64,000 nt of DNA from Candidatus Methanoperedens sp. (GTDB lineage: Archaea; Halobacteriota; Methanosarcinia; Methanosarcinales; Methanoperedenaceae), in assembly GCA_028715885.1 (NCBI GenBank), contig JAQUQX010000002.1, forward strand, positions 62,001-126,000, written 5' to 3'. Below, piece by piece: positions 1 through 64,000 of the stretch (position 1 is the first letter of the stretch; each line of letters opens with the position of its first letter). The notes below the pieces were generated by a model, which saw only the letters and a list, made by a program, of their open reading frames with translations, was not told where the DNA came from and did no database searches. The position numbers and the translations under genes were made by a program.

Positions 1-300
1 ATAATCCCAGCTTTCAATCCAGTAACTTAACTCATTTCCATCAGTATCTGTGAACCTTGTGTCTGCGCCGTCAGGGCGCGCGTTTGAAGGGAAGTTGTTA
101 CCATCCAGATTTACCAGCACTTGATACTCAGTCAAGGCATCGCCGGTGTTTGTGATTATAATATTCTTGTTGTATGACCAGCTTCCACCGCCAGAGTTCG
201 ATAAAGCACTCGCACTACCCGCCAGCAATAAGATCGCAAGCGCCGTTATTCCAACCGCTATTCCGAGGGCACGCCCTCCGCAAATGTTATTTGGTACCAT
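1..300 (-). CDS. Exported DUF2341-type protein, N-terminal part only
   Basis: Reading the minus strand from the ATG at 300 gives 100 codons running off the window edge without a stop. An in-frame TAG lies four codons upstream, so this ATG is the first usable start. Residues 1-32 form a typical signal peptide: a short arginine-containing head, a hydrophobic core (GITALAILLLAG), then an SASA-type cleavage site. The mature part begins with a beta-rich stretch containing YQVLVNLDGNNFPSN and then DGADTRFTDTDGNELSYWIE. This pattern matches the DUF2341 module found in large secreted archaeal and bacterial surface proteins, where it may bind carbohydrate or mediate adhesion. The family call rests on that motif alone. 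A cell-surface role would fit its place beside a glycan locus. The C-terminal domains are outside the window. Confidence 0.7.
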   Translation of the reverse strand, partial: MVPNNICGGRALGIAVGITALAILLLAGSASALSNSGGGSWSYNKNIIITNTGDALTEYQVLVNLDGNNFPSNARPDGADTRFTDTDGNELSYWIESWDY

Positions 301-385
301 TTTTTCAACCTATCCCTGATGGCAGTCCCACCGATGCGTTTTTTGAACGACACCACCAAATTTAGAAATCCACGATTACGTGATA

Positions 386-393
386 CTATAAAA
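386..393 (-). promoter_or_regulatory. Possible TATA box for the exported DUF2341-type gene
   Basis: On the minus strand the sequence TTTTATAG lies about 90 nt upstream of the ATG at 300, at a distance that would leave an untranslated leader of roughly 60 nt. The flanking DNA at 412-446 is AT-rich and carries near-repeated ATGATTATAA units. No transcription data support it, so this is a weak call. Confidence 0.3.
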
Positions 394-481
394 GACTTCC
401 GTTTATTTTTTATGATTATGATAAAAATGATTATAATGATTATAACACGCCCAAAAATCTGCTATGTGTCGCCTGCCAGCT

Positions 482-796
482 TTAATGCAATCTGTGTATG
501 CAGTATATCTCATGTTTTTGTGTCCACCCGTTGTTTTTGATTCTTGTACAAGTACCGCACATACAGTTGTGATTCTGTAGATTCCTGATATTTTTTCGCT
601 GATTTTTGGAGTTTTCATTCGGATCAATTTTCAGGTTCAAAACAAAATATTCTCCTGTTTCTTTATAGAGTTTTATTAATTGCTGTATTCGCCGCTTAGA
701 GACGTTAAAATCATTGGCTACGTTAGCGGTAGTTTCTCCTTTTTTCAAAACCCAGTTTATTGCCAGGCGTATTCTTTTGTTCGTCATTTTTACCAT
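482..796 (-). pseudogene. Remnant of a transposase N-terminal helix-turn-helix
   Basis: From the ATG at 796 the minus strand encodes about 50 residues with a helix-turn-helix pattern (NKRIRLAINWVLKKGETT, then NVSKRRIQQLIKLYKETGEY), as found at the start of IS481/integrase-core transposases. After that the reading frame becomes unrelated cysteine-rich sequence and stops at 482. No DDE catalytic core is present on either strand nearby, and I saw no terminal inverted repeats. The best reading is a decayed insertion-sequence fragment at the edge of the glycan locus. The family assignment is by helix-turn-helix pattern only, and a small standalone DNA-binding protein is a less likely alternative. 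Confidence 0.5.
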
Positions 797-1086
797 GAGA
801 CCTGTGAACTGGTCTCCTAGCGAAAAATTCCGACGAAATAATTTCGGGATACTACAAAACGGTGTGACTGTTACATTACATGTTGGTGCAGTCAAACGTT
901 GCGACGGCACACCCAATCGCAACAGAGCTGCGGGGTATAACGATAAAAATCAAGGCAAATCGATGAACTTTTCTGGATACTCATCCGATAAATTGTGAGA
1001 GTGAAAGCCAATCCAATTCTCTTAAAAAGCGCAAGGCTAAAGAAACAATAAAATACTTAAATGATATTTTAGGTATGGTGAAATAA

Positions 1087-2193
1087 ATGAAGATACTAGT
1101 AACCGGCGGTGCAGGATTCGTGGGATCGCACCTCGTGGACGAACTTACGAAGAAACATGATGTAATTATTTATGACAATCTCGAACCTCAGGTTCATAAG
1201 AATTTTCCGAATTACCTGAGTAATGGTGCAGAGTTAATAAAAGAAGATATTCTCGACAGAGATAGGCTCAAAGAGGCAATATCTGATTCTGAAATCATAT
1301 TCCATCAGGCAGCAATGGTGGGGGTAGGTCAGAGCATGTACCAGATAGAAAAGTACATGGGTGTCAACACCATGGGGACCGCAAAATTACTCGATATACT
1401 GGCGAATGAAGAAAATGATGTTCAAAAACTGATAGTGGCTTCATCCATGTCCATTTATGGTGAAGGCAAATATGAATGCTCTGAATGCGGTATTCTTTAC
1501 CCCCCGCTGCGCACCAATGAACAGCTTAAAAAGAGAGAGTGGGAGATGAAATGTCCTTCATGCGGCAGGGTGGTCAAGCCAGTACCCACGGATGAAAATA
1601 AACCCCTGCAACCCACATCCATTTACGCTATATCAAAGAAAGATCAGGAAGAGATGTGCCTTGCTGTGGGACGCACCTACGGCATCCGTACAGTAGCTTT
1701 ACGGTATTTCAACATCTACGGCCCAAGACAGGCACTCTCAAATCCATATACGGGCGTATGCGCCATCTTCTCATCACGAATTAAGAATAACAATCCGCCA
1801 ATTATCTTTGAAGATGGGCTTCAAACAAGGGATTTCATTTCAGTACATGACATAGTTCGTGCCAACTTACTTGTTATGGAAAAGTCAAAGGCAGACTACG
1901 AAATGTTCAATGTGGGCACAGGGAAACCGGTATCCATACTTGATATCGCTCGAACCCTGTCAAAGCTGTATGGTAAAGCGCTCAAGCCTGATATAGTGAA
2001 CAAGTACAGGTCAGGGGATATTAGGCACTGCTATGCCGATATCTCGAAGTTAAAGAAACTGGGTTTTAAGCCATCAATCTCCTTTGAGGACGGGATGCGC
2101 GAACTTGTGGAGTGGGGAATGACGCAGCAAGCTGAGGATAGATCAGAGGCTGCATACCAGGAATTAAAGGAAAGAGGACTTGTGGAGAGATAA
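1087..2193 (+). CDS. NAD-dependent sugar epimerase, dTDP-L-rhamnose 4-epimerase-like, with zinc-ribbon insert
   Basis: This 368-residue protein is an extended short-chain dehydrogenase. It has the nucleotide-binding GGAGFVG motif at residues 7-13 and the catalytic SSMSIYG and YAISK motifs (Tyr180, Lys184). Between them lies a loop with two CxxC pairs (Cys131/134 and Cys156/159) separated by a PLRTNEQLKKREWE segment. That insert is characteristic of the WbiB-type dTDP-L-rhamnose 4-epimerases and probably binds zinc. The enzyme would interconvert nucleotide-activated 6-deoxy sugars in the cytoplasm for glycan assembly. GGTGA, 6-7 nt before the ATG, is a good ribosome-binding site. Its substrate is not certain, because no dTDP-rhamnose synthesis genes are in view. 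A decayed paralogue follows 2 nt later, which suggests this was once a tandem pair. Confidence 0.8.
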   Translation: MKILVTGGAGFVGSHLVDELTKKHDVIIYDNLEPQVHKNFPNYLSNGAELIKEDILDRDRLKEAISDSEIIFHQAAMVGVGQSMYQIEKYMGVNTMGTAKLLDILANEENDVQKLIVASSMSIYGEGKYECSECGILYPPLRTNEQLKKREWEMKCPSCGRVVKPVPTDENKPLQPTSIYAISKKDQEEMCLAVGRTYGIRTVALRYFNIYGPRQALSNPYTGVCAIFSSRIKNNNPPIIFEDGLQTRDFISVHDIVRANLLVMEKSKADYEMFNVGTGKPVSILDIARTLSKLYGKALKPDIVNKYRSGDIRHCYADISKLKKLGFKPSISFEDGMRELVEWGMTQQAEDRSEAAYQELKERGLVER

Positions 2194-2195
2194 AT

Positions 2196-2680
2196 TTGAA
2201 AATTCTGGTTACTGGTGGTGCTGGATTTATAGGTTACATGTCGCCCAATGTTATGCACAGCGCGACGATGATGTGACTGTGTATGATATTGTATCCAGAG
2301 CATAACAGCTGAAATACAATACGTCTAATACTATGTACAATCTTACCTATCTGAAAAACAACTTCTATGTCACGCTTATAAAGGAGGATATCCGTGATGC
2401 AAAGCAAGTCGAGAAGGCATCAGATAGGGTGGATGTCGTTATCCCTACTGCCATACAGACTGCCGTCAACACAACGGTGCTTGACCCGAGGACGGATTTT
2501 GAGATAAATGCTATGGGAATGTTCAATGTACTTGAAGCTACAAGAAAAACAGGTGCTTAGATGGTTTACTGTTCCACGAACATGGTCTATGGGGATAATT
2601 TGAATAAGATAGAAGTAGGAGCGCGCTACGAATTTGCGGAGTCGAAAAAAGGCTTGATAAAAGTTGATAAAGCATCATGA
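2196..2680 (+). pseudogene. Decayed second NAD-dependent epimerase
   Basis: Starting at a TTG 2 nt after the intact epimerase, the sequence encodes KILVTGGAGFIG, the dinucleotide-binding start of an epimerase. It loses frame near 2236, continues in another frame (QCYAQRDDDVTVYD), meets a TAA at 2303, and resumes with LIKEDIRDAKQVEKASD and FEINAMGMFNVLEATRK. A TAG follows at 2558, and the same frame goes on with VYCSTNMVYGDN, the expected catalytic Ser region, before ending at 2680. The whole C-terminal half is absent. One frameshift, two stops and a truncation together make this a pseudogene. Its end overlaps the start codon of the next gene, so the deletion apparently joined the two. Confidence 0.85.
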
Positions 2681-4176
2681 AAAAAAGAGGGCTATTTGTA
2701 GTAATAGTAATATATATTGCAGTGCGCATATACATTGCAACCCTTTCATCATACGGATTATATCACGGCTGGAATGAGGGGCATTACTCTAATATTGCCA
2801 GAAATTATTTCACACAATCCATGTGGTACCAGACTGGAATAATCGGTGGAGAAAATTTTAATGGCCTTCCGCCTTTTTTCTCATATACAGTTTTCGCATT
2901 CTTCAATATTTTTGGAGTATCTGACCTGAGTGCTCGAATGGTGTCAATATTTTCAGAAATAATAGCGATCTTTGGAGTTTACCTGCTTGCAAGAGAAATC
3001 TATGGAGAAAAGACCGCATTGATGTCTTCAGTAATTTTTATCTTTATTCCATGGAATATACTTTGGTTTGGAAGGGTTCAGACGGACCCACTTATGACTG
3101 CTTTTATGATTTGTTCCATGGCGCTGTATATATATGCATATAAAAACGAAAAAAGTATGCTACCATTTGGTATTGTTCTCGGGCTCGGTGTGTTCACAAA
3201 GCAGCCAGCTCTAGCGGTAATACCAATTCTTGCTATCTGGAGTTATTTCAACGGCTTGAAAAGAAAAATATTGGCTAAATCTGTGCTCTGGATTTTGGTG
3301 GGGCTCATACCCTTGATAATATGGTTGTTATATTACATGCTTCAAGGAAATATTGATTTCGTTCGACATATTATCTACGGGGAGTTGACCAATAGAATTG
3401 GAGGCACAATCCCATTTTCTGACCTTGTAAGAGTAACTATTGCGATAATTATAGGCGCGTCTCCATTAGTTATTATTGTTGCTTTTTATGAAATTATAAA
3501 AACAGAACGATTAAAAAATAGTTTGTTATTTATCTGGGGATTATTATATGGATTTTTTGTTCTTATCAGAACTCCTCTCGGTCATGAGTACTACAGCCTT
3601 CCGCTTATGCCAGTGTTTGCGATATTTGCAGCAAATGGCATCAGCAGACTATCAGGGGATAATGAAAAGAAGAAAACAATCTTTACGGCATTGCTGATAC
3701 TTTCAATGCTACCTTTCACTTTTGGATTACTTTCTTATACTGGTGAACTTGGATATACAGCAACAAGAGATGTGGCTAATTACATGAATAACTATATGGA
3801 TATGTCTCCCGATGTGACTTATTTAGTTATAGCACACGTTAAATATACGCCTCAATTAATATGGTACTCCAATCTCACAGAAACAAAGGACTCAAAAAGA
3901 AATATTTATCAAATCGGAGACGATATTCAGATTAAAACCATAAAGTATATGGCAGAAAAATATAATGCTACAACCGTATTTCTTATTACTGATGGTGTGA
4001 GTGTACTTGATCAGCAGATTTCTAAATATTATACTCCAGTATTCAAGTCAACATATGAAACGAAATTGCCTTATCCACCTATAGTAAATAAAGGGATGAC
4101 CTTAAACGATACATTTGAACAACATTTATCTCTATATAAACTGGAATTCAGTGCTTCAACAAAAAAGTATTGGTGA
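2677..4176 (+). CDS. Membrane GT39/PMT-like glycosyltransferase
   Basis: The 499-residue product has about ten hydrophobic helices and a soluble C-terminal tail. After the first helix comes GWNEGHYSNIARNYF, which has the acidic residue expected in the first external loop of GT-C enzymes. A second acidic site, RVQTDPLMTAF, follows the third or fourth helix. This layout is that of ArnT/PMT-type enzymes, which move a sugar from a polyprenyl-phosphate donor to a lipid or protein acceptor on the outer face of the membrane. The donor could be made by the DPM-like enzyme encoded 8 nt downstream. The ATG overlaps the end of the preceding pseudogene. Substrate and acceptor cannot be read from the sequence. 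Confidence 0.7.
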   Translation: MKKRGLFVVIVIYIAVRIYIATLSSYGLYHGWNEGHYSNIARNYFTQSMWYQTGIIGGENFNGLPPFFSYTVFAFFNIFGVSDLSARMVSIFSEIIAIFGVYLLAREIYGEKTALMSSVIFIFIPWNILWFGRVQTDPLMTAFMICSMALYIYAYKNEKSMLPFGIVLGLGVFTKQPALAVIPILAIWSYFNGLKRKILAKSVLWILVGLIPLIIWLLYYMLQGNIDFVRHIIYGELTNRIGGTIPFSDLVRVTIAIIIGASPLVIIVAFYEIIKTERLKNSLLFIWGLLYGFFVLIRTPLGHEYYSLPLMPVFAIFAANGISRLSGDNEKKKTIFTALLILSMLPFTFGLLSYTGELGYTATRDVANYMNNYMDMSPDVTYLVIAHVKYTPQLIWYSNLTETKDSKRNIYQIGDDIQIKTIKYMAEKYNATTVFLITDGVSVLDQQISKYYTPVFKSTYETKLPYPPIVNKGMTLNDTFEQHLSLYKLEFSASTKKYW

Positions 4177-4184
4177 AATAAGAT

Positions 4185-4901
4185 ATGTATAAAAATAAGA
4201 CCGTTTCCATTGTTATGCCAGCATTTAATGAAGAGGAAAATATTTTTCATGCTGTTAAAGAATTTGGCTCAATATCCTTCGTTGATGAGGTAGTTGTAAT
4301 TGATAATAATTCAAAGGATTCTACAAATCGAAGGGCAGTGGATGCTGGCGCCCGCGTCGTTGTGGAGAATCGCCAGGGGTATGGCTACGCCTGCCAGCGG
4401 GCTCTCAGGGAGGCAAAAGGAGATATTATAATTCTTGTTGAACCTGATGGCACTTTCAGCGCCCATGATGTTGAAAAATTCTTAGCTTACAGTAATGATT
4501 TTGATTTTGTAATAGGTACAAGGACATCTAAAGAGATGATATACGCCGGGGCGAACATGGGCGCGTTTCTGAAATGGGGGAACTGGTTTTTGGGTAAATT
4601 AATCGAAGTACTGTACAACGCTCCATCCTTAACAGATGTTGGATGCACGTATCGATTAATAAACCGGAGTTCATTAAATAAGATAATGGATAGATTTACC
4701 GTTGGCGGTTCGTATTTTTCACCTGAAATGATGATACTCGCAATACAATCAAAAATTTCAATGATAGAGATATCTGTTGGCTATCGCCAGAGAACCGGGG
4801 TGTCTAAGATAACAGGAAAGAAATGGAATGCTTTTAAGCTGGGACTAAGAATGATTAAACTTATTTTTGCATATAAAATAAAAAATGTTTTTTCATATTA
4901 A
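4185..4901 (+). CDS. GT2 glycosyltransferase, polyprenyl-phosphate mannose synthase-like
   Basis: The 238-residue protein begins with SIVMPAFNEEENI, followed by the VVVIDNNSKDST donor-binding element and VEPDGTF in place of the usual DxD. This is the pattern of DPM1/UGP-type family 2 transferases, which charge polyprenyl phosphate with a sugar. There are no extra membrane helices beyond a hydrophobic C-terminal segment. It follows the GT39-like gene by 8 nt, which fits a donor-synthase/transferase pair. TDVGCTYRLINR resembles the TDxxxGFRL motif of DPM enzymes. The sugar is unknown; mannose or glucose would be typical for the family. Confidence 0.75.
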   Translation: MYKNKTVSIVMPAFNEEENIFHAVKEFGSISFVDEVVVIDNNSKDSTNRRAVDAGARVVVENRQGYGYACQRALREAKGDIIILVEPDGTFSAHDVEKFLAYSNDFDFVIGTRTSKEMIYAGANMGAFLKWGNWFLGKLIEVLYNAPSLTDVGCTYRLINRSSLNKIMDRFTVGGSYFSPEMMILAIQSKISMIEISVGYRQRTGVSKITGKKWNAFKLGLRMIKLIFAYKIKNVFSY

Positions 4902-4911
4902 AAAGCCCTGA

Positions 4912-6303
4912 CTACCATTTTATCGAAAAGAACATCTTTGCATCCTCTAAAAAAGTTCCATTTTTTAAAGATTTAGTAAATCGTCGCATCATAAAATCAG
5001 GGGATAAATAAAACGATCTATATGCTAAATTTAAGTATTTAGACAATATATCCCACGACAAATCAGGATGTTCATATATTTTTTTTTCATGATAAAATCC
5101 ATAATCATCCCAGTTCAACGATGTTATATACCCTTTTAGTTTCCATTCTTCAAAGATTGGTGTTGACGGAAGAGGTATCATTATGTCAAATTTTGCTATA
5201 TCCGGTTTCAATTTTTTTGCAAATTTGATAGTTGTCTTTAAATCCTCTTCGGTCTCGCCAGGAAGCCCGAACATAAAAAAAGCAGTAGTCTCTATACCGA
5301 CCGTCCTGCATAATTCAAAAGCATTAACAATTTCCTCTATTTTAAGATTTTTAATAATATTATCCAAAATTTTCTGTGAACCGGTTTCAACTCCAAATGC
5401 TACCCTATAAAAACCGGCTTGTTTCATTAATTTAAGCAATTCTAAATCTATATTGTCTGCCCTGATTCCATTTGGACAATTGAAACTCAATTTGATATTT
5501 TCTTGAATAATTAACTGACAGATTTGTTTTGCACGATTCATATCCGTCGTAAATCCATCATCTATTATATGGACTTCTTTATATCCTAAGTCAACTATTT
5601 TTTTTAGATCATCAATGACTCTTTTTACACTTTTGAATCTAAACGTCCTTCCAAATATTGATTTATTGCAATAAACACAGCCATACACGCATCCTCTGCT
5701 GGTTTCCAGAGGGAAAACAGGATTTTGTTTGCAATAGGTATGCGGTACATTATAATCCTCTATTTTAATAAGTCCGGTCGAAGGAAAAGGGATTATGTCC
5801 AAATCTTTTAAATACTGCCCCCGTTCATTTATTATGATTTCATCCTCTTTCTTATAAGCAATTCCTTTGATTTTACCCATATTGTTTGAGTCTATAATCT
5901 CCAATAGTTTAAAGTCCCCTTCTCCTATGACTGCTATATCAATTCTTGATTTTTTCATTGTGTCCATACAATCAGACGTTATGTGAACACCACCAGCTAC
6001 GATGATTATATCATTTTTATAATTCTTAATAATCGAAACGATTTCTAAGCTTTGTGAATAAAGTGGGGTCGTAAATGTAATTCCCACATAATCCGGCGAG
6101 AAATCATCCAGGGACTTAATTAAATATTCTTTTAAATTAGTATAAAAATTTAAATCTAAAAGCCGCACGCTGTGATTTTTTTCCATAAGGGGCGTGGCAA
6201 TCGTTAACAGATTTAAGGGGAAATATTTTGGGACAGAAGATTTTACTTTGGCTTTTTTATAAAGCTCTTCCATGGAAGGATTTATCAAAAGGACTTTAAC
6301 CAT
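4912..6303 (-). CDS. Cobalamin-binding radical SAM enzyme (first of four)
   Basis: The 463-residue protein has the two-domain plan of the BchE/P-methylase radical SAM class. An N-terminal B12-binding Rossmann domain (residues 1-140, with AGGVHIT and IGEGD) is followed by a radical SAM barrel whose SRGCVYGCVYC carries the cluster cysteines 205, 209 and 212. GETEEDL lies in the barrel. Enzymes of this class use SAM and usually methylcobalamin to alter unactivated carbons, but some do not methylate. It is transcribed against the neighbouring glycan genes, divergently from a methyltransferase gene, so it may be a separately acquired unit. Its likely substrate is a glycan or lipid-linked intermediate (inferred from context). 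Confidence 0.8.
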   Translation of the reverse strand: MVKVLLINPSMEELYKKAKVKSSVPKYFPLNLLTIATPLMEKNHSVRLLDLNFYTNLKEYLIKSLDDFSPDYVGITFTTPLYSQSLEIVSIIKNYKNDIIIVAGGVHITSDCMDTMKKSRIDIAVIGEGDFKLLEIIDSNNMGKIKGIAYKKEDEIIINERGQYLKDLDIIPFPSTGLIKIEDYNVPHTYCKQNPVFPLETSRGCVYGCVYCNKSIFGRTFRFKSVKRVIDDLKKIVDLGYKEVHIIDDGFTTDMNRAKQICQLIIQENIKLSFNCPNGIRADNIDLELLKLMKQAGFYRVAFGVETGSQKILDNIIKNLKIEEIVNAFELCRTVGIETTAFFMFGLPGETEEDLKTTIKFAKKLKPDIAKFDIMIPLPSTPIFEEWKLKGYITSLNWDDYGFYHEKKIYEHPDLSWDILSKYLNLAYRSFYLSPDFMMRRFTKSLKNGTFLEDAKMFFSIKW

Positions 6304-6450
6304 ATCTTCGCACGAGTGAGTTTATCATTTAAATAGTTTATGAATATATTGCTTTCTGACATATATCATAAGAAGATTAATTTTATAAATCAACAAGAAA
6401 CTTAATGATTTCTTAGTCGATAACTATTTATATAATTATCTTGCTGTTGA

Positions 6451-7062
6451 ATGTCAGATGGCGACCCCCATAACTCCAATAAAAATCGCCTTATTATAAG
6501 TGAAGGGAAAATAATGAAACAAGCAGTTAAAGTTAGAAGTAGACTTTTTATTCATGCAAGTAAAGGGTTAATTAAACCAGAACATAAAGTCTTAGACGTA
6601 GGGTGTGGCGATGGATTCATGACTACAGAGTTCAAGAACCATTTTAAATGTAATATTGTGGGAACAGATGTGATAAACTATCTAAAAACAGACATTCCAT
6701 TCGTTCCAATGCCAAGTTCAACAGATTTATCATTTAACGATAATGAGTTTGATGTTGTTATGATCATAGATTCTTTACATAACACCAGAGACGACATACA
6801 TAAAAAGCTATTATCAGAATGTAAAAGAGTTGGAAAAACTGTATTGATATTTGACACATTTCCTTCTTTTACATCAAAATTAATCTGTTTTATATTAAGT
6901 CATGCCAATGAAAAAAATATGGATGTCCCACTCAACTTTAAGAGTAATATATATTACATATCTATGGCTAAAACGATGGGATTCAAACATGTTGAAGGTT
7001 TACCTATTAAAAAATCTTTTTATTATCCAATGAATCATTATGGACTATTACTAACAAAATAG
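6451..7062 (+). CDS. Class I SAM-dependent methyltransferase
   Basis: The 203-residue product has the SAM-binding motif VLDVGCGDGF, then FDVVMIIDSLHN at motif II/III and a post-motif LSECKRVGKTVLIFD strand. This is the Methyltransf_11 arrangement. A TATA-like TTTATATAA at 6427-6435 is only about 20 nt before the ATG, so either the message is nearly leaderless or translation starts at the later ATG at 6514, which has a GAAGGG site upstream. The shorter form would still retain the whole fold. It probably methylates a sugar or lipid intermediate of the surrounding pathway, but its substrate cannot be deduced. Confidence 0.7.
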   Translation: MSDGDPHNSNKNRLIISEGKIMKQAVKVRSRLFIHASKGLIKPEHKVLDVGCGDGFMTTEFKNHFKCNIVGTDVINYLKTDIPFVPMPSSTDLSFNDNEFDVVMIIDSLHNTRDDIHKKLLSECKRVGKTVLIFDTFPSFTSKLICFILSHANEKNMDVPLNFKSNIYYISMAKTMGFKHVEGLPIKKSFYYPMNHYGLLLTK

Positions 7063-7183
7063 ATGAGGTCTTCCGTCGTTCAACAATACAACTAAACCAT
7101 GTGTCCAGCGAAAGCAAAAAGATTTTTGGTCAGTCATACCGCACAGCAGAATATGTGGATTTTATTGTTGCATAAAAAAGCAG

Positions 7184-8875
7184 CTATATTTCAATTTTAT
7201 ATTTCCGGGTCATAAATAAAGCTGATAATAGGATCAATAACATTATTAATAGATTAATATACATATCCGTTCTATTTGTCATTAAGAAATGCGCTGATAT
7301 AAGCCTATCAATTTGAAAACCACTAATATACTCCTGGAATGCTTTCCCAAGCTCCACTCTGCCGCTGAAATTTTCATAGAAATCCAGTTGAAGCTTTTCA
7401 TAAATTATAGTCTCCGCCAAACCTCCAAGGAAAACAATGTTCCTGATAAATTTATAGTTTTTAAATTTATACAATTCATTAAAACCGAGCATTATTAGAA
7501 AAGGATTTGTTGGGAATGACATAAAATGTAATCCCCACTCGATCCAGCCAAATAAAAAAATATGAAACAGAAAAGGTAACACAATGAATATTACCAGAAC
7601 TTTGTTTACCTGGATTCTTCCTGTAATATATCTGTACAGGGACAGAAGGACAAGAATATACATACCAAAGGAAAGCATTCCTGCATATGATCCATTATAA
7701 TAAACCGTCGGAACATATGACGGATGAGAATACATATAAGGATTAAGTGGGATGGTTAGAGGAAATAGTGTAATAAGAGTATTGCTGATTCTGATCCAAA
7801 TTATTTCCTGAAAAGATGCTGAATGAAATGACTGAAATATAACATCCGGAGGATCGGTGAGTGCAGATAAATAGCCTTTTACAGCAAACGGATAATATTT
7901 AAAATTTGAAACAAAAATTGTTCCATAATAAGAATATAACCAGATTAAATATGGAAGTACAACAAGTATTAAAACAGCAATAAAATAAAAAATATAGTTA
8001 CTTTTAAGGTTTATTATGTAGTTATTAATTTTTCTATTACAATTCTGATATATATATATTAAAAGCGCTGTAGCGATATACACAGTAGCATAATTATGAA
8101 TCAAAAAGCTAAGACCACCAAAAAAACCTGCCAGGATCAGATTTCGTCTGGAGTGGACACCTGAGAAAAACATAAAATATATCATTAAAAGTATAAAATA
8201 AGCAGCAAGATTTTTAGGCCATGGGTATATGCTATTCTCTACTATATACGGTGTCACTAATATAAATAGAACGGAAATCCTTGCAATCTGCTCGGAAAAT
8301 ACCCGTCTTCCGATCAGATATGCAGGAAGAAATAATATACTATTAGCTATGGTTGATACAAGTTGAGCTAACCAATATTGATAGACCGATGTGCCTACCA
8401 ATTTATGAAATACAAAAATGAGAAGACCGAAAAAAGGGGGTCTATCACGCTCAGGTGTCCAGTCACCAATGCTGAAGTTATAGGGCACAATGAATCCATG
8501 ATCGAACCAATCTCCACCGATAACTGGATACTCCCAGATAAATTGCAGAAAGAACTTTGATGCGAAGTTCATCAATAAAACAATTAATAAAAAAATAACC
8601 GCTCTATCAGATAATATCTCATTTCTATTTTTATAAATCATAAATACAGAGATTATTACTAAAATTAAAAACAGAACTCTCGCAATATCTGGATTCCAGA
8701 TAGTAAGAGGAGATAGGAGTATAATAATAAAAAATCCCAAGCCAAAGCTGATAACGAATTTTTCAATCAAAGTCAGAAAATGAAGTCTGCTGGCAACTAG
8801 AAATCCGGGAGCAAAGGCTATTATAATTATGGCAATGGAATAGAGCCAATAATTGATAATGTTATTTTCTATCAT
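7184..8875 (-). CDS. Polytopic membrane protein, probable GT-C glycosyltransferase
   Basis: The 563 residues form about twelve hydrophobic helices. An external loop near residue 120 carries GGDWFDHG and then DWTPERDRPPFFGL, an acidic pair followed by a proline-rich segment like the catalytic loop of GT-C transferases. PWPKNLAAYF appears later. No soluble domain is attached. A role as a polyprenyl-sugar-dependent glycosyltransferase is inferred from topology and from the glycan neighbourhood. A polysaccharide polymerase of the Wzy type is the main alternative. It is transcribed against its neighbours, and the roughly 240 bp to the next gene hold AT-rich promoter-like DNA but no clear gene. Confidence 0.55.
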   Translation of the reverse strand: MIENNIINYWLYSIAIIIIAFAPGFLVASRLHFLTLIEKFVISFGLGFFIIILLSPLTIWNPDIARVLFLILVIISVFMIYKNRNEILSDRAVIFLLIVLLMNFASKFFLQFIWEYPVIGGDWFDHGFIVPYNFSIGDWTPERDRPPFFGLLIFVFHKLVGTSVYQYWLAQLVSTIANSILFLPAYLIGRRVFSEQIARISVLFILVTPYIVENSIYPWPKNLAAYFILLMIYFMFFSGVHSRRNLILAGFFGGLSFLIHNYATVYIATALLIYIYQNCNRKINNYIINLKSNYIFYFIAVLILVVLPYLIWLYSYYGTIFVSNFKYYPFAVKGYLSALTDPPDVIFQSFHSASFQEIIWIRISNTLITLFPLTIPLNPYMYSHPSYVPTVYYNGSYAGMLSFGMYILVLLSLYRYITGRIQVNKVLVIFIVLPFLFHIFLFGWIEWGLHFMSFPTNPFLIMLGFNELYKFKNYKFIRNIVFLGGLAETIIYEKLQLDFYENFSGRVELGKAFQEYISGFQIDRLISAHFLMTNRTDMYINLLIMLLILLSALFMTRKYKIEI

Positions 8876-9113
8876 TTACTCATAAATGAGCAACAATATA
8901 TAAAACCATATTCAAATCAGCATCTCCCAGAAACTATTAAATGGTATAAAGTAAATAAGAGACGGTGTCCAGCCTCAAGATACTTCTAGTGACTTAAATG
9001 GTTACCTACCTTAACTTTTACAAGAAGCATAATGTCACACGATATAATAGTTTAACTATTAATTCATTGAATATAATATCTGAAGTTACAATTTTGAAAC
9101 CAAAAGAGATAAT

Positions 9114-10214
9114 ATGATACCCGTAGCTGAACCATGTATAGGAAAAAAAGAACGGGAGTATGTTCTTGATTGCATAGAATCCGGATGGGTATCTTCAAGC
9201 GGAAAGTATATACTAAAGTTTGAGAAGGGTTTTAGTGAATACTGCGATACGAAATATGGGATATCATGCTCTAATGGAACGACTGCCCTGCATCTTGCTC
9301 TGCTGGCACTGGGAATTGGCAAGGGTGATGAAGTCATTGTTCCGACACTTACTTTTATAGCAACTGCAAACGCTGTGACGTACACTGGAGCCAGACCTGT
9401 TTTTGTTGATTCAGACTCAATAACCTGGAATATTGATCCCAGGAAAATTGAGGAAAAAATAACCACTAAGACGAAAGCGATAATTCCGGTTCATCTTTAT
9501 GGAAATCCTTGTAATATGGATGAAATCATGGATATTGCAGGAAAGTATGGGCTATATGTCATAGAAGATGCTGCTGAAGCCCATGGTGCGAAGTATAAAG
9601 GGAGAATGGTAGGATCTATTGGGAACATGGGATGTTTTAGTTTTTATGGAAATAAAATAATTACTACGGGCGAAGGGGGGATGATTACAACGAACGAAGA
9701 AGAAAGCGCAGATAAAATAGCGATGTTAAGAGATCATGCGATGTCAAAAGATAGAAAGTACTGGCATGATTTCATAGGTTATAATTACAGGATGACAAAT
9801 TTGCAGGCAGCTTTAGGTTTAGCTCAGCTTGAGAATATTGATAATATCATAGAGATCAAGAGGAAAAATGCGAGAATATACAGCTTCTTGCTAAGAGATG
9901 TCAAAGGAATCACATTTCCACGCGAGGAGAGCAGGGATAAAAACGTGTACTGGATGTATTCAGTACTTATTGAAGATGATTATGGGATCACCCGGGATGC
10001 CCTCATGAAAAAACTAAGCACAGAAGGGATAGACTCCAGACCGTTCTTTTATCCGATACATATTATGCCACCATACAGGGATGTCGGAGATTTTCCAGTC
10101 GCCGAAGTTCTATCTAAAAAAGGCATAAACCTTCCCTCATCGGCAAAATTGAATCGAACAGAAATAGAAAAAATCTGTAAAGTAATCCAAAAAAATGAAA
10201 GTTTTACTGGTTAG
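9114..10214 (+). CDS. DegT/DnrJ/EryC1/StrS aminotransferase, GDP-perosamine synthase-like
   Basis: The 366-residue protein is a PLP-dependent sugar aminotransferase. It has SNGTTALHLAL (phosphate binding), EDAAEAHGA (the aspartate that contacts the PLP nitrogen, near residue 152) and FSFYGNKIITTGEGG with the Schiff-base Lys181. The NK-TTGEGG context is that of GDP-perosamine synthases, which transaminate GDP-4-keto-6-deoxymannose. That substrate is exactly the product of GDP-mannose 4,6-dehydratase, encoded twice further along the locus. Together they give a plausible GDP-mannose to GDP-perosamine route. Other DegT enzymes share much of this pattern, so the sugar is a strong inference rather than proven. 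Its end overlaps the start of the next gene by 20 nt. Confidence 0.8.
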   Translation: MIPVAEPCIGKKEREYVLDCIESGWVSSSGKYILKFEKGFSEYCDTKYGISCSNGTTALHLALLALGIGKGDEVIVPTLTFIATANAVTYTGARPVFVDSDSITWNIDPRKIEEKITTKTKAIIPVHLYGNPCNMDEIMDIAGKYGLYVIEDAAEAHGAKYKGRMVGSIGNMGCFSFYGNKIITTGEGGMITTNEEESADKIAMLRDHAMSKDRKYWHDFIGYNYRMTNLQAALGLAQLENIDNIIEIKRKNARIYSFLLRDVKGITFPREESRDKNVYWMYSVLIEDDYGITRDALMKKLSTEGIDSRPFFYPIHIMPPYRDVGDFPVAEVLSKKGINLPSSAKLNRTEIEKICKVIQKNESFTG

Positions 10215-11694
10215 ACCATTCTATCATATTGATTGGTACGATTGGCCATATTATCTTATCGAGCCCCTGGGATTAGAATACATTGCCTCCATGATAAAAG
10301 GCGAACATGAGGTCAGGATATTAGATTTTATTGGCGAGTACTGGTATGAGCATTCTCCAATAAATAATAATACAATGATGCATATCGGAGCCAGTGTTAA
10401 AGAAACGCAACGCCGGATAAAATCGTACAGCCCTGATATTGTGGGGATTTCTTCACTGTTCTACACTCAGTCACAATGTGCTTATAAGGTTGCAGATATA
10501 ACAAAAGAAGTAGATAACGATATATCGGTTGTAATGGGGGGCGGGCATCCGAGTGCTTTTCCAATCCAAACACTGAAGGAGTGCGGCAGCATTGATTTCG
10601 TTGTCCATGGTGAGGGTGAATTAATCTTTAAGAACCTCATTAATAACATAAGCACTCCTGAGAAAGTTCTCGGGATAGCTTATAAAAAAAATGGAAGATA
10701 TTTTCAGAATGAACCGCAGCCCCCTATTGATATGCTTGATGAGATACCTTTTCCTTCACGGGATCTTGTTCCGTATAAAAATTATGCCAAAACAGCAGCC
10801 ATACAGTTTCGCTACGGTGCTTTACGTGAGGCTGCCAGATGTCTTGTAAATATACCCATCATTGATCAGGCATATTACCGATTGTACAATGCAATACTCC
10901 ATAGACTTCATAAGAGAATCAGACTTCCGGCCGGAAGCATTATCAGTAGTAGAGGATGTCCTCTGAACTGCTACTTTTGTGCCATCCATAATGTTTGGGG
11001 GAAAAAATACAGGATGCGCTCCGCTGAGAATGTTCTGGAAGAGATTACTCTTCTTCATGAAAAATACCATATGAACCATATCAGCATTCAAGATGATAAT
11101 TTCACAGTATCGAAAAAAAGAACAATAGATATATGCAAAGGGATTCTGGAGCATGGCCTTGATATCACACTTAATACTCCCAGTGGCGTTTATCTTCCCA
11201 GTCTTGATAAAGAAGTTCTGGAATGGATGAAAAAAGCAGGCTTTTATGAGCTTTATTTCGGAATCGAATCAGGAAACCAGAATACCCTGGATAAGATAAT
11301 TAACAAGCGACTTGATTTGGATAAAGTAAGGGAAGTTGTAAGTGTTTGTAAAGAAGTTGGAATTAAAACGGGGGGTTTCTTTGTGCTGGGTATTCCCGGT
11401 GAAACTCTTGATGCGATGGAAGATACGGTCAATTTTGCGATATCAAGTAATTTGGAGGTGGCAAGACTGTATGTCTGCCAGCCATACCCTGGCTCTCCTT
11501 TGTTTAGTGATTGTTTGAAAAACAATTATTTTATAAAAGAAATTACTCCAGATGATTTAAAGATATTTGGAGATAAATCGTTCATAAAAACAACCGATTT
11601 TACTCCGGAGGACGTGGCAAGAGTTGTTACAGAAGGCAGAGAAAAACTTCGAAAATCAGGACGACTTAATATGCCTGTAGTTGAAAAAAAGTAA
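10195..11694 (+). CDS. Cobalamin-binding radical SAM enzyme (second of four)
   Basis: This 499-residue protein has a B12-binding domain (residues 1-160, MGGGHPS and VHGEGE) and a radical SAM domain with SRGCPLNCYFC carrying cysteines 255, 259 and 262. An additional segment of about 45 residues (roughly 197-243, basic and rich in aromatic residues) lies between the two domains and is missing from the other three copies in this locus. GIPGETLDAMED is a typical barrel motif. The 20-nt overlap with the aminotransferase gene implies translational coupling, so its substrate may be an amino sugar or its carrier-linked form. Methylation of a carbon centre is the family-based guess. Confidence 0.8.
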   Translation: MKVLLVRPFYHIDWYDWPYYLIEPLGLEYIASMIKGEHEVRILDFIGEYWYEHSPINNNTMMHIGASVKETQRRIKSYSPDIVGISSLFYTQSQCAYKVADITKEVDNDISVVMGGGHPSAFPIQTLKECGSIDFVVHGEGELIFKNLINNISTPEKVLGIAYKKNGRYFQNEPQPPIDMLDEIPFPSRDLVPYKNYAKTAAIQFRYGALREAARCLVNIPIIDQAYYRLYNAILHRLHKRIRLPAGSIISSRGCPLNCYFCAIHNVWGKKYRMRSAENVLEEITLLHEKYHMNHISIQDDNFTVSKKRTIDICKGILEHGLDITLNTPSGVYLPSLDKEVLEWMKKAGFYELYFGIESGNQNTLDKIINKRLDLDKVREVVSVCKEVGIKTGGFFVLGIPGETLDAMEDTVNFAISSNLEVARLYVCQPYPGSPLFSDCLKNNYFIKEITPDDLKIFGDKSFIKTTDFTPEDVARVVTEGREKLRKSGRLNMPVVEKK

Positions 11695-11708
11695 TTATCT
11701 GGAGAGAT

Positions 11709-12458
11709 ATGTCTATTAAATACGATACAAATTATTATGAGAGCAAAAGATATTTTAGTGGCAAATACAGCGATACTGAAGGTTCAAGGGTATGGAATGA
11801 TAGATTTAGAAACATAATTACCAAAAGTGTAAATGGGAAGCTTCTTGATATTGGTACTGCATATGGTTTTTTTTTAAAAGCATGTGAATCCGGATTCGAA
11901 ACACATGGATGTGATATATCTCCCTATGCTATAGTAAAAGCTCAAAAAAATTCCCCTAAAAGTAACCTGATAGTATGCGATATATCAAAAGGTATTCCCT
12001 ACGGGGATGACACCTTTGATGTTGTCACTATGTTTGATGTAATTGAACACATCGATAAATACGACGAGCTATTGCAGGATGTTTATAGAGTTATGAAGCC
12101 ATATGGTATACTTGTTTTAACCACACCAAACAGATGGAGCAATGACTGTCTGTTCTTCGGTAAGGATTATTGGTATAAGAGGGACATTACACATAAAATA
12201 ATTTTTAGTAAAAGCCATTTAACAAAAGTCCTCTCAAGGGCAGGGTTTATTGAGATAGATATTCATACCATTGAATTTTTACATTTTGTAATAGATATCT
12301 TCCAGTCTTTATCTAAAAAGAACAAATCCGAAGAAAGAACATCCAGGGAGTTCATCAATATACCGCCATCTTTTATGAAGAGGGTCTTCCAGTTATTACA
12401 TAATATACCTTCTCCATTCGGAGCAAATCTATATGCATTCTGCAGGAAACAAGCATGA
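11709..12458 (+). CDS. Class I SAM-dependent methyltransferase
   Basis: The 249-residue protein carries LLDIGTAYGFFLKA as SAM motif I, DISPYAIVKA as the acidic end of strand 2, and FDVVTMFDVIEHI, the usual Methyltransf_11/23 pattern. TTPNRWSNDCLFFGKDYW is often seen in methyltransferases of polysaccharide clusters. A GGAGAG site sits 5 nt before the start. It lies 14 nt behind the second radical SAM gene and 20 nt ahead of a GT4 gene in the same direction, so it is probably part of one long operon. It likely performs O- or N-methylation of a sugar. Confidence 0.75.
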   Translation: MSIKYDTNYYESKRYFSGKYSDTEGSRVWNDRFRNIITKSVNGKLLDIGTAYGFFLKACESGFETHGCDISPYAIVKAQKNSPKSNLIVCDISKGIPYGDDTFDVVTMFDVIEHIDKYDELLQDVYRVMKPYGILVLTTPNRWSNDCLFFGKDYWYKRDITHKIIFSKSHLTKVLSRAGFIEIDIHTIEFLHFVIDIFQSLSKKNKSEERTSREFINIPPSFMKRVFQLLHNIPSPFGANLYAFCRKQA

Positions 12459-12478
12459 AATTATAATAAGAGGATTTA

Positions 12479-13765
12479 ATGAATATATTGATATGCGGGG
12501 ATGTGGATATACCACCCCCATATGGTGGGCTTGCAAGAAGGATTTTGACAAATACCAGCAACTGGGAAATAGAGAATAATATTTCTGTGCTTGTCTATCA
12601 TAGAAAAGCGAATATTGACAGGCTCGGATTAAAAAAATCCAGGATATATAACGTTTATGATTCTACCGATAAAGATAGCTCTTTTATTAACAATGCTAAG
12701 GTCGTATTGGCAGTTATTTACAGTTCGTTCGTTTTTTCGATAACACATCCTATTATTTCCATTAAGATTTTTTTAAAAGAGATGGGACTTTTTGCAAGGG
12801 GGAGCTTCTCTTTGATCAAGCTTCTTACAAGCCTGCACTATGCCAGAGTGGCGTATAATATTCTGGTTACCGATAGGATCAACGCAATCGAAGCTCACTA
12901 TGGGTTTGAAAGCACACTTATAGTTGAATATGTGGCAGAATCTCTGCAAATTCCAGTTGTGATCTCCTCTTATGCTGAAGCTATTTTCTGGAGGGATGCA
13001 AAGGGAAATAATATATCTTACAGGTACGACTCATTATTTGATAACACTTTTAAAAGAGCGATAAAGATAATAACCCCTAGCAAACACTGCTCAAAAGGAC
13101 CTCTAAGATTTGTTAAAGAAGAAAAGATCGATATTATATATAGCAGTATAGACACCTCACAATTTAATGGTCTCATAAACATGAAAAATAAACTCAAGCA
13201 GGAAATGGGTTATACATCAGATCGTATAGTTTTGTTTGTCGGCCAACTTGACAACCGAAAGGGGGCACACTATCTTGCAAGATGCGCAAGCACTATAGTA
13301 GGTAAAGTACCAGAGGCGAGAATCGTATTTATAGGAAATGATATGGGTGCAAAGAATGACCTTGAAGAAATAATAAAAGATATTAAGAACCGTGTAACTT
13401 TTAAAGGTGGTGTACCGGATGATGAACTCCGAAAATTTTACGTTATTGCAGATGTTCTCGTGTTCCCCTCATTATCTGACCAGGAATGCATGGGCCTTTC
13501 AATGAAAGAGGCAATGGCTGCTGGTACCCCCGTAGTGGCTTTCAACGTCGGGGGAGTTGCAGAAGCTGTAGAGGATGGCGCAACTGGTTATCTAGTCGAG
13601 CCAAAAAATGAAGGAATGTTAACCGAGAAGATAATCAAGGTATTGACAAATAATGAGAAAGATATAATGCAGGATAACTGTATACGAAAATCCAGGGAAC
13701 TCTTTGATGTGAAAGAAGCAGCAAAGAAGGAGATTGATATCCTCAGGAATTCAGCGGGAGCATGA
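12479..13765 (+). CDS. GT4 family glycosyltransferase
   Basis: The 428-residue product starts with an N-terminal Rossmann domain that includes PPPYGGLARR, the acceptor-side glycine loop. Its C-terminal donor-binding domain has VLFVGQLDNRKGAHYL, VFPSLSDQECMGLSMKEAMA and GTPVVAFNVGG, the GT4 EX7E region. Such enzymes are retaining, cytoplasmic or membrane-peripheral, and use nucleotide-activated sugars, including GDP-mannose derivatives. An intact fold with no truncation is visible. RBS-like AAGAGGA precedes the ATG. The next gene begins 1 nt after this stop codon. Confidence 0.8.
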   Translation: MNILICGDVDIPPPYGGLARRILTNTSNWEIENNISVLVYHRKANIDRLGLKKSRIYNVYDSTDKDSSFINNAKVVLAVIYSSFVFSITHPIISIKIFLKEMGLFARGSFSLIKLLTSLHYARVAYNILVTDRINAIEAHYGFESTLIVEYVAESLQIPVVISSYAEAIFWRDAKGNNISYRYDSLFDNTFKRAIKIITPSKHCSKGPLRFVKEEKIDIIYSSIDTSQFNGLINMKNKLKQEMGYTSDRIVLFVGQLDNRKGAHYLARCASTIVGKVPEARIVFIGNDMGAKNDLEEIIKDIKNRVTFKGGVPDDELRKFYVIADVLVFPSLSDQECMGLSMKEAMAAGTPVVAFNVGGVAEAVEDGATGYLVEPKNEGMLTEKIIKVLTNNEKDIMQDNCIRKSRELFDVKEAAKKEIDILRNSAGA

Positions 13766-13766
13766 A

Positions 13767-14762
13767 ATGGGCCAAGATTATCCTTTTGTTTCTGTGATCG
13801 TATTGAACTATAACGGACTACGATTCTTAGATGATTGCTTTCAATCCCTGGAAAAAATAGACTATCCGAATTTCGAGGTAGTTATGGTAGATAATAGATC
13901 TACCGATGGCAGTGTGAAATATGTTAAAGAAAACTATGGATGGATAAGGGTCATAGAAGCTCCTGAGAATAATGGTTTTGCCTATGGGAACAACATCGGC
14001 ATAAGGAACACAAAAGGTAAATATGTTTATTTATTGAACAATGACACTATCTGCACGCCTGATTTCCTGACGCGCGTTGTCGAAGAAGCTGAACTTGATC
14101 CCACAATAGGTATAGCAGGATCGTGGCCACTGGATTACAAGTATAGACAGTATAAAGATGATGCGCTCAGATTTTATGCTCATCTTCGTCACAAAACGGC
14201 TCAGGTTTCTGCAGTCGCAGGGGCTGTCATGCTTATAAGAAGGGATGCTTTGGATAAAATTGGACTTCTTGATAAGAAATATTTCCTGTATTGGGAAGAT
14301 GCTGAGTTCTGCTGGAGAGCGACTCTTATGGGTTACAAAGTTGTAATGGTTTACGACTCATTTGTATATCATCTGGTAAATGCGACTGGACTTCCCACTA
14401 AGAAACGATGGATGTATGAGTTTGTCAAAAACAAGATATACACGCATATAAAATTGATGAACTGGAGGAATTTATGTCTCTTTCTTTGTTCAGAAATTCT
14501 CAGATCGATTGGAAGAATGCTCCGAAATCCAGTTCTGGCAACTTCTGTTTTGAAGGGGTGGTGGTGGAACTTACGCAATCTTAAAATCAGCTTAATGGAA
14601 CGGAAAAAAATAAGGTCTGCTAAGAAAATAAGAGATAAAGATCTGATCGAACTGATACGCAGGGATGATAAATTAAATAAAAGGGATTTGAAGAAGCTCA
14701 GTGAACTTGCTGAGAAGGACAGGAAAATTATGAATACTCTTGATACTCAAAAGGACAAGTAG
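13767..14762 (+). CDS. GT2 family glycosyltransferase, rhamnosyltransferase-like
   Basis: I place the start at the ATG at 13767, which follows the previous stop by 1 nt and has a GCGGGAG site. A longer frame from 13734 would add 11 residues from inside the neighbouring gene. The protein has FVSVIVLNYNGLRFLDDC, the MVDNRSTDGS motif, LLNNDT as the metal-binding element, and FLYWEDAEFCWRA, the ED signature of rhamnosyl/GlcNAc transferases of the WbbL kind. The C-terminal 60 residues are highly charged and lysine-rich, perhaps a coiled region that contacts membrane. It acts on the cytoplasmic face. Confidence 0.8.
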   Translation: MGQDYPFVSVIVLNYNGLRFLDDCFQSLEKIDYPNFEVVMVDNRSTDGSVKYVKENYGWIRVIEAPENNGFAYGNNIGIRNTKGKYVYLLNNDTICTPDFLTRVVEEAELDPTIGIAGSWPLDYKYRQYKDDALRFYAHLRHKTAQVSAVAGAVMLIRRDALDKIGLLDKKYFLYWEDAEFCWRATLMGYKVVMVYDSFVYHLVNATGLPTKKRWMYEFVKNKIYTHIKLMNWRNLCLFLCSEILRSIGRMLRNPVLATSVLKGWWWNLRNLKISLMERKKIRSAKKIRDKDLIELIRRDDKLNKRDLKKLSELAEKDRKIMNTLDTQKDK

Positions 14763-14763
14763 C

Positions 14764-16182
14764 ATGAAACCAAAAGTTGTTTTGATTAATCCTCGCTGGA
14801 GAACCAGCAAGCTATACGGATTCAAATTTTTAGGTCATGGCATTTTTATGCCTTTAGGACTTGCCTATATTGCAGGTTATCTGGATTCAAAAGGAATAGA
14901 TGTCCTATTCGTTGACGCCGAAGCAGAAAAATTAACCGATACGGATGTATTAAATAAAGTCAGGATATTCAAGCCAGATGTAATCGGCGTGACCTGTGCG
15001 ACGTCGACTTTTCCATATGCATTAAGCCTCTCTACCCAATTAAAGCAGCATCTTAGTGTACCTATTGTTTTTGGTGGTGTGCATTCAACCCAATCCCCAA
15101 AGGATGTATTAAAGTATGGAGAAATTGATTTCGTGATAATGGGCGAGGGTGAGATCACTTTTTATGAGCTCATAAAAGAAATTCTGGGTGAAAGAAATTT
15201 TAAAGATGTAAAAGGGCTGGCATATAAAGATAAGGATGACGCCCACATCAATGAACCCAGGGAATTCATACAGGACCTGGATGATTTGCCCATGCCTTTC
15301 TATAAGGGTGTCCCGATCAAGAAATATAAGCCTTATGCTTATCAACCTACCCAGACTTTGCCTTTTATGACCCTGTTCTCTTCCCGTGGTTGTCCCTTTA
15401 ACTGCATATTCTGTGAAACTAAAGTCATGTGTGGCAAAAAGGTAAGATTCCACTCTCCACAGAGGGTTATCGATGATATCTTATATTTAAATTCAGAATT
15501 CGGTGTCAGAAATTTCCAATTCTTTGATGATACCCTGACAGTCAACAAGAAAAGAGTGGAAAAGATTTGTGAGTTAATAAAAGAAAATAATCTCGATATT
15601 TCGTGGAATTGTTTATCAAGGGTGGATACGATCAATACTGATCTGTTGAAAAAAATGAATGCGGCCGGGTGTGAGCTGATAGCTTTCGGTGTAGAAAGCG
15701 GAGATGACACGATACTGAAGAACATAAGGAAAGGGTGTACTACAGTGCAGGCAGAAGCAGCCTTTAAGGCGGCCAGAGAGGCAAATATGGTCATACGTGC
15801 TTTTTTCATGATAGGCAATCCAGAAGAAACAAAGGAAACTGTTTTAAAAACAATACAGTTTTCAAAATATCTGGATCCCGATTTTGTCAATTTTTCTATT
15901 ACAACTCCCTTTCCCAACTCAGAGCTATGGGACCTGTATGAAAAAGCAGGTTATATTAAACATGATGCTCATACTGATTTCACAATGTTCCATAAGCCGG
16001 CAATAAATCTTCCGGGATTATCCTCCGAAGAACTGAGCGATTTTGCAAAAAGGGCACACAGCGAGTTCTATTTGAGACCAGGATATATTCTGCGCAGGTT
16101 AAAAGAGATCAAGAACTTTGGCCAGTTCAAAGCTAAGTTCCTGGCAGGAGCCGGAATAATCTTAGATGAGATAATATCATAG
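14764..16182 (+). CDS. Cobalamin-binding radical SAM enzyme (third of four)
   Basis: Choosing the ATG at 14764, immediately after the preceding stop, gives 472 residues. The N-terminal B12-binding domain carries FGGVHST and IMGEGE, and the radical SAM motif SSRGCPFNCIFC has cysteines at 210, 214 and 217. IGNPEETKETV follows in the barrel. Its domain order and spacing match the first and fourth copies of the locus rather than the second. It is followed 9 nt later by a membrane protein gene. It probably modifies a glycan or polyprenyl-linked intermediate (inference from the operon). Confidence 0.8.
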   Translation: MKPKVVLINPRWRTSKLYGFKFLGHGIFMPLGLAYIAGYLDSKGIDVLFVDAEAEKLTDTDVLNKVRIFKPDVIGVTCATSTFPYALSLSTQLKQHLSVPIVFGGVHSTQSPKDVLKYGEIDFVIMGEGEITFYELIKEILGERNFKDVKGLAYKDKDDAHINEPREFIQDLDDLPMPFYKGVPIKKYKPYAYQPTQTLPFMTLFSSRGCPFNCIFCETKVMCGKKVRFHSPQRVIDDILYLNSEFGVRNFQFFDDTLTVNKKRVEKICELIKENNLDISWNCLSRVDTINTDLLKKMNAAGCELIAFGVESGDDTILKNIRKGCTTVQAEAAFKAAREANMVIRAFFMIGNPEETKETVLKTIQFSKYLDPDFVNFSITTPFPNSELWDLYEKAGYIKHDAHTDFTMFHKPAINLPGLSSEELSDFAKRAHSEFYLRPGYILRRLKEIKNFGQFKAKFLAGAGIILDEIIS

Positions 16183-16191
16183 GATATATTT

Positions 16192-17364
16192 ATGCTATTT
16201 TTGGATTATTTAGTAGATTATATTAAAAAGTTAGAAAATAGCAAATATCTGAATTTTAGAAATATTATAATTTTATATTTCATATCAAGACTTCTTATTG
16301 TAATCACCTTATACATTACCGGTCCATGTAACTTTGCAGACTGCATTAATTATTTTAATAATGTAAAATATGTAGTAGGCGGGGAAAACATGTATAAGAT
16401 ATGGATAGATACCGGGCTTGATGCCAATGGTGTACCATTAATGACAGATATACCTTATCAGGCAAGTTTTCCTCCCTTATTTTATCTATCTATTTCTCCA
16501 TTTGCGTTTTTGAAGTTAAGTCCTTGGAGTATGAGGCTGGTTTTCTTTATTGCAGATTTTTTAAATCTCTGGTTAATTTACCAGTTAGCAGGTCCGAAAA
16601 AGGTGGCAAGTCTGGCGTATATATTTACCCCGATTGTATTGATTCAGGGTTTAATTATACCCGAGGATGAAGTTCTTGTGGCGACTTACCTTCTTGCAAG
16701 CCTGTACTTTTTTAAGAAAAACAGGCAAAGACTTTCTGTTTTTACGCTGGCATTGGCTTTCAACCATAAAATATTTCCAATTGTCTTATTACCTCTATTC
16801 TTGATGAACACAGTTGTTAAAAAGACCGAAAAGCTTCTTCCAAAGATAGATTATAAGAATCTATTAAAATATTGTCTTATATTTATTGGAACATCGGCTG
16901 TTTTTCATGCTTTTTATTATCCTTACTGGGAAGTAGCCTACAAAATCAGGTTATTTGAATCACTCGGACATCAAAGCTTGTGGCTGCTACTCCCCTACAC
17001 ACCCAGGTTAAATACATTGGTTGTTGGAATCCTATTACTCTTGTTTTTCCTGTATAGTTATGTAAAAAAGCTCGATATGACTTCCAATTATCTCATAGGA
17101 AGTCTGATATTCGTAACATTTTATCCATCCTTATCTTTCGAACATCTGATAATGATTGTGCCATTGTTCCTGGTTTTTACAGAAATCAATCAAAAAACTA
17201 TTGCGTTCTGGATAATTTTTTCGTTAATGACTCTCGTTACGACACCAATGCCATTCCCTTTTACTTTTCCCTATGATTTCTGGCTGCCTATGATGCTTTT
17301 ATCTTTCTTGGGTTTCTATTACATAATATTTGAGCAGATTAAAAGGAGTCACTATATTTTATGA
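16192..17364 (+). CDS. Membrane mannosyltransferase-like protein (GT87/PIG-M-like)
   Basis: The 390 residues hold about nine hydrophobic helices. Features are an N-terminal loop with GPCNFADCINYF, an EDEVLVATYLLA segment, and FNHKIFPIVLLPLF, which resembles the conserved lipid-loop motif of PIG-M and GT87/DUF2029 transferases. This suggests a GT-C enzyme that uses polyprenyl-phosphate mannose (or similar) outside the membrane. The last four bases overlap the start of a DPM-like synthase gene, a natural partner because that enzyme would make the donor. Substrate identity is inferred. Confidence 0.6.
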   Translation: MLFLDYLVDYIKKLENSKYLNFRNIIILYFISRLLIVITLYITGPCNFADCINYFNNVKYVVGGENMYKIWIDTGLDANGVPLMTDIPYQASFPPLFYLSISPFAFLKLSPWSMRLVFFIADFLNLWLIYQLAGPKKVASLAYIFTPIVLIQGLIIPEDEVLVATYLLASLYFFKKNRQRLSVFTLALAFNHKIFPIVLLPLFLMNTVVKKTEKLLPKIDYKNLLKYCLIFIGTSAVFHAFYYPYWEVAYKIRLFESLGHQSLWLLLPYTPRLNTLVVGILLLLFFLYSYVKKLDMTSNYLIGSLIFVTFYPSLSFEHLIMIVPLFLVFTEINQKTIAFWIIFSLMTLVTTPMPFPFTFPYDFWLPMMLLSFLGFYYIIFEQIKRSHYIL

Positions 17365-18038
17365 AAATTTCCATTATAATTCCCGTATATAATGAAGAAA
17401 TTACAGTTTCCGCATTATTAGATATGCTGCTGAGTATTGATTTTGAAGGATTGGAAACAGAGATAATCGTCGTTGATGATGGCTCTTCCGACGATACCCC
17501 ACATATCCTGGATAGTTTTTCAAAAAGGGTCACTCTTATTCACCACCCAAGGAATATGGGAAAAGGTTCAGCTGTCAGGACAGGCTTAAAAAATGTTACA
17601 GGCGATATAATAGCAATTCAAGATGCCGATTTAGAGTACGATCCGGCAAACCTGCCAAAGCTCATAAGATTGATAAGAGAAGAAGGTAATGATGTTGTTT
17701 ATGGGTCAAGGTTTCTGGGGAATATAGAAGGTATGAGTTTTTCACATTATTTTGGGAATAAGCTTTTGACATTTATTACCAGATTACTCTACAATAGCTC
17801 AATTACTGACATGGAAACGTGCTCAAAGGTATTCAAGCGGGAGGTTTTACAGGGTGTTGAGCTTAAGTCCAATAACTTTGAGATAGAACCCGAGATAACG
17901 ATCAATATTTTAAAACGGGGGTACAGGATTCATGAAATTCCAATAAGCTACACTGGCAGGAGTAAGGAGCATAAAAAGATATCCTGGAAAGATGGTATCA
18001 CTTCTATGATTTATCTGATAAAATGTCGCTTCTGGTGA
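17361..18038 (+). CDS. GT2 polyprenyl-phosphate sugar synthase (DPM1-like)
   Basis: The 225-residue protein contains SIIIPVYNEEITVSALL, the VVDDGSSDDTP donor loop, IIAIQDADLEYDP with the DAD metal site, and SRFLGNIEG before the C-terminal helices. The EIEPEI segment is close to that of archaeal DPM synthases. It transfers a sugar from a nucleotide donor to polyprenyl phosphate on the cytoplasmic face. The ATGA overlap with the membrane transferase gene shows tight coupling. The sugar could be mannose or the perosamine made nearby. Confidence 0.8.
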   Translation: MKISIIIPVYNEEITVSALLDMLLSIDFEGLETEIIVVDDGSSDDTPHILDSFSKRVTLIHHPRNMGKGSAVRTGLKNVTGDIIAIQDADLEYDPANLPKLIRLIREEGNDVVYGSRFLGNIEGMSFSHYFGNKLLTFITRLLYNSSITDMETCSKVFKREVLQGVELKSNNFEIEPEITINILKRGYRIHEIPISYTGRSKEHKKISWKDGITSMIYLIKCRFW

Positions 18039-18043
18039 ACAGC

Positions 18044-18679
18044 ATGTCCAAATATAGCTTTTACTCAAATACATATGGAGCGCAGGAGAGATCTATAGGA
18101 CTCGTTGGGGAAAACAGGGTGGTTCTTGAAGTGGGTTGCTCGACTGGATATGTATCATCGAGGCTAAAAAAAAATAACTGCAATGTTTATGGTATTGAAC
18201 TTGATCCTGAAGCAGCCGTAATTGCCAGGGAACATTGTGAGGATGTGCTAATTGGAGATATCGAGAGGATGGAAACATTGCCTTATTCCCCCAGGCAATT
18301 TGATGTAATTCTTTTTGGTGATGTACTGGAGCATCTTAGAAATCCCGACATCATATTGAAGAAACTAAAGCCGTTTTTGAAAGATAATGGGCATATCGTG
18401 GTCACGCTGCCCAACATCACCTACTGGTCCTCAAGGCTTAAAATATTTATGGGAAATTTTGAGTATACTGATCACGGGATACTGGACTCGACACACTTGC
18501 GGTTCTTTAATTACATATCAGCAAAGAGGTTGCTTGAAGAAAATGGATTTATGATCATAAAACAGGATTTTGTTCCACCGATGATTTTCCCAATAAGCAC
18601 AATTTGCTATTTTTTTGCCAGGCTTTTCCCCAATCTTCTGGCATTTCAGTTCATATTTGTGGCCAAAAAAGGAGCGTGA
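18044..18679 (+). CDS. Class I SAM-dependent methyltransferase
   Basis: From the ATG at 18044 (211 residues; a start at 18023 inside the previous gene is possible but less economical) the protein shows VLEVGCSTGYVSSRL, YGIELDPEAAVIAREHC and FDVILFGDVLEHL, which are SAM motifs I to III of the Methyltransf_23 type. LPNITYWSSRLKIFMG and HLRFFN are common in glycan-cluster methyltransferases. It is adjacent to the DPM-like gene and ends the dense operon, about 90 bp before the first gmd gene. Sugar O-methylation is likely, with the position unknown. Confidence 0.75.
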   Translation: MSKYSFYSNTYGAQERSIGLVGENRVVLEVGCSTGYVSSRLKKNNCNVYGIELDPEAAVIAREHCEDVLIGDIERMETLPYSPRQFDVILFGDVLEHLRNPDIILKKLKPFLKDNGHIVVTLPNITYWSSRLKIFMGNFEYTDHGILDSTHLRFFNYISAKRLLEENGFMIIKQDFVPPMIFPISTICYFFARLFPNLLAFQFIFVAKKGA

Positions 18680-18766
18680 GTCGATATACCCCCACTACCA
18701 TGAATAACGATTTAATAGATCATCACAGGAAAGTATTTGAAATATAATTAAGCTATAAAGGAAGCA

Positions 18767-19816
18767 ATGACAAAATCTGCATTAATAACAGGAATTACAG
18801 GGCAAGATGGAGCATATCTGGCAAAATTTCTATTAGGGATAAAATATAAAGTATTTGGAACGTATAGAAGAAGTTCAACACCTAATTTTTGGAGACTTCA
18901 ATATCTGGGAATCTTTGATGAAATAAATCTAATCCCGGCGGATATCATTGATTCTTCATCTATTGTTGAAGCTATCAATATATCCCAGCCCGAAGAATTC
19001 TACAATCTTGCAGCTCAAAGCTTTGTTGGAGCATCCTTTGAGCAACCAATTGGAACTGGAGAGATTACGGGCCTGGGTGTTACAAGAGCACTTGAGGCAC
19101 TCAGGCAGGTTGACCCTGAGATACGATTCTATCAAGCGTCAACTTCAGAGCTATACGGGAACAAAGCTCCCTTCCCCCAAAATGAACAGACTGCTTTTAA
19201 TCCGTCTTCACCGTATGCTGTGGCAAAATTATCTGGATATTGGAACACACGCATCTACAGAGAAGGATATGGAATGTTTGCATGTAATGGGATCCTTTTT
19301 AATCATGAGTCACCAATCAGAGGTTTAGAATTTGTTACAAGGAAAATTTCCAATATTGCCGCAAAAATAGCATTGGGACTGGAGACTACTTTGGTACTGG
19401 GAAATCTGGATGCTAAAAGAGATTGGGGGTATTCTCCGGATTATGTGGAATCGATGTGGCTGATGCTGCAACAAAAAGAAGCGGATGACTATGTGATTGC
19501 AACGAATGAAACTCATTCTGTAAAAGAATATGTTGAAAAAACATTCGATTTCCTCGGTCTTGACTGGCAGGAATATCTTAAGGTAGACAGAAGATTTCTA
19601 AGACCCTTGGATGTAAATCTGCTGCAGGGAGACTATTCCAAAGCAGAAAAAAAATTGAAATGGAAACCAAAAAAGAGATTTCATGAACTGGTTGAAATTA
19701 TGATCAAAGAGGAAATGAACAGGTGGGAAAGATGGCAGAACGGGGAAAGATTCCCATGGGATGCCCCAAATTACCCTCACGAAGCAAATATCCTGACAAG
19801 AGTCTTAAGGGTTTAA
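18767..19816 (+). CDS. gmd: GDP-mannose 4,6-dehydratase (first copy)
   Basis: The 349-residue protein shows the whole set of Gmd signatures. They are [18 protein letters not shown] at the N terminus, NLAAQSFVGASFEQP, catalytic STSELYG and SPYAVAK (Tyr150, Lys154), and [19 protein letters not shown] for GDP-mannose binding. RDWGY-PDYVE and WKPKKRFHELVEIM close the fold. It converts GDP-D-mannose to GDP-4-keto-6-deoxy-D-mannose with bound NADP. This feeds perosamine, rhamnose or fucose branches, and the perosamine-synthase-like gene in this locus points to the first. A second gmd lies 1.2 kb downstream, and the two copies differ through their whole length. Confidence 0.9.
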   Translation: MTKSALITGITGQDGAYLAKFLLGIKYKVFGTYRRSSTPNFWRLQYLGIFDEINLIPADIIDSSSIVEAINISQPEEFYNLAAQSFVGASFEQPIGTGEITGLGVTRALEALRQVDPEIRFYQASTSELYGNKAPFPQNEQTAFNPSSPYAVAKLSGYWNTRIYREGYGMFACNGILFNHESPIRGLEFVTRKISNIAAKIALGLETTLVLGNLDAKRDWGYSPDYVESMWLMLQQKEADDYVIATNETHSVKEYVEKTFDFLGLDWQEYLKVDRRFLRPLDVNLLQGDYSKAEKKLKWKPKKRFHELVEIMIKEEMNRWERWQNGERFPWDAPNYPHEANILTRVLRV

Positions 19817-19826
19817 GAGAACGGAA

Positions 19827-20978
19827 ATGAAAATAGCCCTAACCACACGAGGATACGATAAACGAGGTGGTATTTCCAGATACGTTTCTGAACTTGCCGA
19901 ACACTTTGCACTAGATCATGAAGTGCACGTGTACACACCTTACTGGAGGGATGTTGGAAATAAAGATGTGATATTCCATAAAGTTCCCACACTTCCAGGC
20001 CCGCTCGTGATAAACTCTATACCTTTTACAATCCAGAACACGCTCAGGTTTAAAATCTTTGGCTCCAGATATGATATCACTCACATAAACGGAGGGGATA
20101 GCCTTTGCCAGGATATTATTACTGCGCATAGCATCCATAAGGCAGGAATAGAATTCAGAAAAAACAACAAACAACTTAAAGGTCTGGGTTTTCATGATCT
20201 CTATGCAATGGTTACGGAGAACATAAATTATTCACACAGGAATTACAGGAAAATCATATGCGACTCTAATTCTTCCAAACAGGAACTTATGGATTTTTAC
20301 CAAGTGCCTTCAGAAGATATTGAAGTTATCCCGGTTGGCGTGAATCCAGATGAGTTCAAACCATTGGACAGACAATCCCTTCAAGATCTCAGGGATAAAT
20401 ATAAAATTGCCAGAGGAGATAAGGTACTTTTAATTGTAGCTACTGAATTCTATCGTAAAGGGATTACGGAGTTGATCCAGGCGGTAAATATACTTGTATA
20501 TAAACATAGATTTGGAAATCTCAAGCTTTTAATTGTGGGTAAAGCGCAGGTTGAAGGCTCACGGAAAGGAGATGCTGTATACAGAATACTTGCGAAAAAG
20601 CTTGGGGTTTCAAAAAATATAGTTTTTACAGGTATGGTGAAAGATCTAAATGAACATTATAATCTTGCTGATATTTTCGTATTCCCGACAAAATATGAAG
20701 CTTTTGGAATACCAACACTTGAAGCTATGAGCTGCGGATTACCTGTTATAAACAGTAAAATTGGTTCAGGAGAGCTTATAACACATGGATATGATGGAAT
20801 TCATTTTAATGACCCGAACAGTGTTGATGAAATTGTCGATAAGATAGAAATGCTTTTGACTGATGAAAATATGAGGCTCAAATTCGGAACCAACGCAAGA
20901 AAAACTGCAATGAAGTATTCGTGGGATAAGATAGCAGACAGGACAATGGAAGTTTATAAAAAGGTTTTAAATAATTGA
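19827..20978 (+). CDS. GT4 family glycosyltransferase
   Basis: The 383-residue protein has a KRGGISRYVSELAEHF acceptor loop, VIPVGVNPDEFKPL in the linker, LLIVATEFYRKGITELI, and FVFPTKYEAFGIPTLEAMSCGLPVI, the EX7E donor-binding signature. Its last 40 residues (RKTAMKYSWDKIADRTMEVY) reappear in decayed form at 23.7 kb beside a second gmd start, showing that this gene and the downstream gmd were once duplicated as a pair. It lies between the two gmd genes with 10-12 nt spacers and is likely co-transcribed with them. A GDP-sugar donor is a reasonable guess. Confidence 0.8.
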   Translation: MKIALTTRGYDKRGGISRYVSELAEHFALDHEVHVYTPYWRDVGNKDVIFHKVPTLPGPLVINSIPFTIQNTLRFKIFGSRYDITHINGGDSLCQDIITAHSIHKAGIEFRKNNKQLKGLGFHDLYAMVTENINYSHRNYRKIICDSNSSKQELMDFYQVPSEDIEVIPVGVNPDEFKPLDRQSLQDLRDKYKIARGDKVLLIVATEFYRKGITELIQAVNILVYKHRFGNLKLLIVGKAQVEGSRKGDAVYRILAKKLGVSKNIVFTGMVKDLNEHYNLADIFVFPTKYEAFGIPTLEAMSCGLPVINSKIGSGELITHGYDGIHFNDPNSVDEIVDKIEMLLTDENMRLKFGTNARKTAMKYSWDKIADRTMEVYKKVLNN

Positions 20979-20990
20979 ATAAAGATTGTT

Positions 20991-21965
20991 ATGAAAAGAG
21001 CATTAATTACGGGAGTCACAGGTCAAGATGGTTCTTATCTCGCAGAGCTATTGTTAGAGAAGGGATACGATGTATATGGCCTTGTAAGGCGGTTAAGCAC
21101 ACCAAACATCCAGAGAGAACGTGTAATTGATGAAATAACCCTTATAGAAGGAGACCTTACAGACCAATCATCATTAAACAGTTCAATGAAAATAGCCGAA
21201 CCGGATGAAGTATATAACCTGGCGGCTCACTCTTTTATTGCAACTTCATGGAACCAACCTGTCCTGACGGGTGATGCTACAGGACTTGGAGCCATAAGGG
21301 TACTTGAAAGTGTAAGAAATTTCTGTGGAAATGCAAAAGTATATCAGGCATCTTCCAGTGAGATGTTCGGGAAAGTCCGAGAATCTCCTCAGAATGAGAA
21401 TACGAGATTTTACCCTATGAATCCGTATGGGTGCGCCAAGGTATATGCATACTTGATATCTGTGAATTATAGGGATAGTTACAATATGTTCATCTCCAAC
21501 GGCATATTATTCAACCATGAATCTGAAAGGCGAGGGCTTGAGTTTGTAACCAGAAAGATAACAGATGGTGTTGCCCGCATATATTATGGCATTGCAAAAG
21601 AACTGCGTCTTGGCAATCTGGAAGCAAGAAGAGATTGGGGGTATGCGAAGGACTATGTCGAAGCAATGTGGCTGATGCTCCAGCAAAAACAGCCTGAAGA
21701 CTATGTGATTGCAACAGGGGAGCCACATTCTGTAAAGGATTTTGTAGATCTTGCTTTTTCAGAAGTCGGACTATATTGGCGGGATTATGTAAAAGAAGAT
21801 CCGAAATTCATAAGACCTGCAGAAGTTGATTTTCTTGTGGGCGATGCATCGAAAGCAAGGCATGAATTGGGGTGGAAACCCAAAGTGGATTTTGAAGAGC
21901 TTGTAAAAATCATGGTTAAAGCAGATTTGGAGAGAGTTGGAAGTGGACTGAACCCCAAAAAGTAG
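20991..21965 (+). CDS. GDP-mannose 4,6-dehydratase homologue (second copy)
   Basis: This 324-residue protein has [47 protein letters not shown] (Tyr146, Lys150), [19 protein letters not shown] and [18 protein letters not shown]. All are Gmd hallmarks, and the intact active site suggests activity. It is shorter at the C terminus than the first copy and closer to the abbreviated Gmd forms found in archaea. Two active Gmd genes in one locus are unusual. One may have shifted to a different 4-keto-6-deoxy product or to the reductase (Rmd-like) step. Sequence alone does not decide this. Confidence 0.8.
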
Positions 21966-21999
21966 AGTTCTTCAGAAATTCTTTGATTTATCGAAATAC

Positions 22000-22017
22000 C
22001 CCACAGCTTGCTGTGGG
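22000..22017 (+). repeat. Short palindrome resembling an IS200/IS605-type end hairpin
   Basis: The sequence CCCACAG (22000-22006), loop CTTG, then CTGTGGG (22011-22017) is a perfect 7-bp stem. It is preceded by AATAC and followed by AAGCTTCACTC. IS200/IS605 elements and their passive derivatives end in hairpins of this look, with a GCTTGC core between C-rich and G-rich arms. No transposase or TnpB gene is present nearby, so this may be the relic of one end or an unrelated terminator for the gmd gene. It marks the left side of a segment that seems to have been inserted or deleted. Confidence 0.4.
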
Positions 22018-22174
22018 AAGCTTCACTCCTAGATGTCGAGATATCAATCAAATTAGAACGGGGATTTTTTAAGTTAATTGGATTTTCTCTGGAGAGTATG
22101 CGACAGTAAGTTTATATTTTGTGATATACATTTGGTGTAACAACTAAAATTTTGATTTAAGGAGAACACAGAAA

Positions 22175-23663
22175 ATGGTTAAAGTATTGTTCGTTTACGC
22201 AAATTCGGATATTCAATATTGGCTGCCGATTGGACTTGCAAGCCTTTCTGCATATTTAAAAAAGCATGGACATCACGTAGAATTGTATGATTCCACAAAA
22301 AAGAGTTTTTCCATAATAGAACTTGAGTTGAATGCAAAAATATCTGATCTCAATCCAGATTTGATAGCTATTTCTTCTGTAAGTGCAGGCATAGATTTAG
22401 CATATGCTATGGCTGAATTTATTAAAAAACAGTATGATATTAAAATCTTGTTTGGTGGTGTTCATACAACGAATGCCCCTGAAGAAGTAATATCAAAATC
22501 ATTTGTGGATATGGTTTGTATTGGAGAGGGAGATTTCGCACTATTAGAACTTGTTACCAAAATGGAAAATAAAGAAGACTACTTTGATACGCAAAATTTT
22601 TGGTTTAAAAAAGACGATGCTATAATAAAAAACCAAGTGCGTCCACTTATAGAGAACTTAGATTCTTTGCCTTTCCCTGACAGGTCAATTTTTGATGACA
22701 AGTTCACTCTATGGAATGACGGACGGATAAACAGCATACATTTTATGGCGGGTAGAGGGTGTCCGTTTGATTGTTTTTATTGTAACAATTCAAACCTGAC
22801 CAAAATGTATAAAGGCAAAGGAAAATATGTGCGAATGCACAGCGTAGACTATGTTATCGAGGAGATAAAATCTGTTTTAAAAACATACGGTTCGAAATCT
22901 GACAGTCCAATAAAGATATCTTTTGTTGACGATACATTCACTCTATACAAAAAATGGTTGACTGAGTTTTGCGTACGATATTCCTCTGAAATCGGTTTGC
23001 CTTTTGCATGTCTGACACGTGCTGATACTGTAAATGAGGAAATACTTTTATTATTAAAAAAATCAGGATGCGTTGATGTTTCAATGGCAATTGAAACTGG
23101 GAATATACATTTACGAAATAAAATGTTAAATAGGTATCAAACAGACGAACAGATTATTAATGCTTATAAAACAGCTAAAAAGATTGGGTTAAAAACAGTG
23201 TCATATAATTTAATAGGAATACCTTTTGAAACAAAAGAAACAATAAAAGAAACAATTGAAATTAATAAAAAAGCAAATCCAGATATTGTATCAGCCAGTA
23301 TCCTTCAACCATATGAAGGATTGCCAATATATAAAATATGTAAAGAAAATGGTTTTTTAATAGAAAATACAGCTTTAACAAGTTCTCAACAAAATAAGAA
23401 TATTCACCTTTGTCCATCAAATTTAAAATTACCTGGACTTAGTAACTATGATCTAAAAAAAGCACACGATATGCTTAGTTTATATGTGAAATATCCTAGA
23501 TTTTTATATATTCTTTTCGATGGTGTATATTACATATTTTACTATACAGGTCAAAGAGATAATTTAAAAAAGTTTTTGGATATAGTGGCATTATACAAAT
23601 ACGTTGGTTTGAAGAGGTTTATATTTTTAGTGTTTAGAAAGATAGGTATCGTTCATAGAGGAA

Positions 23664-23671
<8 letters not shown>
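22175..23671 (+). CDS. Cobalamin-binding radical SAM enzyme (fourth of four)
   Basis: The 498-residue protein has a B12 domain (FGGVHTT, IGEGD) and AGRGCPFDCFYC with cluster cysteines 196, 200 and 203. It has a long C-terminal region with hydrophobic aromatic segments (YILFDGVYYIFYYTGQ). The coding DNA is visibly AT-richer than that of its neighbours. The gene is bounded on the left by a hairpin and on the right, at its very stop codon, by the truncated tail of a duplicated GT4 gene. This suggests late arrival. A GGAGA site precedes the ATG. A modification of a sugar or lipid carbon is plausible but unproven. Confidence 0.8.
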
Positions 23672-23960
<289 letters not shown>

Positions 23961-23965
23961 TATAT

Positions 23966-24739
23966 ATGTGTCTGAAAAATAAGGAAATACTTGGCTACCA
24001 TGCTTTTGCAAAAGAATCGGGGTGGGAGAACTCCATTGAGAATTTCATGGAGTACGTGAAAAATGGTAAAAAATCCGAGTATTTAAACTTTTTAATGAAG
24101 ATAATTGCTGGAAAAAGTGGTAAACTCCTCGATTTCGCATCAGGAACATCGTTCATTTCGTATATCTTCGCAGAGAATGGCTACGACGTCACAGCCCTTG
24201 AAATGAATCCAAGCGACCTCTGCGGCCTCGGTGTATTCAGGAAATACCGAAATAAAATGCCCTTCCAGGCTGTCTTGGGAGACTGCGAACACTCCCCCCT
24301 AAAAGAAGGTATTTTCGATGTGGTCTTCTGCCATCAGGCGCTACACCATGCATGCGACCTTGACAGGATGGTCTCCGAAATGGCAAGATGCGCAAGAAAA
24401 GGAGGGCTTGTAATCGCGGGAGGGGAGCATATCCGTCCTTTTTTCACCAGTGATGAAACATTCAGGAAAAACCACCCAGCTGTTGTATTCGGGGCAAATG
24501 AACACGCCTACCCTTATTACGAGTACAGGGATGCATTCAAAAATGCAGGGATAGTAAAAGTGGAAGTTATACCCCGGGGTTTTGAGTGCAATTTTGAAAC
24601 AATTTCACAGAAACACCTCAGGTCTTTTATAAAAGTGATATCCAAGATTCCCTTTGTCGGAAAAGGAATTGTAAGCCAGATGCTCCTGAATTTCAGCGGC
24701 GCAGGCACCGAGATTACGATATACGGTTTCAAACAATGA
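23966..24739 (+). CDS. Class I SAM-dependent methyltransferase
   Basis: The 257-residue product has LLDFASGTSFISYIF as motif I, ALEMNPSDL as the acidic strand-2 end, and FDVVFCHQALHHA, which resembles the UbiE/Methyltransf_11 core. HQALHHA is common in methyltransferases acting on small molecules or sugars. It is the last gene of the glycan locus in this direction and sits directly behind the truncated gmd remnant, so it may have been brought in by the same rearrangement. Substrate unknown. Confidence 0.7.
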   Translation: MCLKNKEILGYHAFAKESGWENSIENFMEYVKNGKKSEYLNFLMKIIAGKSGKLLDFASGTSFISYIFAENGYDVTALEMNPSDLCGLGVFRKYRNKMPFQAVLGDCEHSPLKEGIFDVVFCHQALHHACDLDRMVSEMARCARKGGLVIAGGEHIRPFFTSDETFRKNHPAVVFGANEHAYPYYEYRDAFKNAGIVKVEVIPRGFECNFETISQKHLRSFIKVISKIPFVGKGIVSQMLLNFSGAGTEITIYGFKQ

Positions 24740-24802
24740 AAAAAAATAACGCAGTTTTTATCTGCGCTAATCTGCGTTCCTTGACACGTATAAGCCATAC
24801 GT

Positions 24803-24850
24803 GGATACGCCCTTCCGATGCGTGACTCGGGGGGCGCCTTTATCTGCAGT
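24803..24850. repeat. Intergenic repeat-like segment, copy 1
   Basis: GGATACGCCCTTCCGA at 24803-24818 and GACTCGGGG at 24824-24832, followed by TATCTGC, recur with one or two changes at 54388-54427, next to the tRNA-Cys gene. Just upstream, 24751-24779 carries three CTGCGYT-like units. The shared stretch is too long to be chance given its order and spacing, but its nature is unknown. Confidence 0.4.
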
Positions 24851-24871
24851 TATATTTTCGTAAAGCCCCTA

Positions 24872-26224
24872 CTACTTCTTCCCAGCCTTCGGTGCATCCT
24901 TGGGTGGCTCAGCCGGCTTTGGCGGTATGGTCTGCGTCCTGAACAGGTCGCTGATTGATTCTTTTGGAGCGCCTGGTGCGGGCGGCAAGACATCAGTGGA
25001 GAGACCCATAAGATGTGCGGTCAGTACCACGAGGTCATCCACGCTCATATTCAGTTTGAGTTCATCTCTGCCGTCAATGAGGTTGCGCCTGCAGAACGGG
25101 CATGTGCTTATCAATGCCTCTGCGCCTGTATCCTTTGCATCGGTGACACGCGCCTTCGCCACGCCCAGCGCAAGGTCTGGAATGCCTGCCTTCACGCCTC
25201 CGCCTGCGCCGCAGCACCGCTGTTCCTTGCGGTTGCGTTTCATTTCGACAAGTTTGATGCCCTGCGTGCTCATGCTCTTAATTACCTTTCTGGGTTCTTC
25301 GAAGACACCTACATGTCTTCCAAGGTGGCACGGGTCATGATAAGTGACGGTCTTGTTCAGGCTCTTTTCCCACTTTATCTTTCCAGCCTCAACCTGCTCG
25401 GCAAGGAACTGCGACATGTGGATTGCTTCAAATGGCAATGGTTTTCCATATGCACGAGGCCAGTCAATTTTTGCTGCCCTGAAACATCCTGCACATGCAA
25501 ATATAACTCTCTTGGCACCCTTTGCCTTCAGCGCTTCGACGTTATGGATGGCGGCTTTCTTCGGGGTATCATTGATATGCTGCTGTCCTGTCCTTATAAG
25601 AGCCGAACTGCAGCACCATTCGTCCTCTCCAAGGACCATGAACGGCACGTTCAGTTTGTTCAATATCCTTGCTGTGCTGACACCCAGAACCTGCTGATTG
25701 TATCCTGCGGTGCATCCTATGAAATACGCTATATCGGATTTATCCGCTATCTTGATATCCGGCGTCATCCATGCAAGCCTGTCCTTCTGCTGTTTGAGAT
25801 AGGGGTTATGCCCTTCTTCTATGAGTTTGGGGAAAAGGCTCTGTTTACCGTAAGGACCTGTGCCGTGCTTGACAAGGTTCGCACGGGTGGATTCCCATAG
25901 TTCGATCGTATTTATGCCGGCAGGACAGACCGTGCCGCACATGCCGCAGGTAGTGCAGTTATAAAGGTCGTCGGTGTACTTCTTAATTTCCTCAGGTGGG
26001 ATTTTATCAGGACCGAAGAGCCTTGCCTTGATGCCATAGCTCTTGTTCATGAAATCTTTCCATCGCTGGATCTTATCCCTTGGCTCTATGTCCTGGTTCT
26101 TATCTCTTGCATCATAAGTCGGGCAGTACTTGACGCATTCGCCGCATCGCGTGCATGCATCAAATTCCATTAACTGCGACGCTGTGAAATTTACTGTGTT
26201 TATTGAAGGTTTTTCTTTTGCCAT
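24872..26224 (-). CDS. HdrD-like heterodisulfide reductase catalytic subunit
   Basis: The 450-residue protein begins with two 4Fe-4S ferredoxin sites (Cys24/27/30/34 and Cys90/93/96/100). Two complete CCG domains follow: Cys171, Cys204-205, Cys244/247 and Cys299, Cys337-338, Cys375/378. These are the domains that hold the non-cubane clusters which split CoM-S-S-CoB in HdrD. The proline-rich C-terminal tail (from about 415) is additional. The start sits next to a strong GGAGG site and follows the membrane subunit gene by 2 nt. It would act on the cytoplasmic face, exchanging electrons with membrane quinone through its partner. DsrK or glycolate-oxidase-type subunits share the same domains, so the exact substrate is open. 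Confidence 0.8.
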
Positions 26225-26226
26225 TT

Positions 26227-27024
26227 TTACTCGCCTCCGTGATTGACCAGAATGGTCAGTGGTGCGGTTATCATGTGGAAGTATTTACTGAAGGGGAGGT
26301 ATGCCACGCAGAAAAGCAGTGTGAAGACTTCGTGGAACATTACGGTGATGTTATCAAATAGTCCCATTGGATATGCCGAGACTAATTCCCTGCTTACCTG
26401 ATAGACGTCTGTGCGCAGGTACTGGGCATAAAATCCTGTAATAACCACAATTAGTAAACCAATTATAAGTATCCAGTCGATATCGGCGTTTCGTGCCTGA
26501 ACATCTTTACCCGTAGAGAAGAGTCTTCTTGCTATTGCGATAACTATTCCCAGAACAAGCATATATCCGAATATGTTGTTTGGCAGTTCGAGGGATTTCC
26601 ATACACCCACAAAGTAAGTGTAGTCTTTATTAAACAAGAAAGGACCTGCAAATTCAGCCGCTGCCGCAACTATAGTCAAAATCAAGAGCCCAATCCATCC
26701 CCAGAATATCATGATGTGCATGAACCATTCAAGCTTCCTGCGCCTGTATGTCCTGCGCTGGAACGCCACGTCAAGGATTAATACTTCAAGGGCATGCCCG
26801 ACGCCTTTTTCAAAAATCCTGCTTATGATTAATTTTAGGGCACCCCATGCACCTGTGGGTTTTGTTGCGCCTTCGGGGATTCCTCGTCCCCATTTGTCCA
26901 GTTGTATGTACATTCCTACAAGGAACAGGATTACGGAAATAATCGCCGTAATAACCATTATTCTCCAATCGATGAAGAGCGTATCGAATACTGTCTTGCC
27001 AAATATTGTAAGACCTTCTGTCAT
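26227..27024 (-). CDS. HdrE/DsrM-like membrane cytochrome b subunit
   Basis: The 265-residue protein has about six hydrophobic helices. It has histidines at the places used for heme b in NarI/HdrE proteins: [12 protein letters not shown] in the second helix region, and [12 protein letters not shown] plus [10 protein letters not shown] near the C terminus. The stretch between helices 1 and 2 is basic and faces the cytoplasm. It would anchor the HdrD-like subunit and pass electrons between it and methanophenazine or menaquinone. A TATA box at 27103-27111 and an AGGAGGAT site before the ATG mark it as the first gene of the pair. Confidence 0.75.
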
Positions 27025-27102
27025 TTTATCCTCCTTTTTCTGCCTGTGACGGCTTTCCTTCCTCTAAGAATCAATGTCATATTAAGCTTTCGATATGAGT
27101 AT

Positions 27103-27111
27103 CTATATAAG
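27103..27111 (-). promoter_or_regulatory. TATA box of the hdrE/hdrD-like operon
   Basis: On the minus strand CTTATATAG is preceded by AAAACG, a fair BRE/TATA pair. It lies about 80 nt before the first ATG (27024), giving a leader of roughly 55 nt that includes the AGGAGGAT ribosome-binding site. The box overlaps the final codons of the upstream reductase gene. Confidence 0.55.
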
Positions 27112-28266
27112 CGTTTTAAAAGCCACGCCCAATAATTTAATAAGCTGTTTCTTATTCCCACTTGTTATGAGTTTTTGCAGCAGTATTGAAGGATGATCCA
27201 TATCGCCGTATTCTGCGATTGCATCCCTGATATCTGGCTTGTTCAGGAAAGAAATGAATTCGTTCAGGTTCTCATCGCTCAATTTCCCGAGGCTCTTATG
27301 AATCCTCATCCCGATGGCAAGCTCCCGACCTACAGCGCCGCGCCACCTCTTTTCGTATTCCTCAGGCAGGGCTTCTTTTCGCGATGCCCTGGCTGCAACT
27401 TCGCCCGCTATTTTAGCACAAACCGCGCCCATGTAGATGCCGCCTCCTGATGTTGGTTTCACCTGCCCGGCGGCATCACCGACAAGCATCACGCTATCAG
27501 TTGCGGTTTTCTTCGGGGGACCGAGTGGAATGCCTCCGAGCACAAATTCGGTGCGCGAACCCCTGTGCCGTGATGCAACGACAGGGTGCTTTAGCAGTTT
27601 TTCGAGATAATACCTTGCAGGCACACCGGGGTTCTTTGCAAGACCTATGCGCGCCAGTCCGTTAAATGGAACAGCCCAGGCAAAAAACCCCGGCGCAATG
27701 TCATTGCCTGTGAAAATCTCCACGAATTCCGGGTCTTTTGCATTATAGGGAGCCTCAAACTGTATGCCGGATAAGAATTTTTCACATCTGGGAAGCCCTG
27801 CCGCCCTGCCCACGCTGCTCTGTATTCCATCGGCTCCGATAACGATGCCGGTATGAATCTCTTTTTTCTCGCCGCTGGACATCACGGTGATTTTTCCCTT
27901 CTCCGTGCCGATAAAGCGCGTCTTTAGAAGCATATCTACCCCGGCATCCAGCGAGCGCTCAGCAAGCGCCCTGTCAAAGATTTTCCTGTCGATGACATAC
28001 GCTTTTACATCTTTTCCCTGCACGCAGAGTTCTTCACCGTTCGGGGCATATACAAACGCGCCCTTCATCCTGTTCAGGACGTAACTCCCTTCTCCTATTT
28101 CGCATTCCCTGAGCGCGGCGGTGCTTATGAGACCTGTGCACTGGACAGGAGAGCCGATGCTGGCATGTTCTTCTATCAGCAGGGTGCTGGCGCCGTTTAA
28201 CGCTGCGTATTTTGCGGCTATTGCGCCGGCGGGACCTGCGCCGACTATAGCGACATCGTAGTTCAT
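27103..28266 (-). CDS. Geranylgeranyl reductase family flavoprotein
   Basis: The 387-residue protein has the FAD-binding AIVGAGPAGAIAAKYAA at its N terminus, IGADGIQSSVGRAAG near residue 150 and LVGDAAGQVKPTSGGG near residue 270. These three hallmarks define the GGR family of isoprenoid reductases. Archaeal members saturate the geranylgeranyl chains of membrane lipids or the tail of menaquinone. The gene lies directly before the hdrE/hdrD-like pair in the same direction, so a link with a membrane quinone is possible. RBS-like AAAGGAAA precedes the ATG. The exact isoprenoid substrate cannot be told from sequence. Confidence 0.8.
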   Translation of the reverse strand: MNYDVAIVGAGPAGAIAAKYAALNGASTLLIEEHASIGSPVQCTGLISTAALRECEIGEGSYVLNRMKGAFVYAPNGEELCVQGKDVKAYVIDRKIFDRALAERSLDAGVDMLLKTRFIGTEKGKITVMSSGEKKEIHTGIVIGADGIQSSVGRAAGLPRCEKFLSGIQFEAPYNAKDPEFVEIFTGNDIAPGFFAWAVPFNGLARIGLAKNPGVPARYYLEKLLKHPVVASRHRGSRTEFVLGGIPLGPPKKTATDSVMLVGDAAGQVKPTSGGGIYMGAVCAKIAGEVAARASRKEALPEEYEKRWRGAVGRELAIGMRIHKSLGKLSDENLNEFISFLNKPDIRDAIAEYGDMDHPSILLQKLITSGNKKQLIKLLGVAFKTLI

Positions 28267-28323
28267 GTTTTTCCTTTTAGTCGCTTAAATTAGTGTTCTT
28301 GACCTGTTGGAATAAAAAAGAAA

Positions 28324-28352
28324 TCCCACCGCAGAGAACGCAAAGTGTAGTC
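28324..28352 (-). repeat. Partial copy of the tail of the 39-41 kb intergenic repeat
   Basis: On the minus strand, CACTTTGCGTTCTCTGCGG followed by TGGG matches the tail of the large repeat copies at 39-41 kb, which end in CTTTGCGTTCTTTGCG and GCGGTGGA. Eight or so internal bases are missing. It lies in the short gap between the helicase-nuclease gene and the GGR gene, at the edge of a probable inserted module. Confidence 0.4.
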
Positions 28353-28357
28353 ATATA

Positions 28358-31324
28358 TCAGCACAAACTTGAAATATCATTTACAACTTCTTCCAAATTA
28401 TTTTGCACATTATAGGCAGGATATCTCCGAATACACCAATTCTCAAGGCGCAAATGAGTATCACGTAAACTATCGTATTCTGCTTTATTCTGGTGCGCTT
28501 TATCTCCATCTATTTCAATGTCAAATTTTTTCTGATTCACAAAAAGTGCGAAATCCAATCTATACTGCTTCTTGTTTTGGATTGTCACATTATACTGTGG
28601 AATAACGTTAATTTTCCTTTTTCTAAGTTCATCAAACAATATTTTTTCTATGCCAGAATCAAAAGTTATTTCTTTTTTATTCTGGATTTTATTATAATAT
28701 TCTGCTAAAGATTTAAGAAATCCTTTTTCATTTAAACATTTATCAAAATCACCAACTATAATCAGAGAGCTTTTTGCACGAGTTACCGCGACATTCAAAA
28801 GTTGAGTGGTAGAATTGATCCAATTTAATGTTTTATCTTTAACTCCTTCTGAGATAGCTGGTGAAAAAATAATTATATCTTTTTCATCCCCTTGGAATTT
28901 ATGAGCTGTACCTACTGTAATATCCATTTTTTCAAATAGAGGTTCATTTTTAATCTCATCTAAAATTTTATCCATTTGAGCTTTAAATAATGTAACAACG
29001 CCTATTGATACGTTTTTCTTTTTATTGCAAATATTTTTTAATATATTGATTACTTTTTTAACTTCTTCGATGTTATAAACACTTTTTGCATAAAGTGTTT
29101 TTCCTTTAACATTTATCCATGAGATTCCCTTAGAAAATAAATCTTCATCAGAAAAAAGAGCAGCTTCATCTGTCAATATGTTAAGTTTTTCACCGTAAAA
29201 ATGAATATTTGAGTAAGAAATAATATCTTTATGGCATCTATAATGCTCATTTAGGAAAATTACCGGCTCATTAACGGTTCGAATGGTTCGCTCAAAGAGA
29301 TCATATAATGAATTTTTACAATACGAAAAATCAACATAAAATTCTTCAACACCAACGCTATTGGCTAATTTTCTTTCGATATTTTCATTTAATGTACTAA
29401 TATTTTTAAGTTGTTTGGGGTCTCCGATAATTATCACATTTTTCGCCCTAAATAATAATGGCAACGCTGATGGTATATCACATTGTGATGCTTCATCGAT
29501 TACTAATATATCAAAAAGATTTTCGTGTAGTGGAAAGCTGTTCTTAGCAGATAAGTTAGTAACCACCCACGCAGAGAAGAAATTTTTGATTTTTTCGAAT
29601 GATTTGATTTGTTCTGATAAAATACTGAAATAAATATTCTTTTGATGATACTTTTCTAATTTTTCTGTTGTATCTATGTATCTGTGAACATTGTTTTCGT
29701 CGGAAGGTTCAATTTTTAACATCTTCTCGAACCAAACACTTTTCAAAATATCTCTTGATATTGGGACTTTTTCATTTTCCAGTTTTTTTATCTGTACCGC
29801 ATATTCAAATATAGAGGATTGATTTCTTAATTTTGCCTTTAAAATTTCATTTTCATCCATGCAAATAGATATATTAACGATACACAACAGCCAATTCAAA
29901 CTTTTTATAATGTCAATGTCATTTAGTTGAATGTGTTTATCATAATATTTTTTGTAGTCTTCACTTAAGTCATCATAATATTTTTTGAAAATTTTAAAAT
30001 TTCTATTTCTGAAATAAGAAGGATATATTAATCTAATTAATTTACCCAAAAAAGAAGGTTCTGATGCAATAATAATATCATTTTCGAGAACGAATCTATC
30101 TAAGGTTGGCGGTTTTTGGAAATTTAATTCAAGCAAATCCGAGGGTAAATTTTTCGAAAAGTTGCTACGGGTTTTCAAATTTTCGTCAATAAGCGTGTTA
30201 ATTTGAGACAGTTCTTTTATCCTATTTTTTATGTCTTCGATCTTCGAATTTATAGTTTCAAGTTTAGCTTGCAATTCATGAATATCCTTAATTTCGCCGA
30301 GACATTCCTTATTTTGTAGCATTTCAATTAATGATGATTTAGTTTCTCTCCTATTTTCTCTGTTGCCCATCCGCATGATTAAATTCTTTGGAATGATTTG
30401 CGAAAGTTTTTCATTAACAACATCAACCGCTCTGTTATTCTTGCTTGCAAATAAGATAACTTTATTATTCCATATTGCATTTGCTATAATATTAAGAACA
30501 ACTTGTGATTTTCCAGTTCCTGGTGGTCCTGTCACAACTGTGATTTTTTTTAAAAAAGCATTTCTTACCGCCTCAGATTGCGATTGGTTAAGAGGGAATA
30601 TATCTATAATCGGTTTGATTTTTCCATCTGTTAAATTGTTTATTTTTTCAGGATTTAATATATAATTAATTGGAGTGGACATTAATTTTGCAGACTGCAT
30701 ATTTTTTAATTTATTAAGTTCAATAATTAAATTCTGTGTAATTCCTGTCCTCTCTCCGTAGTACATAATCGATTTGTTGAGGATTTCAAACTCAGTATTT
30801 TTTGGATTGGCTATTTTTTCGACTGATAATTCAGGCAAAATTTCGGAATTTGAATCTAAAATTATTTGAATTCTCTTAAGTTTGGTAGAAAAGTTTTCAA
30901 TTTGATCTATTTCTTCTCTTATCAAATTAGTTTCTTCAGGCTCAAAGCCCTTTACTTTCAAAATATAATGATTAAATTCAGGGCTGATAGATCCTCTTAT
31001 TAGAGTGATGGAGTCTTGATTGACATTAGTTGATAATAACTCAACAAAAAATATAGGGCTTATTTCACCCTTTCTTGTGATTACTATTGGATATCCATAA
31101 AAAAGATGATTATTTGCGGTCAATCTACCAAAAAAATCTTTTAAAGTTTTGTTATCTAATTTTAATGAAACTTGCTCTTTTTTATCGGTAAAAATTTGCT
31201 CTCTTGTAAAAATGTCAATTAGGAATTTCTTGTAATCCTTTTTTAGATCAAATGTTAGCGAATTTATTTCTTCTCTTTCAATACATGCAATATAATATTC
31301 GAGAAGTTTTTTATAATCTTTCAT
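28358..31324 (-). CDS. Large SF1 helicase with C-terminal endonuclease-like domain
   Basis: This 988-residue protein has an SF1B/UPF1-type helicase core: Walker A VVTGPPGTGKSQVVL at about 263-277, Walker B ILVIDEASQ, motif III IIGDPKQLKNIS, motif V TAHKFQGDE and motif VI NVAVTRAKSS. About 350 residues, partly coiled, separate motifs Ia and II. The last 95 residues (EKILFDELRK, then YRLDFALFV and FDIEIDGDKAHQNK) form a Vsr/MTES_1575-type restriction-endonuclease fold with D-x(n)-ExD. The fusion is typical of anti-phage or mobile-element defence genes. It starts 9 nt after the Bro-N gene. Cytoplasmic DNA cleavage at foreign DNA is inferred. The AT-rich coding DNA contrasts with its GC-richer neighbours. 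Confidence 0.75.
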   Translation of the reverse strand: MKDYKKLLEYYIACIEREEINSLTFDLKKDYKKFLIDIFTREQIFTDKKEQVSLKLDNKTLKDFFGRLTANNHLFYGYPIVITRKGEISPIFFVELLSTNVNQDSITLIRGSISPEFNHYILKVKGFEPEETNLIREEIDQIENFSTKLKRIQIILDSNSEILPELSVEKIANPKNTEFEILNKSIMYYGERTGITQNLIIELNKLKNMQSAKLMSTPINYILNPEKINNLTDGKIKPIIDIFPLNQSQSEAVRNAFLKKITVVTGPPGTGKSQVVLNIIANAIWNNKVILFASKNNRAVDVVNEKLSQIIPKNLIMRMGNRENRRETKSSLIEMLQNKECLGEIKDIHELQAKLETINSKIEDIKNRIKELSQINTLIDENLKTRSNFSKNLPSDLLELNFQKPPTLDRFVLENDIIIASEPSFLGKLIRLIYPSYFRNRNFKIFKKYYDDLSEDYKKYYDKHIQLNDIDIIKSLNWLLCIVNISICMDENEILKAKLRNQSSIFEYAVQIKKLENEKVPISRDILKSVWFEKMLKIEPSDENNVHRYIDTTEKLEKYHQKNIYFSILSEQIKSFEKIKNFFSAWVVTNLSAKNSFPLHENLFDILVIDEASQCDIPSALPLLFRAKNVIIIGDPKQLKNISTLNENIERKLANSVGVEEFYVDFSYCKNSLYDLFERTIRTVNEPVIFLNEHYRCHKDIISYSNIHFYGEKLNILTDEAALFSDEDLFSKGISWINVKGKTLYAKSVYNIEEVKKVINILKNICNKKKNVSIGVVTLFKAQMDKILDEIKNEPLFEKMDITVGTAHKFQGDEKDIIIFSPAISEGVKDKTLNWINSTTQLLNVAVTRAKSSLIIVGDFDKCLNEKGFLKSLAEYYNKIQNKKEITFDSGIEKILFDELRKRKINVIPQYNVTIQNKKQYRLDFALFVNQKKFDIEIDGDKAHQNKAEYDSLRDTHLRLENWCIRRYPAYNVQNNLEEVVNDISSLC

Positions 31325-31333
31325 TTAATCATT

Positions 31334-31801
31334 TTAAAATAACGTTTCAAGTGAATATAAATACTTCTGATAATAGCCAGATGGATGTGAGAACATCAAC
31401 CTTTCAAATTTAACTATCTCTTTCATTCGTTTCTGCGCCAGTTCCGGGTCTTCTATTTCCTGCACCCGTTCGTAGCCCACTTTTGCCAGCCATCTTTTGA
31501 AGGGTTCGGCTTTTTTTGATGGGATGGACTGGATTATCCTGAACATGGATTCGGTATTTGCGCAATCTGTAAGCCTCATTTTACCATCTTCTGCTTGCAA
31601 AGTCAACTGTACGATTTTATCGTACGGTTCAAAACCTTCTTCCGAAAGATTTGATTTTAAATCAGACCAGTATCTTCTGGGTATGGAACTATCTGTTAAA
31701 GCTCCCACGACATCAACTACCGAGAAATACCACTGGTTATCGTACCACATTCTTCTTATTTTGGTTTCTTCAAAAACAACAAGTGCTTCTTCTGAGTCCA
31801 T
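31334..31801 (-). CDS. Bro-N domain protein, short form
   Basis: The 155-residue protein is a Bro-N domain: RRMWYDNQWYFSVVDVVGAL, then RRYWSDLKSNL, and a DCANTESMFRIIQSIPSKKAEPFKRWL core. Such domains are DNA-binding and occur in phage antirepressors and baculovirus Bro proteins. Its usual C-terminal part is missing: after QKRMKEI the sequence changes to VKFERLMFSHPSGYYQKYL and ends. It is first in an operon with the helicase-nuclease, with an excellent GAAGGAGT site. It could regulate that gene or report infection. An upstream cluster of inverted repeats is the natural binding site. Confidence 0.75.
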   Translation of the reverse strand: MDSEEALVVFEETKIRRMWYDNQWYFSVVDVVGALTDSSIPRRYWSDLKSNLSEEGFEPYDKIVQLTLQAEDGKMRLTDCANTESMFRIIQSIPSKKAEPFKRWLAKVGYERVQEIEDPELAQKRMKEIVKFERLMFSHPSGYYQKYLYSLETLF

Positions 31802-31890
31802 ATTTATACTCCTTCGGTGGTTGTATTTCTTGTACAGTTAAGAGGTCATCAGGGGTTAAAAAAGGTTGGGAGAGCGGAGTGAAACTAATC

Positions 31891-31940
31891 ATGAACCGAT
31901 GGTTCATAGATACTGTATGAAAAAATTCGATTGTTCATAC
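31891..31940. promoter_or_regulatory. Cluster of inverted repeats upstream of the Bro-N/helicase operon
   Basis: ATGAACC-GAT-GGTTCAT (31891-31907) is a perfect palindrome. GTATGAA at 31915-31921 is mirrored by TTCATAC at 31934-31940. TTCATA at 31903-31908 also faces TATGAA further on, so the same half-site occurs four times in 50 bp. The cluster lies between tfuA and the Bro-N start, where operators for the Bro-N/helicase operon would be expected. The 31802-31890 stretch downstream of it is the leader. Confidence 0.45.
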
Positions 31941-31951
31941 GAAGTGTTTGG

Positions 31952-32599
31952 TCAATTCAAAAGCTCTTTTATCTTCTCAAGCACAAGAACCGCATCCTGC
32001 CTCTTCACATCAACTTCATGTTTCCTGAAAAAGTCAAACAGTCTTTCCTTCTCAGAATCAACAATAATCCCCTTTTTCACACATTCGCTAGTAATATCCC
32101 TGTAGTTCCTCTCAGGATAGAATACTTTCCGGGTAATCTCCACGACGGCAGAAGCCTGCTCTTTTGTCAATATGCCCATGACCTGCGCCTGCTCCACGGT
32201 CATCCTGACATTCACAAGTGGTACCGACAGCGGCTCCAGTGTTTCAGCATCAAAAGTTACAGCAACCTCATCATCGGATTCAAGTATTTTGTTTTTATAC
32301 ATCTCATATATCTTCCCCACTCCTATCATCCCGTATGGCTCAAGCTCAGATGCCCGAAGCGCCCCCATACTTGCCCCGCCCACAACGGTTATGCCCGCTT
32401 TTAGCGCCTCGATTATTTCACGGTGAGCCACTGCGGCGCGGTCAAAAAAAACCCCGTCTATAATCCCTATTATTTCAGGCGGTGCTGTCATAAGCCTCCT
32501 GATATCGTGGCGCTTCACAGGCATGCGATAGTCAGCATCCAGTATCTTTCCTGCATAGCTGTGGCTTATGCTCGTGCCTGTATATACAACAGGCTTCAT
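31952..32599 (-). CDS. tfuA: TfuA domain protein
   Basis: The 215-residue protein has the TfuA layout: an N-terminal VVYTGTSISHSYAGKIL, PPEIIGIIDGVFFDRAAVAH, ITVVGGASMGALRASEL and GIGKIYEMYKN-like segment (GVGKIYEMYKN here). TfuA works with YcaO enzymes; in methanogens the pair makes thioglycine in the active site of methyl-coenzyme M reductase McrA, with TfuA supplying or activating sulfide. The ycaO gene lies directly upstream in the same direction. Its Shine-Dalgarno GAGG lies in the loop of a hairpin abutting the ATG, so its translation may be structurally controlled. A role in the modification of McrA fits the organism, but McrA is not in this window. Confidence 0.85.
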   Translation of the reverse strand: MKPVVYTGTSISHSYAGKILDADYRMPVKRHDIRRLMTAPPEIIGIIDGVFFDRAAVAHREIIEALKAGITVVGGASMGALRASELEPYGMIGVGKIYEMYKNKILESDDEVAVTFDAETLEPLSVPLVNVRMTVEQAQVMGILTKEQASAVVEITRKVFYPERNYRDITSECVKKGIIVDSEKERLFDFFRKHEVDVKRQDAVLVLEKIKELLN

Positions 32600-32675
32600 A
32601 AAGCGAAACCTCGCTTTATGATGGATGGGGTATGCGCAGCATACCCCTCGTTTGATAAAACTTTCCTAAAGTTTT
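32600..32675 (-). promoter_or_regulatory. Three tandem hairpins between ycaO and tfuA
   Basis: In transcript order there are three perfect stems. The first has arms AAAACTTT and AAAGTTTT around a 3-nt loop (32657-32675), touching the ycaO stop codon. The second has arms GGGGTATGC and GCATACCCC around 3 nt (32627-32647). The third has arms AAAGCGA and TCGCTTT around 4 nt (32600-32617), touching the tfuA ATG. The third loop holds the GAGG ribosome-binding sequence, 9 nt before the start. They fill almost the whole 76-nt intercistronic gap. This could set RNA stability or the ratio of the two proteins. Confidence 0.7.
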
Positions 32676-33911
32676 TCATCGCGCCAATCTCTTCTTCCTT
32701 TTCTTGATGCGCTCCCCTTTTCTCTCCCGGTCAAGCGTATAGAGTTCAAACATAGGTATAATCGCCCTGACTACCGGAATTTCCACGCCTCTTGAAAGAT
32801 TAACAATTATCGCGCCATCTGCAATTCCATCAAGGGATTCAAGCACGGTTTTTATATTAGCTGCAGGTGTATCGCTTGAACTATTTCCCAATTCATCCAT
32901 CCGCACCTGCTCCAAATTCTCGTACCAGTAGCTGTTCATCTTTTTCATGTGGTCATAGCCGAATGTCCGCACCACTTGCTCCCTGTCAGTATCCTCACGC
33001 GCCCCGTGTATCTGTACCACGCGGCTCTGCGCAGCCTCGGTGAGCGCCCGTGTTACAGCTATCTCCGACGAAAGATGCGCGCCTGCTCCCATAACAAGAA
33101 GCGCAGGGTCTTTCAGCACGGTATCATCAAGCGCGGTAACTACTGTGGGAATATCTACATCCGAGTTAAGCAGCCACAGCTTGACCGTGATTCCTGCTTC
33201 TTCCATCTTTCGTTTCAATTCATAATTTAGCCCATCGCTTTCAGAAAGCACGATTTCCCTTCCCGGATTTCGGGTGAATTCCGCAATGCTGAGCGCGTCC
33301 CTTTCGATTACTTCAAGCAAGCCATGCAGCACCGCCTCCTCGATGGTATTTCCCGATGCAAGCCCGTTGGTGTTGCTTCTGAAGAGCTTGTTTCCTTTCT
33401 GCGGGTCGTATGGATGGAATACTGCATTCGCCGGAACGAACACTTCAATATCGTTCATAATATCGTGCCCCATGACCCATTCAAGGCTCGTGAACCCTGC
33501 CAGTGGCTGTGGCAAAAGAAGCGTGTCAGGGTATAAAGTGGGATAGCTTTCGCTGAGAGATTCATAGGTATCTGTGATCCTCTCTGTTTCTAATTCAACT
33601 CCGCTCAGGTTGATGCTCACCTCGGGCTGTTCCGCAAGGCAGCGCTCAAAACTCTCCATGATTGCGGATATTCTTGCATTGGTCTCGGTTGCGCCTTTTC
33701 CTGAGTATATGGATATTGCTCCAGCCGCAGCGCTCGGTCTTATGGCTGAGAAAACCGGAATGCCCACGCGGTCAAGGTCTGTGATGTTCGCAATGCGGGT
33801 TACACCTATTGTGGGAAGGAGCTTTGTGGTGTTGGCAAGCGTTTCCTCTGGAGAAAGAACGCGCTGCGTGCCTTCGAGATATTTGATATTGGGGTCGAGG
33901 GTTATTTTCAT
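32676..33911 (-). CDS. ycaO: YcaO protein, probable McrA thioamidation enzyme
   Basis: Starting at the ATG at 33911 (a TTG lies three codons upstream) gives 411 residues. GKGATETNARISAIMESFER carries the YcaO ATP-binding Glu and Arg/Ser residues; GNTIEEAVLHGLLEVIERDA holds further Mg/ATP ligands; and LTEAAQSRVVQIHGAREDT completes the cleft. YcaO enzymes phosphorylate peptide backbone amides; the TfuA-partnered form in methanogens makes the thioglycine of McrA. A TATA box 27-35 nt upstream suggests a nearly leaderless message. It is divergently arranged with the ftsZ-like gene. The C terminus is rich in Arg and Lys (KRKKRLAR type). Confidence 0.85.
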   Translation of the reverse strand: MKITLDPNIKYLEGTQRVLSPEETLANTTKLLPTIGVTRIANITDLDRVGIPVFSAIRPSAAAGAISIYSGKGATETNARISAIMESFERCLAEQPEVSINLSGVELETERITDTYESLSESYPTLYPDTLLLPQPLAGFTSLEWVMGHDIMNDIEVFVPANAVFHPYDPQKGNKLFRSNTNGLASGNTIEEAVLHGLLEVIERDALSIAEFTRNPGREIVLSESDGLNYELKRKMEEAGITVKLWLLNSDVDIPTVVTALDDTVLKDPALLVMGAGAHLSSEIAVTRALTEAAQSRVVQIHGAREDTDREQVVRTFGYDHMKKMNSYWYENLEQVRMDELGNSSSDTPAANIKTVLESLDGIADGAIIVNLSRGVEIPVVRAIIPMFELYTLDRERKGERIKKRKKRLAR

Positions 33912-33937
33912 TTTTTGCAATCTTATTGGATATGGGT

Positions 33938-33946
33938 TATATATCT
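33938..33946 (-). promoter_or_regulatory. TATA box for ycaO-tfuA
   Basis: The minus strand reads GATATATAA at 27-35 nt before the ATG at 33911, so transcription should start within a few bases of the start codon, as in leaderless archaeal messages. The rest of the divergent gap contains GGGAT (33961-33965) mirrored by ATCCC (33974-33978) around an AT-rich TATA-like core, which could belong to the ftsZ-like gene on the other strand. Confidence 0.5.
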
Positions 33947-34023
33947 TGCTATGGCGCTACGGGATAAAATATAATCCCATTGGGAACTATCTTGATATAA
34001 AAAGCTGAAAAGAGGTATATTTT

Positions 34024-35001
34024 ATGACACTTGACTCACGAATTTCCGAACTTGCAAAAGCAGCCAAACCGACCGTAGCGATAATCGGTCTTGGGAGCGC
34101 AGGCTGCAACATCGTTTCATGGATAGCACAGAAAGAGCTTGTAGGAAGCAAGATAATCGCGGCAGATACGGACGCAACGCATTTGATGGGGACAAAAGCA
34201 GATGTGAAGATTCTCCTCGGTGAGCAAGCCTATCTGGGAAAAGGCTGCGGGGGCTTTGCAGAAAGGGGCACCGAGGCAGCGAGGGAGAGCATAAAAGAAA
34301 TAAAACAGGAACTTAAAGCTTCAAACCTCGTATTCATCATAGCAGGCATTGGAGGCGGCTCCGGCACCGGCGCAGCCCCCGTTGTCGCTGAAGCTGCACG
34401 CGAAGCAGGCATCCTTACCATCGGATGTGTGACTCTGCCTTTCGGTTATGAGGTCATGAGACGGAAAAAAGCGCTTTTTGGAATTAAGGCTCTTGCCGCC
34501 CAGTGCGATTCACTGGTAGTTATCGACAACTCAAGGCTGAGAACCATTGCAGGCAGTCTCCCGCTCCGGGAAGGTTTTGCGGTAGCGAACGAATTCGTGG
34601 GTAATTTTATCAAGAACATAACTGAAACAATCACGCAGGCAAGCCTTGTCAACCTTGATTACTCTGACCTGCGCAGCGTTGTGGAACGGGGCGGGATATC
34701 CTCCATCGGCATAGGCGAAGCCGAGGGTGAGAACCGCATAGAAAAAGCGATGGAACAGGCGCTCGCCACACCCCTGCTTGACGTTCCTGACATCTCAGGG
34801 ACATACGGCGTCCTGGTACACATAGCAGGCGGCGAGGATATGACCCTCGGAGAGGTCTCGCAGGCAGGCGAGATTATCCTCGAGAAAGCCCCGAATACCG
34901 GCAGGATAGTCTGGGGCGCGAAGGTGGATGAATCCCTTGCCGGGCATGTCAAGGTGACTGCGGTCCTGACGGGTGTCATGGATCCGAAGAAATTAATATA
35001 G
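34024..35001 (+). CDS. FtsZ-like tubulin-superfamily GTPase
   Basis: The 325-residue protein has the FtsZ GTP-binding motifs: IIGLGSAGCN at residues 20-29 and IAGIGGGSGTGAAP with the tubulin signature at 110-116. Synergy-loop residues NLDYSD (Asn210, Asp212, Asp215) for GTP hydrolysis between subunits are also present. The sequence stops soon after the second domain and has no long C-terminal tail for FtsA, SepF or ZipA. It is diverged from standard FtsZ and belongs among the non-canonical archaeal FtsZ-like proteins, whose roles are little known. A GAGGT site precedes the ATG. A gene for a GXGXG-domain protein starts 2 nt after its stop. Confidence 0.75.
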   Translation: MTLDSRISELAKAAKPTVAIIGLGSAGCNIVSWIAQKELVGSKIIAADTDATHLMGTKADVKILLGEQAYLGKGCGGFAERGTEAARESIKEIKQELKASNLVFIIAGIGGGSGTGAAPVVAEAAREAGILTIGCVTLPFGYEVMRRKKALFGIKALAAQCDSLVVIDNSRLRTIAGSLPLREGFAVANEFVGNFIKNITETITQASLVNLDYSDLRSVVERGGISSIGIGEAEGENRIEKAMEQALATPLLDVPDISGTYGVLVHIAGGEDMTLGEVSQAGEIILEKAPNTGRIVWGAKVDESLAGHVKVTAVLTGVMDPKKLI

Positions 35002-35003
35002 GT

Positions 35004-35966
35004 ATGGAAATTGAACTGACCGAAAGGGTAGATAATCTCTGCGATTATATCTATAATTTCACATGGCAGGATAATAAGCTCCGCCCTGAAAGCGTAATCC
35101 CTTTCCAGAAGGGCACAAGCTACACATTCAAAAACCTGGTGGATGAATTAAGGAAGAGCAAAGAGGTGCGTATCACAGGCAACGCAGGAAAAAGACTGGG
35201 TTACAGCATGGGCGTTGACCTTGCGCATTTCGGGGGAACCGGCGCGCCCGAAAATGCAGGGAAAATATATATCGAAGGCGATGTTTCTTCCGAGATGGGG
35301 ATGGGCATGGTTTCAGGCACTGTGTATGTTAAAGGCAGCATCGAAGAGCCTGTCGGGAATGTGGCAGAGGTTGTGTCGGATGAGCAGGGTTACAGAAAGT
35401 TCCGTTCAATAACAGAGATTTTATGCAATGGTTTAGGAAAAGATGTTCTTGTCAAGAATAATTACGATGAACAAGAAAAACATTTGCTTCTAAATGATGG
35501 AGTACTTCGGGGCACGATAGCGGCGCGCTGTCGCTACGAGGCTCTCGTCACCGTCGAAGGTGGCGTTTACAACGGCACGGGGCTGCTGATGCAGAAAGGC
35601 GTGGTTCATGTCATGGGAGACGCAGGCATGAACATTGGCGCGCATCTTGACGGGGGTGTGGTAATAGTGGAGGGCACCACAGGCGAATTTGCAGGCGCGT
35701 ACATGAAAAAAGGAGTGCTGATATTGAAGGATGCGAAAGGCTTCGTAGGAGCGAATATGAAAGACGGGGCGATTTTTGCTAAGAAAAAAGTTAAGACCGC
35801 GCCGCCTGTGGAGGAGCTTGCGATGGCAGAGGTGGATGCGAAGCTGTTGATGAAATATCTTGATATAGGGCATGTTGAGGCTATGGGCTATCATAAGTAC
35901 GGGCTTGTGAGGGAGAGGCTTGTGCGAATGAGGGATGGGAGCGTGGTGGTGAGAAGAATTGAATAA
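35004..35966 (+). CDS. GXGXG-domain protein (glutamate synthase alpha domain/FwdC-like)
   Basis: The 320-residue product is a right-handed beta-helix of the GXGXG family. It is built from repeated short turns with conserved glycines, such as ITGNAGKRLGYSMGVD, YIEGDVSSEMGMGM and VMGDAGMNIGAHLDGG. Proteins of this type form the C-terminal domain of glutamate synthase and subunit C of formylmethanofuran dehydrogenase; free-standing archaeal members are often mislabelled tributyrin esterase. The C-terminal 50 residues are different, with EAMGYHKYGLVRERL. It begins 2 nt after the ftsZ-like gene, so the two are expressed together. No catalytic residues can be named; a scaffold or a tunnel function is possible. 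Confidence 0.7.
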   Translation: MEIELTERVDNLCDYIYNFTWQDNKLRPESVIPFQKGTSYTFKNLVDELRKSKEVRITGNAGKRLGYSMGVDLAHFGGTGAPENAGKIYIEGDVSSEMGMGMVSGTVYVKGSIEEPVGNVAEVVSDEQGYRKFRSITEILCNGLGKDVLVKNNYDEQEKHLLLNDGVLRGTIAARCRYEALVTVEGGVYNGTGLLMQKGVVHVMGDAGMNIGAHLDGGVVIVEGTTGEFAGAYMKKGVLILKDAKGFVGANMKDGAIFAKKKVKTAPPVEELAMAEVDAKLLMKYLDIGHVEAMGYHKYGLVRERLVRMRDGSVVVRRIE

Positions 35967-35992
35967 TATTGGAATTCTTGACATGCGTTAAT

Positions 35993-36016
35993 TTTATATA
36001 TGGTCATAACTATGAC
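35993..36016 (+). promoter_or_regulatory. Promoter and palindromic operator of the archaeal shikimate operon
   Basis: TTTATATAT at 35993-36001 is a strong TATA box. Directly after it GTCATA-AC-TATGAC (36003-36016) forms a perfect 14-bp palindrome, between the TATA box and the expected transcription start near 36023. A repressor bound there would block polymerase. The following leader leads to GGTGA before the first gene. Confidence 0.6.
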
Positions 36017-36059
36017 AGTGTGTAACATACTAACATGAATTTAATAAAAGGTGATTAAA

Positions 36060-36857
36060 TTGTCAGAAATCGGCAAAAAAATACGACTTGAACGGATTAT
36101 GGACAGGGAAAGCAGGAATATGGTAATCATCCCTATGGACCATGGAATATCGATGGGGCCCATTAATGGTATCGTAAACCTTGCAGAAATGGTAAATAAA
36201 ATAGCGGACGGCGGCGCCAACGCCGTTCTCTTGCAGAAAGGAATGGCAAAGCACGGACACCGCGGCTACGGACGCGATATCGGGCTAATCATACACATGA
36301 GCGCATCCACTTCTCTCGGACCCGACCCGAATGACAAAGTACAGGTTTGCACAGTGGAAGAAGCCATAAAAATGGGAGCCGACGCCGTGAGCGTTCATGT
36401 CAATATCGGGTCTGAGACTGAAGCCAAACAACTGAAAAAACTGGGCTCTGTCGCTGAATATTGCGATATATGGGGAATGCCGCTGATTGCGATGATGTAC
36501 CCGCGCGGAAAGGATATCAAGAACTCAAACGACGCCGAACTTGTAGCCCATGTTGCACGCGTTGGCGCCGAGTTAGGCGCAGACATCATAAAAACCAATT
36601 TCACAGGCGATATAGATACGTTCAGGAATGTTGTGGAAGGCTGCCCCGTACCTGTGGTAATGGCAGGAGGGCCCAAGGCAAACACGGACGAGGAATTCCT
36701 CGCTATGGTGCGCGCCGCGGTAGATGCGGGCGGACGCGGCGTGGCAATTGGAAGGAATGTCTTCCAGCATGAAAATCCCACTGCAATGACGCGCGCCCTT
36801 ACGCTTGTAGTCCACAAAGGCGCAAGCGTGGACGATGCCATGGAGGCTCTGCGGTGA
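36060..36857 (+). CDS. 2-amino-3,7-dideoxy-D-threo-hept-6-ulosonate synthase
   Basis: The preferred start is the TTG at 36060, because GGTGAT lies just upstream and family members begin with [16 protein letters not shown] at 36051 inside that ribosome-binding site would add three residues. The 265-residue protein is a class I aldolase fold with [10 protein letters not shown] at 22-31, YPRGK near 147-151, and the Schiff-base Lys178 in [12 protein letters not shown]. It condenses 6-deoxy-5-ketofructose 1-phosphate with aspartate semialdehyde in the archaeal entry to aromatic amino acids. The next gene encodes the following step and its start overlaps this stop codon (GTGA). Confidence 0.85.
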
Positions 36858-37987
36858 AAAAAGAAAAAACCGTCTGGATAAAAGCAGACGGCGGGACATG
36901 GGAAGAGAACAAACCGCTTATCACCACAGGGCTTGAATCGGGAGCGGATGCCGTACTTTTGAAGGCGGAGGAGGTCGAGAGGGTAAGAGAACTGGGAAAC
37001 ATCAAAACTGCTGCACCGACAGAAGATGCCGATATCGTGGTCGTCGGGATAGACGGCGAGGGTGACGGGACAAGCAAACTGCCAGCCGATTTTGCGGCAT
37101 CAGAAGATATAGCTGAAGCGCAGCATCTTACGAGAGAAGGTAAAACTGTTGCAGGGTACGTGGTCATCAAAAACAAGAAATATGAGCAGTTCGCGGTCGA
37201 GCTTGGGAAATCTTGCGATTACCTGATTGTGATCGGGACGGACTGGAAGGTCATTCCGCTTGAAAACCTGATAGCAGGGCTCCAGAAGCTCGACGTGGAG
37301 ATAATCGCAGGCGTCCGGAATGCTGAGGAGGCAAAACTCGCGCTTGAGACGCTGGAACACGGCTCGGACGGGGTGCTCCTTGATACTGATAATCTCTCCG
37401 AGATAAAGAAAGTCATTGCAATCCGTGACAGGTCTGGAATGGAGAAGATACCCCTTGTAAAAGCCACTGTGACAAAGGTGAAACAGGTAGGCATGGGTGA
37501 CAGGGTATGCGTGGATACTGCCTCACTCATGGTTCCCGGGGAAGGGATGCTCATAGGTTCGCAAAGCAGCGGGCTGTTCCTTGTGCATTCGGAATCAGAA
37601 GAAAGCCCATACGTAGCCGCGCGCCCGTTCAGGGTAAATGCAGGCGCGGTTCATGCCTATATAAGGGTGGGCGAGAAGACGCGCTACCTCTCAGAATTAG
37701 CATCGGGTGATGAGGTGCTGATAATTGATTCGGAAGGCGAAACGCGCCCCGCCGTCGTTGGCAGGGTCAAGATTGAGCGCCGCCCCCTGATGCTCGTGGA
37801 GGCTGAGGTGGAAGGGACGAAGATAAAGACCCTGCTCCAGAATGCAGAGACGATTAAGCTTGTCGGCACCGATGGGAAGCCCGTGCCTGTGACCGCGCTC
37901 AAGGAGGGCGATGAGGTGCTGGTGTATTTTGAGGCGGCGGCGAGGCATTTCGGGATTAAGATTGAGGAGACGATTATTGAGAAGTGA
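36854..37987 (+). CDS. 3-dehydroquinate synthase II
   Basis: The 377-residue protein is the archaeal AroB' enzyme, which deaminates and cyclises the ADH product to 3-dehydroquinate with NAD. It begins at a GTG overlapping the stop codon of its neighbour. Recognisable segments are [13 protein letters not shown] at the N terminus, DGVLLDTD near residue 175, [29 protein letters not shown] and [14 protein letters not shown], all highly conserved in this family. The cytoplasmic pair supplies the shikimate pathway from a route separate from DAHP synthase. The operon's promoter holds a palindromic operator. Confidence 0.85.
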
Positions 37988-37992
37988 TATAT

Positions 37993-38871
37993 TCAAAATT
38001 GCTTGCTTAACTTATCACGAGCTACTTCCACTTTGGCTTTAAAACCCTCAATAATGTTTTTAGTTTCTTCATTAGTTTTTAATATGAACTTTTCTGTAGA
38101 GTCAGAAGAAATTCTCCAAGTATTTAGCTGCTCATTTATCCCATAAAGCTGATTCCAACATCTCTCAGCCAACTCAAAAAACGCCCACTCTTCATCAACA
38201 TAACGATTTGTTATCAATAGTTCTATTGCGATTATTCTAAAACGGTCGGCTGGAACCTTATAATTTTTTATATCTTGTTGGTTAAGTCTGACTCGATAAG
38301 CTATCGCCTTCAAAATTAGCAAATTTTTATTGCATTCAGATAATACTGCATCTAACCTTCGGATTGCTTCATCTCTACGGAAAATCTCAAACAAAGTACC
38401 TCGACCTGAAATGGTTTCTAATACATGGCTATCAGGTCTATCAGGATGTGAGCAGCAATCCTGAATAGCTTCCTTGAACTGTTTGACAAAACCCTTCATC
38501 TTCAAATGATTTTTAGGATAATAAAAGAGAGTGCCTTTGCCACCAATATCGAAGGGGAGCTTTATCCCTTCTTCTGCAATCGTAATGGTACCATGCTTGA
38601 AACTCTGTCGAACGCCAAGCTCCCAATAAACATTAGTATTGTTGTCTGTAAGATTGGAAACCACTACTGGAGAAACAACAAGATCAGTGATTATTTGTTT
38701 CAAAATATCGCCACGCAATGCCTCTGAGCGCCGAGCTTCAAAATCTAAATTTTCCTCGATGAGAGGCTTCAAGAAATTTTCAAAATGTTCCTTCCAGTAT
38801 TCTTCAGTATGTTCATCCGTGGTCTGGCTAAACGGCATTATCACAAAGCAAGTTTGTCGATTTTCAGACAC
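37993..38871 (-). CDS. TIR/nucleoside deoxyribosyltransferase-like protein
   Basis: The 292-residue protein begins with CFVIMPFSQTTDEHTE at about residue 8, followed by DFEARRSEALRGDILKQIIT, VVSNLTDNNTNVYWELGVR and ITIAEEG. This set (CFVIMPF, an arginine-containing strand, TDxNxNVxxELG with its glutamate) marks the TIR-like and nucleoside 2-deoxyribosyltransferase-like superfamily, many of which cleave NAD or nucleotides during defence. The rest (120-292) is alpha-helical and unassigned, perhaps a sensor or oligomerisation part. It is a lone gene between core genes and toxin-antitoxin loci. An anti-phage role is inference. Confidence 0.6.
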   Translation of the reverse strand: MSENRQTCFVIMPFSQTTDEHTEEYWKEHFENFLKPLIEENLDFEARRSEALRGDILKQIITDLVVSPVVVSNLTDNNTNVYWELGVRQSFKHGTITIAEEGIKLPFDIGGKGTLFYYPKNHLKMKGFVKQFKEAIQDCCSHPDRPDSHVLETISGRGTLFEIFRRDEAIRRLDAVLSECNKNLLILKAIAYRVRLNQQDIKNYKVPADRFRIIAIELLITNRYVDEEWAFFELAERCWNQLYGINEQLNTWRISSDSTEKFILKTNEETKNIIEGFKAKVEVARDKLSKQF

Positions 38872-38964
38872 TTCATTACCTCTTTCAAGATACCATTATT
38901 GCATCGGCAGTAGATTTATCTTTCGCAAGTTATGACAATAAGTTCTCATATTAATAAGATTTTA

Positions 38965-39110
38965 CTGCGCCCCGCAATTTTCTGTCCATACCAACCTCCC
39001 CACACGGTCTATAAACCATCCCGCCCCCCTCACATCGCGCGCGCCGGGGCGGTTGGCGCGGCGGGGTTTGCGGACGGCGCCGCAGATTTATAATTTATAA
39101 TATATTTTAT
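38965..39110 (+). repeat. Intergenic repeat, copy A
   Basis: This is the first of three same-direction copies. It begins CTGCGCCCCGCAATTT, continues through a pyrimidine-rich part with ATACCAACC and GTCTATAA, then a CG-rich part (CGCGCGCGCCGGGGCGG), GGGGTTTGCGGA and CGCAGATTTATAAT. Its final part (CTTTGCGTTCTTTGCG) is missing. The rest of the 38872-39193 gap holds the promoter of the AbrB-like gene. Confidence 0.7.
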
Positions 39111-39143
39111 ATTGTTCTTTTTTTGAAAGATGCCAATATAAGC

Positions 39144-39172
39144 AGGTATATATCTAAATAAAAGTAATACCT
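39144..39172 (+). promoter_or_regulatory. Promoter and operator of the AbrB-VapC pair
   Basis: A TATA-like GGTATATATC (39145-39154) is embedded in an inverted repeat: AGGTAT at 39144-39149 faces ATACCT at 39167-39172, two helical turns apart. A second small palindrome, TACC-TAT-GGTA, begins inside it. AGGAG follows before the ATG at 39194. This is the expected place for autorepression by the antitoxin. Confidence 0.5.
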
Positions 39173-39193
39173 ATGGTAAGGAGATAAAAGAAA

Positions 39194-39433
39194 ATGGAAG
39201 CTTACAGGTCAAAAATTACAAGTAAAGGGCAGATAACAATTCCCAAGTCAATAAGAGAGCTGTTACACCTGCTTAAAGGAGATGAAGTCATCCTCGTTCC
39301 TACCGAAAAAGGCGTGATTTTGAAACGTGAGACAGCATCCCTCCGCGGAATTTGGAAAGGCGAAATCACAGAAAAAGAGATAGACGAAGGCATAAAGGAG
39401 ATTCGTTCCAAATGGCGGATAAATACACAATAG
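39194..39433 (+). CDS. AbrB/SpoVT-type antitoxin
   Basis: The 79-residue protein has the swapped-hairpin DNA-binding pattern KITSKGQITIPKSIREL, then GDEVILVPTEKGVIL. The C-terminal half, which is charged and probably disordered, would wrap the toxin. The gene ends 22 nt inside the PIN-domain gene, a common arrangement in AbrB-VapC pairs. It neutralises the toxin and represses its own promoter, which has a fitting inverted repeat. Confidence 0.8.
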   Translation: MEAYRSKITSKGQITIPKSIRELLHLLKGDEVILVPTEKGVILKRETASLRGIWKGEITEKEIDEGIKEIRSKWRINTQ

Positions 39434-39810
39434 ATACCGTCGCCTTCATCTATTATCTCGCAGAATTACTGCCTGGAAAAGTTGAAAAGATTTTCCAGAG
39501 CGCGGAAAAAGGCGATGTAAAGTTGATTATCCCATCCATTTCAATCGGCGAAGCGATTTATGTTTTTAAGAAACAAAAGAAAAGCAGAGCAGACGACGAA
39601 ATATCCAAAATGTTAGAAAATCTTGGAAAATGCGCTTATATTGAGGGCAAAGAACTTGAACTGCAAGACTGGAAAAATGTAGCGGCATCAAAGATTCCAG
39701 AACTGCACGACAGGATGGTAGTCGCCACAGCCAAAAAATTTAACGCCCCACTAATCACCAATGACGGTGAAATCATAAAATCGGGGGAAGTAAGGACGTT
39801 GTGGGATTAA
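39412..39810 (+). CDS. vapC: VapC-type PIN-domain toxin
   Basis: I start at the ATG at 39412, not the longer frame from 39352, because YTIDTVAF is the normal N terminus of PIN toxins. The 132 residues hold the four acidic ligands of the RNase site: Asp8, Glu47 (SIGEAIYV), Asp100 (LHDRMVVATA) and Asp118 (LITNDGEI). It is thus a probable Mg-dependent ribonuclease that cuts tRNA or rRNA when freed from its antitoxin. It overlaps the antitoxin gene by 22 nt. Confidence 0.8.
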   Translation: MADKYTIDTVAFIYYLAELLPGKVEKIFQSAEKGDVKLIIPSISIGEAIYVFKKQKKSRADDEISKMLENLGKCAYIEGKELELQDWKNVAASKIPELHDRMVVATAKKFNAPLITNDGEIIKSGEVRTLWD

Positions 39811-39938
39811 GATTAAAGAAACGTACCGTGCATAGCCGGGCATGTTATTTCAACTTCTTAGTTTCTTTTTTCCCTATTCTGCTGAGAAAATTCTCAGAAT
39901 TTACACTGTTCTTCCTGTTTTTTTCTCATATTCTTTTC

Positions 39939-40135
39939 CTGCGCCCCGCCATTTTATTGCCTATACCAACCCTGCCTTTCCAAAGTCTATAACCCCCCAG
40001 CCCACAACACTCGCGCGCAGACGGGGCGGGATGCGGGCGTGACAGGCGGCTGCATGGGGTTTGCGGAAAGCGCCACAGATTTATAATTGTTGTAATATAC
40101 TTCTACGCTTTGCGTTCTTTGCGCCCTTTGCGGTG
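39939..40135 (+). repeat. Intergenic repeat, copy B (full length)
   Basis: This copy begins CTGCGCCCCGCCATTTTATT and passes through CTATACCAACCCTGCC, ACTCGCGCGCAGACGGGGCG, CTGCATGGGGTTTGCGGA and CAGATTTATAATTGTTGTAA. It ends in CTTTGCGTTCTTTGCG, CCCTTTGCGGTGGA. Copies A and C share all these blocks in the same order. It fills most of the 509-bp gap between vapC and the small partner gene. In the remaining part (40136-40319) I see nothing recognisable. Confidence 0.75.
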
Positions 40136-40319
40136 GATTCGTAAGCAGCGAGAACCGATACAAACTCGTACGGACTCCTGTCGAGTTCTCTGTGAGTTCG
40201 TTGTTTTTTATTAATTACGCTTGGGGACGCGATTGGTGACGACATCGGTCTTAGAGAAACGCCAAAATTCCGCAACGGTATTGTTATTTAAAAAAAACAA
40301 TCGCTTTAATAAACTAAAA

Positions 40320-40496
40320 TCATGCCGGAACTGCCTTCGGCTTTTTACTTTTAGCACCTGCCGCATTCTTATCGCCGGCATATTTTATTTCAACTACATG
40401 ACCTTTTATAAGAGGACCCCATTTTTTATCAATCTCCGGATCGCTCTCTATTTCCTTTATAAGGTCTTCCTCATCTTTGGCTGTGTATTTTCTCAT
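40320..40496 (-). CDS. Small charged protein, probable antitoxin partner
   Basis: The 58-residue product from the ATG at 40496 reads RKYTAKDEEDLIKEIESD, then a WGPLIKGHVVEIKYAG core and a Lys/Ala-rich end. The longer frame from 40553 lies inside the preceding gene. Its position 4 nt after a BrnT-like toxin gene, in the same direction, and its size suggest an antitoxin, but it matches no antitoxin family I recognise, including BrnA. Translation of both from one message is likely. Confidence 0.5.
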   Translation of the reverse strand: MRKYTAKDEEDLIKEIESDPEIDKKWGPLIKGHVVEIKYAGDKNAAGAKSKKPKAVPA

Positions 40497-40500
40497 TGTA

Positions 40501-40788
40501 TTACCTTTTAACCATTTCCCTATATAACCTTTTGCGACTCTCCGGGGCGTCATATGCTGTAATTAAAAGCATCTCATCTCTTCCCACCGGTTCTAAGACT
40601 AACACCAGAATCCGCCCATACGATTCTCCCAGCACTAAATATCTTAAAACTCCTTTTACTATCCTCCTTTGGATGGTAAAATATCCTGCTAAAACTTTAT
40701 GAACTTCGGATATGTCAATTCTATGCTTTTCTATATGCCATATAGTATCTTCTTCATATACTAACGTAATATTTTTCCAATCAACCAT
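40501..40788 (-). CDS. BrnT/RelE-like toxin candidate
   Basis: The 95-residue protein has IWHIEKHRIDISEVHKVLAG near the N terminus, a segment resembling the KHGIxxEEA motif of BrnT. It then has ILVLVLEPVGRDEMLLITAY and APESRKRLYREM, like the end strand and helix of that ribonuclease fold. The call is by pattern, not by a full match, so another toxin of the RelE/BrnT fold is possible. It is the first gene of a two-gene operon flanked on both sides by repeat copies B and C. Confidence 0.55.
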   Translation of the reverse strand: MVDWKNITLVYEEDTIWHIEKHRIDISEVHKVLAGYFTIQRRIVKGVLRYLVLGESYGRILVLVLEPVGRDEMLLITAYDAPESRKRLYREMVKR

Positions 40789-40840
40789 TAAACAGAAGAT
40801 GAGATTCAGCCCTTTAATACTTTTCTAATTGTCCCTTTTC

Positions 40841-41037
40841 CTGCGCCCCCTCCAGTTTTATTGACTATATCAACCCCACTCCCCCACATCTACAACCTTC
40901 CCAGTCCCCCTCACTCGCGCGCCGACGGGGCGTGTGGCGCAGCTTTCGGCTGCATGGGGTTTGCGGAGGCGCACCGCAGAGCTATAATTGTTGTAATATA
41001 CTTCTACGCTTTGCGTTCTTTGCGCCCTTGGCGTTGG
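40841..41037 (+). repeat. Intergenic repeat, copy C (full length)
   Basis: This copy is the same length as copy B and begins CTGCGCCCCCTCCAGTTTTA. Shared blocks include CTCGCGCGCCGACGGGGCG, CGGCTGCATGGGGTTTGCGG, TATAATTGTTGTAATATACT and TCTACGCTTTGCGTTCTTTG. Its tail changes from GCGGTGGATT to GCGTTGGACT where it meets a Bro-N gene fragment at about 41026. Confidence 0.75.
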
Positions 41038-41080
41038 ACTGCCTGTTAAAGCTTCCACGACATCAACCGCAGAAAAAAAT
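41026..41080 (-). pseudogene. Fragment of a Bro-N gene fused to the end of repeat copy C
   Basis: The minus strand encodes FSAVDVVEALTGSPTPR, which corresponds to FSVVDVVGALTDSSIPRRYW of the intact Bro-N gene at 31.7 kb. The DNA is also alike (GTTAAAGCTTCCACGACATC against GTTAAAGCTCCCACGACATC). It is cut off on one side by the repeat and on the other just after a stretch of A residues before the next gene. The fragment records a lost Bro-N gene. Confidence 0.7.
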
Positions 41081-42055
41081 TTATGATATTACCGCCTTTC
41101 CCGCTTCTACTTTTACCCTGATTGGGGTATCTATCCTCCTGAATATAAAAGGAGAATCCCGAAACATCGCCATGCGCAGCGGGTCATAATATTCCAACAA
41201 CCATGTTCCATTGCTGAAAGAGGCATTGATAGCAACAGCATATGCCCTCCATTTGAACATCTTTACCTGCGGCAGTTCGCTTGCAGTATTGATAGCATCG
41301 TCCAGCTCCTCTTCTTTCGGGAATATATCCAGGCGGCGCGGAACTGTTTCGTTGTACGACGATGTCCTATCAAGCCCGTTGTATTCAAATATCGATATTT
41401 CATTTCCGTCTTCAGCGAGAGCATACCAGTCAAAAGGATTCATAGTAGGGTAGGCTTTTATGCCTGCAATTTGAAAAAACTGCTCTGCACTGCTCTTTTC
41501 AGCGAGCCTGACAGCCCCAATTCCTGCGAATACGACCAGATACAGGATTAAAAATTTCATAACACTATTTTTTTGCAGCGGCTTTTTGAACAAGAATATT
41601 ACAATAGCCAGGCTTGTTATCGTGAGAAATATATCATTGTAAAAAAATACCTCCGCAGAATACCTTGTCGTTTCAACCGGATAAAAAAGCGGGACTCCTC
41701 TTGTGGTCACAAAATCCAGGAAAAGATGGATTACCACTCCGGCAAAAGCAAACGCCACGGCACGGCGCGAAAACACCGGGTTAAAATCAACGTACCGCCG
41801 AACCCTGGTCCTCACCCTCTCGCCTGTCGCAAGATAAAGAATTAAAATAGCAGTAAAAAAACCGAAGACAAATGAATGTGTCAATCCGCGGTGGGTGGTC
41901 AGGAAGAAATTGGGGTAAACATAGTTAATCCACAGTATGAAAATATCAAAATCAGGCGCTATCCCTCCAAGAACGAAAGCCGTGATATCTTCCTTGCTCT
42001 TTTTAAACAATTTCCCGAGCAGGTAAGGAAGCAGTGCGTGGGAGAAAATATCCAT
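41081..42055 (-). CDS. YdjM-like metal-dependent hydrolase, membrane-bound
   Basis: The 324-residue protein starts MDIFSHALLPYLLGK and continues with IAPDFDIF and THRGLTHSFVFG. These are the histidine and aspartate motifs of the YdjM/DUF457 family of membrane-bound predicted metal-dependent hydrolases. Helices at about 60-80, 95-115, 140-160 and 170-185 precede a soluble C-terminal domain of about 130 residues, probably outside. Its start overlaps the stop codon of the MFS gene by one base. Function in the cell is unknown for most members. Confidence 0.7.
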   Translation of the reverse strand: MDIFSHALLPYLLGKLFKKSKEDITAFVLGGIAPDFDIFILWINYVYPNFFLTTHRGLTHSFVFGFFTAILILYLATGERVRTRVRRYVDFNPVFSRRAVAFAFAGVVIHLFLDFVTTRGVPLFYPVETTRYSAEVFFYNDIFLTITSLAIVIFLFKKPLQKNSVMKFLILYLVVFAGIGAVRLAEKSSAEQFFQIAGIKAYPTMNPFDWYALAEDGNEISIFEYNGLDRTSSYNETVPRRLDIFPKEEELDDAINTASELPQVKMFKWRAYAVAINASFSNGTWLLEYYDPLRMAMFRDSPFIFRRIDTPIRVKVEAGKAVIS

Positions 42056-43200
42056 TAAATCCCTTTTTTATCGTTTGTCGCTATAAATAATACTGCTCCC
42101 ACAAGCACAATCAGCCCGCCCAGCAAGTACATAACCTTAAAACCGGAATATTGCAACACCAGTCCCAGCAAAATCGAGCCTGCCCCTATACCCAGGTCAA
42201 AAGCTGCGGTAAATGTACCCATAGCTGCACCGCGACTGCGTTCGTTCACCCTGTCCACAAGCAGGGCTATCAGGGTGGGATGTACCGAGCCAAACCCGAA
42301 CCCGTAGAGCAGGGCTGCGGCAAGAAAAATCCAGAGGGAATCAGCCGCGGATAATACCCATAGACCTAGAGTGATTAAAATCATGCCCGGTACGATAACA
42401 AACTTCCTTCCTTTGATGTCCGAAAGCTTTCCTGCAAGTACCCTGGTAAATATAAGGGTTATCGCAAGCACTGTGAAAAATACGCCGGGGTTCGTTGTTA
42501 TACCCTGTTTCTGGACAAACAGGGACAGAAATGATACAATAGAGCCGTATGTAAGCGTAACCGCGAACATTAAAGCCGAAGGGATAAACGCCTCTTTGCT
42601 AAAAAGCGGTGTTCTGGGGCGCACAACCACTGTTTCGGATATGGGCAGCACCAGCAGGAGGGAAACCAGTGCTATGGCAGCGCTTACTGCGAATAGCGTC
42701 GGGAAGCCGGAAGCGTATAATAATGCAAAACTCAGCATCGGACCAATCGCCATAGCGACATTCGACGCCATGCCAAATATGCCCATGGCTTCACCCCTCC
42801 TGTGGATGGGCGCTATGTCTGCTATCAGAGTTGTCGCTGCTGTTGTTGCCGCGCCCCATCCTATGCCGTGAAGCACTCTCAACATAAGCAGCGAGGCGAC
42901 GCTTGTAGTGTAGTTATAGAGCAGCATGGAAAAAAAGAACACAAGCAGTCCAGCCGCAAGTATCTTCTTCCTGCCGCGCCTGTCAATTTCGCGACCAAGG
43001 TAAGGGCGCAGAAGCACTGCCGAGATTGTAAATACCCCAATTATGAGCCCTATCTCGGATTCTGTGCCGCCAAGTTTCTGGATGTAGATAGGCAGTGTGA
43101 CTAACAGGAAATAGAAGCTTGTAAACACGGCAAATGTTGAGAGGGTTGTCAGCACAAAGTTCATGGAAAAGAGTTTTTCGTTTTTTAAAGTGCTTTCCAT
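42055..43200 (-). CDS. MFS transporter
   Basis: The 381 residues form twelve hydrophobic helices with the loop 2-3 signature GREIDRRGRKKILAAG and a related KLSDIKGRKFVIVPG after helix 8, as in the drug:proton antiporter subgroup. MLRVLHGIGWGAATTAATTL is the helix-4 region. It is likely an exporter of small molecules, with substrate unknown. It is co-transcribed with the YdjM-like gene, since the two open reading frames touch. Confidence 0.75.
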   Translation of the reverse strand: MESTLKNEKLFSMNFVLTTLSTFAVFTSFYFLLVTLPIYIQKLGGTESEIGLIIGVFTISAVLLRPYLGREIDRRGRKKILAAGLLVFFFSMLLYNYTTSVASLLMLRVLHGIGWGAATTAATTLIADIAPIHRRGEAMGIFGMASNVAMAIGPMLSFALLYASGFPTLFAVSAAIALVSLLLVLPISETVVVRPRTPLFSKEAFIPSALMFAVTLTYGSIVSFLSLFVQKQGITTNPGVFFTVLAITLIFTRVLAGKLSDIKGRKFVIVPGMILITLGLWVLSAADSLWIFLAAALLYGFGFGSVHPTLIALLVDRVNERSRGAAMGTFTAAFDLGIGAGSILLGLVLQYSGFKVMYLLGGLIVLVGAVLFIATNDKKGI

Positions 43201-43260
43201 AATATTTTCTTTTAAGGAGGATAAAGAAGATAAATATTCCTTTTCATTGAAGGATTTTTT

Positions 43261-44511
43261 TTATTGTTCAAACCGCAAAGCATCCACGGGATTCATCTTT
43301 GCCGCTGTTCTTGCAGGCACGACGCCTGAGATTATACCCACGAAAACAGAGAATGCAAGCGCGAAGACCAGAAGCCCCGGCGTGATAACTGCGTTCATTG
43401 TCCCGCCAGGTCCTATTGCGCGAAGTCCCACTGCGGATATAATAACCGATATCAGTATGCCGGAAATTATTCCGAGCACCCCGCCCACAAATCCGAATAA
43501 TCCCGATTCCATAAGGAAAAGTTTCATCACTTCGTTATCCGTAGCGCCCAGAGCCTTTAGCAGACCAATCTGCCGTGTACGTTCCATTACCGACATGAAC
43601 ATTGTATTAGCTATGCCCACAGCGCCAACAAGAAGCGAAACCGCCGCTATCGCAGCCAGGAACAGCGATATTGTCTGGACGACGCTGGTTATCTGCTGCT
43701 GGATTGTTGCAAAAGCCGTGACTGTAAAATCCCTGGTTCTCGGGTTGACGTGCCTTGCCGGCATAAGTTTTATTACAATATCTGAAGCTATTTTATCCGC
43801 CAGCGTGGGGTCAGCTACCTTTACCATAATCGAAGTAAATGTGTTTCTGGATACATTTGTGGTTATCACATCCCTGGCATAATCAGCCGGCATATACACC
43901 GCATTATCAGTTCCTCCTCCAAACCCCCCCCCTGACTGGACGAAGATTCCCACGACCTTGAAGCTCTTGCCTCCTATCGTAACCGGTCTGTTCAGGGTAA
44001 TCGGCTGCATAAAAGTTTCATGAGCTAAAGAGTAGCCTATGACCACGGCATTTGAATCGCCCGGCTGAAGGTACCTGCCCGCTTCAAGCTGCGTGGTGAC
44101 CATAGAGCGCCATACTGCGGTATCAACGCCGCTTATGGACACCGAGGTCTTTTCCGTACCCAGTATCATATCCGACCTGCCTGAAACCATACCGTTTACA
44201 TAAAGCACACCGGGTACCTGCTTTACCACGTTCACGTCTTTATCTGTGAGGTTAATACTGGCACTTCCTGCCGATCTTCCCCCATCAAAACCCCCGCCGC
44301 TTGCCCTTGAAAACCCCGGGGTCACCGTGATCAAATCGGCTCCAAGACTGCCCAGGCGGGCCTGCACGCTCTCCTGCATGCCCTCACCTATGGAGATTAT
44401 AGCTACGACAGCTGCTACCCCTATCACAATGCCGATAATAGTGAGCCAGCTTCGCATCTTGCTTTTCTTGACATGGCTCAGGGACAGCCTGAATGTATCA
44501 AATGTCTTCAT
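43261..44511 (-). CDS. MacB/FtsX-type ABC transporter permease
   Basis: The 416-residue protein has an N-terminal helix (SWLTIIGIVIGVAAVVAIIS) and a periplasmic-type MacB core domain of about 200 residues that is rich in Gly and Ser. Three C-terminal helices contain RTRQIGLLKALGATDNEVM, the MacB/FtsX hallmark. Proteins of this type do not transport across the membrane in the usual way but couple cytoplasmic ATP hydrolysis to outside lipoproteins, peptides or enzymes. It is the last gene of a tightly overlapped operon with an ATPase and an outer-facing COG1361 protein. Confidence 0.8.
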   Translation of the reverse strand: MKTFDTFRLSLSHVKKSKMRSWLTIIGIVIGVAAVVAIISIGEGMQESVQARLGSLGADLITVTPGFSRASGGGFDGGRSAGSASINLTDKDVNVVKQVPGVLYVNGMVSGRSDMILGTEKTSVSISGVDTAVWRSMVTTQLEAGRYLQPGDSNAVVIGYSLAHETFMQPITLNRPVTIGGKSFKVVGIFVQSGGGFGGGTDNAVYMPADYARDVITTNVSRNTFTSIMVKVADPTLADKIASDIVIKLMPARHVNPRTRDFTVTAFATIQQQITSVVQTISLFLAAIAAVSLLVGAVGIANTMFMSVMERTRQIGLLKALGATDNEVMKLFLMESGLFGFVGGVLGIISGILISVIISAVGLRAIGPGGTMNAVITPGLLVFALAFSVFVGIISGVVPARTAAKMNPVDALRFEQ

Positions 44512-45713
44512 TTGCTGCCTTTTTGTTTCTGGAAGTAGGTGGTTATTTTACTTCTCTGCCAGTATATTACCAGTATAACAATAGCTGCCAGCAGCCATGT
44601 TGTATAATTTGTGCTTGTAGACTTGGTTTGTGCTCCAGCCTGGGATAATTCAACAGGAAGATACTTTGTGATAGTGTGTCTTTGTCCGCCTGTGTCGGTA
44701 TATTGTATCTCTAGTTCAAGAGCGTTACCTCCGCCCGATGTTTTTGCTATCTGGAATATGGCAGATGTGTAATCGCCGGGATTCAAATTCCCAAGCACAG
44801 AAGAACTGCTACCAGTTGAAGTGAAGTTCTTTTGTCGCGGCAGTGTTACAGCCACTGCACTGGCAGGACTGATCCCTACATTTGCGACATTGAGCGAAAA
44901 TGAACCCAATGTCTCCTGGTAACTTATCTCAAAATTAGTTGTTCCTGCAACAACCACTCCGGCATAATTGTCAGATGAGTAATTATTCAGACCTGTAATT
45001 TTTAAGGGCAGATTATATACACCAGGACGAGCTGTGATATCTACAGCCAGGTTAAATGTGATAGTGGCTTCATCGCCTGCTTTCATGTTGCCGAGGGAAA
45101 ACTGTGTTCCTCCGCCCAGAATTGAAAACACTGTATTCATATCCGTACCTGCGAGTTTTATTTCAACTACGGCATTCTGTACTGTACCTGTGCCTGTATT
45201 TTTGAGCTGCAAGGTCTCCTTATTAATACTCATCGGCGCTACGATGCCAAGCGTTGAATTAAGCAGCACTATTAAGGGCTTCCCCTTGATTGTTAATATC
45301 TGGTCCTCAAGTTTGGTTGTTATCGGAGTTATCTGGTTTGCAGTATTGATTTGCTTTCCTTTTGAGGTAATATATACATCAAAATAATAATCTCCTTCGG
45401 CTGCGTCGGGGTTTACATGGATCCTGAACTTTGCAGTTCTCTGGTCGCCCCAGTCGTTTATAGTCCCCAGCGAATATATGTCATTGAGTAAAGTCACTGC
45501 TTTCGCCGAAGCATTATCCTTGGGCACAAGCCTGACCGATACGTCCTCCATAAATGTACCATATCCTGCATTCTTGATGGGCACATAAACATAGATTGTA
45601 TCTCCAGGATAAACTGGTTCGCTTTCGGTCACAAGATTGTTTGAAGCTGCGGATGCAACCTGTGCCAGCAGCATCGTTAATAATACTACAAAAATCACAT
45701 TTAATCGTTTCAT
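44508..45713 (-). CDS. Exported COG1361-type S-layer-like protein with NEW3/CARDB repeats
   Basis: The 401 residues begin with a signal peptide (NVIFVVLLTMLLAQVASA) and end with a membrane helix (WLLAAIVILVIYW) before a basic tail. Between them are three immunoglobulin-like repeats of the NEW3/CARDB kind: VYPGDTIYVYVPIKNAGYGT, NTGTGTVQNAVVEIKLAG and VNLxNVGIS-type segments (NVANVGISPASAVAVTLP here). It would stand on the outer face, anchored at its C terminus. Its four-base overlaps with the ATPase and permease genes suggest that it is a structural partner of the ABC complex. Confidence 0.75.
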   Translation of the reverse strand: MKRLNVIFVVLLTMLLAQVASAASNNLVTESEPVYPGDTIYVYVPIKNAGYGTFMEDVSVRLVPKDNASAKAVTLLNDIYSLGTINDWGDQRTAKFRIHVNPDAAEGDYYFDVYITSKGKQINTANQITPITTKLEDQILTIKGKPLIVLLNSTLGIVAPMSINKETLQLKNTGTGTVQNAVVEIKLAGTDMNTVFSILGGGTQFSLGNMKAGDEATITFNLAVDITARPGVYNLPLKITGLNNYSSDNYAGVVVAGTTNFEISYQETLGSFSLNVANVGISPASAVAVTLPRQKNFTSTGSSSSVLGNLNPGDYTSAIFQIAKTSGGGNALELEIQYTDTGGQRHTITKYLPVELSQAGAQTKSTSTNYTTWLLAAIVILVIYWQRSKITTYFQKQKGSK

Positions 45714-46390
45714 GTTTCACCTACTATTTTCCCATCCAGCATTTTCACAATCCTTCCTGCATATCCTGCAATTCTCTGGTCATGCGTTATCATCACTATA
45801 GTTAATCCCTCACTGTTTAAACGTTTAAAAACTTCCATTACTTCGCCTCCTGATTTGGTATCCAGATTCCCTGTAGGCTCATCTGCAAGGAGAATAGAAG
45901 GTTCGGTTGAGAGAGCCCTCGCTATCGCTACTCTTTGCTGTTGCCCGCCTGACAACTGAGCCGGGAAATGGGTTCCGCGTTCGGATAAACCAACCATACC
46001 AAGCAGTTTTGCGGCGGTATCTTCTACTTCTTTTTCAGGAATTTCATGAATCCTCATCGGCAGCCGGATATTCTCAATGGCTGTCAGGGTTGGATACAAG
46101 TTAAAAGTCTGGAATATGAACCCGATTTTTTTACCACGTACGCGCGCCAGTTCATTCCCCATGAACATGGAGATATCCCTTCCTTCAAGCAGAATCCTGC
46201 CTCTTGTGGGCATATCCAGGCAGCCTATCATATTTAACATCGTCGACTTGCCGCATCCGCTTGGTCCTGTTATAGCAACGAGTTCTCCTCTTTTGATGGT
46301 TAAATCCACCCCTGCAAGCGCAGGTACGTCAAATTCTCCCATGCGGTAGATTTTCCAGACATCCTGCAGTTCTATTATGGTTTCCATCAC
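45710..46390 (-). CDS. MacB/LolD-type ABC transporter ATPase
   Basis: The 226-residue ATPase has the Walker A AITGPSGCGKSTMLNMIG, Q-loop FIFQTFNLYPTLTAIEN, signature LSGGQQQRVAIARAL, Walker B ILLADEPTGNLD and switch HDQRI. The Q-loop and signature regions are those of LolD/MacB subunits. It powers the permease two genes downstream from the cytoplasmic face. The start overlaps the preceding gene's stop (ATGA), and its stop overlaps the next start in the same way. Confidence 0.85.
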   Translation of the reverse strand: MMETIIELQDVWKIYRMGEFDVPALAGVDLTIKRGELVAITGPSGCGKSTMLNMIGCLDMPTRGRILLEGRDISMFMGNELARVRGKKIGFIFQTFNLYPTLTAIENIRLPMRIHEIPEKEVEDTAAKLLGMVGLSERGTHFPAQLSGGQQQRVAIARALSTEPSILLADEPTGNLDTKSGGEVMEVFKRLNSEGLTIVMITHDQRIAGYAGRIVKMLDGKIVGET

Positions 46391-46788
46391 GTAGCCCTGA
46401 ACAATCGCTTATGTGCCCAGCGCTGGGTATTTTGATATTGATTTTCTGTCATCCAGCCGCTGTATTCCATTTTGTTCTTTTCCACCACATTACCCGTATC
46501 CATATCAACAAGGGCGGTCAATGAGATGTTCCCGCTGGTGAAAACCACACGAACGACCTTTTTATCTCCGTTTGCTGTAGATATTATCCTGCCGTAATCC
46601 TGGACGGTTATATTATAGTTGTTACCTTCCATCTCGTCTTTTAGCGCATCTTGAGCTGCGTTCATTGCAAAACTCTTCTGTTCATCGTTAAGCTGGAATG
46701 CATGCGCCTCCATATAGACAAACCGGATTCCGACTGAAATAACCAGCAGGGCAATCATAACCAGTGCCAATGCTTTCCATTTGTTCAT
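46387..46788 (-). CDS. Small membrane-anchored PepSY-like protein
   Basis: The 133 residues begin with one membrane helix (WKALALVMIALLVISVGIRF) followed by an external domain. Its second half (VVRVVFTSGNISLTALVDMD, then TGNVVEKN) resembles the PepSY fold. It is first in the ABC operon, so it is probably an external accessory of the complex. The family match is weak. Confidence 0.55.
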   Translation of the reverse strand: MNKWKALALVMIALLVISVGIRFVYMEAHAFQLNDEQKSFAMNAAQDALKDEMEGNNYNITVQDYGRIISTANGDKKVVRVVFTSGNISLTALVDMDTGNVVEKNKMEYSGWMTENQYQNTQRWAHKRLFRAT

Positions 46789-46871
46789 GTTCAGTCAGAA
46801 GGGATGAAAGACCATATAAGAATTACCTGAAATTCTGCTGAAAGCAGTTCCAAAAAAATGAAATTATGCCT

Positions 46872-47390
46872 TTACTGCCTGTTTTTCAGTATTATCCTGT
46901 TCCCCATCCCATCCCTCCGGCGCAGTATCAATCCCCGCCTCTCAAGCTTATCGAGAAGCCTGCTCACCTTGGGCTCGGAGAAACCGGTCTTTAAAATAAG
47001 TTCCCTCTGTAGTATCTCATTGTTGTCAATTATTTCTTTGAATAATATTTTTTCATCGCCCTCAAGCATACTGGCCGCCATCAGGGCTGTATTTTTATTT
47101 TCCGGGATTCCTGCAACATCTCCTTTTACTTCAGGTATTTCTTTTTCCTTTGAGGATAGAATAATGTAAAGGAAAGACATGCCTCCGAGCCAGGCTGTTA
47201 TGATGAAAAATAAAACTTCATTCAGTGAAAAATATGACGCCCCTTCTATCGGGACTGCTTTGCCGTTCTCTAAAATAAGCTGGACAGGACCTGTAGCCAG
47301 CAGCCTGTCAATCAGTAGAAGTACTGAAAGAATTAGTACAACAGCTGATATTAAAATGCCATGCGTGCCAATGTTTACTTTTAGCGCCAT
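46872..47390 (-). CDS. Membrane-bound winged-helix regulator
   Basis: The 172 residues contain two hydrophobic helices (ILISAVVLILSVLLLIDRLL and EVLFFIITAWLGGMSFLYII) flanking a small external loop. A cytoplasmic MarR-like winged helix follows (LEGDEKILFKEIIDNNEIL, then LILKTGFSEPKVSRLLDKLE and GLILRR). Archaea have many such anchored regulators. It lies 83 bp before the ABC operon in the same direction, and is likely its regulator. Confidence 0.65.
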   Translation of the reverse strand: MALKVNIGTHGILISAVVLILSVLLLIDRLLATGPVQLILENGKAVPIEGASYFSLNEVLFFIITAWLGGMSFLYIILSSKEKEIPEVKGDVAGIPENKNTALMAASMLEGDEKILFKEIIDNNEILQRELILKTGFSEPKVSRLLDKLERRGLILRRRDGMGNRIILKNRQ

Positions 47391-47481
47391 TGAACCTTCA
47401 GGAATGTATATTGAGTCTTAGATGGTAAGTAATTACTATATCCTTTTCCATATAAGATACATCATAAAAAGGAGTTGAATC

Positions 47482-48111
47482 ATGAAAATCTTAGGAATAT
47501 CCGGCAGTCCGAGAGCAAAAGGTAACACCGACATACTTGTACAGGAAGCCCTGAAAGCAGCATCCGAGATGGGTGCAAAAACAGAGTTTATCGCCCTATC
47601 AGGAAAGAAAATCAAACCATGCAACGGCTGCGGAACATGCCGTACTGAGAGCTCAAAGGGAATATGCGCTATAAAAGATGATGACCTGCCCCGTATTTAT
47701 GAAGTTATGAAAGAGGCGGATGGAATAATCGTGGGTTCCCCTGTATATTTCCTCTCTGTAACTGCCCAGCTCAAGGCTCTTTTTGACAGGAGCATTATAC
47801 TGCGATATGCGAAAGGCATGCCGGTAGATAGACCCGGCATTCCCGGCGGACCTGAGTTCCTGTTGAAAAACAAAATCGGAGGCGCCATAGCAGTAGGAGG
47901 AGGAAGGGACGGCGGGCAGCTTTTCACCATAAACTCCATACTACAGTGGATGCTCTTGCAGAACATGATTGTCGTGGGCAATAACTACGGTATGGGTGGA
48001 AGCGCCAAGGCTGGAACGAAGGGCGATGCCCTGAATGACGAAATCGGGCTTACGATGGCACAGCATGTCGGCTTGCGTGTAGCAGAGGTTGCAGGTAAGT
48101 TCAGGAAATGA
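47482..48111 (+). CDS. Iron-sulfur flavoprotein, NADPH-dependent FMN reductase family
   Basis: The 209-residue protein has the flavodoxin-like SGSPRAKGNTDILV loop for FMN and SPVYFLSVTAQLKALFDR. It also has a compact cysteine motif at Cys47/50/53/62 (CNGCGTCR...C) that could hold a 4Fe-4S cluster. This is the pattern of the Isf flavoproteins of methanogens, which take electrons from ferredoxin to reduce oxygen species or other acceptors. GGAG precedes the ATG. It is monocistronic by spacing. Confidence 0.8.
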   Translation: MKILGISGSPRAKGNTDILVQEALKAASEMGAKTEFIALSGKKIKPCNGCGTCRTESSKGICAIKDDDLPRIYEVMKEADGIIVGSPVYFLSVTAQLKALFDRSIILRYAKGMPVDRPGIPGGPEFLLKNKIGGAIAVGGGRDGGQLFTINSILQWMLLQNMIVVGNNYGMGGSAKAGTKGDALNDEIGLTMAQHVGLRVAEVAGKFRK

Positions 48112-48281
48112 AGGCTCTGATAAAGGGAAATCGGCGGCAAAGAACCTCGGCATATTGCAAAGAGAATAACCTCGCTTGCTGGTACATGCATATCTTTTAA
48201 GCGTTTTTAGCGATTTTTTTCGCACATAATCTTAAATATTTAGAATTATTTAAAACGCTTTCCACTCTTGTGAGAATTAAC

Positions 48282-49724
48282 ATGGAATCTGACGATAATA
48301 AAAACGTCCAGGAAAGTTATAAATGGACCGCCCTTTCCGTAACCTCCCTCGGAATGCTTGTAGGAATCCTCAATGCCAGCACCCTGATAATCGCCCTTCC
48401 AACGATGATGGTGAAACTGAACACAGACCTTTTCGGGATAATGTGGGTGCTGATAAGTTACACCCTTCTCCTCACAATACTTGCACCAGCATGGGGCAGG
48501 CTTGCAGATATATACGGGCGGAAAAAATTATACGTTTACGGGCTGGCTGTGTTTACGGTCGGTTCATTGCTTTGCGGTTTTGCAGCTAATATAAATCAGC
48601 TTATCGCTTTTCGGGTATTGCAGGCTGTGGGAGGGTCGATGCTCGTGGCTAACGGTACCATAATAGTAACTGATGCCTTCAAACGGAATGAACTTGGAAA
48701 AGCAATGGGTATCCTCAGCATGGTAATGGCAGCAGCCTTTGTTGTGGGTCCTATATTGGGAGGTTTTCTAACATTGATAGACTGGCGACTGAACTTCTTG
48801 TTTAATGTCCCTATAGGTATAGTTGTCACAATATGGGCGCATCTCAAATTAAAAGATGTTGCAGAGCTGCCAAAAGGAGAAACATTCGACCTTAAAGGAA
48901 TGGTCTTATTTACTATCGCCTTTCTCGCATCCATGATCTATCTCACAGCGGGATTCATCATCGGACTGACATCACCCCCGATGCTTCTCTCGCTTGTTAT
49001 AGCAATCGTTAGTTTTGCCGCCTTCCTGCGCGTTGAAAGGAGAGCGGTCTATCCTCTGATGGACTTAAGCCTCTTCAAAATAAAAATTTTCTCTTACGGG
49101 CAGCTAAGTAATCTCCTGAATTCCATAGCCAGGGGAGCGGTAATGATTCTCCTCATCCTTTTCTTCCAGGGACCAAAAGGCTATGACCCGCTAACAGCCA
49201 GCATACTCACCATTCCTCTCGCCGTCGGTCTTGCGATAACAGGCCCGATAGGCGGGGTACTCTCGGATAGATACGGTTCCAGGAGCATCAGCACAATCGG
49301 ACTTGTCATATCCCTCGTTGGTTTGTTGGGTCTTGCGACCATGCATTACAATACGCCTTACTGGATACTTGCCATATGGATGTTCGTCAACAGTTTCGGC
49401 TCAGGGCTGTTCCAGCCGCCGAACACCAGCGCCATCATGTCCTCGGTGGCTCCAGAAAGGCGCGGCGTAGCCTCGTCCATGAGGGCATTTTTCAACAGCG
49501 CCGGCATGGTGCTGAGCATGGGAATAGCTTTTCCGCTAATCATGGGAACGATATCCCTCACCGAGATGATGGATATGTTTGTCGTAGGCGGGGCAAACAT
49601 GCCTGTGGCTGTACAGGAAGCCTTTACCGGCGGTATAACCGGGGCATTTATTTTGTCTGCGATAATCACTGTGCCTGCAATCATCGTATCAGCATTAAGA
49701 GGGAAAGAGAATAATAGGGATTGA
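48282..49724 (+). CDS. DHA2-type MFS multidrug transporter
   Basis: The 480-residue protein has fourteen helices. It has GRLADIYGRKKLYVYGLAVF after the second helix, FRVLQAVGGSMLVANGTIIV in helix 4 and GGVLSDRYGSRSISTIG later, as in the EmrB/QacA subgroup of drug:proton antiporters. I place the start at the ATG at 48282, since GTGAG (48270-48274) then acts as a ribosome-binding site; a GTG start at 48270 would add four residues. Substrate unknown. Confidence 0.75.
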   Translation: MESDDNKNVQESYKWTALSVTSLGMLVGILNASTLIIALPTMMVKLNTDLFGIMWVLISYTLLLTILAPAWGRLADIYGRKKLYVYGLAVFTVGSLLCGFAANINQLIAFRVLQAVGGSMLVANGTIIVTDAFKRNELGKAMGILSMVMAAAFVVGPILGGFLTLIDWRLNFLFNVPIGIVVTIWAHLKLKDVAELPKGETFDLKGMVLFTIAFLASMIYLTAGFIIGLTSPPMLLSLVIAIVSFAAFLRVERRAVYPLMDLSLFKIKIFSYGQLSNLLNSIARGAVMILLILFFQGPKGYDPLTASILTIPLAVGLAITGPIGGVLSDRYGSRSISTIGLVISLVGLLGLATMHYNTPYWILAIWMFVNSFGSGLFQPPNTSAIMSSVAPERRGVASSMRAFFNSAGMVLSMGIAFPLIMGTISLTEMMDMFVVGGANMPVAVQEAFTGGITGAFILSAIITVPAIIVSALRGKENNRD

Positions 49725-49799
49725 ATTCAATAGAATAAACTGATATATGAACGAGCCCGTAAACAAAAAAATCGTATTATTGGTCACAACTCATCATCG

Positions 49800-50810
49800 C
49801 TATTTGAAAGCCGTGATTAGCTGTCTCTCTTTTTCATTGAGGTCGGTTACTTCGATTTTAGAAAATCCGCCCTCTTCAAGCCATTCCCTGTACTGCGCTT
49901 CCGTATAGGTATTCCCGCCTTCTGTGTTTGCCAGCATGTTAACTGCAAACATCTCAGCCATGGGGCTTCTTCCTCTCACGAAGTCTTCTATGGCTACCAT
50001 TCCCCCCGGTTTCACAAGTTTCCCGGCACGCTTTATCAAAATCCTGTTCTCCTCTTCTGAATAGATGTGGCATATATTTGCCATGAAAACGATGTCGAAA
50101 GACTCTCCTTTGAATTCCTTTTCAAAATCGTTTTTGGTGAAATCCCCGCTTTTCAGGGCAAGGTTCTTAATTTCCTTCAACCTGAACTCCCTGCTTACAT
50201 ATTCTATGACGTCCGGCATGTCGTAAAGGACAACAGATTTGATGCCTTTATTCACAAAAGCTCTTGAGTACGTCCCCGGACCTCCGCCCATGTCAAGCAG
50301 ATTTTTAGCATCCGGCTTCCTTTTGAGGCAGGTTTTAACAGTCTCTTCAACATTTTCATCGGTTTTGGATGCCATGGCGTGCATAAAGGCTGCTACATCG
50401 CGCTTTTCCCGCTCTGGCTTTTCGCCTTTGATTATATAAGGAAGCATAAGCCACGCCTTCATGATGTCCATGAAATGGGGGAGAAAACCTCCCACGTATT
50501 CCTCGCCGCGCTCAAGGAACATGGGGCGCGCCCTGTCTGATATTACATACCTGCCCTGCCTCTTGTTAATGTATCCCATGACGCTGAGAGCCTCAAGCAT
50601 TATGAAGAGGGCCCTTTCATCGCCGTGAAGTTCGCGCGCAAGGGTTACAATATCTTTTTCTTCAGCGAGAGCTTCAAATAGCCCTGCTTTCAGGGCAGAA
50701 CCCAGCACCACGAGTTTACTTGCGCTGTCGCGTGCTTTTTCGATGTCCAGTTCTTCTTTTGAAGTCCACATCTGGGATTGCCTCTTTTGCGAAGATTTTG
50801 TATGATTCAT
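49800..50810 (-). CDS. O-methyltransferase with winged-helix dimerisation domain
   Basis: The 336 residues contain an N-terminal winged-helix dimerisation part (LGSALKAGLFEALAEE, then ERALFIMLEALSVMGYI). A SAM-binding domain follows with LLDMGGGPGTYSRAFV, VVLYDMPDVIEYVSRE and FDIVFMANICHIYSEEEN. This is the layout of hydroxyneurosporene/COMT-type and related O-methyltransferases, some of which are corrinoid- or isoprenoid-related. The start is uncertain: a second ATG at 50771 has a GAGG site. Substrate unknown. Confidence 0.7.
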   Translation of the reverse strand: MNHTKSSQKRQSQMWTSKEELDIEKARDSASKLVVLGSALKAGLFEALAEEKDIVTLARELHGDERALFIMLEALSVMGYINKRQGRYVISDRARPMFLERGEEYVGGFLPHFMDIMKAWLMLPYIIKGEKPEREKRDVAAFMHAMASKTDENVEETVKTCLKRKPDAKNLLDMGGGPGTYSRAFVNKGIKSVVLYDMPDVIEYVSREFRLKEIKNLALKSGDFTKNDFEKEFKGESFDIVFMANICHIYSEEENRILIKRAGKLVKPGGMVAIEDFVRGRSPMAEMFAVNMLANTEGGNTYTEAQYREWLEEGGFSKIEVTDLNEKERQLITAFK

Positions 50811-50859
50811 CAATTGAACTACATTACTCTTATATAAGAATTTGTCCTGAAAAAATTTT

Positions 50860-52161
50860 TCACAGGAAATACATTATCACAGGCAGCATTATTACTCCCA
50901 TTGCATGCGTTTTTCTTATTTTCGCATACGATGCCGTCATTCCGACGGGAATGGATATTAAAAATACGGCAAACCCAAACCAGCCTGTAAACATAAAAAC
51001 CATAAGAGAGAGTCCTGCCAGAACTGTTGCGCTCAGTTTTGAATAGTTTATCCCTGACAGGAACCCCGAAATCCTGTCTCCAAGGAAAATCGTGGTATAG
51101 TACGAAATCACTGAAACATACACTATAACGATTAATAAAATTACGATAACAGAAAAATCCCAATCACTTATATTGACCAGTTTATCAATCGATACCATTG
51201 CGCCGCTTCTTGCCTTCCCGATGATATACAGGGCAATAAGGCTAAAAACCGCATTGGCTGTATTTGCACTGCTTATTGATACCATGAATTCTTTTGACGA
51301 GCCCTCATCCTTTTCCTCGCGGACAATAAGCCTTGCGATTATTGTGCCCACGGTTGATGAGACGCCGGGAAGCCATGCTACAAACGAACCTGCCGCGCTT
51401 CCTGCTACCATCCCGCGCACAATCCTCTTCCGGGGAAGCTCAAACCTGCATGTTTTTTGCTGGGGCGGGACTTCCGATTTTGTCATCAGGCTGATAATAA
51501 GCATTGAAGCACCGAACAGCCCTGATAGAAGGGGAAGAAGAATTGAGGGTTCGCCGAATTTAACAAGTGGCTGCATCATTCCCTGATTGTCGAATGCAAA
51601 GATACCAAGCATTCCTGAAATAAAAAACAGGAGGATGGCATATAACTTGAATTTAAGATGCACAAGCGACCCCTGACCTTCCACCACTTCCCCGTTCTCG
51701 GTGGCTATCATCAATATCACAATCAAAACAAGAATCCATCCGATGTAATCATTTATCGCGCCGTATATGTTCATGAAAAAATAGCCCATGGGCAGAGCCA
51801 TGAGAAGCGAGACCACGACCGCGCCCGCGCTCCCGAGGGCTGAAAGGCGCACAGCCTCTGCACCCCTCCCTTCCATGAGCAGCGCATGACCGGGAAGCAC
51901 AGCCAGCGCAGTATCTGGCTCAGGCGCGCCCAGGAAAATCGAGGGGATTATGTCAAGGAAGGTGTGCGCTATGGAATTTGAGAGGATTACAACTGCTATG
52001 TAGAAGGGTGCAAACCCGATGCTCTGGAAGTACGGTGACAGCGCCACGAGGAGCAGGGCGAAGTTATTGACGTGGATGCCGGGCGTGAGACCCGAAATGA
52101 TGCCGAGGAAGAAGCCGAAGAAGATGGAGAGAATGAGTAGGGTGAGGGATATTTCTTGCAT
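50860..52161 (-). CDS. Archaeal TctA-like permease (COG1784)
   Basis: The 433-residue protein consists of about eleven hydrophobic helices. It starts with FFLGIISGLTPGIHVNN and has GSAAGSFVAWLPGVSSTVG in the middle: the two glycine/proline-rich half-repeats of the tripartite tricarboxylate transporter TctA fold. No TctB or TctC gene is near, in line with the archaeal subgroup whose substrate is unknown. GLTPGIH and LPGVSS are probably the two halves of the substrate site. Confidence 0.7.
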   Translation of the reverse strand: MQEISLTLLILSIFFGFFLGIISGLTPGIHVNNFALLLVALSPYFQSIGFAPFYIAVVILSNSIAHTFLDIIPSIFLGAPEPDTALAVLPGHALLMEGRGAEAVRLSALGSAGAVVVSLLMALPMGYFFMNIYGAINDYIGWILVLIVILMIATENGEVVEGQGSLVHLKFKLYAILLFFISGMLGIFAFDNQGMMQPLVKFGEPSILLPLLSGLFGASMLIISLMTKSEVPPQQKTCRFELPRKRIVRGMVAGSAAGSFVAWLPGVSSTVGTIIARLIVREEKDEGSSKEFMVSISSANTANAVFSLIALYIIGKARSGAMVSIDKLVNISDWDFSVIVILLIVIVYVSVISYYTTIFLGDRISGFLSGINYSKLSATVLAGLSLMVFMFTGWFGFAVFLISIPVGMTASYAKIRKTHAMGVIMLPVIMYFL

Positions 52162-52300
52162 GGCTTGAGCCTGTACTCAATTTCATTATAAAAAGTATGC
52201 GTTTTGTGATTTTTGAAAGATTATGATTGTAACCCTGAGGATTATGTTACACTCCCTTATGTTCCTAAAACAAACTTAAATGCAGGGAATCGTAATATCA

Positions 52301-53227
52301 CTATGATTTTATTATTTTATTACTAAAATCAAAAAGCGTTAGTTTATTTTTAATTTTTTCCTTCTCTAATTTCCCCCATTCTTCTAATGTTTTTATATAT
52401 TTATTTAAATATCTATGCAACGTCTTATCGTCCATGACATAATCCATAATGTTTTTTGCAGCTTTTTCATTATTACTTCCATAAATCAGATAATATATTG
52501 TTCTCTGTGTTTGTTTTAAGGACTGAACGTGCCTTATTGGTACACTTTTAACAACCGAATAACCAGCTACTTCACCTAACCTTTTCTTATATAGATTAAC
52601 AATTTCTTCTTCAAATTCACGAATTTCCAACACTCCATTTCTCTTTTTTTCATAAAGTTGTTTCCAATCATCACATCCAAAGAAATTTGTGATGCCTTCA
52701 GGATCATTTTCCCAGTTATTATACGCATTCATAGTGTAAAATGGTAGATGAATAATAATGTCAGTACCGTAAGGCTTTTTATGGTGAGCAATATTTTCAA
52801 CAGTATTCCATTTTAGTTCATTGTATTTTGTGATATCTAACAAAATAGTGACTACAGTGAAGGGGGATATTTTATCCAGTACTTCAAATATTTTTAGATT
52901 TGCATCTCCCTGCAAACATTTCACATTTTTTATTGTGCCGATATAGCTTTCTAGATCACTAAAATTTTTAGAGTCATTTTCTATAAAAACGCAACTTATT
53001 TTTTTTGATTTTTCAGGATTCAATTTTTCGATTGCTATTAGAGGCGAACCTGCTATCAATTTATTTATTCCCCAATCAGAATCTTCAAAATGTACTTTTC
53101 CCGGACCCGAATAGCCATCTATATAAAGAAAATTGGGCTTTCGCTCGGATTCAAATAAAATCTTGCATGCTCCAAGATATTTTTCGATGATTTCATATTT
53201 TTTTAGAGTATGTCTTACAATATCCAA
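52301..53227 (-). CDS. tcmP: Three-Cys-motif partner protein TcmP
   Basis: The 308 residues have a Rossmann-like N-terminal domain with FLYIDGYSGPGKVHFED, CVFIENDSKNFSDLE and VKCLQGDANLKIFEVLD, resembling a class I methyltransferase fold. An alpha-helical C-terminal region with VKSVPIRHVQSLKQTQRTIY follows. This matches the family named for genes paired with a three-cysteine radical SAM protein. The usual fourth strand motif DPFG/DPYG is replaced by LLDITKYNELKW. The gene starts 4 nt after such a radical SAM gene. The function of the family is unknown. Confidence 0.75.
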   Translation of the reverse strand: MDIVRHTLKKYEIIEKYLGACKILFESERKPNFLYIDGYSGPGKVHFEDSDWGINKLIAGSPLIAIEKLNPEKSKKISCVFIENDSKNFSDLESYIGTIKNVKCLQGDANLKIFEVLDKISPFTVVTILLDITKYNELKWNTVENIAHHKKPYGTDIIIHLPFYTMNAYNNWENDPEGITNFFGCDDWKQLYEKKRNGVLEIREFEEEIVNLYKKRLGEVAGYSVVKSVPIRHVQSLKQTQRTIYYLIYGSNNEKAAKNIMDYVMDDKTLHRYLNKYIKTLEEWGKLEKEKIKNKLTLFDFSNKIIKS

Positions 53228-53231
53228 TATA

Positions 53232-54185
53232 TCACCAAATACAATTACACCTGATTTTCTTATAATCCAACCTTATCTTTTCCCACATCTCAACAGTCTC
53301 CTTGCACAAAGCAACCCCTGTATAACCATATTTATTTTTTAAATAATCAATAAGCATCGAGTACATTTCATACCTGAGTTCAGAATCTATCTTTTTACCC
53401 CAATTTGATTTTTCAGATAGGAATTTCACCCATGTCTTATCTTTAGAATTATTTATCGTACTCTGAAGCCCTCTCAGCGAACCAAGAGTGATTCTTTCAG
53501 GAGTAAATTGCTCAAAAATCATATCTACAAGTTTTTTATAATGCTTATCCCATTCAAAAACCGGAACCATCGGGTCTATTCGAATTCTCGTTTCATACCC
53601 AGCCTCGCTCACCTTTCTTGCCGCTTCAATTCTATCTTCAACTCGTGGAGCTTTCTCCCACTTTTTTGATACAGCAGGAGCATTCATACTAAAACTTACA
53701 ATAACATTTCTATGCTCATCGATTTTCAATAAATTATCAACATTCGTTGATTTTGTCAAGAAAAGCACTTTATGCTTTTTTTGAGCTTCAAACAATGGAA
53801 TAATGAATTTTGAAAACGGGTCATTCGAATGTTCAGACAGTAATGAATCACTTAATTCGCCTGTATTCAATATTTCGGGAAGAGAACCGTTATTCAAAAA
53901 TGTGCTGACATGTTCTTTCACTCTAAAACGGTCTTTTTGTCTTGGCTGTTTTCCTGTAAACCTGAATGTTCCCTGCAAAAAACACCAGGCGCAGTCATAA
54001 GCACACCCATTTGCCCATTTCAATTCTAAAAAATGAGGGCAGATAACATCAGTCTTTTTTTCTGGTAGCGGGGTTTTTTCAAATCTGCAAATTATGGAGC
54101 CATCCCCGACCCTCTGGACAAGACTTTTTTTAGAACCATCTATCGTCGGATATACCTGTTTTTTTATCTGCATTATAGGTTCCAT
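53232..54185 (-). CDS. Three-cysteine-motif radical SAM protein (SPL-like)
   Basis: The 317 residues have LKWANGCAYDCAWCFLQGTF, with radical SAM cluster cysteines at 61, 65 and 68. TRIRIDPMVPVFEWDKHY in the barrel resembles spore-photoproduct-lyase-type enzymes. The region before the cluster (residues 1-55) is short. It is the first gene of a two-gene unit with the TcmP gene. A GATATATTT box lies close to the ATG, so the message may be almost leaderless or translation may begin at the Met at residue 5 (54173). SPL-type repair of DNA is only one option; the three-Cys pairing argues for an unassigned RNA/DNA or peptide modification. Confidence 0.7.
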   Translation of the reverse strand: MEPIMQIKKQVYPTIDGSKKSLVQRVGDGSIICRFEKTPLPEKKTDVICPHFLELKWANGCAYDCAWCFLQGTFRFTGKQPRQKDRFRVKEHVSTFLNNGSLPEILNTGELSDSLLSEHSNDPFSKFIIPLFEAQKKHKVLFLTKSTNVDNLLKIDEHRNVIVSFSMNAPAVSKKWEKAPRVEDRIEAARKVSEAGYETRIRIDPMVPVFEWDKHYKKLVDMIFEQFTPERITLGSLRGLQSTINNSKDKTWVKFLSEKSNWGKKIDSELRYEMYSMLIDYLKNKYGYTGVALCKETVEMWEKIRLDYKKIRCNCIW

Positions 54186-54470
54186 TTACTTAAATCCTGA
54201 TAAATATATCTAATTTAGTATCATGTTACATTGTATATACAACTATAGTAAGCAGGGCGAAAGTATTCAGTTCTAATTGTCGAATCTTCGTTCATCGGCG
54301 TCATGCCATCCACTGTGTATAGACACGTGTTCCACCTACTGCGAAGCAATACGTGTGGGCGACACCAACTGTGGCAACGGTTGACATGGATGCGCCCTTC
54401 CGAGACTCGACTCGGGGCGTACATCTGCGTTTTATAAATTCATTACCCCAAAAAATACATCAAAACTATA
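54186..54470. other. Intergenic stretch upstream of the radical SAM gene
   Basis: This gap of about 285 bp contains the promoter region of the radical SAM gene, the 12-bp palindrome TTGTATATACAA (54231-54242) and the second copy of the repeat-like segment (54388 onward). A 67-codon frame at 54221-54424 on the minus strand (VDGMTPMNEDSTIRTEYFRP) looks like the relic of a mobile-element or integrase gene, but I cannot match it. I see no further gene. Confidence 0.5.
54388..54427. repeat. Intergenic repeat-like segment, copy 2
   Basis: GGATGCGCCCTTCCGA (54388-54403), GACTCGGGG (54409-54417) and then ATCTGCGTT match the order of the copy at 24803-24850, with one mismatch in the first block. This copy ends about 45 bp from the 3' end of the tRNA-Cys gene. 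ACGTGTTCC/ACGTGTGGG and GACACC flank it on the other side. Confidence 0.4.
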
Positions 54471-54542
54471 AGCCAAGGTCCGGAGTCGAACCGGATTGGA
54501 ATCGCTCTGCAGGCGATTGCGTAGCCGTTCCGCCACCTTGGC
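54471..54542 (-). tRNA. tRNA-Cys (anticodon GCA)
   Basis: The minus strand folds into a complete 72-nt cloverleaf. The acceptor stem is GCCAAGG/CCTTGGC, the D stem GCG/CGC with a GGC-containing loop, and the anticodon stem ATCGC/GCGAT around CTGCAGA, whose central GCA reads cysteine codons. The T arm is TCCGG-TTCGACT-CCGGA. The discriminator base is U, the usual identity element for tRNA-Cys. CCA is not encoded and no intron is present. A TATA-like TTATCTATAA at 54561-54570 lies about 23 nt upstream of the first base, a normal archaeal spacing. Confidence 0.93.
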
Positions 54543-54643
54543 AGCACGGCTACATACACATTATAGATAATAAGGTTTTTGTGAAATTCGTTTTTGGTAA
54601 AAACCAAACACAATATATTCTATCTAACTTATATTATTGTTTT

Positions 54644-54659
54644 CCGAAATACTTATATA
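54644..54659 (+). promoter_or_regulatory. Thermosome gene promoter (BRE and TATA box)
   Basis: CCGAAA (54644-54649) followed by CTTATATA (54652-54659) is a strong archaeal BRE/TATA pair. The transcription start should fall near 54682, giving a leader of about 55 nt that includes the GGAGGTT ribosome-binding site at 54725-54731. Confidence 0.7.
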
Positions 54660-54683
54660 GAATTACAAACAATGGAACGCCTC

Positions 54684-54703
54684 GTACAAGCGTGTATTTG
54701 TAC
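54684..54703 (+). promoter_or_regulatory. Putative operator of the thermosome gene
   Basis: GTACAA (54684-54689) and TTGTAC (54698-54703) form a perfect inverted repeat around an 8-nt spacer. It begins at the expected transcription start, 25 nt past the TATA box, where a heat-shock repressor such as Phr or HSR1 would act. The sequence is not the known Phr site, so the factor is unknown. Confidence 0.5.
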
Positions 54704-54738
54704 AGATTACTAAAATAAATTTTAACGGAGGTTTATTT

Positions 54739-56388
54739 ATGGCAGGACAATTAGCAGGACAGCCCATCTTCATTTTAAGAGAGGGCAGTCAGAGAACAAA
54801 AGGAAGAGAAGCGCAGAACAACAACATTATGGCTGCAAAAGCAGTAGCAGCAGCCGTCAGGACAACCCTCGGACCAAAAGGCATGGATAAAATGCTCGTG
54901 GATTCGATGGGAGACATTGTAATCACAAACGATGGTGCAACCATTCTTAAGGAAATGGATATCGAACACCCAGCCGCAAAGATGATAGTTGAGGTCGCAA
55001 AGACCCAGGACGACGAAGTCGGAGACGGCACAACCACGGCAGCGGTTCTTGCAGGTGAGTTCTTAAAGAATGCGGAAGAACTCCTTGAAGCAGGCGTGCA
55101 TCCCACAGTTATCGCAAGCGGGTACAGGCTAGCATCAATAAAAGCCAGGGAAATCCTTCAAACCCTTGCAAAACGAGTTACTTCGGACGACAGGGATTTA
55201 TTATTAAAAATCGCAGCCACTGCAATAACAGGAAAAGGAGCCGAGGCATCCAAGGATGTCTTTGCCAACCTGACTGTAAATGCAGTACTGGCAGTAGTTG
55301 ATATCGAAAACGGTAAAAAAACAGTAGATGTCGAAGACATCAAAGTTGAGAAGAAAGTGGGCGGCAGCGTTGAAGAATCAGTATTGATCGAAGGTATGGT
55401 AATAGACAAGGAAAGAGTCCATACCAACATGCCAAAGAAAGTCACGGACGCAAAAATACTTCTTATCAACGAAGCCCTTGAAATCAAGAAGACAGAAGTG
55501 GACGCTGAAATTTCAATCAAATCACCAGACCAGCTCCAGTTGTTCCTTGACCAGGAAGAACAGATGATACATGACATGGTCAATAAAGTGATTGACAGCG
55601 GTGCAAATGTGCTTTTTGTGCAAAAAGGCATTGATGATATCGCACAGCATTATCTCGCCAAAGCCGGAATTTATGCGGCAAGGCGTGTAAAGAAGAGCGA
55701 CATGGATAAACTTGCACGCGCAACAGGCGCAAAGGTACTGACAAGCCTGAAAGAAATCAACGACTCCGACCTTGGAAAAGCAGGTCTTGTTGAAGAGAAG
55801 AAGATTGGCGACGAAGCCATGACGTATGTTACCGAATGCCACAACCCCAAGGCAGTATCAATTATCCTCCGCGGCGGAACAGAACATGTCGTGGATGAAG
55901 CTGAGCGCGCACTGCATGATGCGCTGCGCGTCGTAGGAGTTGCAATCGAGGATGAGACACTCGTAGCAGGCGGCGGCTCACCTGAGGTCGAACTGGCTCT
56001 TAGGCTTCGCGAATACTCTGCCACATTGAAAGGCAGGGAACAGCTTGCAGTTGCCAAATTTGCCGAGGCGCTTGAAGTTATCCCGAGAACACTTGCAGAG
56101 AATGCGGGTCTTGACCCCATCGACAAGCTCGTGGAGATGAGAAGCCAGCATGAGAAGGGCAACAAAACAGCCGGCTTGAACGTGTTCACCGGTAAAGTCG
56201 TGGACATGTGGAAGGAAGGCGTTGTTGAGCCGCTCCGCGTTAAAACGCAGGCTATCAGTTCAGGCACGGAAGCAGCCACCATGATTCTGCGCATCGACGA
56301 CGTACTCTCCAGCAAATCCGCACCCGGCGGCGGTATGCCACCGGGAGGAATGCCACCAGGCATGGGCGGAATGGAAGGAATGGACTAA
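54739..56388 (+). CDS. thsA: Thermosome subunit (group II chaperonin)
   Basis: The 549 residues have all the hallmarks of archaeal chaperonins: [20 protein letters not shown] and [19 protein letters not shown] near the N terminus, [18 protein letters not shown] with the catalytic Asp, and [17 protein letters not shown] in the C-terminal equatorial domain. The tail ends with [14 protein letters not shown]-like Gly/Met repeats. It forms eight- or nine-membered double rings with a built-in lid and folds proteins in the cytosol using ATP. An 8-bp terminator hairpin overlaps the stop codon. A putative operator sits at its transcription start. Confidence 0.95.
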
Positions 56389-56419
56389 GCGGTTAATACC
56401 GCTTATTTTTTTCTTTTTC
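56386..56419 (+). terminator. Intrinsic terminator of the thermosome gene
   Basis: TAAGCGGT (56386-56393) pairs perfectly with ACCGCTTA (56398-56405) around the loop TAAT, and is followed by a T-rich tract to 56419. The 5' arm begins in the stop codon itself. Only a short gap separates it from the next gene's ribosome-binding site. Confidence 0.75.
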
Positions 56420-56430
56420 AAGGATTTTTG

Positions 56431-57543
56431 ATGGATATTCTTGATACTTCAAAACATACAAAAAAAGAATCAGTCCGGATTCTTTCAGAAGAACTTGAAA
56501 AATATCCTATTTTAATATTAACCGGACCGCAGGGAGGGGGGAAAACAACCCTTGCTATACAGATGCTCAACGATAATGTTGGGGCTTATTTTGAGGGAAG
56601 GGCGCGCGCAGCCCAGCCTGTTGTACTTATCAGGAAAGATTTTGTTGAGAAGATGAAGGGGGAAATTTATGAGAAAAGAAAGCTTCCCATCTTTGAAGGT
56701 GATGAGCCCGTTTATGTCGAAGTTTCGATTTACGACCAGGTTAAACTGCTGGTTGAGAACATATTCGATGTGATGGAACTCGGGGAGCCTGAATTAATCA
56801 GGCAGATTACCCTCCTGATAAAAAAACTTGGTGCTGTTCCCAAAAGTGTTGAACTTATAGCCAGCGATGAGGAGCTTGTAAAAAGGAGGCTTGCGAGGCA
56901 CCTTGACGCAAAAGAGCGGCTGTCCACACTGCTTGAGAAGGAGAAAAAATACGGGATAGAATCAAATCTCCTGGGCATCCAGGGAGCGAGGGTCACCGAT
57001 ATCTTAAATCGCGATGGTGTGGCTGATTATTCGGAAGACCAGATTTCAAGGACTATCAAGGATTTTGACAGGATAATTCCCACAAAAGGATTGACTTTAA
57101 AAGATTGCCTGGAAAAGATGATTGAAATCTCAAATAATGAGAATAAGGAGAGCGGTTTTCTCGTACTTCACACAGACGATGGCGAAAAAATCATAAGCGA
57201 CCTCATCGTGGGGAAAAAAACCAACTCCTTAATCGGAGTTACGCTTCTTGAGATATATGTAGGTTTCAGGCAGAACAGGACTCTTTATCGCGCTTATAAG
57301 CATGAGAAAGAAGGAAAACTTGAAGTCATACACTCATATACGCCCACGCTCCAGGAACTTGAGTTCATTTCAAATCCCTGGACTCCTCCAACTGATTTTC
57401 CCATATTGTCTTCAGCAGATGTCGCGGCAGCGGAGCGGTTCGATGTGATGGTGTCTGTGGTTGAATCCGACGGGAATGTGGAATCATCTAACAAAAAGAG
57501 AAAAAAAGAGCTGGATGAGATTGTTTCTGGTTTGATTTCTTAG
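56431..57543 (+). CDS. P-loop ATPase-like protein of unknown function
   Basis: The 370 residues from the ATG at 56431 (AAGGA 6 nt upstream; a TTG start one codon earlier is less likely) have a clear Walker A, LILTGPQGGGKTTLAIQML, near residue 30. No plain Walker B or other nucleotide-binding motif stands out, though FEGRARAAQPVVLIRKDF and GFLVLHTDDGEKIISD are notable. The middle part (120-230) is helical and charged, and a second alpha/beta domain lies between 240 and 330. The C-terminal end is a Lys-rich helix. I do not recognise the family. It follows the thermosome gene in the same direction, across a terminator. Confidence 0.5.
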   Translation: MDILDTSKHTKKESVRILSEELEKYPILILTGPQGGGKTTLAIQMLNDNVGAYFEGRARAAQPVVLIRKDFVEKMKGEIYEKRKLPIFEGDEPVYVEVSIYDQVKLLVENIFDVMELGEPELIRQITLLIKKLGAVPKSVELIASDEELVKRRLARHLDAKERLSTLLEKEKKYGIESNLLGIQGARVTDILNRDGVADYSEDQISRTIKDFDRIIPTKGLTLKDCLEKMIEISNNENKESGFLVLHTDDGEKIISDLIVGKKTNSLIGVTLLEIYVGFRQNRTLYRAYKHEKEGKLEVIHSYTPTLQELEFISNPWTPPTDFPILSSADVAAAERFDVMVSVVESDGNVESSNKKRKKELDEIVSGLIS

Positions 57544-57627
57544 TTTGTTCAATACTATGAGTTATAATAATTAATAATCTTCCACTTTTAATGTTTCATC
57601 CATTACCTTATACTCGCATACACGCTG

Positions 57628-57990
57628 CTATTTCCTGTATTTCTTCAATATTTTCATGAACTCGACTACATTTATCGGCTTTGGAATGTATTCATTAAAC
57701 CCTTCTGCGAGAAATCTCTCCTTGTCCCCCTTCATCGCGTATGCAGTTACAGCGATTGCGGGCGTATTCTTATAACCGGGTTTGCTTTTGATAATCCTGG
57801 TCGCAGCAGCGCCGTCCATGCCTGGGAGTTCTATGTCCATGACTATCAGGTCATAAACCTCCCTTTCCGCTTTCTTAACAGCTTCTTCTCCATTCACAGC
57901 CGTTTCAGTCGTAAAGCCGCACGCTGTGAGCATCTCAACCACAAGTTCCATATTGAGGGGATTATCCTCAACCACAAGCGCTTTTGTCAT
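57628..57990 (-). CDS. CheY-like single-domain response regulator
   Basis: The 120-residue protein is a receiver domain alone, with acidic pocket VVEDN (residues 6-10), phospho-acceptor Asp52 in VMDIELPGMDG, VTAYAMKG with the conserved Thr/Ala, and Lys in YIPKPIN. There is no output domain. Its start overlaps the stop of the sensor kinase gene by four bases, so it is very likely phosphorylated by that kinase and acts through protein contact. Confidence 0.85.
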   Translation of the reverse strand: MTKALVVEDNPLNMELVVEMLTACGFTTETAVNGEEAVKKAEREVYDLIVMDIELPGMDGAAATRIIKSKPGYKNTPAIAVTAYAMKGDKERFLAEGFNEYIPKPINVVEFMKILKKYRK

Positions 57991-60647
57991 TTATTGTTCC
58001 TCCTTCTCTTATCCTTCAATGGAATTGAAAATATAAATGTACTCCCTTTACCAAACTTGCTTTCCACCGATATAGTGCCTCCGTGCAGTTCCACAAGCTG
58101 CTTTGTAATCGCAAGCCCTATTCCCGTACCGCCATATTTCCGGCTTGATCCCATATCCACCTGCTGGAACATCCTGAATAATTTCCCCATATCCTCTTCC
58201 TTAATCCCTATTCCCGTATCAGAGACCGAAAACTTAGCCATATCGCCCTCTTTTTTCGACGTTACAGTAACAGTCCCGCCTTCAGGCTTGATGAATTTCA
58301 CTGCATTATCAAGCAGGTTGGAAAATATCTGTTTGAATCTCTTCCTGTCTGCCATTATAAACCCGAGTTTGGGGTCCAATTCTTTTATAACCAGCAAATT
58401 ACGACTCGCTGCGGATGGTTTTATCTGGTCAATGGTTTCCTCTATGGTTTCAGGCACAGCCACTTTCTCAATAGTGAGTTCCAGCTTCTTTGCTTCTATC
58501 AGGGTCAGGTCAAGAATATCTTCGATTAGGCTGAGCTGGCGTTTTCCGCTTCTAAGAATATTGTCTATGAAATGTTCCTGTCTCTCATTCAATTCTCCAG
58601 CCATCTTCCCCTTCAGCAGTTCTGAAAACCCCAGTACCGCATTCATCGGGGTTCGCAGTTCATGGCTCATGATTGATAAAAACTCGGACTTTGCGCGGCT
58701 TGCATGGGCAAGGCGCTCGTTTTCAAGGCGCATTTTTTCCGCGATTTTTTTCTCGGTCAAGTCGCGCATAAATACAAAGAACTTTCCACCTCCAATCTCC
58801 AGATAATTAACACTGGCTTCAATTTCAATAATTCTGCCATCCTTACGCTTATGACGAGTTTCGAATCTGTCCCAGCCAGCCTCAATTATTCGCTTAATGC
58901 GTTGAACTATCATTGCCTCTGTTTCTACAACCTCGAGATCCTTTATGCTCATATTAAGCAATTCGTCGCGACTATAACCTATCATAGAGCAATAGGAATC
59001 ATTGACATCCAGGATGCGCCCCTGAACATCAGCAACAAAAAAACCATCCGTCGCAGTACGGAGTATGGTTTTGTATTCCAACTCCGATTTCTTGCGCTCT
59101 GTGATATCCAGAAAAACGCCGTACATTGCAGGTTTATCATGGTAGGTAAAAGGAATTGCCACAATCTCCACATCTACAGGCGTGCCGTCAAGCCTCAGGA
59201 ACTTTTCTTCTATGAGAGGCGCTATTTTTCCTTCCTCCTGCATACGAATGCGTTCTTTGGCAATCTTATGGTAATCGGGATGTATAATTTCCAATACCGG
59301 TTTTCCAATGAATAGAGAAGGATTTGCTGCGCCAAGAATTTTTGCTCCTGCTAAATTCATAAACACAAATTTACCTTCGGAATGGATAGCGATTCCATAC
59401 GGGGAGAATTCCACAAGCCTGCGGTAGCGTTCCTCGCTCTCCCGCAGCGCCTCCTCAGACCGCTTGCGCTCTGTGATGTCCCTTGCCACATGAATGACGC
59501 GGATGACCTTTCCGGTTTCATCTTTAATGGGAGAGGTGGAGACCTCTACATATCGCTTTTCCCCATCCCTGACGCAATGTATATGCTCGGTTACTGAATA
59601 TTCGCCTGTGTTTATGGTTTCCAGAAGAGGGCACAATTCATCAAAAAGATTACACGGTCCTGCGCGTTTATGGGTTATCTCATAACAGGTTTTTCCAATC
59701 ACATCTTCTTTATTCAGCCCGTAACTTTCCAGGAAAAACGTATTTGCATCGATTATCCTGAAATCACTGACATCAATAACTGAAATAGCGTCGTTCATGC
59801 TATTCAGGACGGTTTCGATAAATTCTTTTGATTTTTTAAGCGCATCCGCAGCCTGCATGCGCTCGGCGGTTGATTTCTGAAGTCCTTCAGCCATTTTATT
59901 GAAGGTATCTGCCAGTTCGCCGATTTCGTCCTTTGATTTGATTTCTATCCTGGCGCCAAGATTACCCCCGCCTATATCGACGGCTGCTTCTCTTAGTTTC
60001 ATAACCGGATTAGCGATGTTTCTGGAAAAAACATAGCCGAGACCAAGAGCACCGGTAACAGCAGCTAAACTGATTATAAGAATAATATTGTAAAGGAATG
60101 CAGCATTTTGTTTGGCTGTGTTTTGTTGTTCCGCCTGCATATCCACTTCCACTTTTGAAAGTTTAAGACCGTCGCTTCGGATTCTGGCGGCGACATCGTC
60201 AAGCTTCCGCACCAGATTTTCGTAATTTCCGATTACAAACTTTCCTGTTGTTTTCGTTTCATTATCATGCGCTTTTAACAGCGCTTCCCCAACAGACTGA
60301 AGCTCGTCTGTTTCAGACTTGATCGCTGATAAAATCTTTATAGCCTCGGGATTCTTCACCCTCGCTTCTATTATCGAATTTTGCTCGCGTAAAGATGCGA
60401 GTCTCTGGTAGAATTTCGTTCTGTCTGTTTCGTTATGCAATGTTAAATACAGCATTAAATGCCCCTGCGCCCTTTTTGCATAACTGCTCACTTCATTTGA
60501 CGCTTCAACTATAGTTCCAAAATGTTTTTCACCGCCTTCATAAGTGCTAACAACATGGTTATTGGCATAAAGACTAAGAATACCGACAAGACCTACTAAT
60601 AATGAAACCGCTATAAACCCGGTAATCAATTTTTGTTTAATTTTCAT
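57987..60647 (-). CDS. Membrane multi-PAS sensor histidine kinase
   Basis: The 886 residues begin with a membrane helix (10-30), an outer helical sensor region of about 150 residues (4HB/CHASE3-like), a second helix (about 185-207) and a HAMP domain (to about 260). Three PAS domains follow, each ending in a DITERKR-like or DLTEKK segment. A HisKA domain has the phospho-acceptor His in FLSIMSHELRTPMNAVL near residue 660, and a HATPase has DNAVKFIKPEGG, DTGIGIKEEDM and GTGIGLAITKQLVE. All catalytic motifs are intact. The ligand is unknown; PAS domains often sense redox or small molecules. It is coupled to the CheY-like gene. Confidence 0.85.
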   Translation of the reverse strand: MKIKQKLITGFIAVSLLVGLVGILSLYANNHVVSTYEGGEKHFGTIVEASNEVSSYAKRAQGHLMLYLTLHNETDRTKFYQRLASLREQNSIIEARVKNPEAIKILSAIKSETDELQSVGEALLKAHDNETKTTGKFVIGNYENLVRKLDDVAARIRSDGLKLSKVEVDMQAEQQNTAKQNAAFLYNIILIISLAAVTGALGLGYVFSRNIANPVMKLREAAVDIGGGNLGARIEIKSKDEIGELADTFNKMAEGLQKSTAERMQAADALKKSKEFIETVLNSMNDAISVIDVSDFRIIDANTFFLESYGLNKEDVIGKTCYEITHKRAGPCNLFDELCPLLETINTGEYSVTEHIHCVRDGEKRYVEVSTSPIKDETGKVIRVIHVARDITERKRSEEALRESEERYRRLVEFSPYGIAIHSEGKFVFMNLAGAKILGAANPSLFIGKPVLEIIHPDYHKIAKERIRMQEEGKIAPLIEEKFLRLDGTPVDVEIVAIPFTYHDKPAMYGVFLDITERKKSELEYKTILRTATDGFFVADVQGRILDVNDSYCSMIGYSRDELLNMSIKDLEVVETEAMIVQRIKRIIEAGWDRFETRHKRKDGRIIEIEASVNYLEIGGGKFFVFMRDLTEKKIAEKMRLENERLAHASRAKSEFLSIMSHELRTPMNAVLGFSELLKGKMAGELNERQEHFIDNILRSGKRQLSLIEDILDLTLIEAKKLELTIEKVAVPETIEETIDQIKPSAASRNLLVIKELDPKLGFIMADRKRFKQIFSNLLDNAVKFIKPEGGTVTVTSKKEGDMAKFSVSDTGIGIKEEDMGKLFRMFQQVDMGSSRKYGGTGIGLAITKQLVELHGGTISVESKFGKGSTFIFSIPLKDKRRRNNK

Positions 60648-60747
60648 CTTTATTGCCTTTCTTAAAAAATCTGTAAGATTCTTGATGCTATACCCGCATC
60701 ACTCCTGTGTTATTTAATATAAACATAGTAAGTTTGCAATATAACCC

Positions 60748-61974
60748 TTATGTCGATGCGTCATTTTCCCTGACCGGGAGCATGAAGTAGAATGTCGAGC
60801 CCTCACCGGGCTTGGATTCCACCCAGATTCGTCCTCCATGGCGTTCCACGATTTTCTTGCATATCGCAAGCCCCATTCCGGTGCTGGGGCCCTCCTTGCC
60901 ATACATGCGCTGGGATATTAAAAATATGCGGTCGTGGTACTGCGGGTCTATCCCGACGCCGTTATCGCGCACCGAGAATACCCATTCATTTCCCTTTTGC
61001 TTTGCGCTGATATGGACGCACGGCGGCTCGCTGCTTCGGAACTTGATGGCATTTTCTATCAGGTTATGAAACAACTGGAGAAGCTGGAGCTTGTCAGACA
61101 TTACAGCAGGCAGGGGGTCGTGGGTTATCACAGCACCGTTCTTCTCAATATCTCCCTTGAGATTATCCAGCGCGCAGTTCAATACGGTGGCGCTATCGGT
61201 AGCCTCAAAGCGGGTACCCACGCGCGAATATGCTATCAGGTCGTTATTTCTTTTCTTCATCCGGGCAACGGCATCCAGAGTGCGCATAAATAATTCACCA
61301 TCATCCTTATCGAACTTATGAAAGTAGCGTCGGCATAACAACTCCATGTTGCCAAGTACCGTTTTTAGCGGCTGCTGCAAATCACGCGAGCCCAGATGGA
61401 CGAATTGTTCTAATTCCGCGCTGGAACGGGCTAACGCATTCAGGGTCTGCCTTAACTCAGCCTCAGCCCGCTGGCGTTCGGCTATTTCTCTCTCAAGTTC
61501 GACGATTTTCTCCTCAAGCTTCCTTACGATGCGCTCGCTGTATTGTTTTAAGTATTCTTCCTCTGTCCTGATGAGGGGTTTTCCGAGTTTTATCTTTCCC
61601 GCTTCATATTCCCTGAGCACAGTTTCTATTTCTTGCAGCAGGTCTTTCAGTTTCGCCGGTTTAACGATGAATCGCGACGCCCCCAGTTTCACCGCCAGCT
61701 CCCTGTCCTTTTCGCTCTCGAAGTGCGCGGTATAAAACACTACAGGGATGCCCTTTGTAATTTCGTTCTTTTTCAGTTCCCGCAACAGCGCGAACCCGTC
61801 CATTCCGGGCATCATAATATCGGATATTATGAGGTCGGGCTTTGACGCCTCCACGGATTCCAGAGCCTCGATGCCGTTGCACGCCTCCTCAACTTCATGG
61901 TTTTTAGCTGAAAGCATCTCACTGAGCAAAATCCTGTCGTTCTGGTTATCGTCCACAACCAATACTTTTGCCAT
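60748..61974 (-). CDS. REC-histidine kinase protein lacking the usual phospho-acceptor His
   Basis: The ATG at 61974 has a GGGGGGAT site 4 nt away; a TTG start five codons upstream is less likely. The 408-residue protein has an N-terminal receiver domain (VVDDN, Asp52 in SDIMMPGMDGF, FIVKPAKL), a coiled-coil linker (about 150-190) and a HisKA-like dimerisation domain. A HATPase follows with NLIENAIKFRSSEP, DNGVGIDPQYHD and GPSTGMGLAICKKIVERHGG. The H-box reads FVHLGSRDLQQPLKTVLG, where family members have SHDL; the His is Arg (CGT, 61384-61386). It may be a phosphatase or a signalling partner. It is soluble and follows the operon of the larger kinase. Confidence 0.8.
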   Translation of the reverse strand: MAKVLVVDDNQNDRILLSEMLSAKNHEVEEACNGIEALESVEASKPDLIISDIMMPGMDGFALLRELKKNEITKGIPVVFYTAHFESEKDRELAVKLGASRFIVKPAKLKDLLQEIETVLREYEAGKIKLGKPLIRTEEEYLKQYSERIVRKLEEKIVELEREIAERQRAEAELRQTLNALARSSAELEQFVHLGSRDLQQPLKTVLGNMELLCRRYFHKFDKDDGELFMRTLDAVARMKKRNNDLIAYSRVGTRFEATDSATVLNCALDNLKGDIEKNGAVITHDPLPAVMSDKLQLLQLFHNLIENAIKFRSSEPPCVHISAKQKGNEWVFSVRDNGVGIDPQYHDRIFLISQRMYGKEGPSTGMGLAICKKIVERHGGRIWVESKPGEGSTFYFMLPVRENDAST

Positions 61975-62201
61975 TGCTATCCCCCCCAACTTTTTGTTTC
62001 TTATGGCACCCCATTAACCGAATCCTCCTTGATTATTCTCATTCCACTGGCGTCTCAGCATCATCCGCTACATCAAGAACATACCTGCTAACATCCCGTT
62101 TTATCCAATTTTATTAACAGTATTTATTCCACTTGCTAATAATTAAACTTTTGTTTCAAGTTTCAAATGCCTTCCCGCAATATTCTGGGTAAATTCAGGC
62201 T

Positions 62202-63284
62202 TTATTTTATCTGGAAAGGAACCAGCGTCAAGCTGAGCAGCCCCAGGACAAAAGCAATAATACCAAGAGCCATCCTTCCTTTTCCAAGCGGTATTTCGTC
62301 ATTAAGGGGTTTGGGATGACCCGCGGCTGCAAAGAATGAAAGGAAAAGTCCCCACACTATCCATAAAAACCCATCGTGGTTCTGGATATATGTGACGTAA
62401 AATCCAAGCGACATAAGTATAAAGGGCATAACATTCGATACGTGTTTGGCTTTCTCACCCAGCATCGCGCGAAGAACGTGCCCGCCGTCCAACTGCCCTG
62501 CAGGGATGAGGTTTAAGGCTGTAATCAGCATCCCCACCCAGCCCGCAAATGCAACGGGATGCATTACCGATGCATCGGCTGTCGGAATGAACCTGGTTAT
62601 ATATTCAAACAGCGGGGGAATGCCCAGTTGAATCTGGTAACCCCCCGGAACAGTAGGAAGCGGGGGTTGTAGAAGACCTATGACAGTAACAATAACCGAG
62701 ACAAAAAGACCAATCAGGGGACCTGAAACACCAACATCAAAAAGCGCTTTGCGGTTTGGTACAGGTCCGCGATGCTTGATTATGGCCCCCATTGTACCAA
62801 TCATGCTGGGAAACGGGATAAAATAAGGCAACGACGTACGCATACCGTGTTTTTTTGCGACCAGGTAGTGTCCCGCCTCGTGAGCCCCGAGTACGGTCAT
62901 AATTGCAATCGTAAACGGGATGCCCTTCAGGACTTCGGAAGGGGTGGTTATCGGGTCGGCGCCGAAAAGGAACGAACCCATCACCATGGTAGTAATAACA
63001 GTAGCAAGAGCCAGCACCACATTTATCCATGGTCGTTCGCCCGCCACTGAAAATGGCGATGCTATGATTACGTGTTCACCCAGTTCATACTTAATGGATA
63101 ACTGGTATCCTTTTTCAGTAAAGACCTGCCATAATTTTTGATAGATTTCCCTTATATCCTCTCTCGGGATTCCAAAGAAATAGATATTGTTGTCCTCATG
63201 CTGGATATCATAAATTGAGAAAAACTGGTTTACTTTTCCTGCCAGTTCTTCATCTGCCTGGGACTTTTGGAGAAGATTATTCAT
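62202..63284 (-). CDS. Site-2 protease family membrane metalloprotease (M50)
   Basis: The 360 residues begin with a soluble part of about 80 residues and continue with six or so helices. LGAHEAGHYLVAKKHG carries the zinc ligands His135 and His139 and the catalytic Glu136, and LNLIPAGQLDGGHVL at about 257-271 carries the third ligand Asp266. These define an intramembrane protease, which cuts transmembrane anchors of regulators. The N-terminal domain might sense substrate. It is monocistronic, with a gap of about 210 bp on its far side (61990-62201) in which I see no gene. Confidence 0.8.
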   Translation of the reverse strand: MNNLLQKSQADEELAGKVNQFFSIYDIQHEDNNIYFFGIPREDIREIYQKLWQVFTEKGYQLSIKYELGEHVIIASPFSVAGERPWINVVLALATVITTMVMGSFLFGADPITTPSEVLKGIPFTIAIMTVLGAHEAGHYLVAKKHGMRTSLPYFIPFPSMIGTMGAIIKHRGPVPNRKALFDVGVSGPLIGLFVSVIVTVIGLLQPPLPTVPGGYQIQLGIPPLFEYITRFIPTADASVMHPVAFAGWVGMLITALNLIPAGQLDGGHVLRAMLGEKAKHVSNVMPFILMSLGFYVTYIQNHDGFLWIVWGLFLSFFAAAGHPKPLNDEIPLGKGRMALGIIAFVLGLLSLTLVPFQIK

Positions 63285-63301
63285 TTATATTATTCTATCT
63301 C

Positions 63302-63703
63302 TTATTTAACAGTCTCAAGAGGGATAAATTTTGTCCCGTAATATATCATTCCTTTCTCGCTCTCTTCACCAAGTCTCCTGAATGCGGATTTGACCTTCAT
63401 GCCTATATGAATGTCTTCATGGGCGCAAATTACCTGTGAAGTGAGCCTGGGACCTTCATCCAGTTTGATTATCGCAAGTATGTAAGGGGTATGCTTTGCA
63501 TAATCCTTTGCAGCGCTATGCACTATCGTATAAGTCAATACCTCGCCTTTTCCTTTGAATTTAAATGGGACAATCTTCCCGTTCCTCCTGCATCGCGTGC
63601 ACATATTCCTTGGCGGATAATAATTTTCCCCGCATTTTTCACAGCGCGTTCCGATGAGATTATACAGGTTTTTTAATCGTCTCCAGAATCTTGGAACTGA
63701 CAT
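63302..63703 (-). CDS. DUF35 OB-fold acyl-CoA-binding protein
   Basis: The 133 residues have a rubredoxin-like zinc ribbon (CEKCGENYYPPRNMCTRC) and an OB-fold domain (GEVLTYTIVHSAAKDY and HTPYILAIIKLDEGPRL), the DUF35 layout. In archaea these proteins form a bridge in a complex with acetoacetyl-CoA thiolase and HMG-CoA synthase for the mevalonate pathway, passing acetoacetyl-CoA between them. The thiolase gene is directly upstream by 2 nt, in agreement. Confidence 0.85.
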   Translation of the reverse strand: MSVPRFWRRLKNLYNLIGTRCEKCGENYYPPRNMCTRCRRNGKIVPFKFKGKGEVLTYTIVHSAAKDYAKHTPYILAIIKLDEGPRLTSQVICAHEDIHIGMKVKSAFRRLGEESEKGMIYYGTKFIPLETVK

Positions 63704-63705
63704 AA

Positions 63706-64000
63706 TTATCTCTCCCTTCCGAAAATATGGACAACCGCAGTGCCGCCTGACCCTCCAACATTATGGGTAAGACCTATTTCCGCGCCCTCTATCTGCCGTT
63801 TGCCCGCCTCGCCGCGCAGTTGATGTGTTATTTCAACAGCCTGCTTTACCCCGGTCGCACCGACTGGATGACCGCATGCTTTTAATCCGCCCGACGGGTT
63901 GATGGGAATTTTCCCTCCGATGGCTGTAATGCCCGATTCGGCAGCCTTCCCTCCCTCGCCTTTTTTCACAAAACCGAGATCCTCGATTGCGCAGATTTCC
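63706..64000 (-). CDS. Thiolase (acetyl-CoA acetyltransferase), C-terminal part
   Basis: The reading frame is open to the window edge and encodes the last 97 or so residues of a thiolase. [20 protein letters not shown] carries the C-terminal active-site Cys and His of the family, and [18 protein letters not shown] ends it. In archaea it supplies acetoacetyl-CoA to HMG-CoA synthase for isoprenoid lipids, and the adjacent DUF35 gene supports this. The N-terminal catalytic Cys lies outside the window. Confidence 0.9.

Follow-up and report, generated by a model that had tools for sequence, protein, structure and literature searches.

A conserved radical SAM enzyme with an exchangeable TcmP partner in Methanoperedens and other prokaryotes

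What does a two-gene unit do when TcmP proteins and their three-cysteine partners carry database names without function, and why does one of the two genes vary so much more than the other? The question is raised by a stretch of 64,000 nucleotides from Candidatus Methanoperedens sp. (contig JAQUQX010000002.1), here called the window, in which a radical SAM (rSAM) gene is followed by a TcmP gene.

The pair and its surroundings in the window

The rSAM gene (53232-54185, minus strand) begins with ATG and encodes 317 amino acids (aa). It was assigned from its open reading frame (ORF) and the SPL model PF20903, and it is the constant component of the pair. The TcmP gene (52301-53227, minus strand) encodes a 308-aa member of TIGR04474 and starts with TTG, with GGTGAT upstream. 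It is the variable component and belongs to class A of those described below. In the window ORFs, the TcmP start codon lies 4 nt past the rSAM stop codon. A preliminary description of this DNA had named two adjacent ORFs and the cysteines Cys61/65/68, and all of these were recovered. It had also placed the pair in an accessory stretch next to a tRNA gene. This agrees with a G+C content of 0.32-0.35 over the pair against 0.41-0.50 in the surroundings, with an adjoining tRNA-Cys gene (GCA; 54471-54542, minus strand; a neighbour only), and with clean empty sites and an rSAM gene in 7 of the 31 genomes of the genus (13 of 394 in the phylum).

The region upstream of the rSAM gene (54186-54300, no strand assigned) is partly conserved together with the pair in other genomes. 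Its match in G026 covers query positions 1-114 at 88% identity, and shorter matches occur in G005, G015, G009, G025 and G030; the region probably serves as the promoter or leader of the rSAM gene. A dispersed repeat of about 150 bp at 54283-54433 is a separate observation. It is found in 26 of the 31 genus genomes, with 14 matches in G022, and it has conserved ends and also occurs with a short middle. The repeat has no Rfam match and an ordinary folding energy, and an Rfam search around the pair gave no match either.

Integration at the tRNA site was considered and rejected for want of both an integrase and a duplicated tRNA end. No integrase-like ORF was noted on inspection of the ORF list between 47 and 60 kb, and the 3' end of tRNA-Cys has no second copy within the window and none past the other end of the pair. 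Inspection of the ORF list likewise revealed no defence-gene neighbours and no restriction nuclease beside the window pair; such a nuclease is encoded at some relatives' loci.

TcmP alleles are replaced beside a conserved rSAM gene

In six related genomes, the pair occupies one site, between a gene for an FAD oxidoreductase and pyrK. The two flanks of this site lie on separate contigs in G005, G009 and G025; in G009, the 3' end of TcmP was recovered beside pyrK on the second contig. For G030, only the pyrK side is counted as shared, because the FAD homologue was found on another contig. The empty site, with the FAD gene directly next to pyrK and no pair, is present in G006, G014 and G001. The window copy has been relocated: its neighbours are a permease gene and tRNA-Cys, no pair is present at the pyrK locus of the same genome, and the FAD gene that usually accompanies the pair was not found in this genome. 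The permease/tRNA-Cys junction (52161-54542) looks rearranged, and its flanks are on different contigs in several relatives. The variable location proposed in the preliminary description therefore holds for the window copy, whereas the relatives' pair stays at a fixed site and it is TcmP itself that varies most. Mobility by integration is not supported: to the missing integrase and tRNA duplication is added a usual Methanoperedens site made up of two ordinary metabolic genes.

The proteins at these loci diverge very unequally. Among Methanoperedens-like genomes, the rSAM proteins are 83-96% identical whatever the TcmP class beside them, and at the fixed site the flanking FAD proteins and PyrK are 80-93% and 79-89% identical, respectively. 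TcmP proteins of these genomes share 76-95% identity within a class and 22-38% between classes. Class A comprises the window copy and that of G009 (77% identical); class B, those of G026 and G025, the latter in two parts because of a frameshift in its assembled sequence; class C, those of G005 and G032 (another genus, 76%), together with a broken copy in G030; and class D, that of G015. In alignments of G015 with G026 and G025, the DNA ceases to be homologous no more than about 10 nt from the rSAM stop codon and is homologous again from about 15-18 nt ahead of the TcmP stop codon; the TcmP gene alone has therefore been replaced. The G025 locus combines a TcmP of the G026 class (95%) with an rSAM and an FAD gene that are nearer to those of G009. 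The broken class C copy of G030 (L071, 9771-10459) lies in fragments next to an intact rSAM gene.

A second Methanoperedens TcmP (327 aa) is encoded together with a DUF5131-type rSAM in a Type I restriction-modification (R-M) operon, in which an HsdR-like and an HsdS-like gene enclose the two; the R-M labels rest on sequence resemblance and the rSAM type on the PADLOC B models. The genome of the window has one such operon (G000:C25; L057, 8688-10412), in the order HsdR, rSAM, TcmP, HsdS, HsdM. Over successive segments of the alignment, the R-M-linked rSAM is 80-100% identical, except for one short segment at the C-terminus, whereas the central part of its TcmP (about residues 90-240) occurs as two alleles that are 40-67% identical, with more conserved ends. 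In temperate Gordonia phages (L275-L279), the genes for immunity repressor and integrase flank a TcmP gene and a convergent DUF5131-type rSAM gene. Here the rSAM is 92-97% and the metalloprotease 94-97% identical, and TcmP falls into three classes with 23-29% identity between them. Phages Bosnia and Easley have matching DNA on the repressor side (89%) and on the rSAM side (87%); their TcmP genes are not shared. Gene-exact replacement of TcmP alleles has thus taken place in three separate settings.

The rule extends further. Across 58 loci from many phyla of Archaea and Bacteria, at least two TcmP classes occur in 9 of the 12 rSAM clades, a clade being defined by at least 72% identity and the Methanoperedens loci forming one of the 12. 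Among locus pairs with rSAM proteins at least 90% identical, 62% have TcmP proteins less than 40% identical, pairs within one clade not being independent of each other. Rapid TcmP evolution under relaxed constraint, with no exchange, would account for the low median identity of TcmP (25-31%), which is seen however similar the rSAM proteins are. However, among close relatives the identity is bimodal, either 76-98% or about 22-38%, the breakpoints coincide with gene ends, the catalytic residues are conserved, and classes are common to different species and phage genera, which makes this explanation extremely improbable.

The two protein families and their known relatives

The window rSAM matches the Pfam SPL model PF20903 with 65.1 bits (cut-off 27). 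Its CxxxCxxC motif at Cys61/65/68 is invariant in all 79 aligned members of the family, which have four further invariant cysteines (C49, C294, C313 and C315 in window numbering) and may hold an auxiliary Fe-S cluster. The family spans Archaea to Bacteria at 42-92% identity. Its core is SPL-like, with a profile match to PDB chain 4fhg (E 4e-15), so that core fold and CxxxCxxC are shared with spore photoproduct lyase. The window enzyme differs from that lyase by its four additional cysteines and at the catalytic residue: the hydrogen-donor Cys140 (G. thermodenitrificans numbering) aligns with Glu110, invariant in 79 of 79 family members.

Because spore photoproduct lyase is the nearest match in both fold and sequence, the rSAM might be a photolyase-like DNA repair enzyme that TcmP helps to locate lesions. 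This is very unlikely. Besides the glutamate at the position of the catalytic cysteine, the match to the NCBIfam SPL equivalog spans part of the protein and reaches 74.5 bits, far below the cut-off of 400, and many bearers come from sediment, groundwater or vents, according to their record titles. A repair function would also leave unexplained the exchange of TcmP alleles and the placement in lysogeny modules.

The window TcmP belongs to the NCBIfam family TIGR04474, three-Cys-motif partner protein (137.7 bits, cut-off 53), whose name carries no function. Its predicted structure (mean pLDDT 86) has the E. coli methyltransferase RlmJ as top Foldseek matches (6qdx/7p9i; E 5.6e-9, TM about 0.5, 13% identity), and hhalign gives the TcmP profile a probability of 85.6% for RlmJ against 0.5% for RsmJ, an unrelated control. 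RlmJ requires K18 and D164, and its SAM contacts are S100, E118 and D143 (PMC3814359). The counterparts of the catalytic residues are K10, present in 40 of 40 TcmPs, and D131, present in 41 of 41; K10 is assigned to K18 by motif position, since the hhalign span begins after it. The SAM-contact counterparts are S61 (39/40), E/D83 (38/41) and D108 (about half). Fold, YxDxxAGxG, GSPLIA, the acidic motif II and the catalytic Lys and Asp are thus common to RlmJ and TcmP, whereas the long insertion that RlmJ has between motif I and GSPLIA is missing from TcmP, and the TcmP motif IV departs from DPPY. There, D131 (41/41) and P132 (35/41) are retained, and the second Pro-Tyr is not kept: most TcmPs have DP, a variable residue and often Gly (DPxG), and the window protein has DITK. 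Some classes have a changed GxG motif. To TIGR04474, this analysis adds the RlmJ fold, an apparently obligate pairing with rSAM in the sample, and allele exchange.

Longer TcmPs have a predicted C-terminal helical domain that, by inspection, resembles a winged helix. Some C-termini (L137, L132 and L267) are clamp-binding-like, for example QRSLFDF and QPTLFDF. A PIP-like Q..[ILM]..[FYW] pattern occurs within the last 20 residues of 6 of 50 TcmPs and 3 of 593 other ORFs; the strict two-aromatic form is found in none of the 50, and the window TcmP is without the Gln. A possible clamp-binding peptide at the TcmP C-terminus is a weak lead, the idea having arisen from the same sequences as the count.

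Since RlmJ, to which the TcmP fold is closest, is the 23S rRNA m6A2030 methyltransferase, TcmP might act on rRNA or tRNA, with the rSAM performing a second step, for example for protection against nucleases or antibiotics. Other radical SAM enzymes act on RNA. Modification of RNA nevertheless appears decidedly unlikely, although less so than DNA repair. Fixed rRNA targets would not favour such extreme TcmP diversity, and the company of R-M genes and the winged-helix-like domain of longer TcmPs favour DNA, as does, weakly, the clamp-binding-like peptide in a minority of TcmPs.

Related pairs are already listed as defence candidates in PADLOC. The candidates PDC-M30 and PDC-M41 resemble the window pair in being two-gene units of a TcmP ("A") and an rSAM ("B") with a constant/variable pattern, and the window TcmP matches the PDC-M41A model (48.3 bits, E 3e-13). 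No PADLOC model, including the PDC-M30 and PDC-M41 B models, matches the window rSAM, whereas DUF5131-type partners reach 175-366 bits against the B models. The window pair differs from the candidates by this enzyme, which belongs to a longer, SPL-like family with four extra invariant cysteines. A single phage rSAM is matched by the B models of both candidates, at 366 and 351 bits, whereas the two A models are different, and this points independently to the constant/variable rule. In the literature searched, no published mechanism was found for PDC-M30/PDC-M41, DUF5131, COG1533/4422 or a combination of RlmJ and radical SAM.

Partnership, genomic context and a proposed function

A genome scan returned 80 loci of the window-type rSAM in Archaea and Bacteria, all at the identity range given above, and IMG/VR contributed four more contigs. 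No close carriers of the window rSAM were found among phages, and a plasmid search with it gave distant SPL-type matches only. TcmP is present at 62 of 84 rSAM loci, counted with a profile in which the rSAM part of fusion proteins was masked. Eleven are single-ORF fusions, all bacterial and with the TcmP part first, as in L149 (719 aa), which scores 194.5 bits against TIGR04474 and also matches SPL models. Conversely, an rSAM of one of at least four kinds is neighbouring or fused at all 29 archaeal TcmP loci examined, and any TcmP was detected in 38 of the 394 phylum genomes. One further TcmP (L073), on a short G005 contig, has no rSAM in view. In this sample TcmP is thus rarely if ever alone and rSAM sometimes is; as about a quarter of its loci (22 of 84) are without TcmP, the rSAM may have other uses. 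A tandem SPL-like paralogue of about 360 aa, giving two rSAMs with one TcmP, occurs at L140, L163, L180, L182, L199 and L212-L214.

Several loci are closely packed with R-M genes on one strand. An Eco57I/Type IIG gene precedes TcmP at L161 and L153, and at L122 a Type IIG gene ends 3 nt before the rSAM gene. An N6_Mtase gene is followed by an HsdS gene overlapping rSAM at L143, and a ResIII gene (L167) or a DUF1156 methylase gene (L192) lies beside it elsewhere. TcmP-less rSAM genes directly beside R-M, Schlafen-AlbA, YhcG nuclease or DUF1156 genes were seen at L141, L143, L156, L158, L167 and L192, which suggests that the same rSAM may have other partners there. In Sinorhizobium meliloti, one putative transcriptional unit is reported to contain both the TcmP gene SMa2243 and the phage-defence gene hna (PMC12445080).

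The preliminary description had suggested defence or mobile-DNA biology and proposed mapping neighbourhoods for an enrichment in defence genes. The mapping gave a divided answer. Within the 25 families listed, genes proximal to the pair included four Eco57I, four N6_Mtase and two ResIII matches, none of which appeared among the top families listed for distal genes, but N6_N4_Mtase matched three proximal and three distal genes. R-M neighbours occur at a minority of loci, and many neighbours are housekeeping or ordinary metabolic genes. Because family counting is ambiguous, the argument from context rests on the named operons. The broader suggestion is borne out by R-M operons, lysogeny modules, the hna unit and the PADLOC candidates, and not by the window, with its missing integrase, or by the metabolic-gene site of its relatives.

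That TcmP is swapped as a cassette while the rSAM is kept, in chromosomes, R-M operons and lysogeny modules alike, suggests that TcmP carries a specificity kept diverse by selection. We regard the pair, at about even confidence, as an accessory two-component nucleic-acid modification system that most probably protects against invading DNA or takes part in competition among mobile elements. The RlmJ-like catalytic residues of TcmP suggest that it marks nucleic acid. As a SAM-dependent enzyme, it would recognise a particular nucleic-acid target, chosen by its own sequence, and mark it by transferring a methyl or related group; predicted fold and residue conservation are no proof of such a transfer. 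The product of TcmP would then undergo a single, fixed radical reaction by the rSAM, which would either build the mark up to a hypermodified base or take it away and so let the cell survive its own TcmP. A very different TcmP allele would be tolerable because the rSAM acts on the shared product and not on the TcmP sequence. The fusions fit finishing and erasing alike, whereas the rarity of solitary TcmP, the occurrence of solitary rSAM and the broken TcmP of G030 slightly favour erasing.

Erasing is also central to an alternative in which TcmP is a toxin that damages nucleic acid and the rSAM reverses the damage, as DarG reverses DarT; the TcmP alleles would strike different targets, with lesion chemistry and eraser unchanged. 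The asymmetry of the partnership (TcmP without rSAM at 0 of 29 archaeal loci, rSAM without TcmP at 22 of 84), the intact rSAM beside the broken TcmP in G030, and a lesion-reversing enzyme as nearest solved rSAM are in its favour. An unchanging antidote would be expected to go with a varying toxin only where the chemical product on which the antidote acts is common to the toxin alleles. This alternative is nonetheless unlikely: the 11 fusions unite both activities in one chain, the rSAM part is interrupted in L206, and some solitary rSAMs belong to R-M operons and probably have a different role there.

The modification system that we favour invites comparison with Type I R-M systems, in which hsdS is an exchangeable specificity component beside constant partners. 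The two work alike in this respect, but here it is usually a whole methyltransferase-fold gene that is replaced, and the window pair is without a restriction subunit. The pair is not an ordinary R-M system, because no nuclease accompanies it in Methanoperedens or in the phages.

What is new here is how the two genes vary, a constant rSAM beside an exchangeable TcmP. More tentatively, such pairs might represent a radical-SAM form of self/non-self marking used by archaea, bacteria and temperate phages, in which TcmP alleles are the counterparts of R-M specificities and produce a new nucleic-acid mark. An exchangeable RlmJ-fold TcmP would then program one conserved radical enzyme, and lineages would have the chemistry in common but not the target. 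The pair becomes testable through a TcmP-dependent nucleoside, the effect of alleles on target or phage range, and finishing versus erasing by the rSAM. Should the pair serve in defence, it would bring in a radical-SAM chemistry other than that of the prokaryotic viperins.
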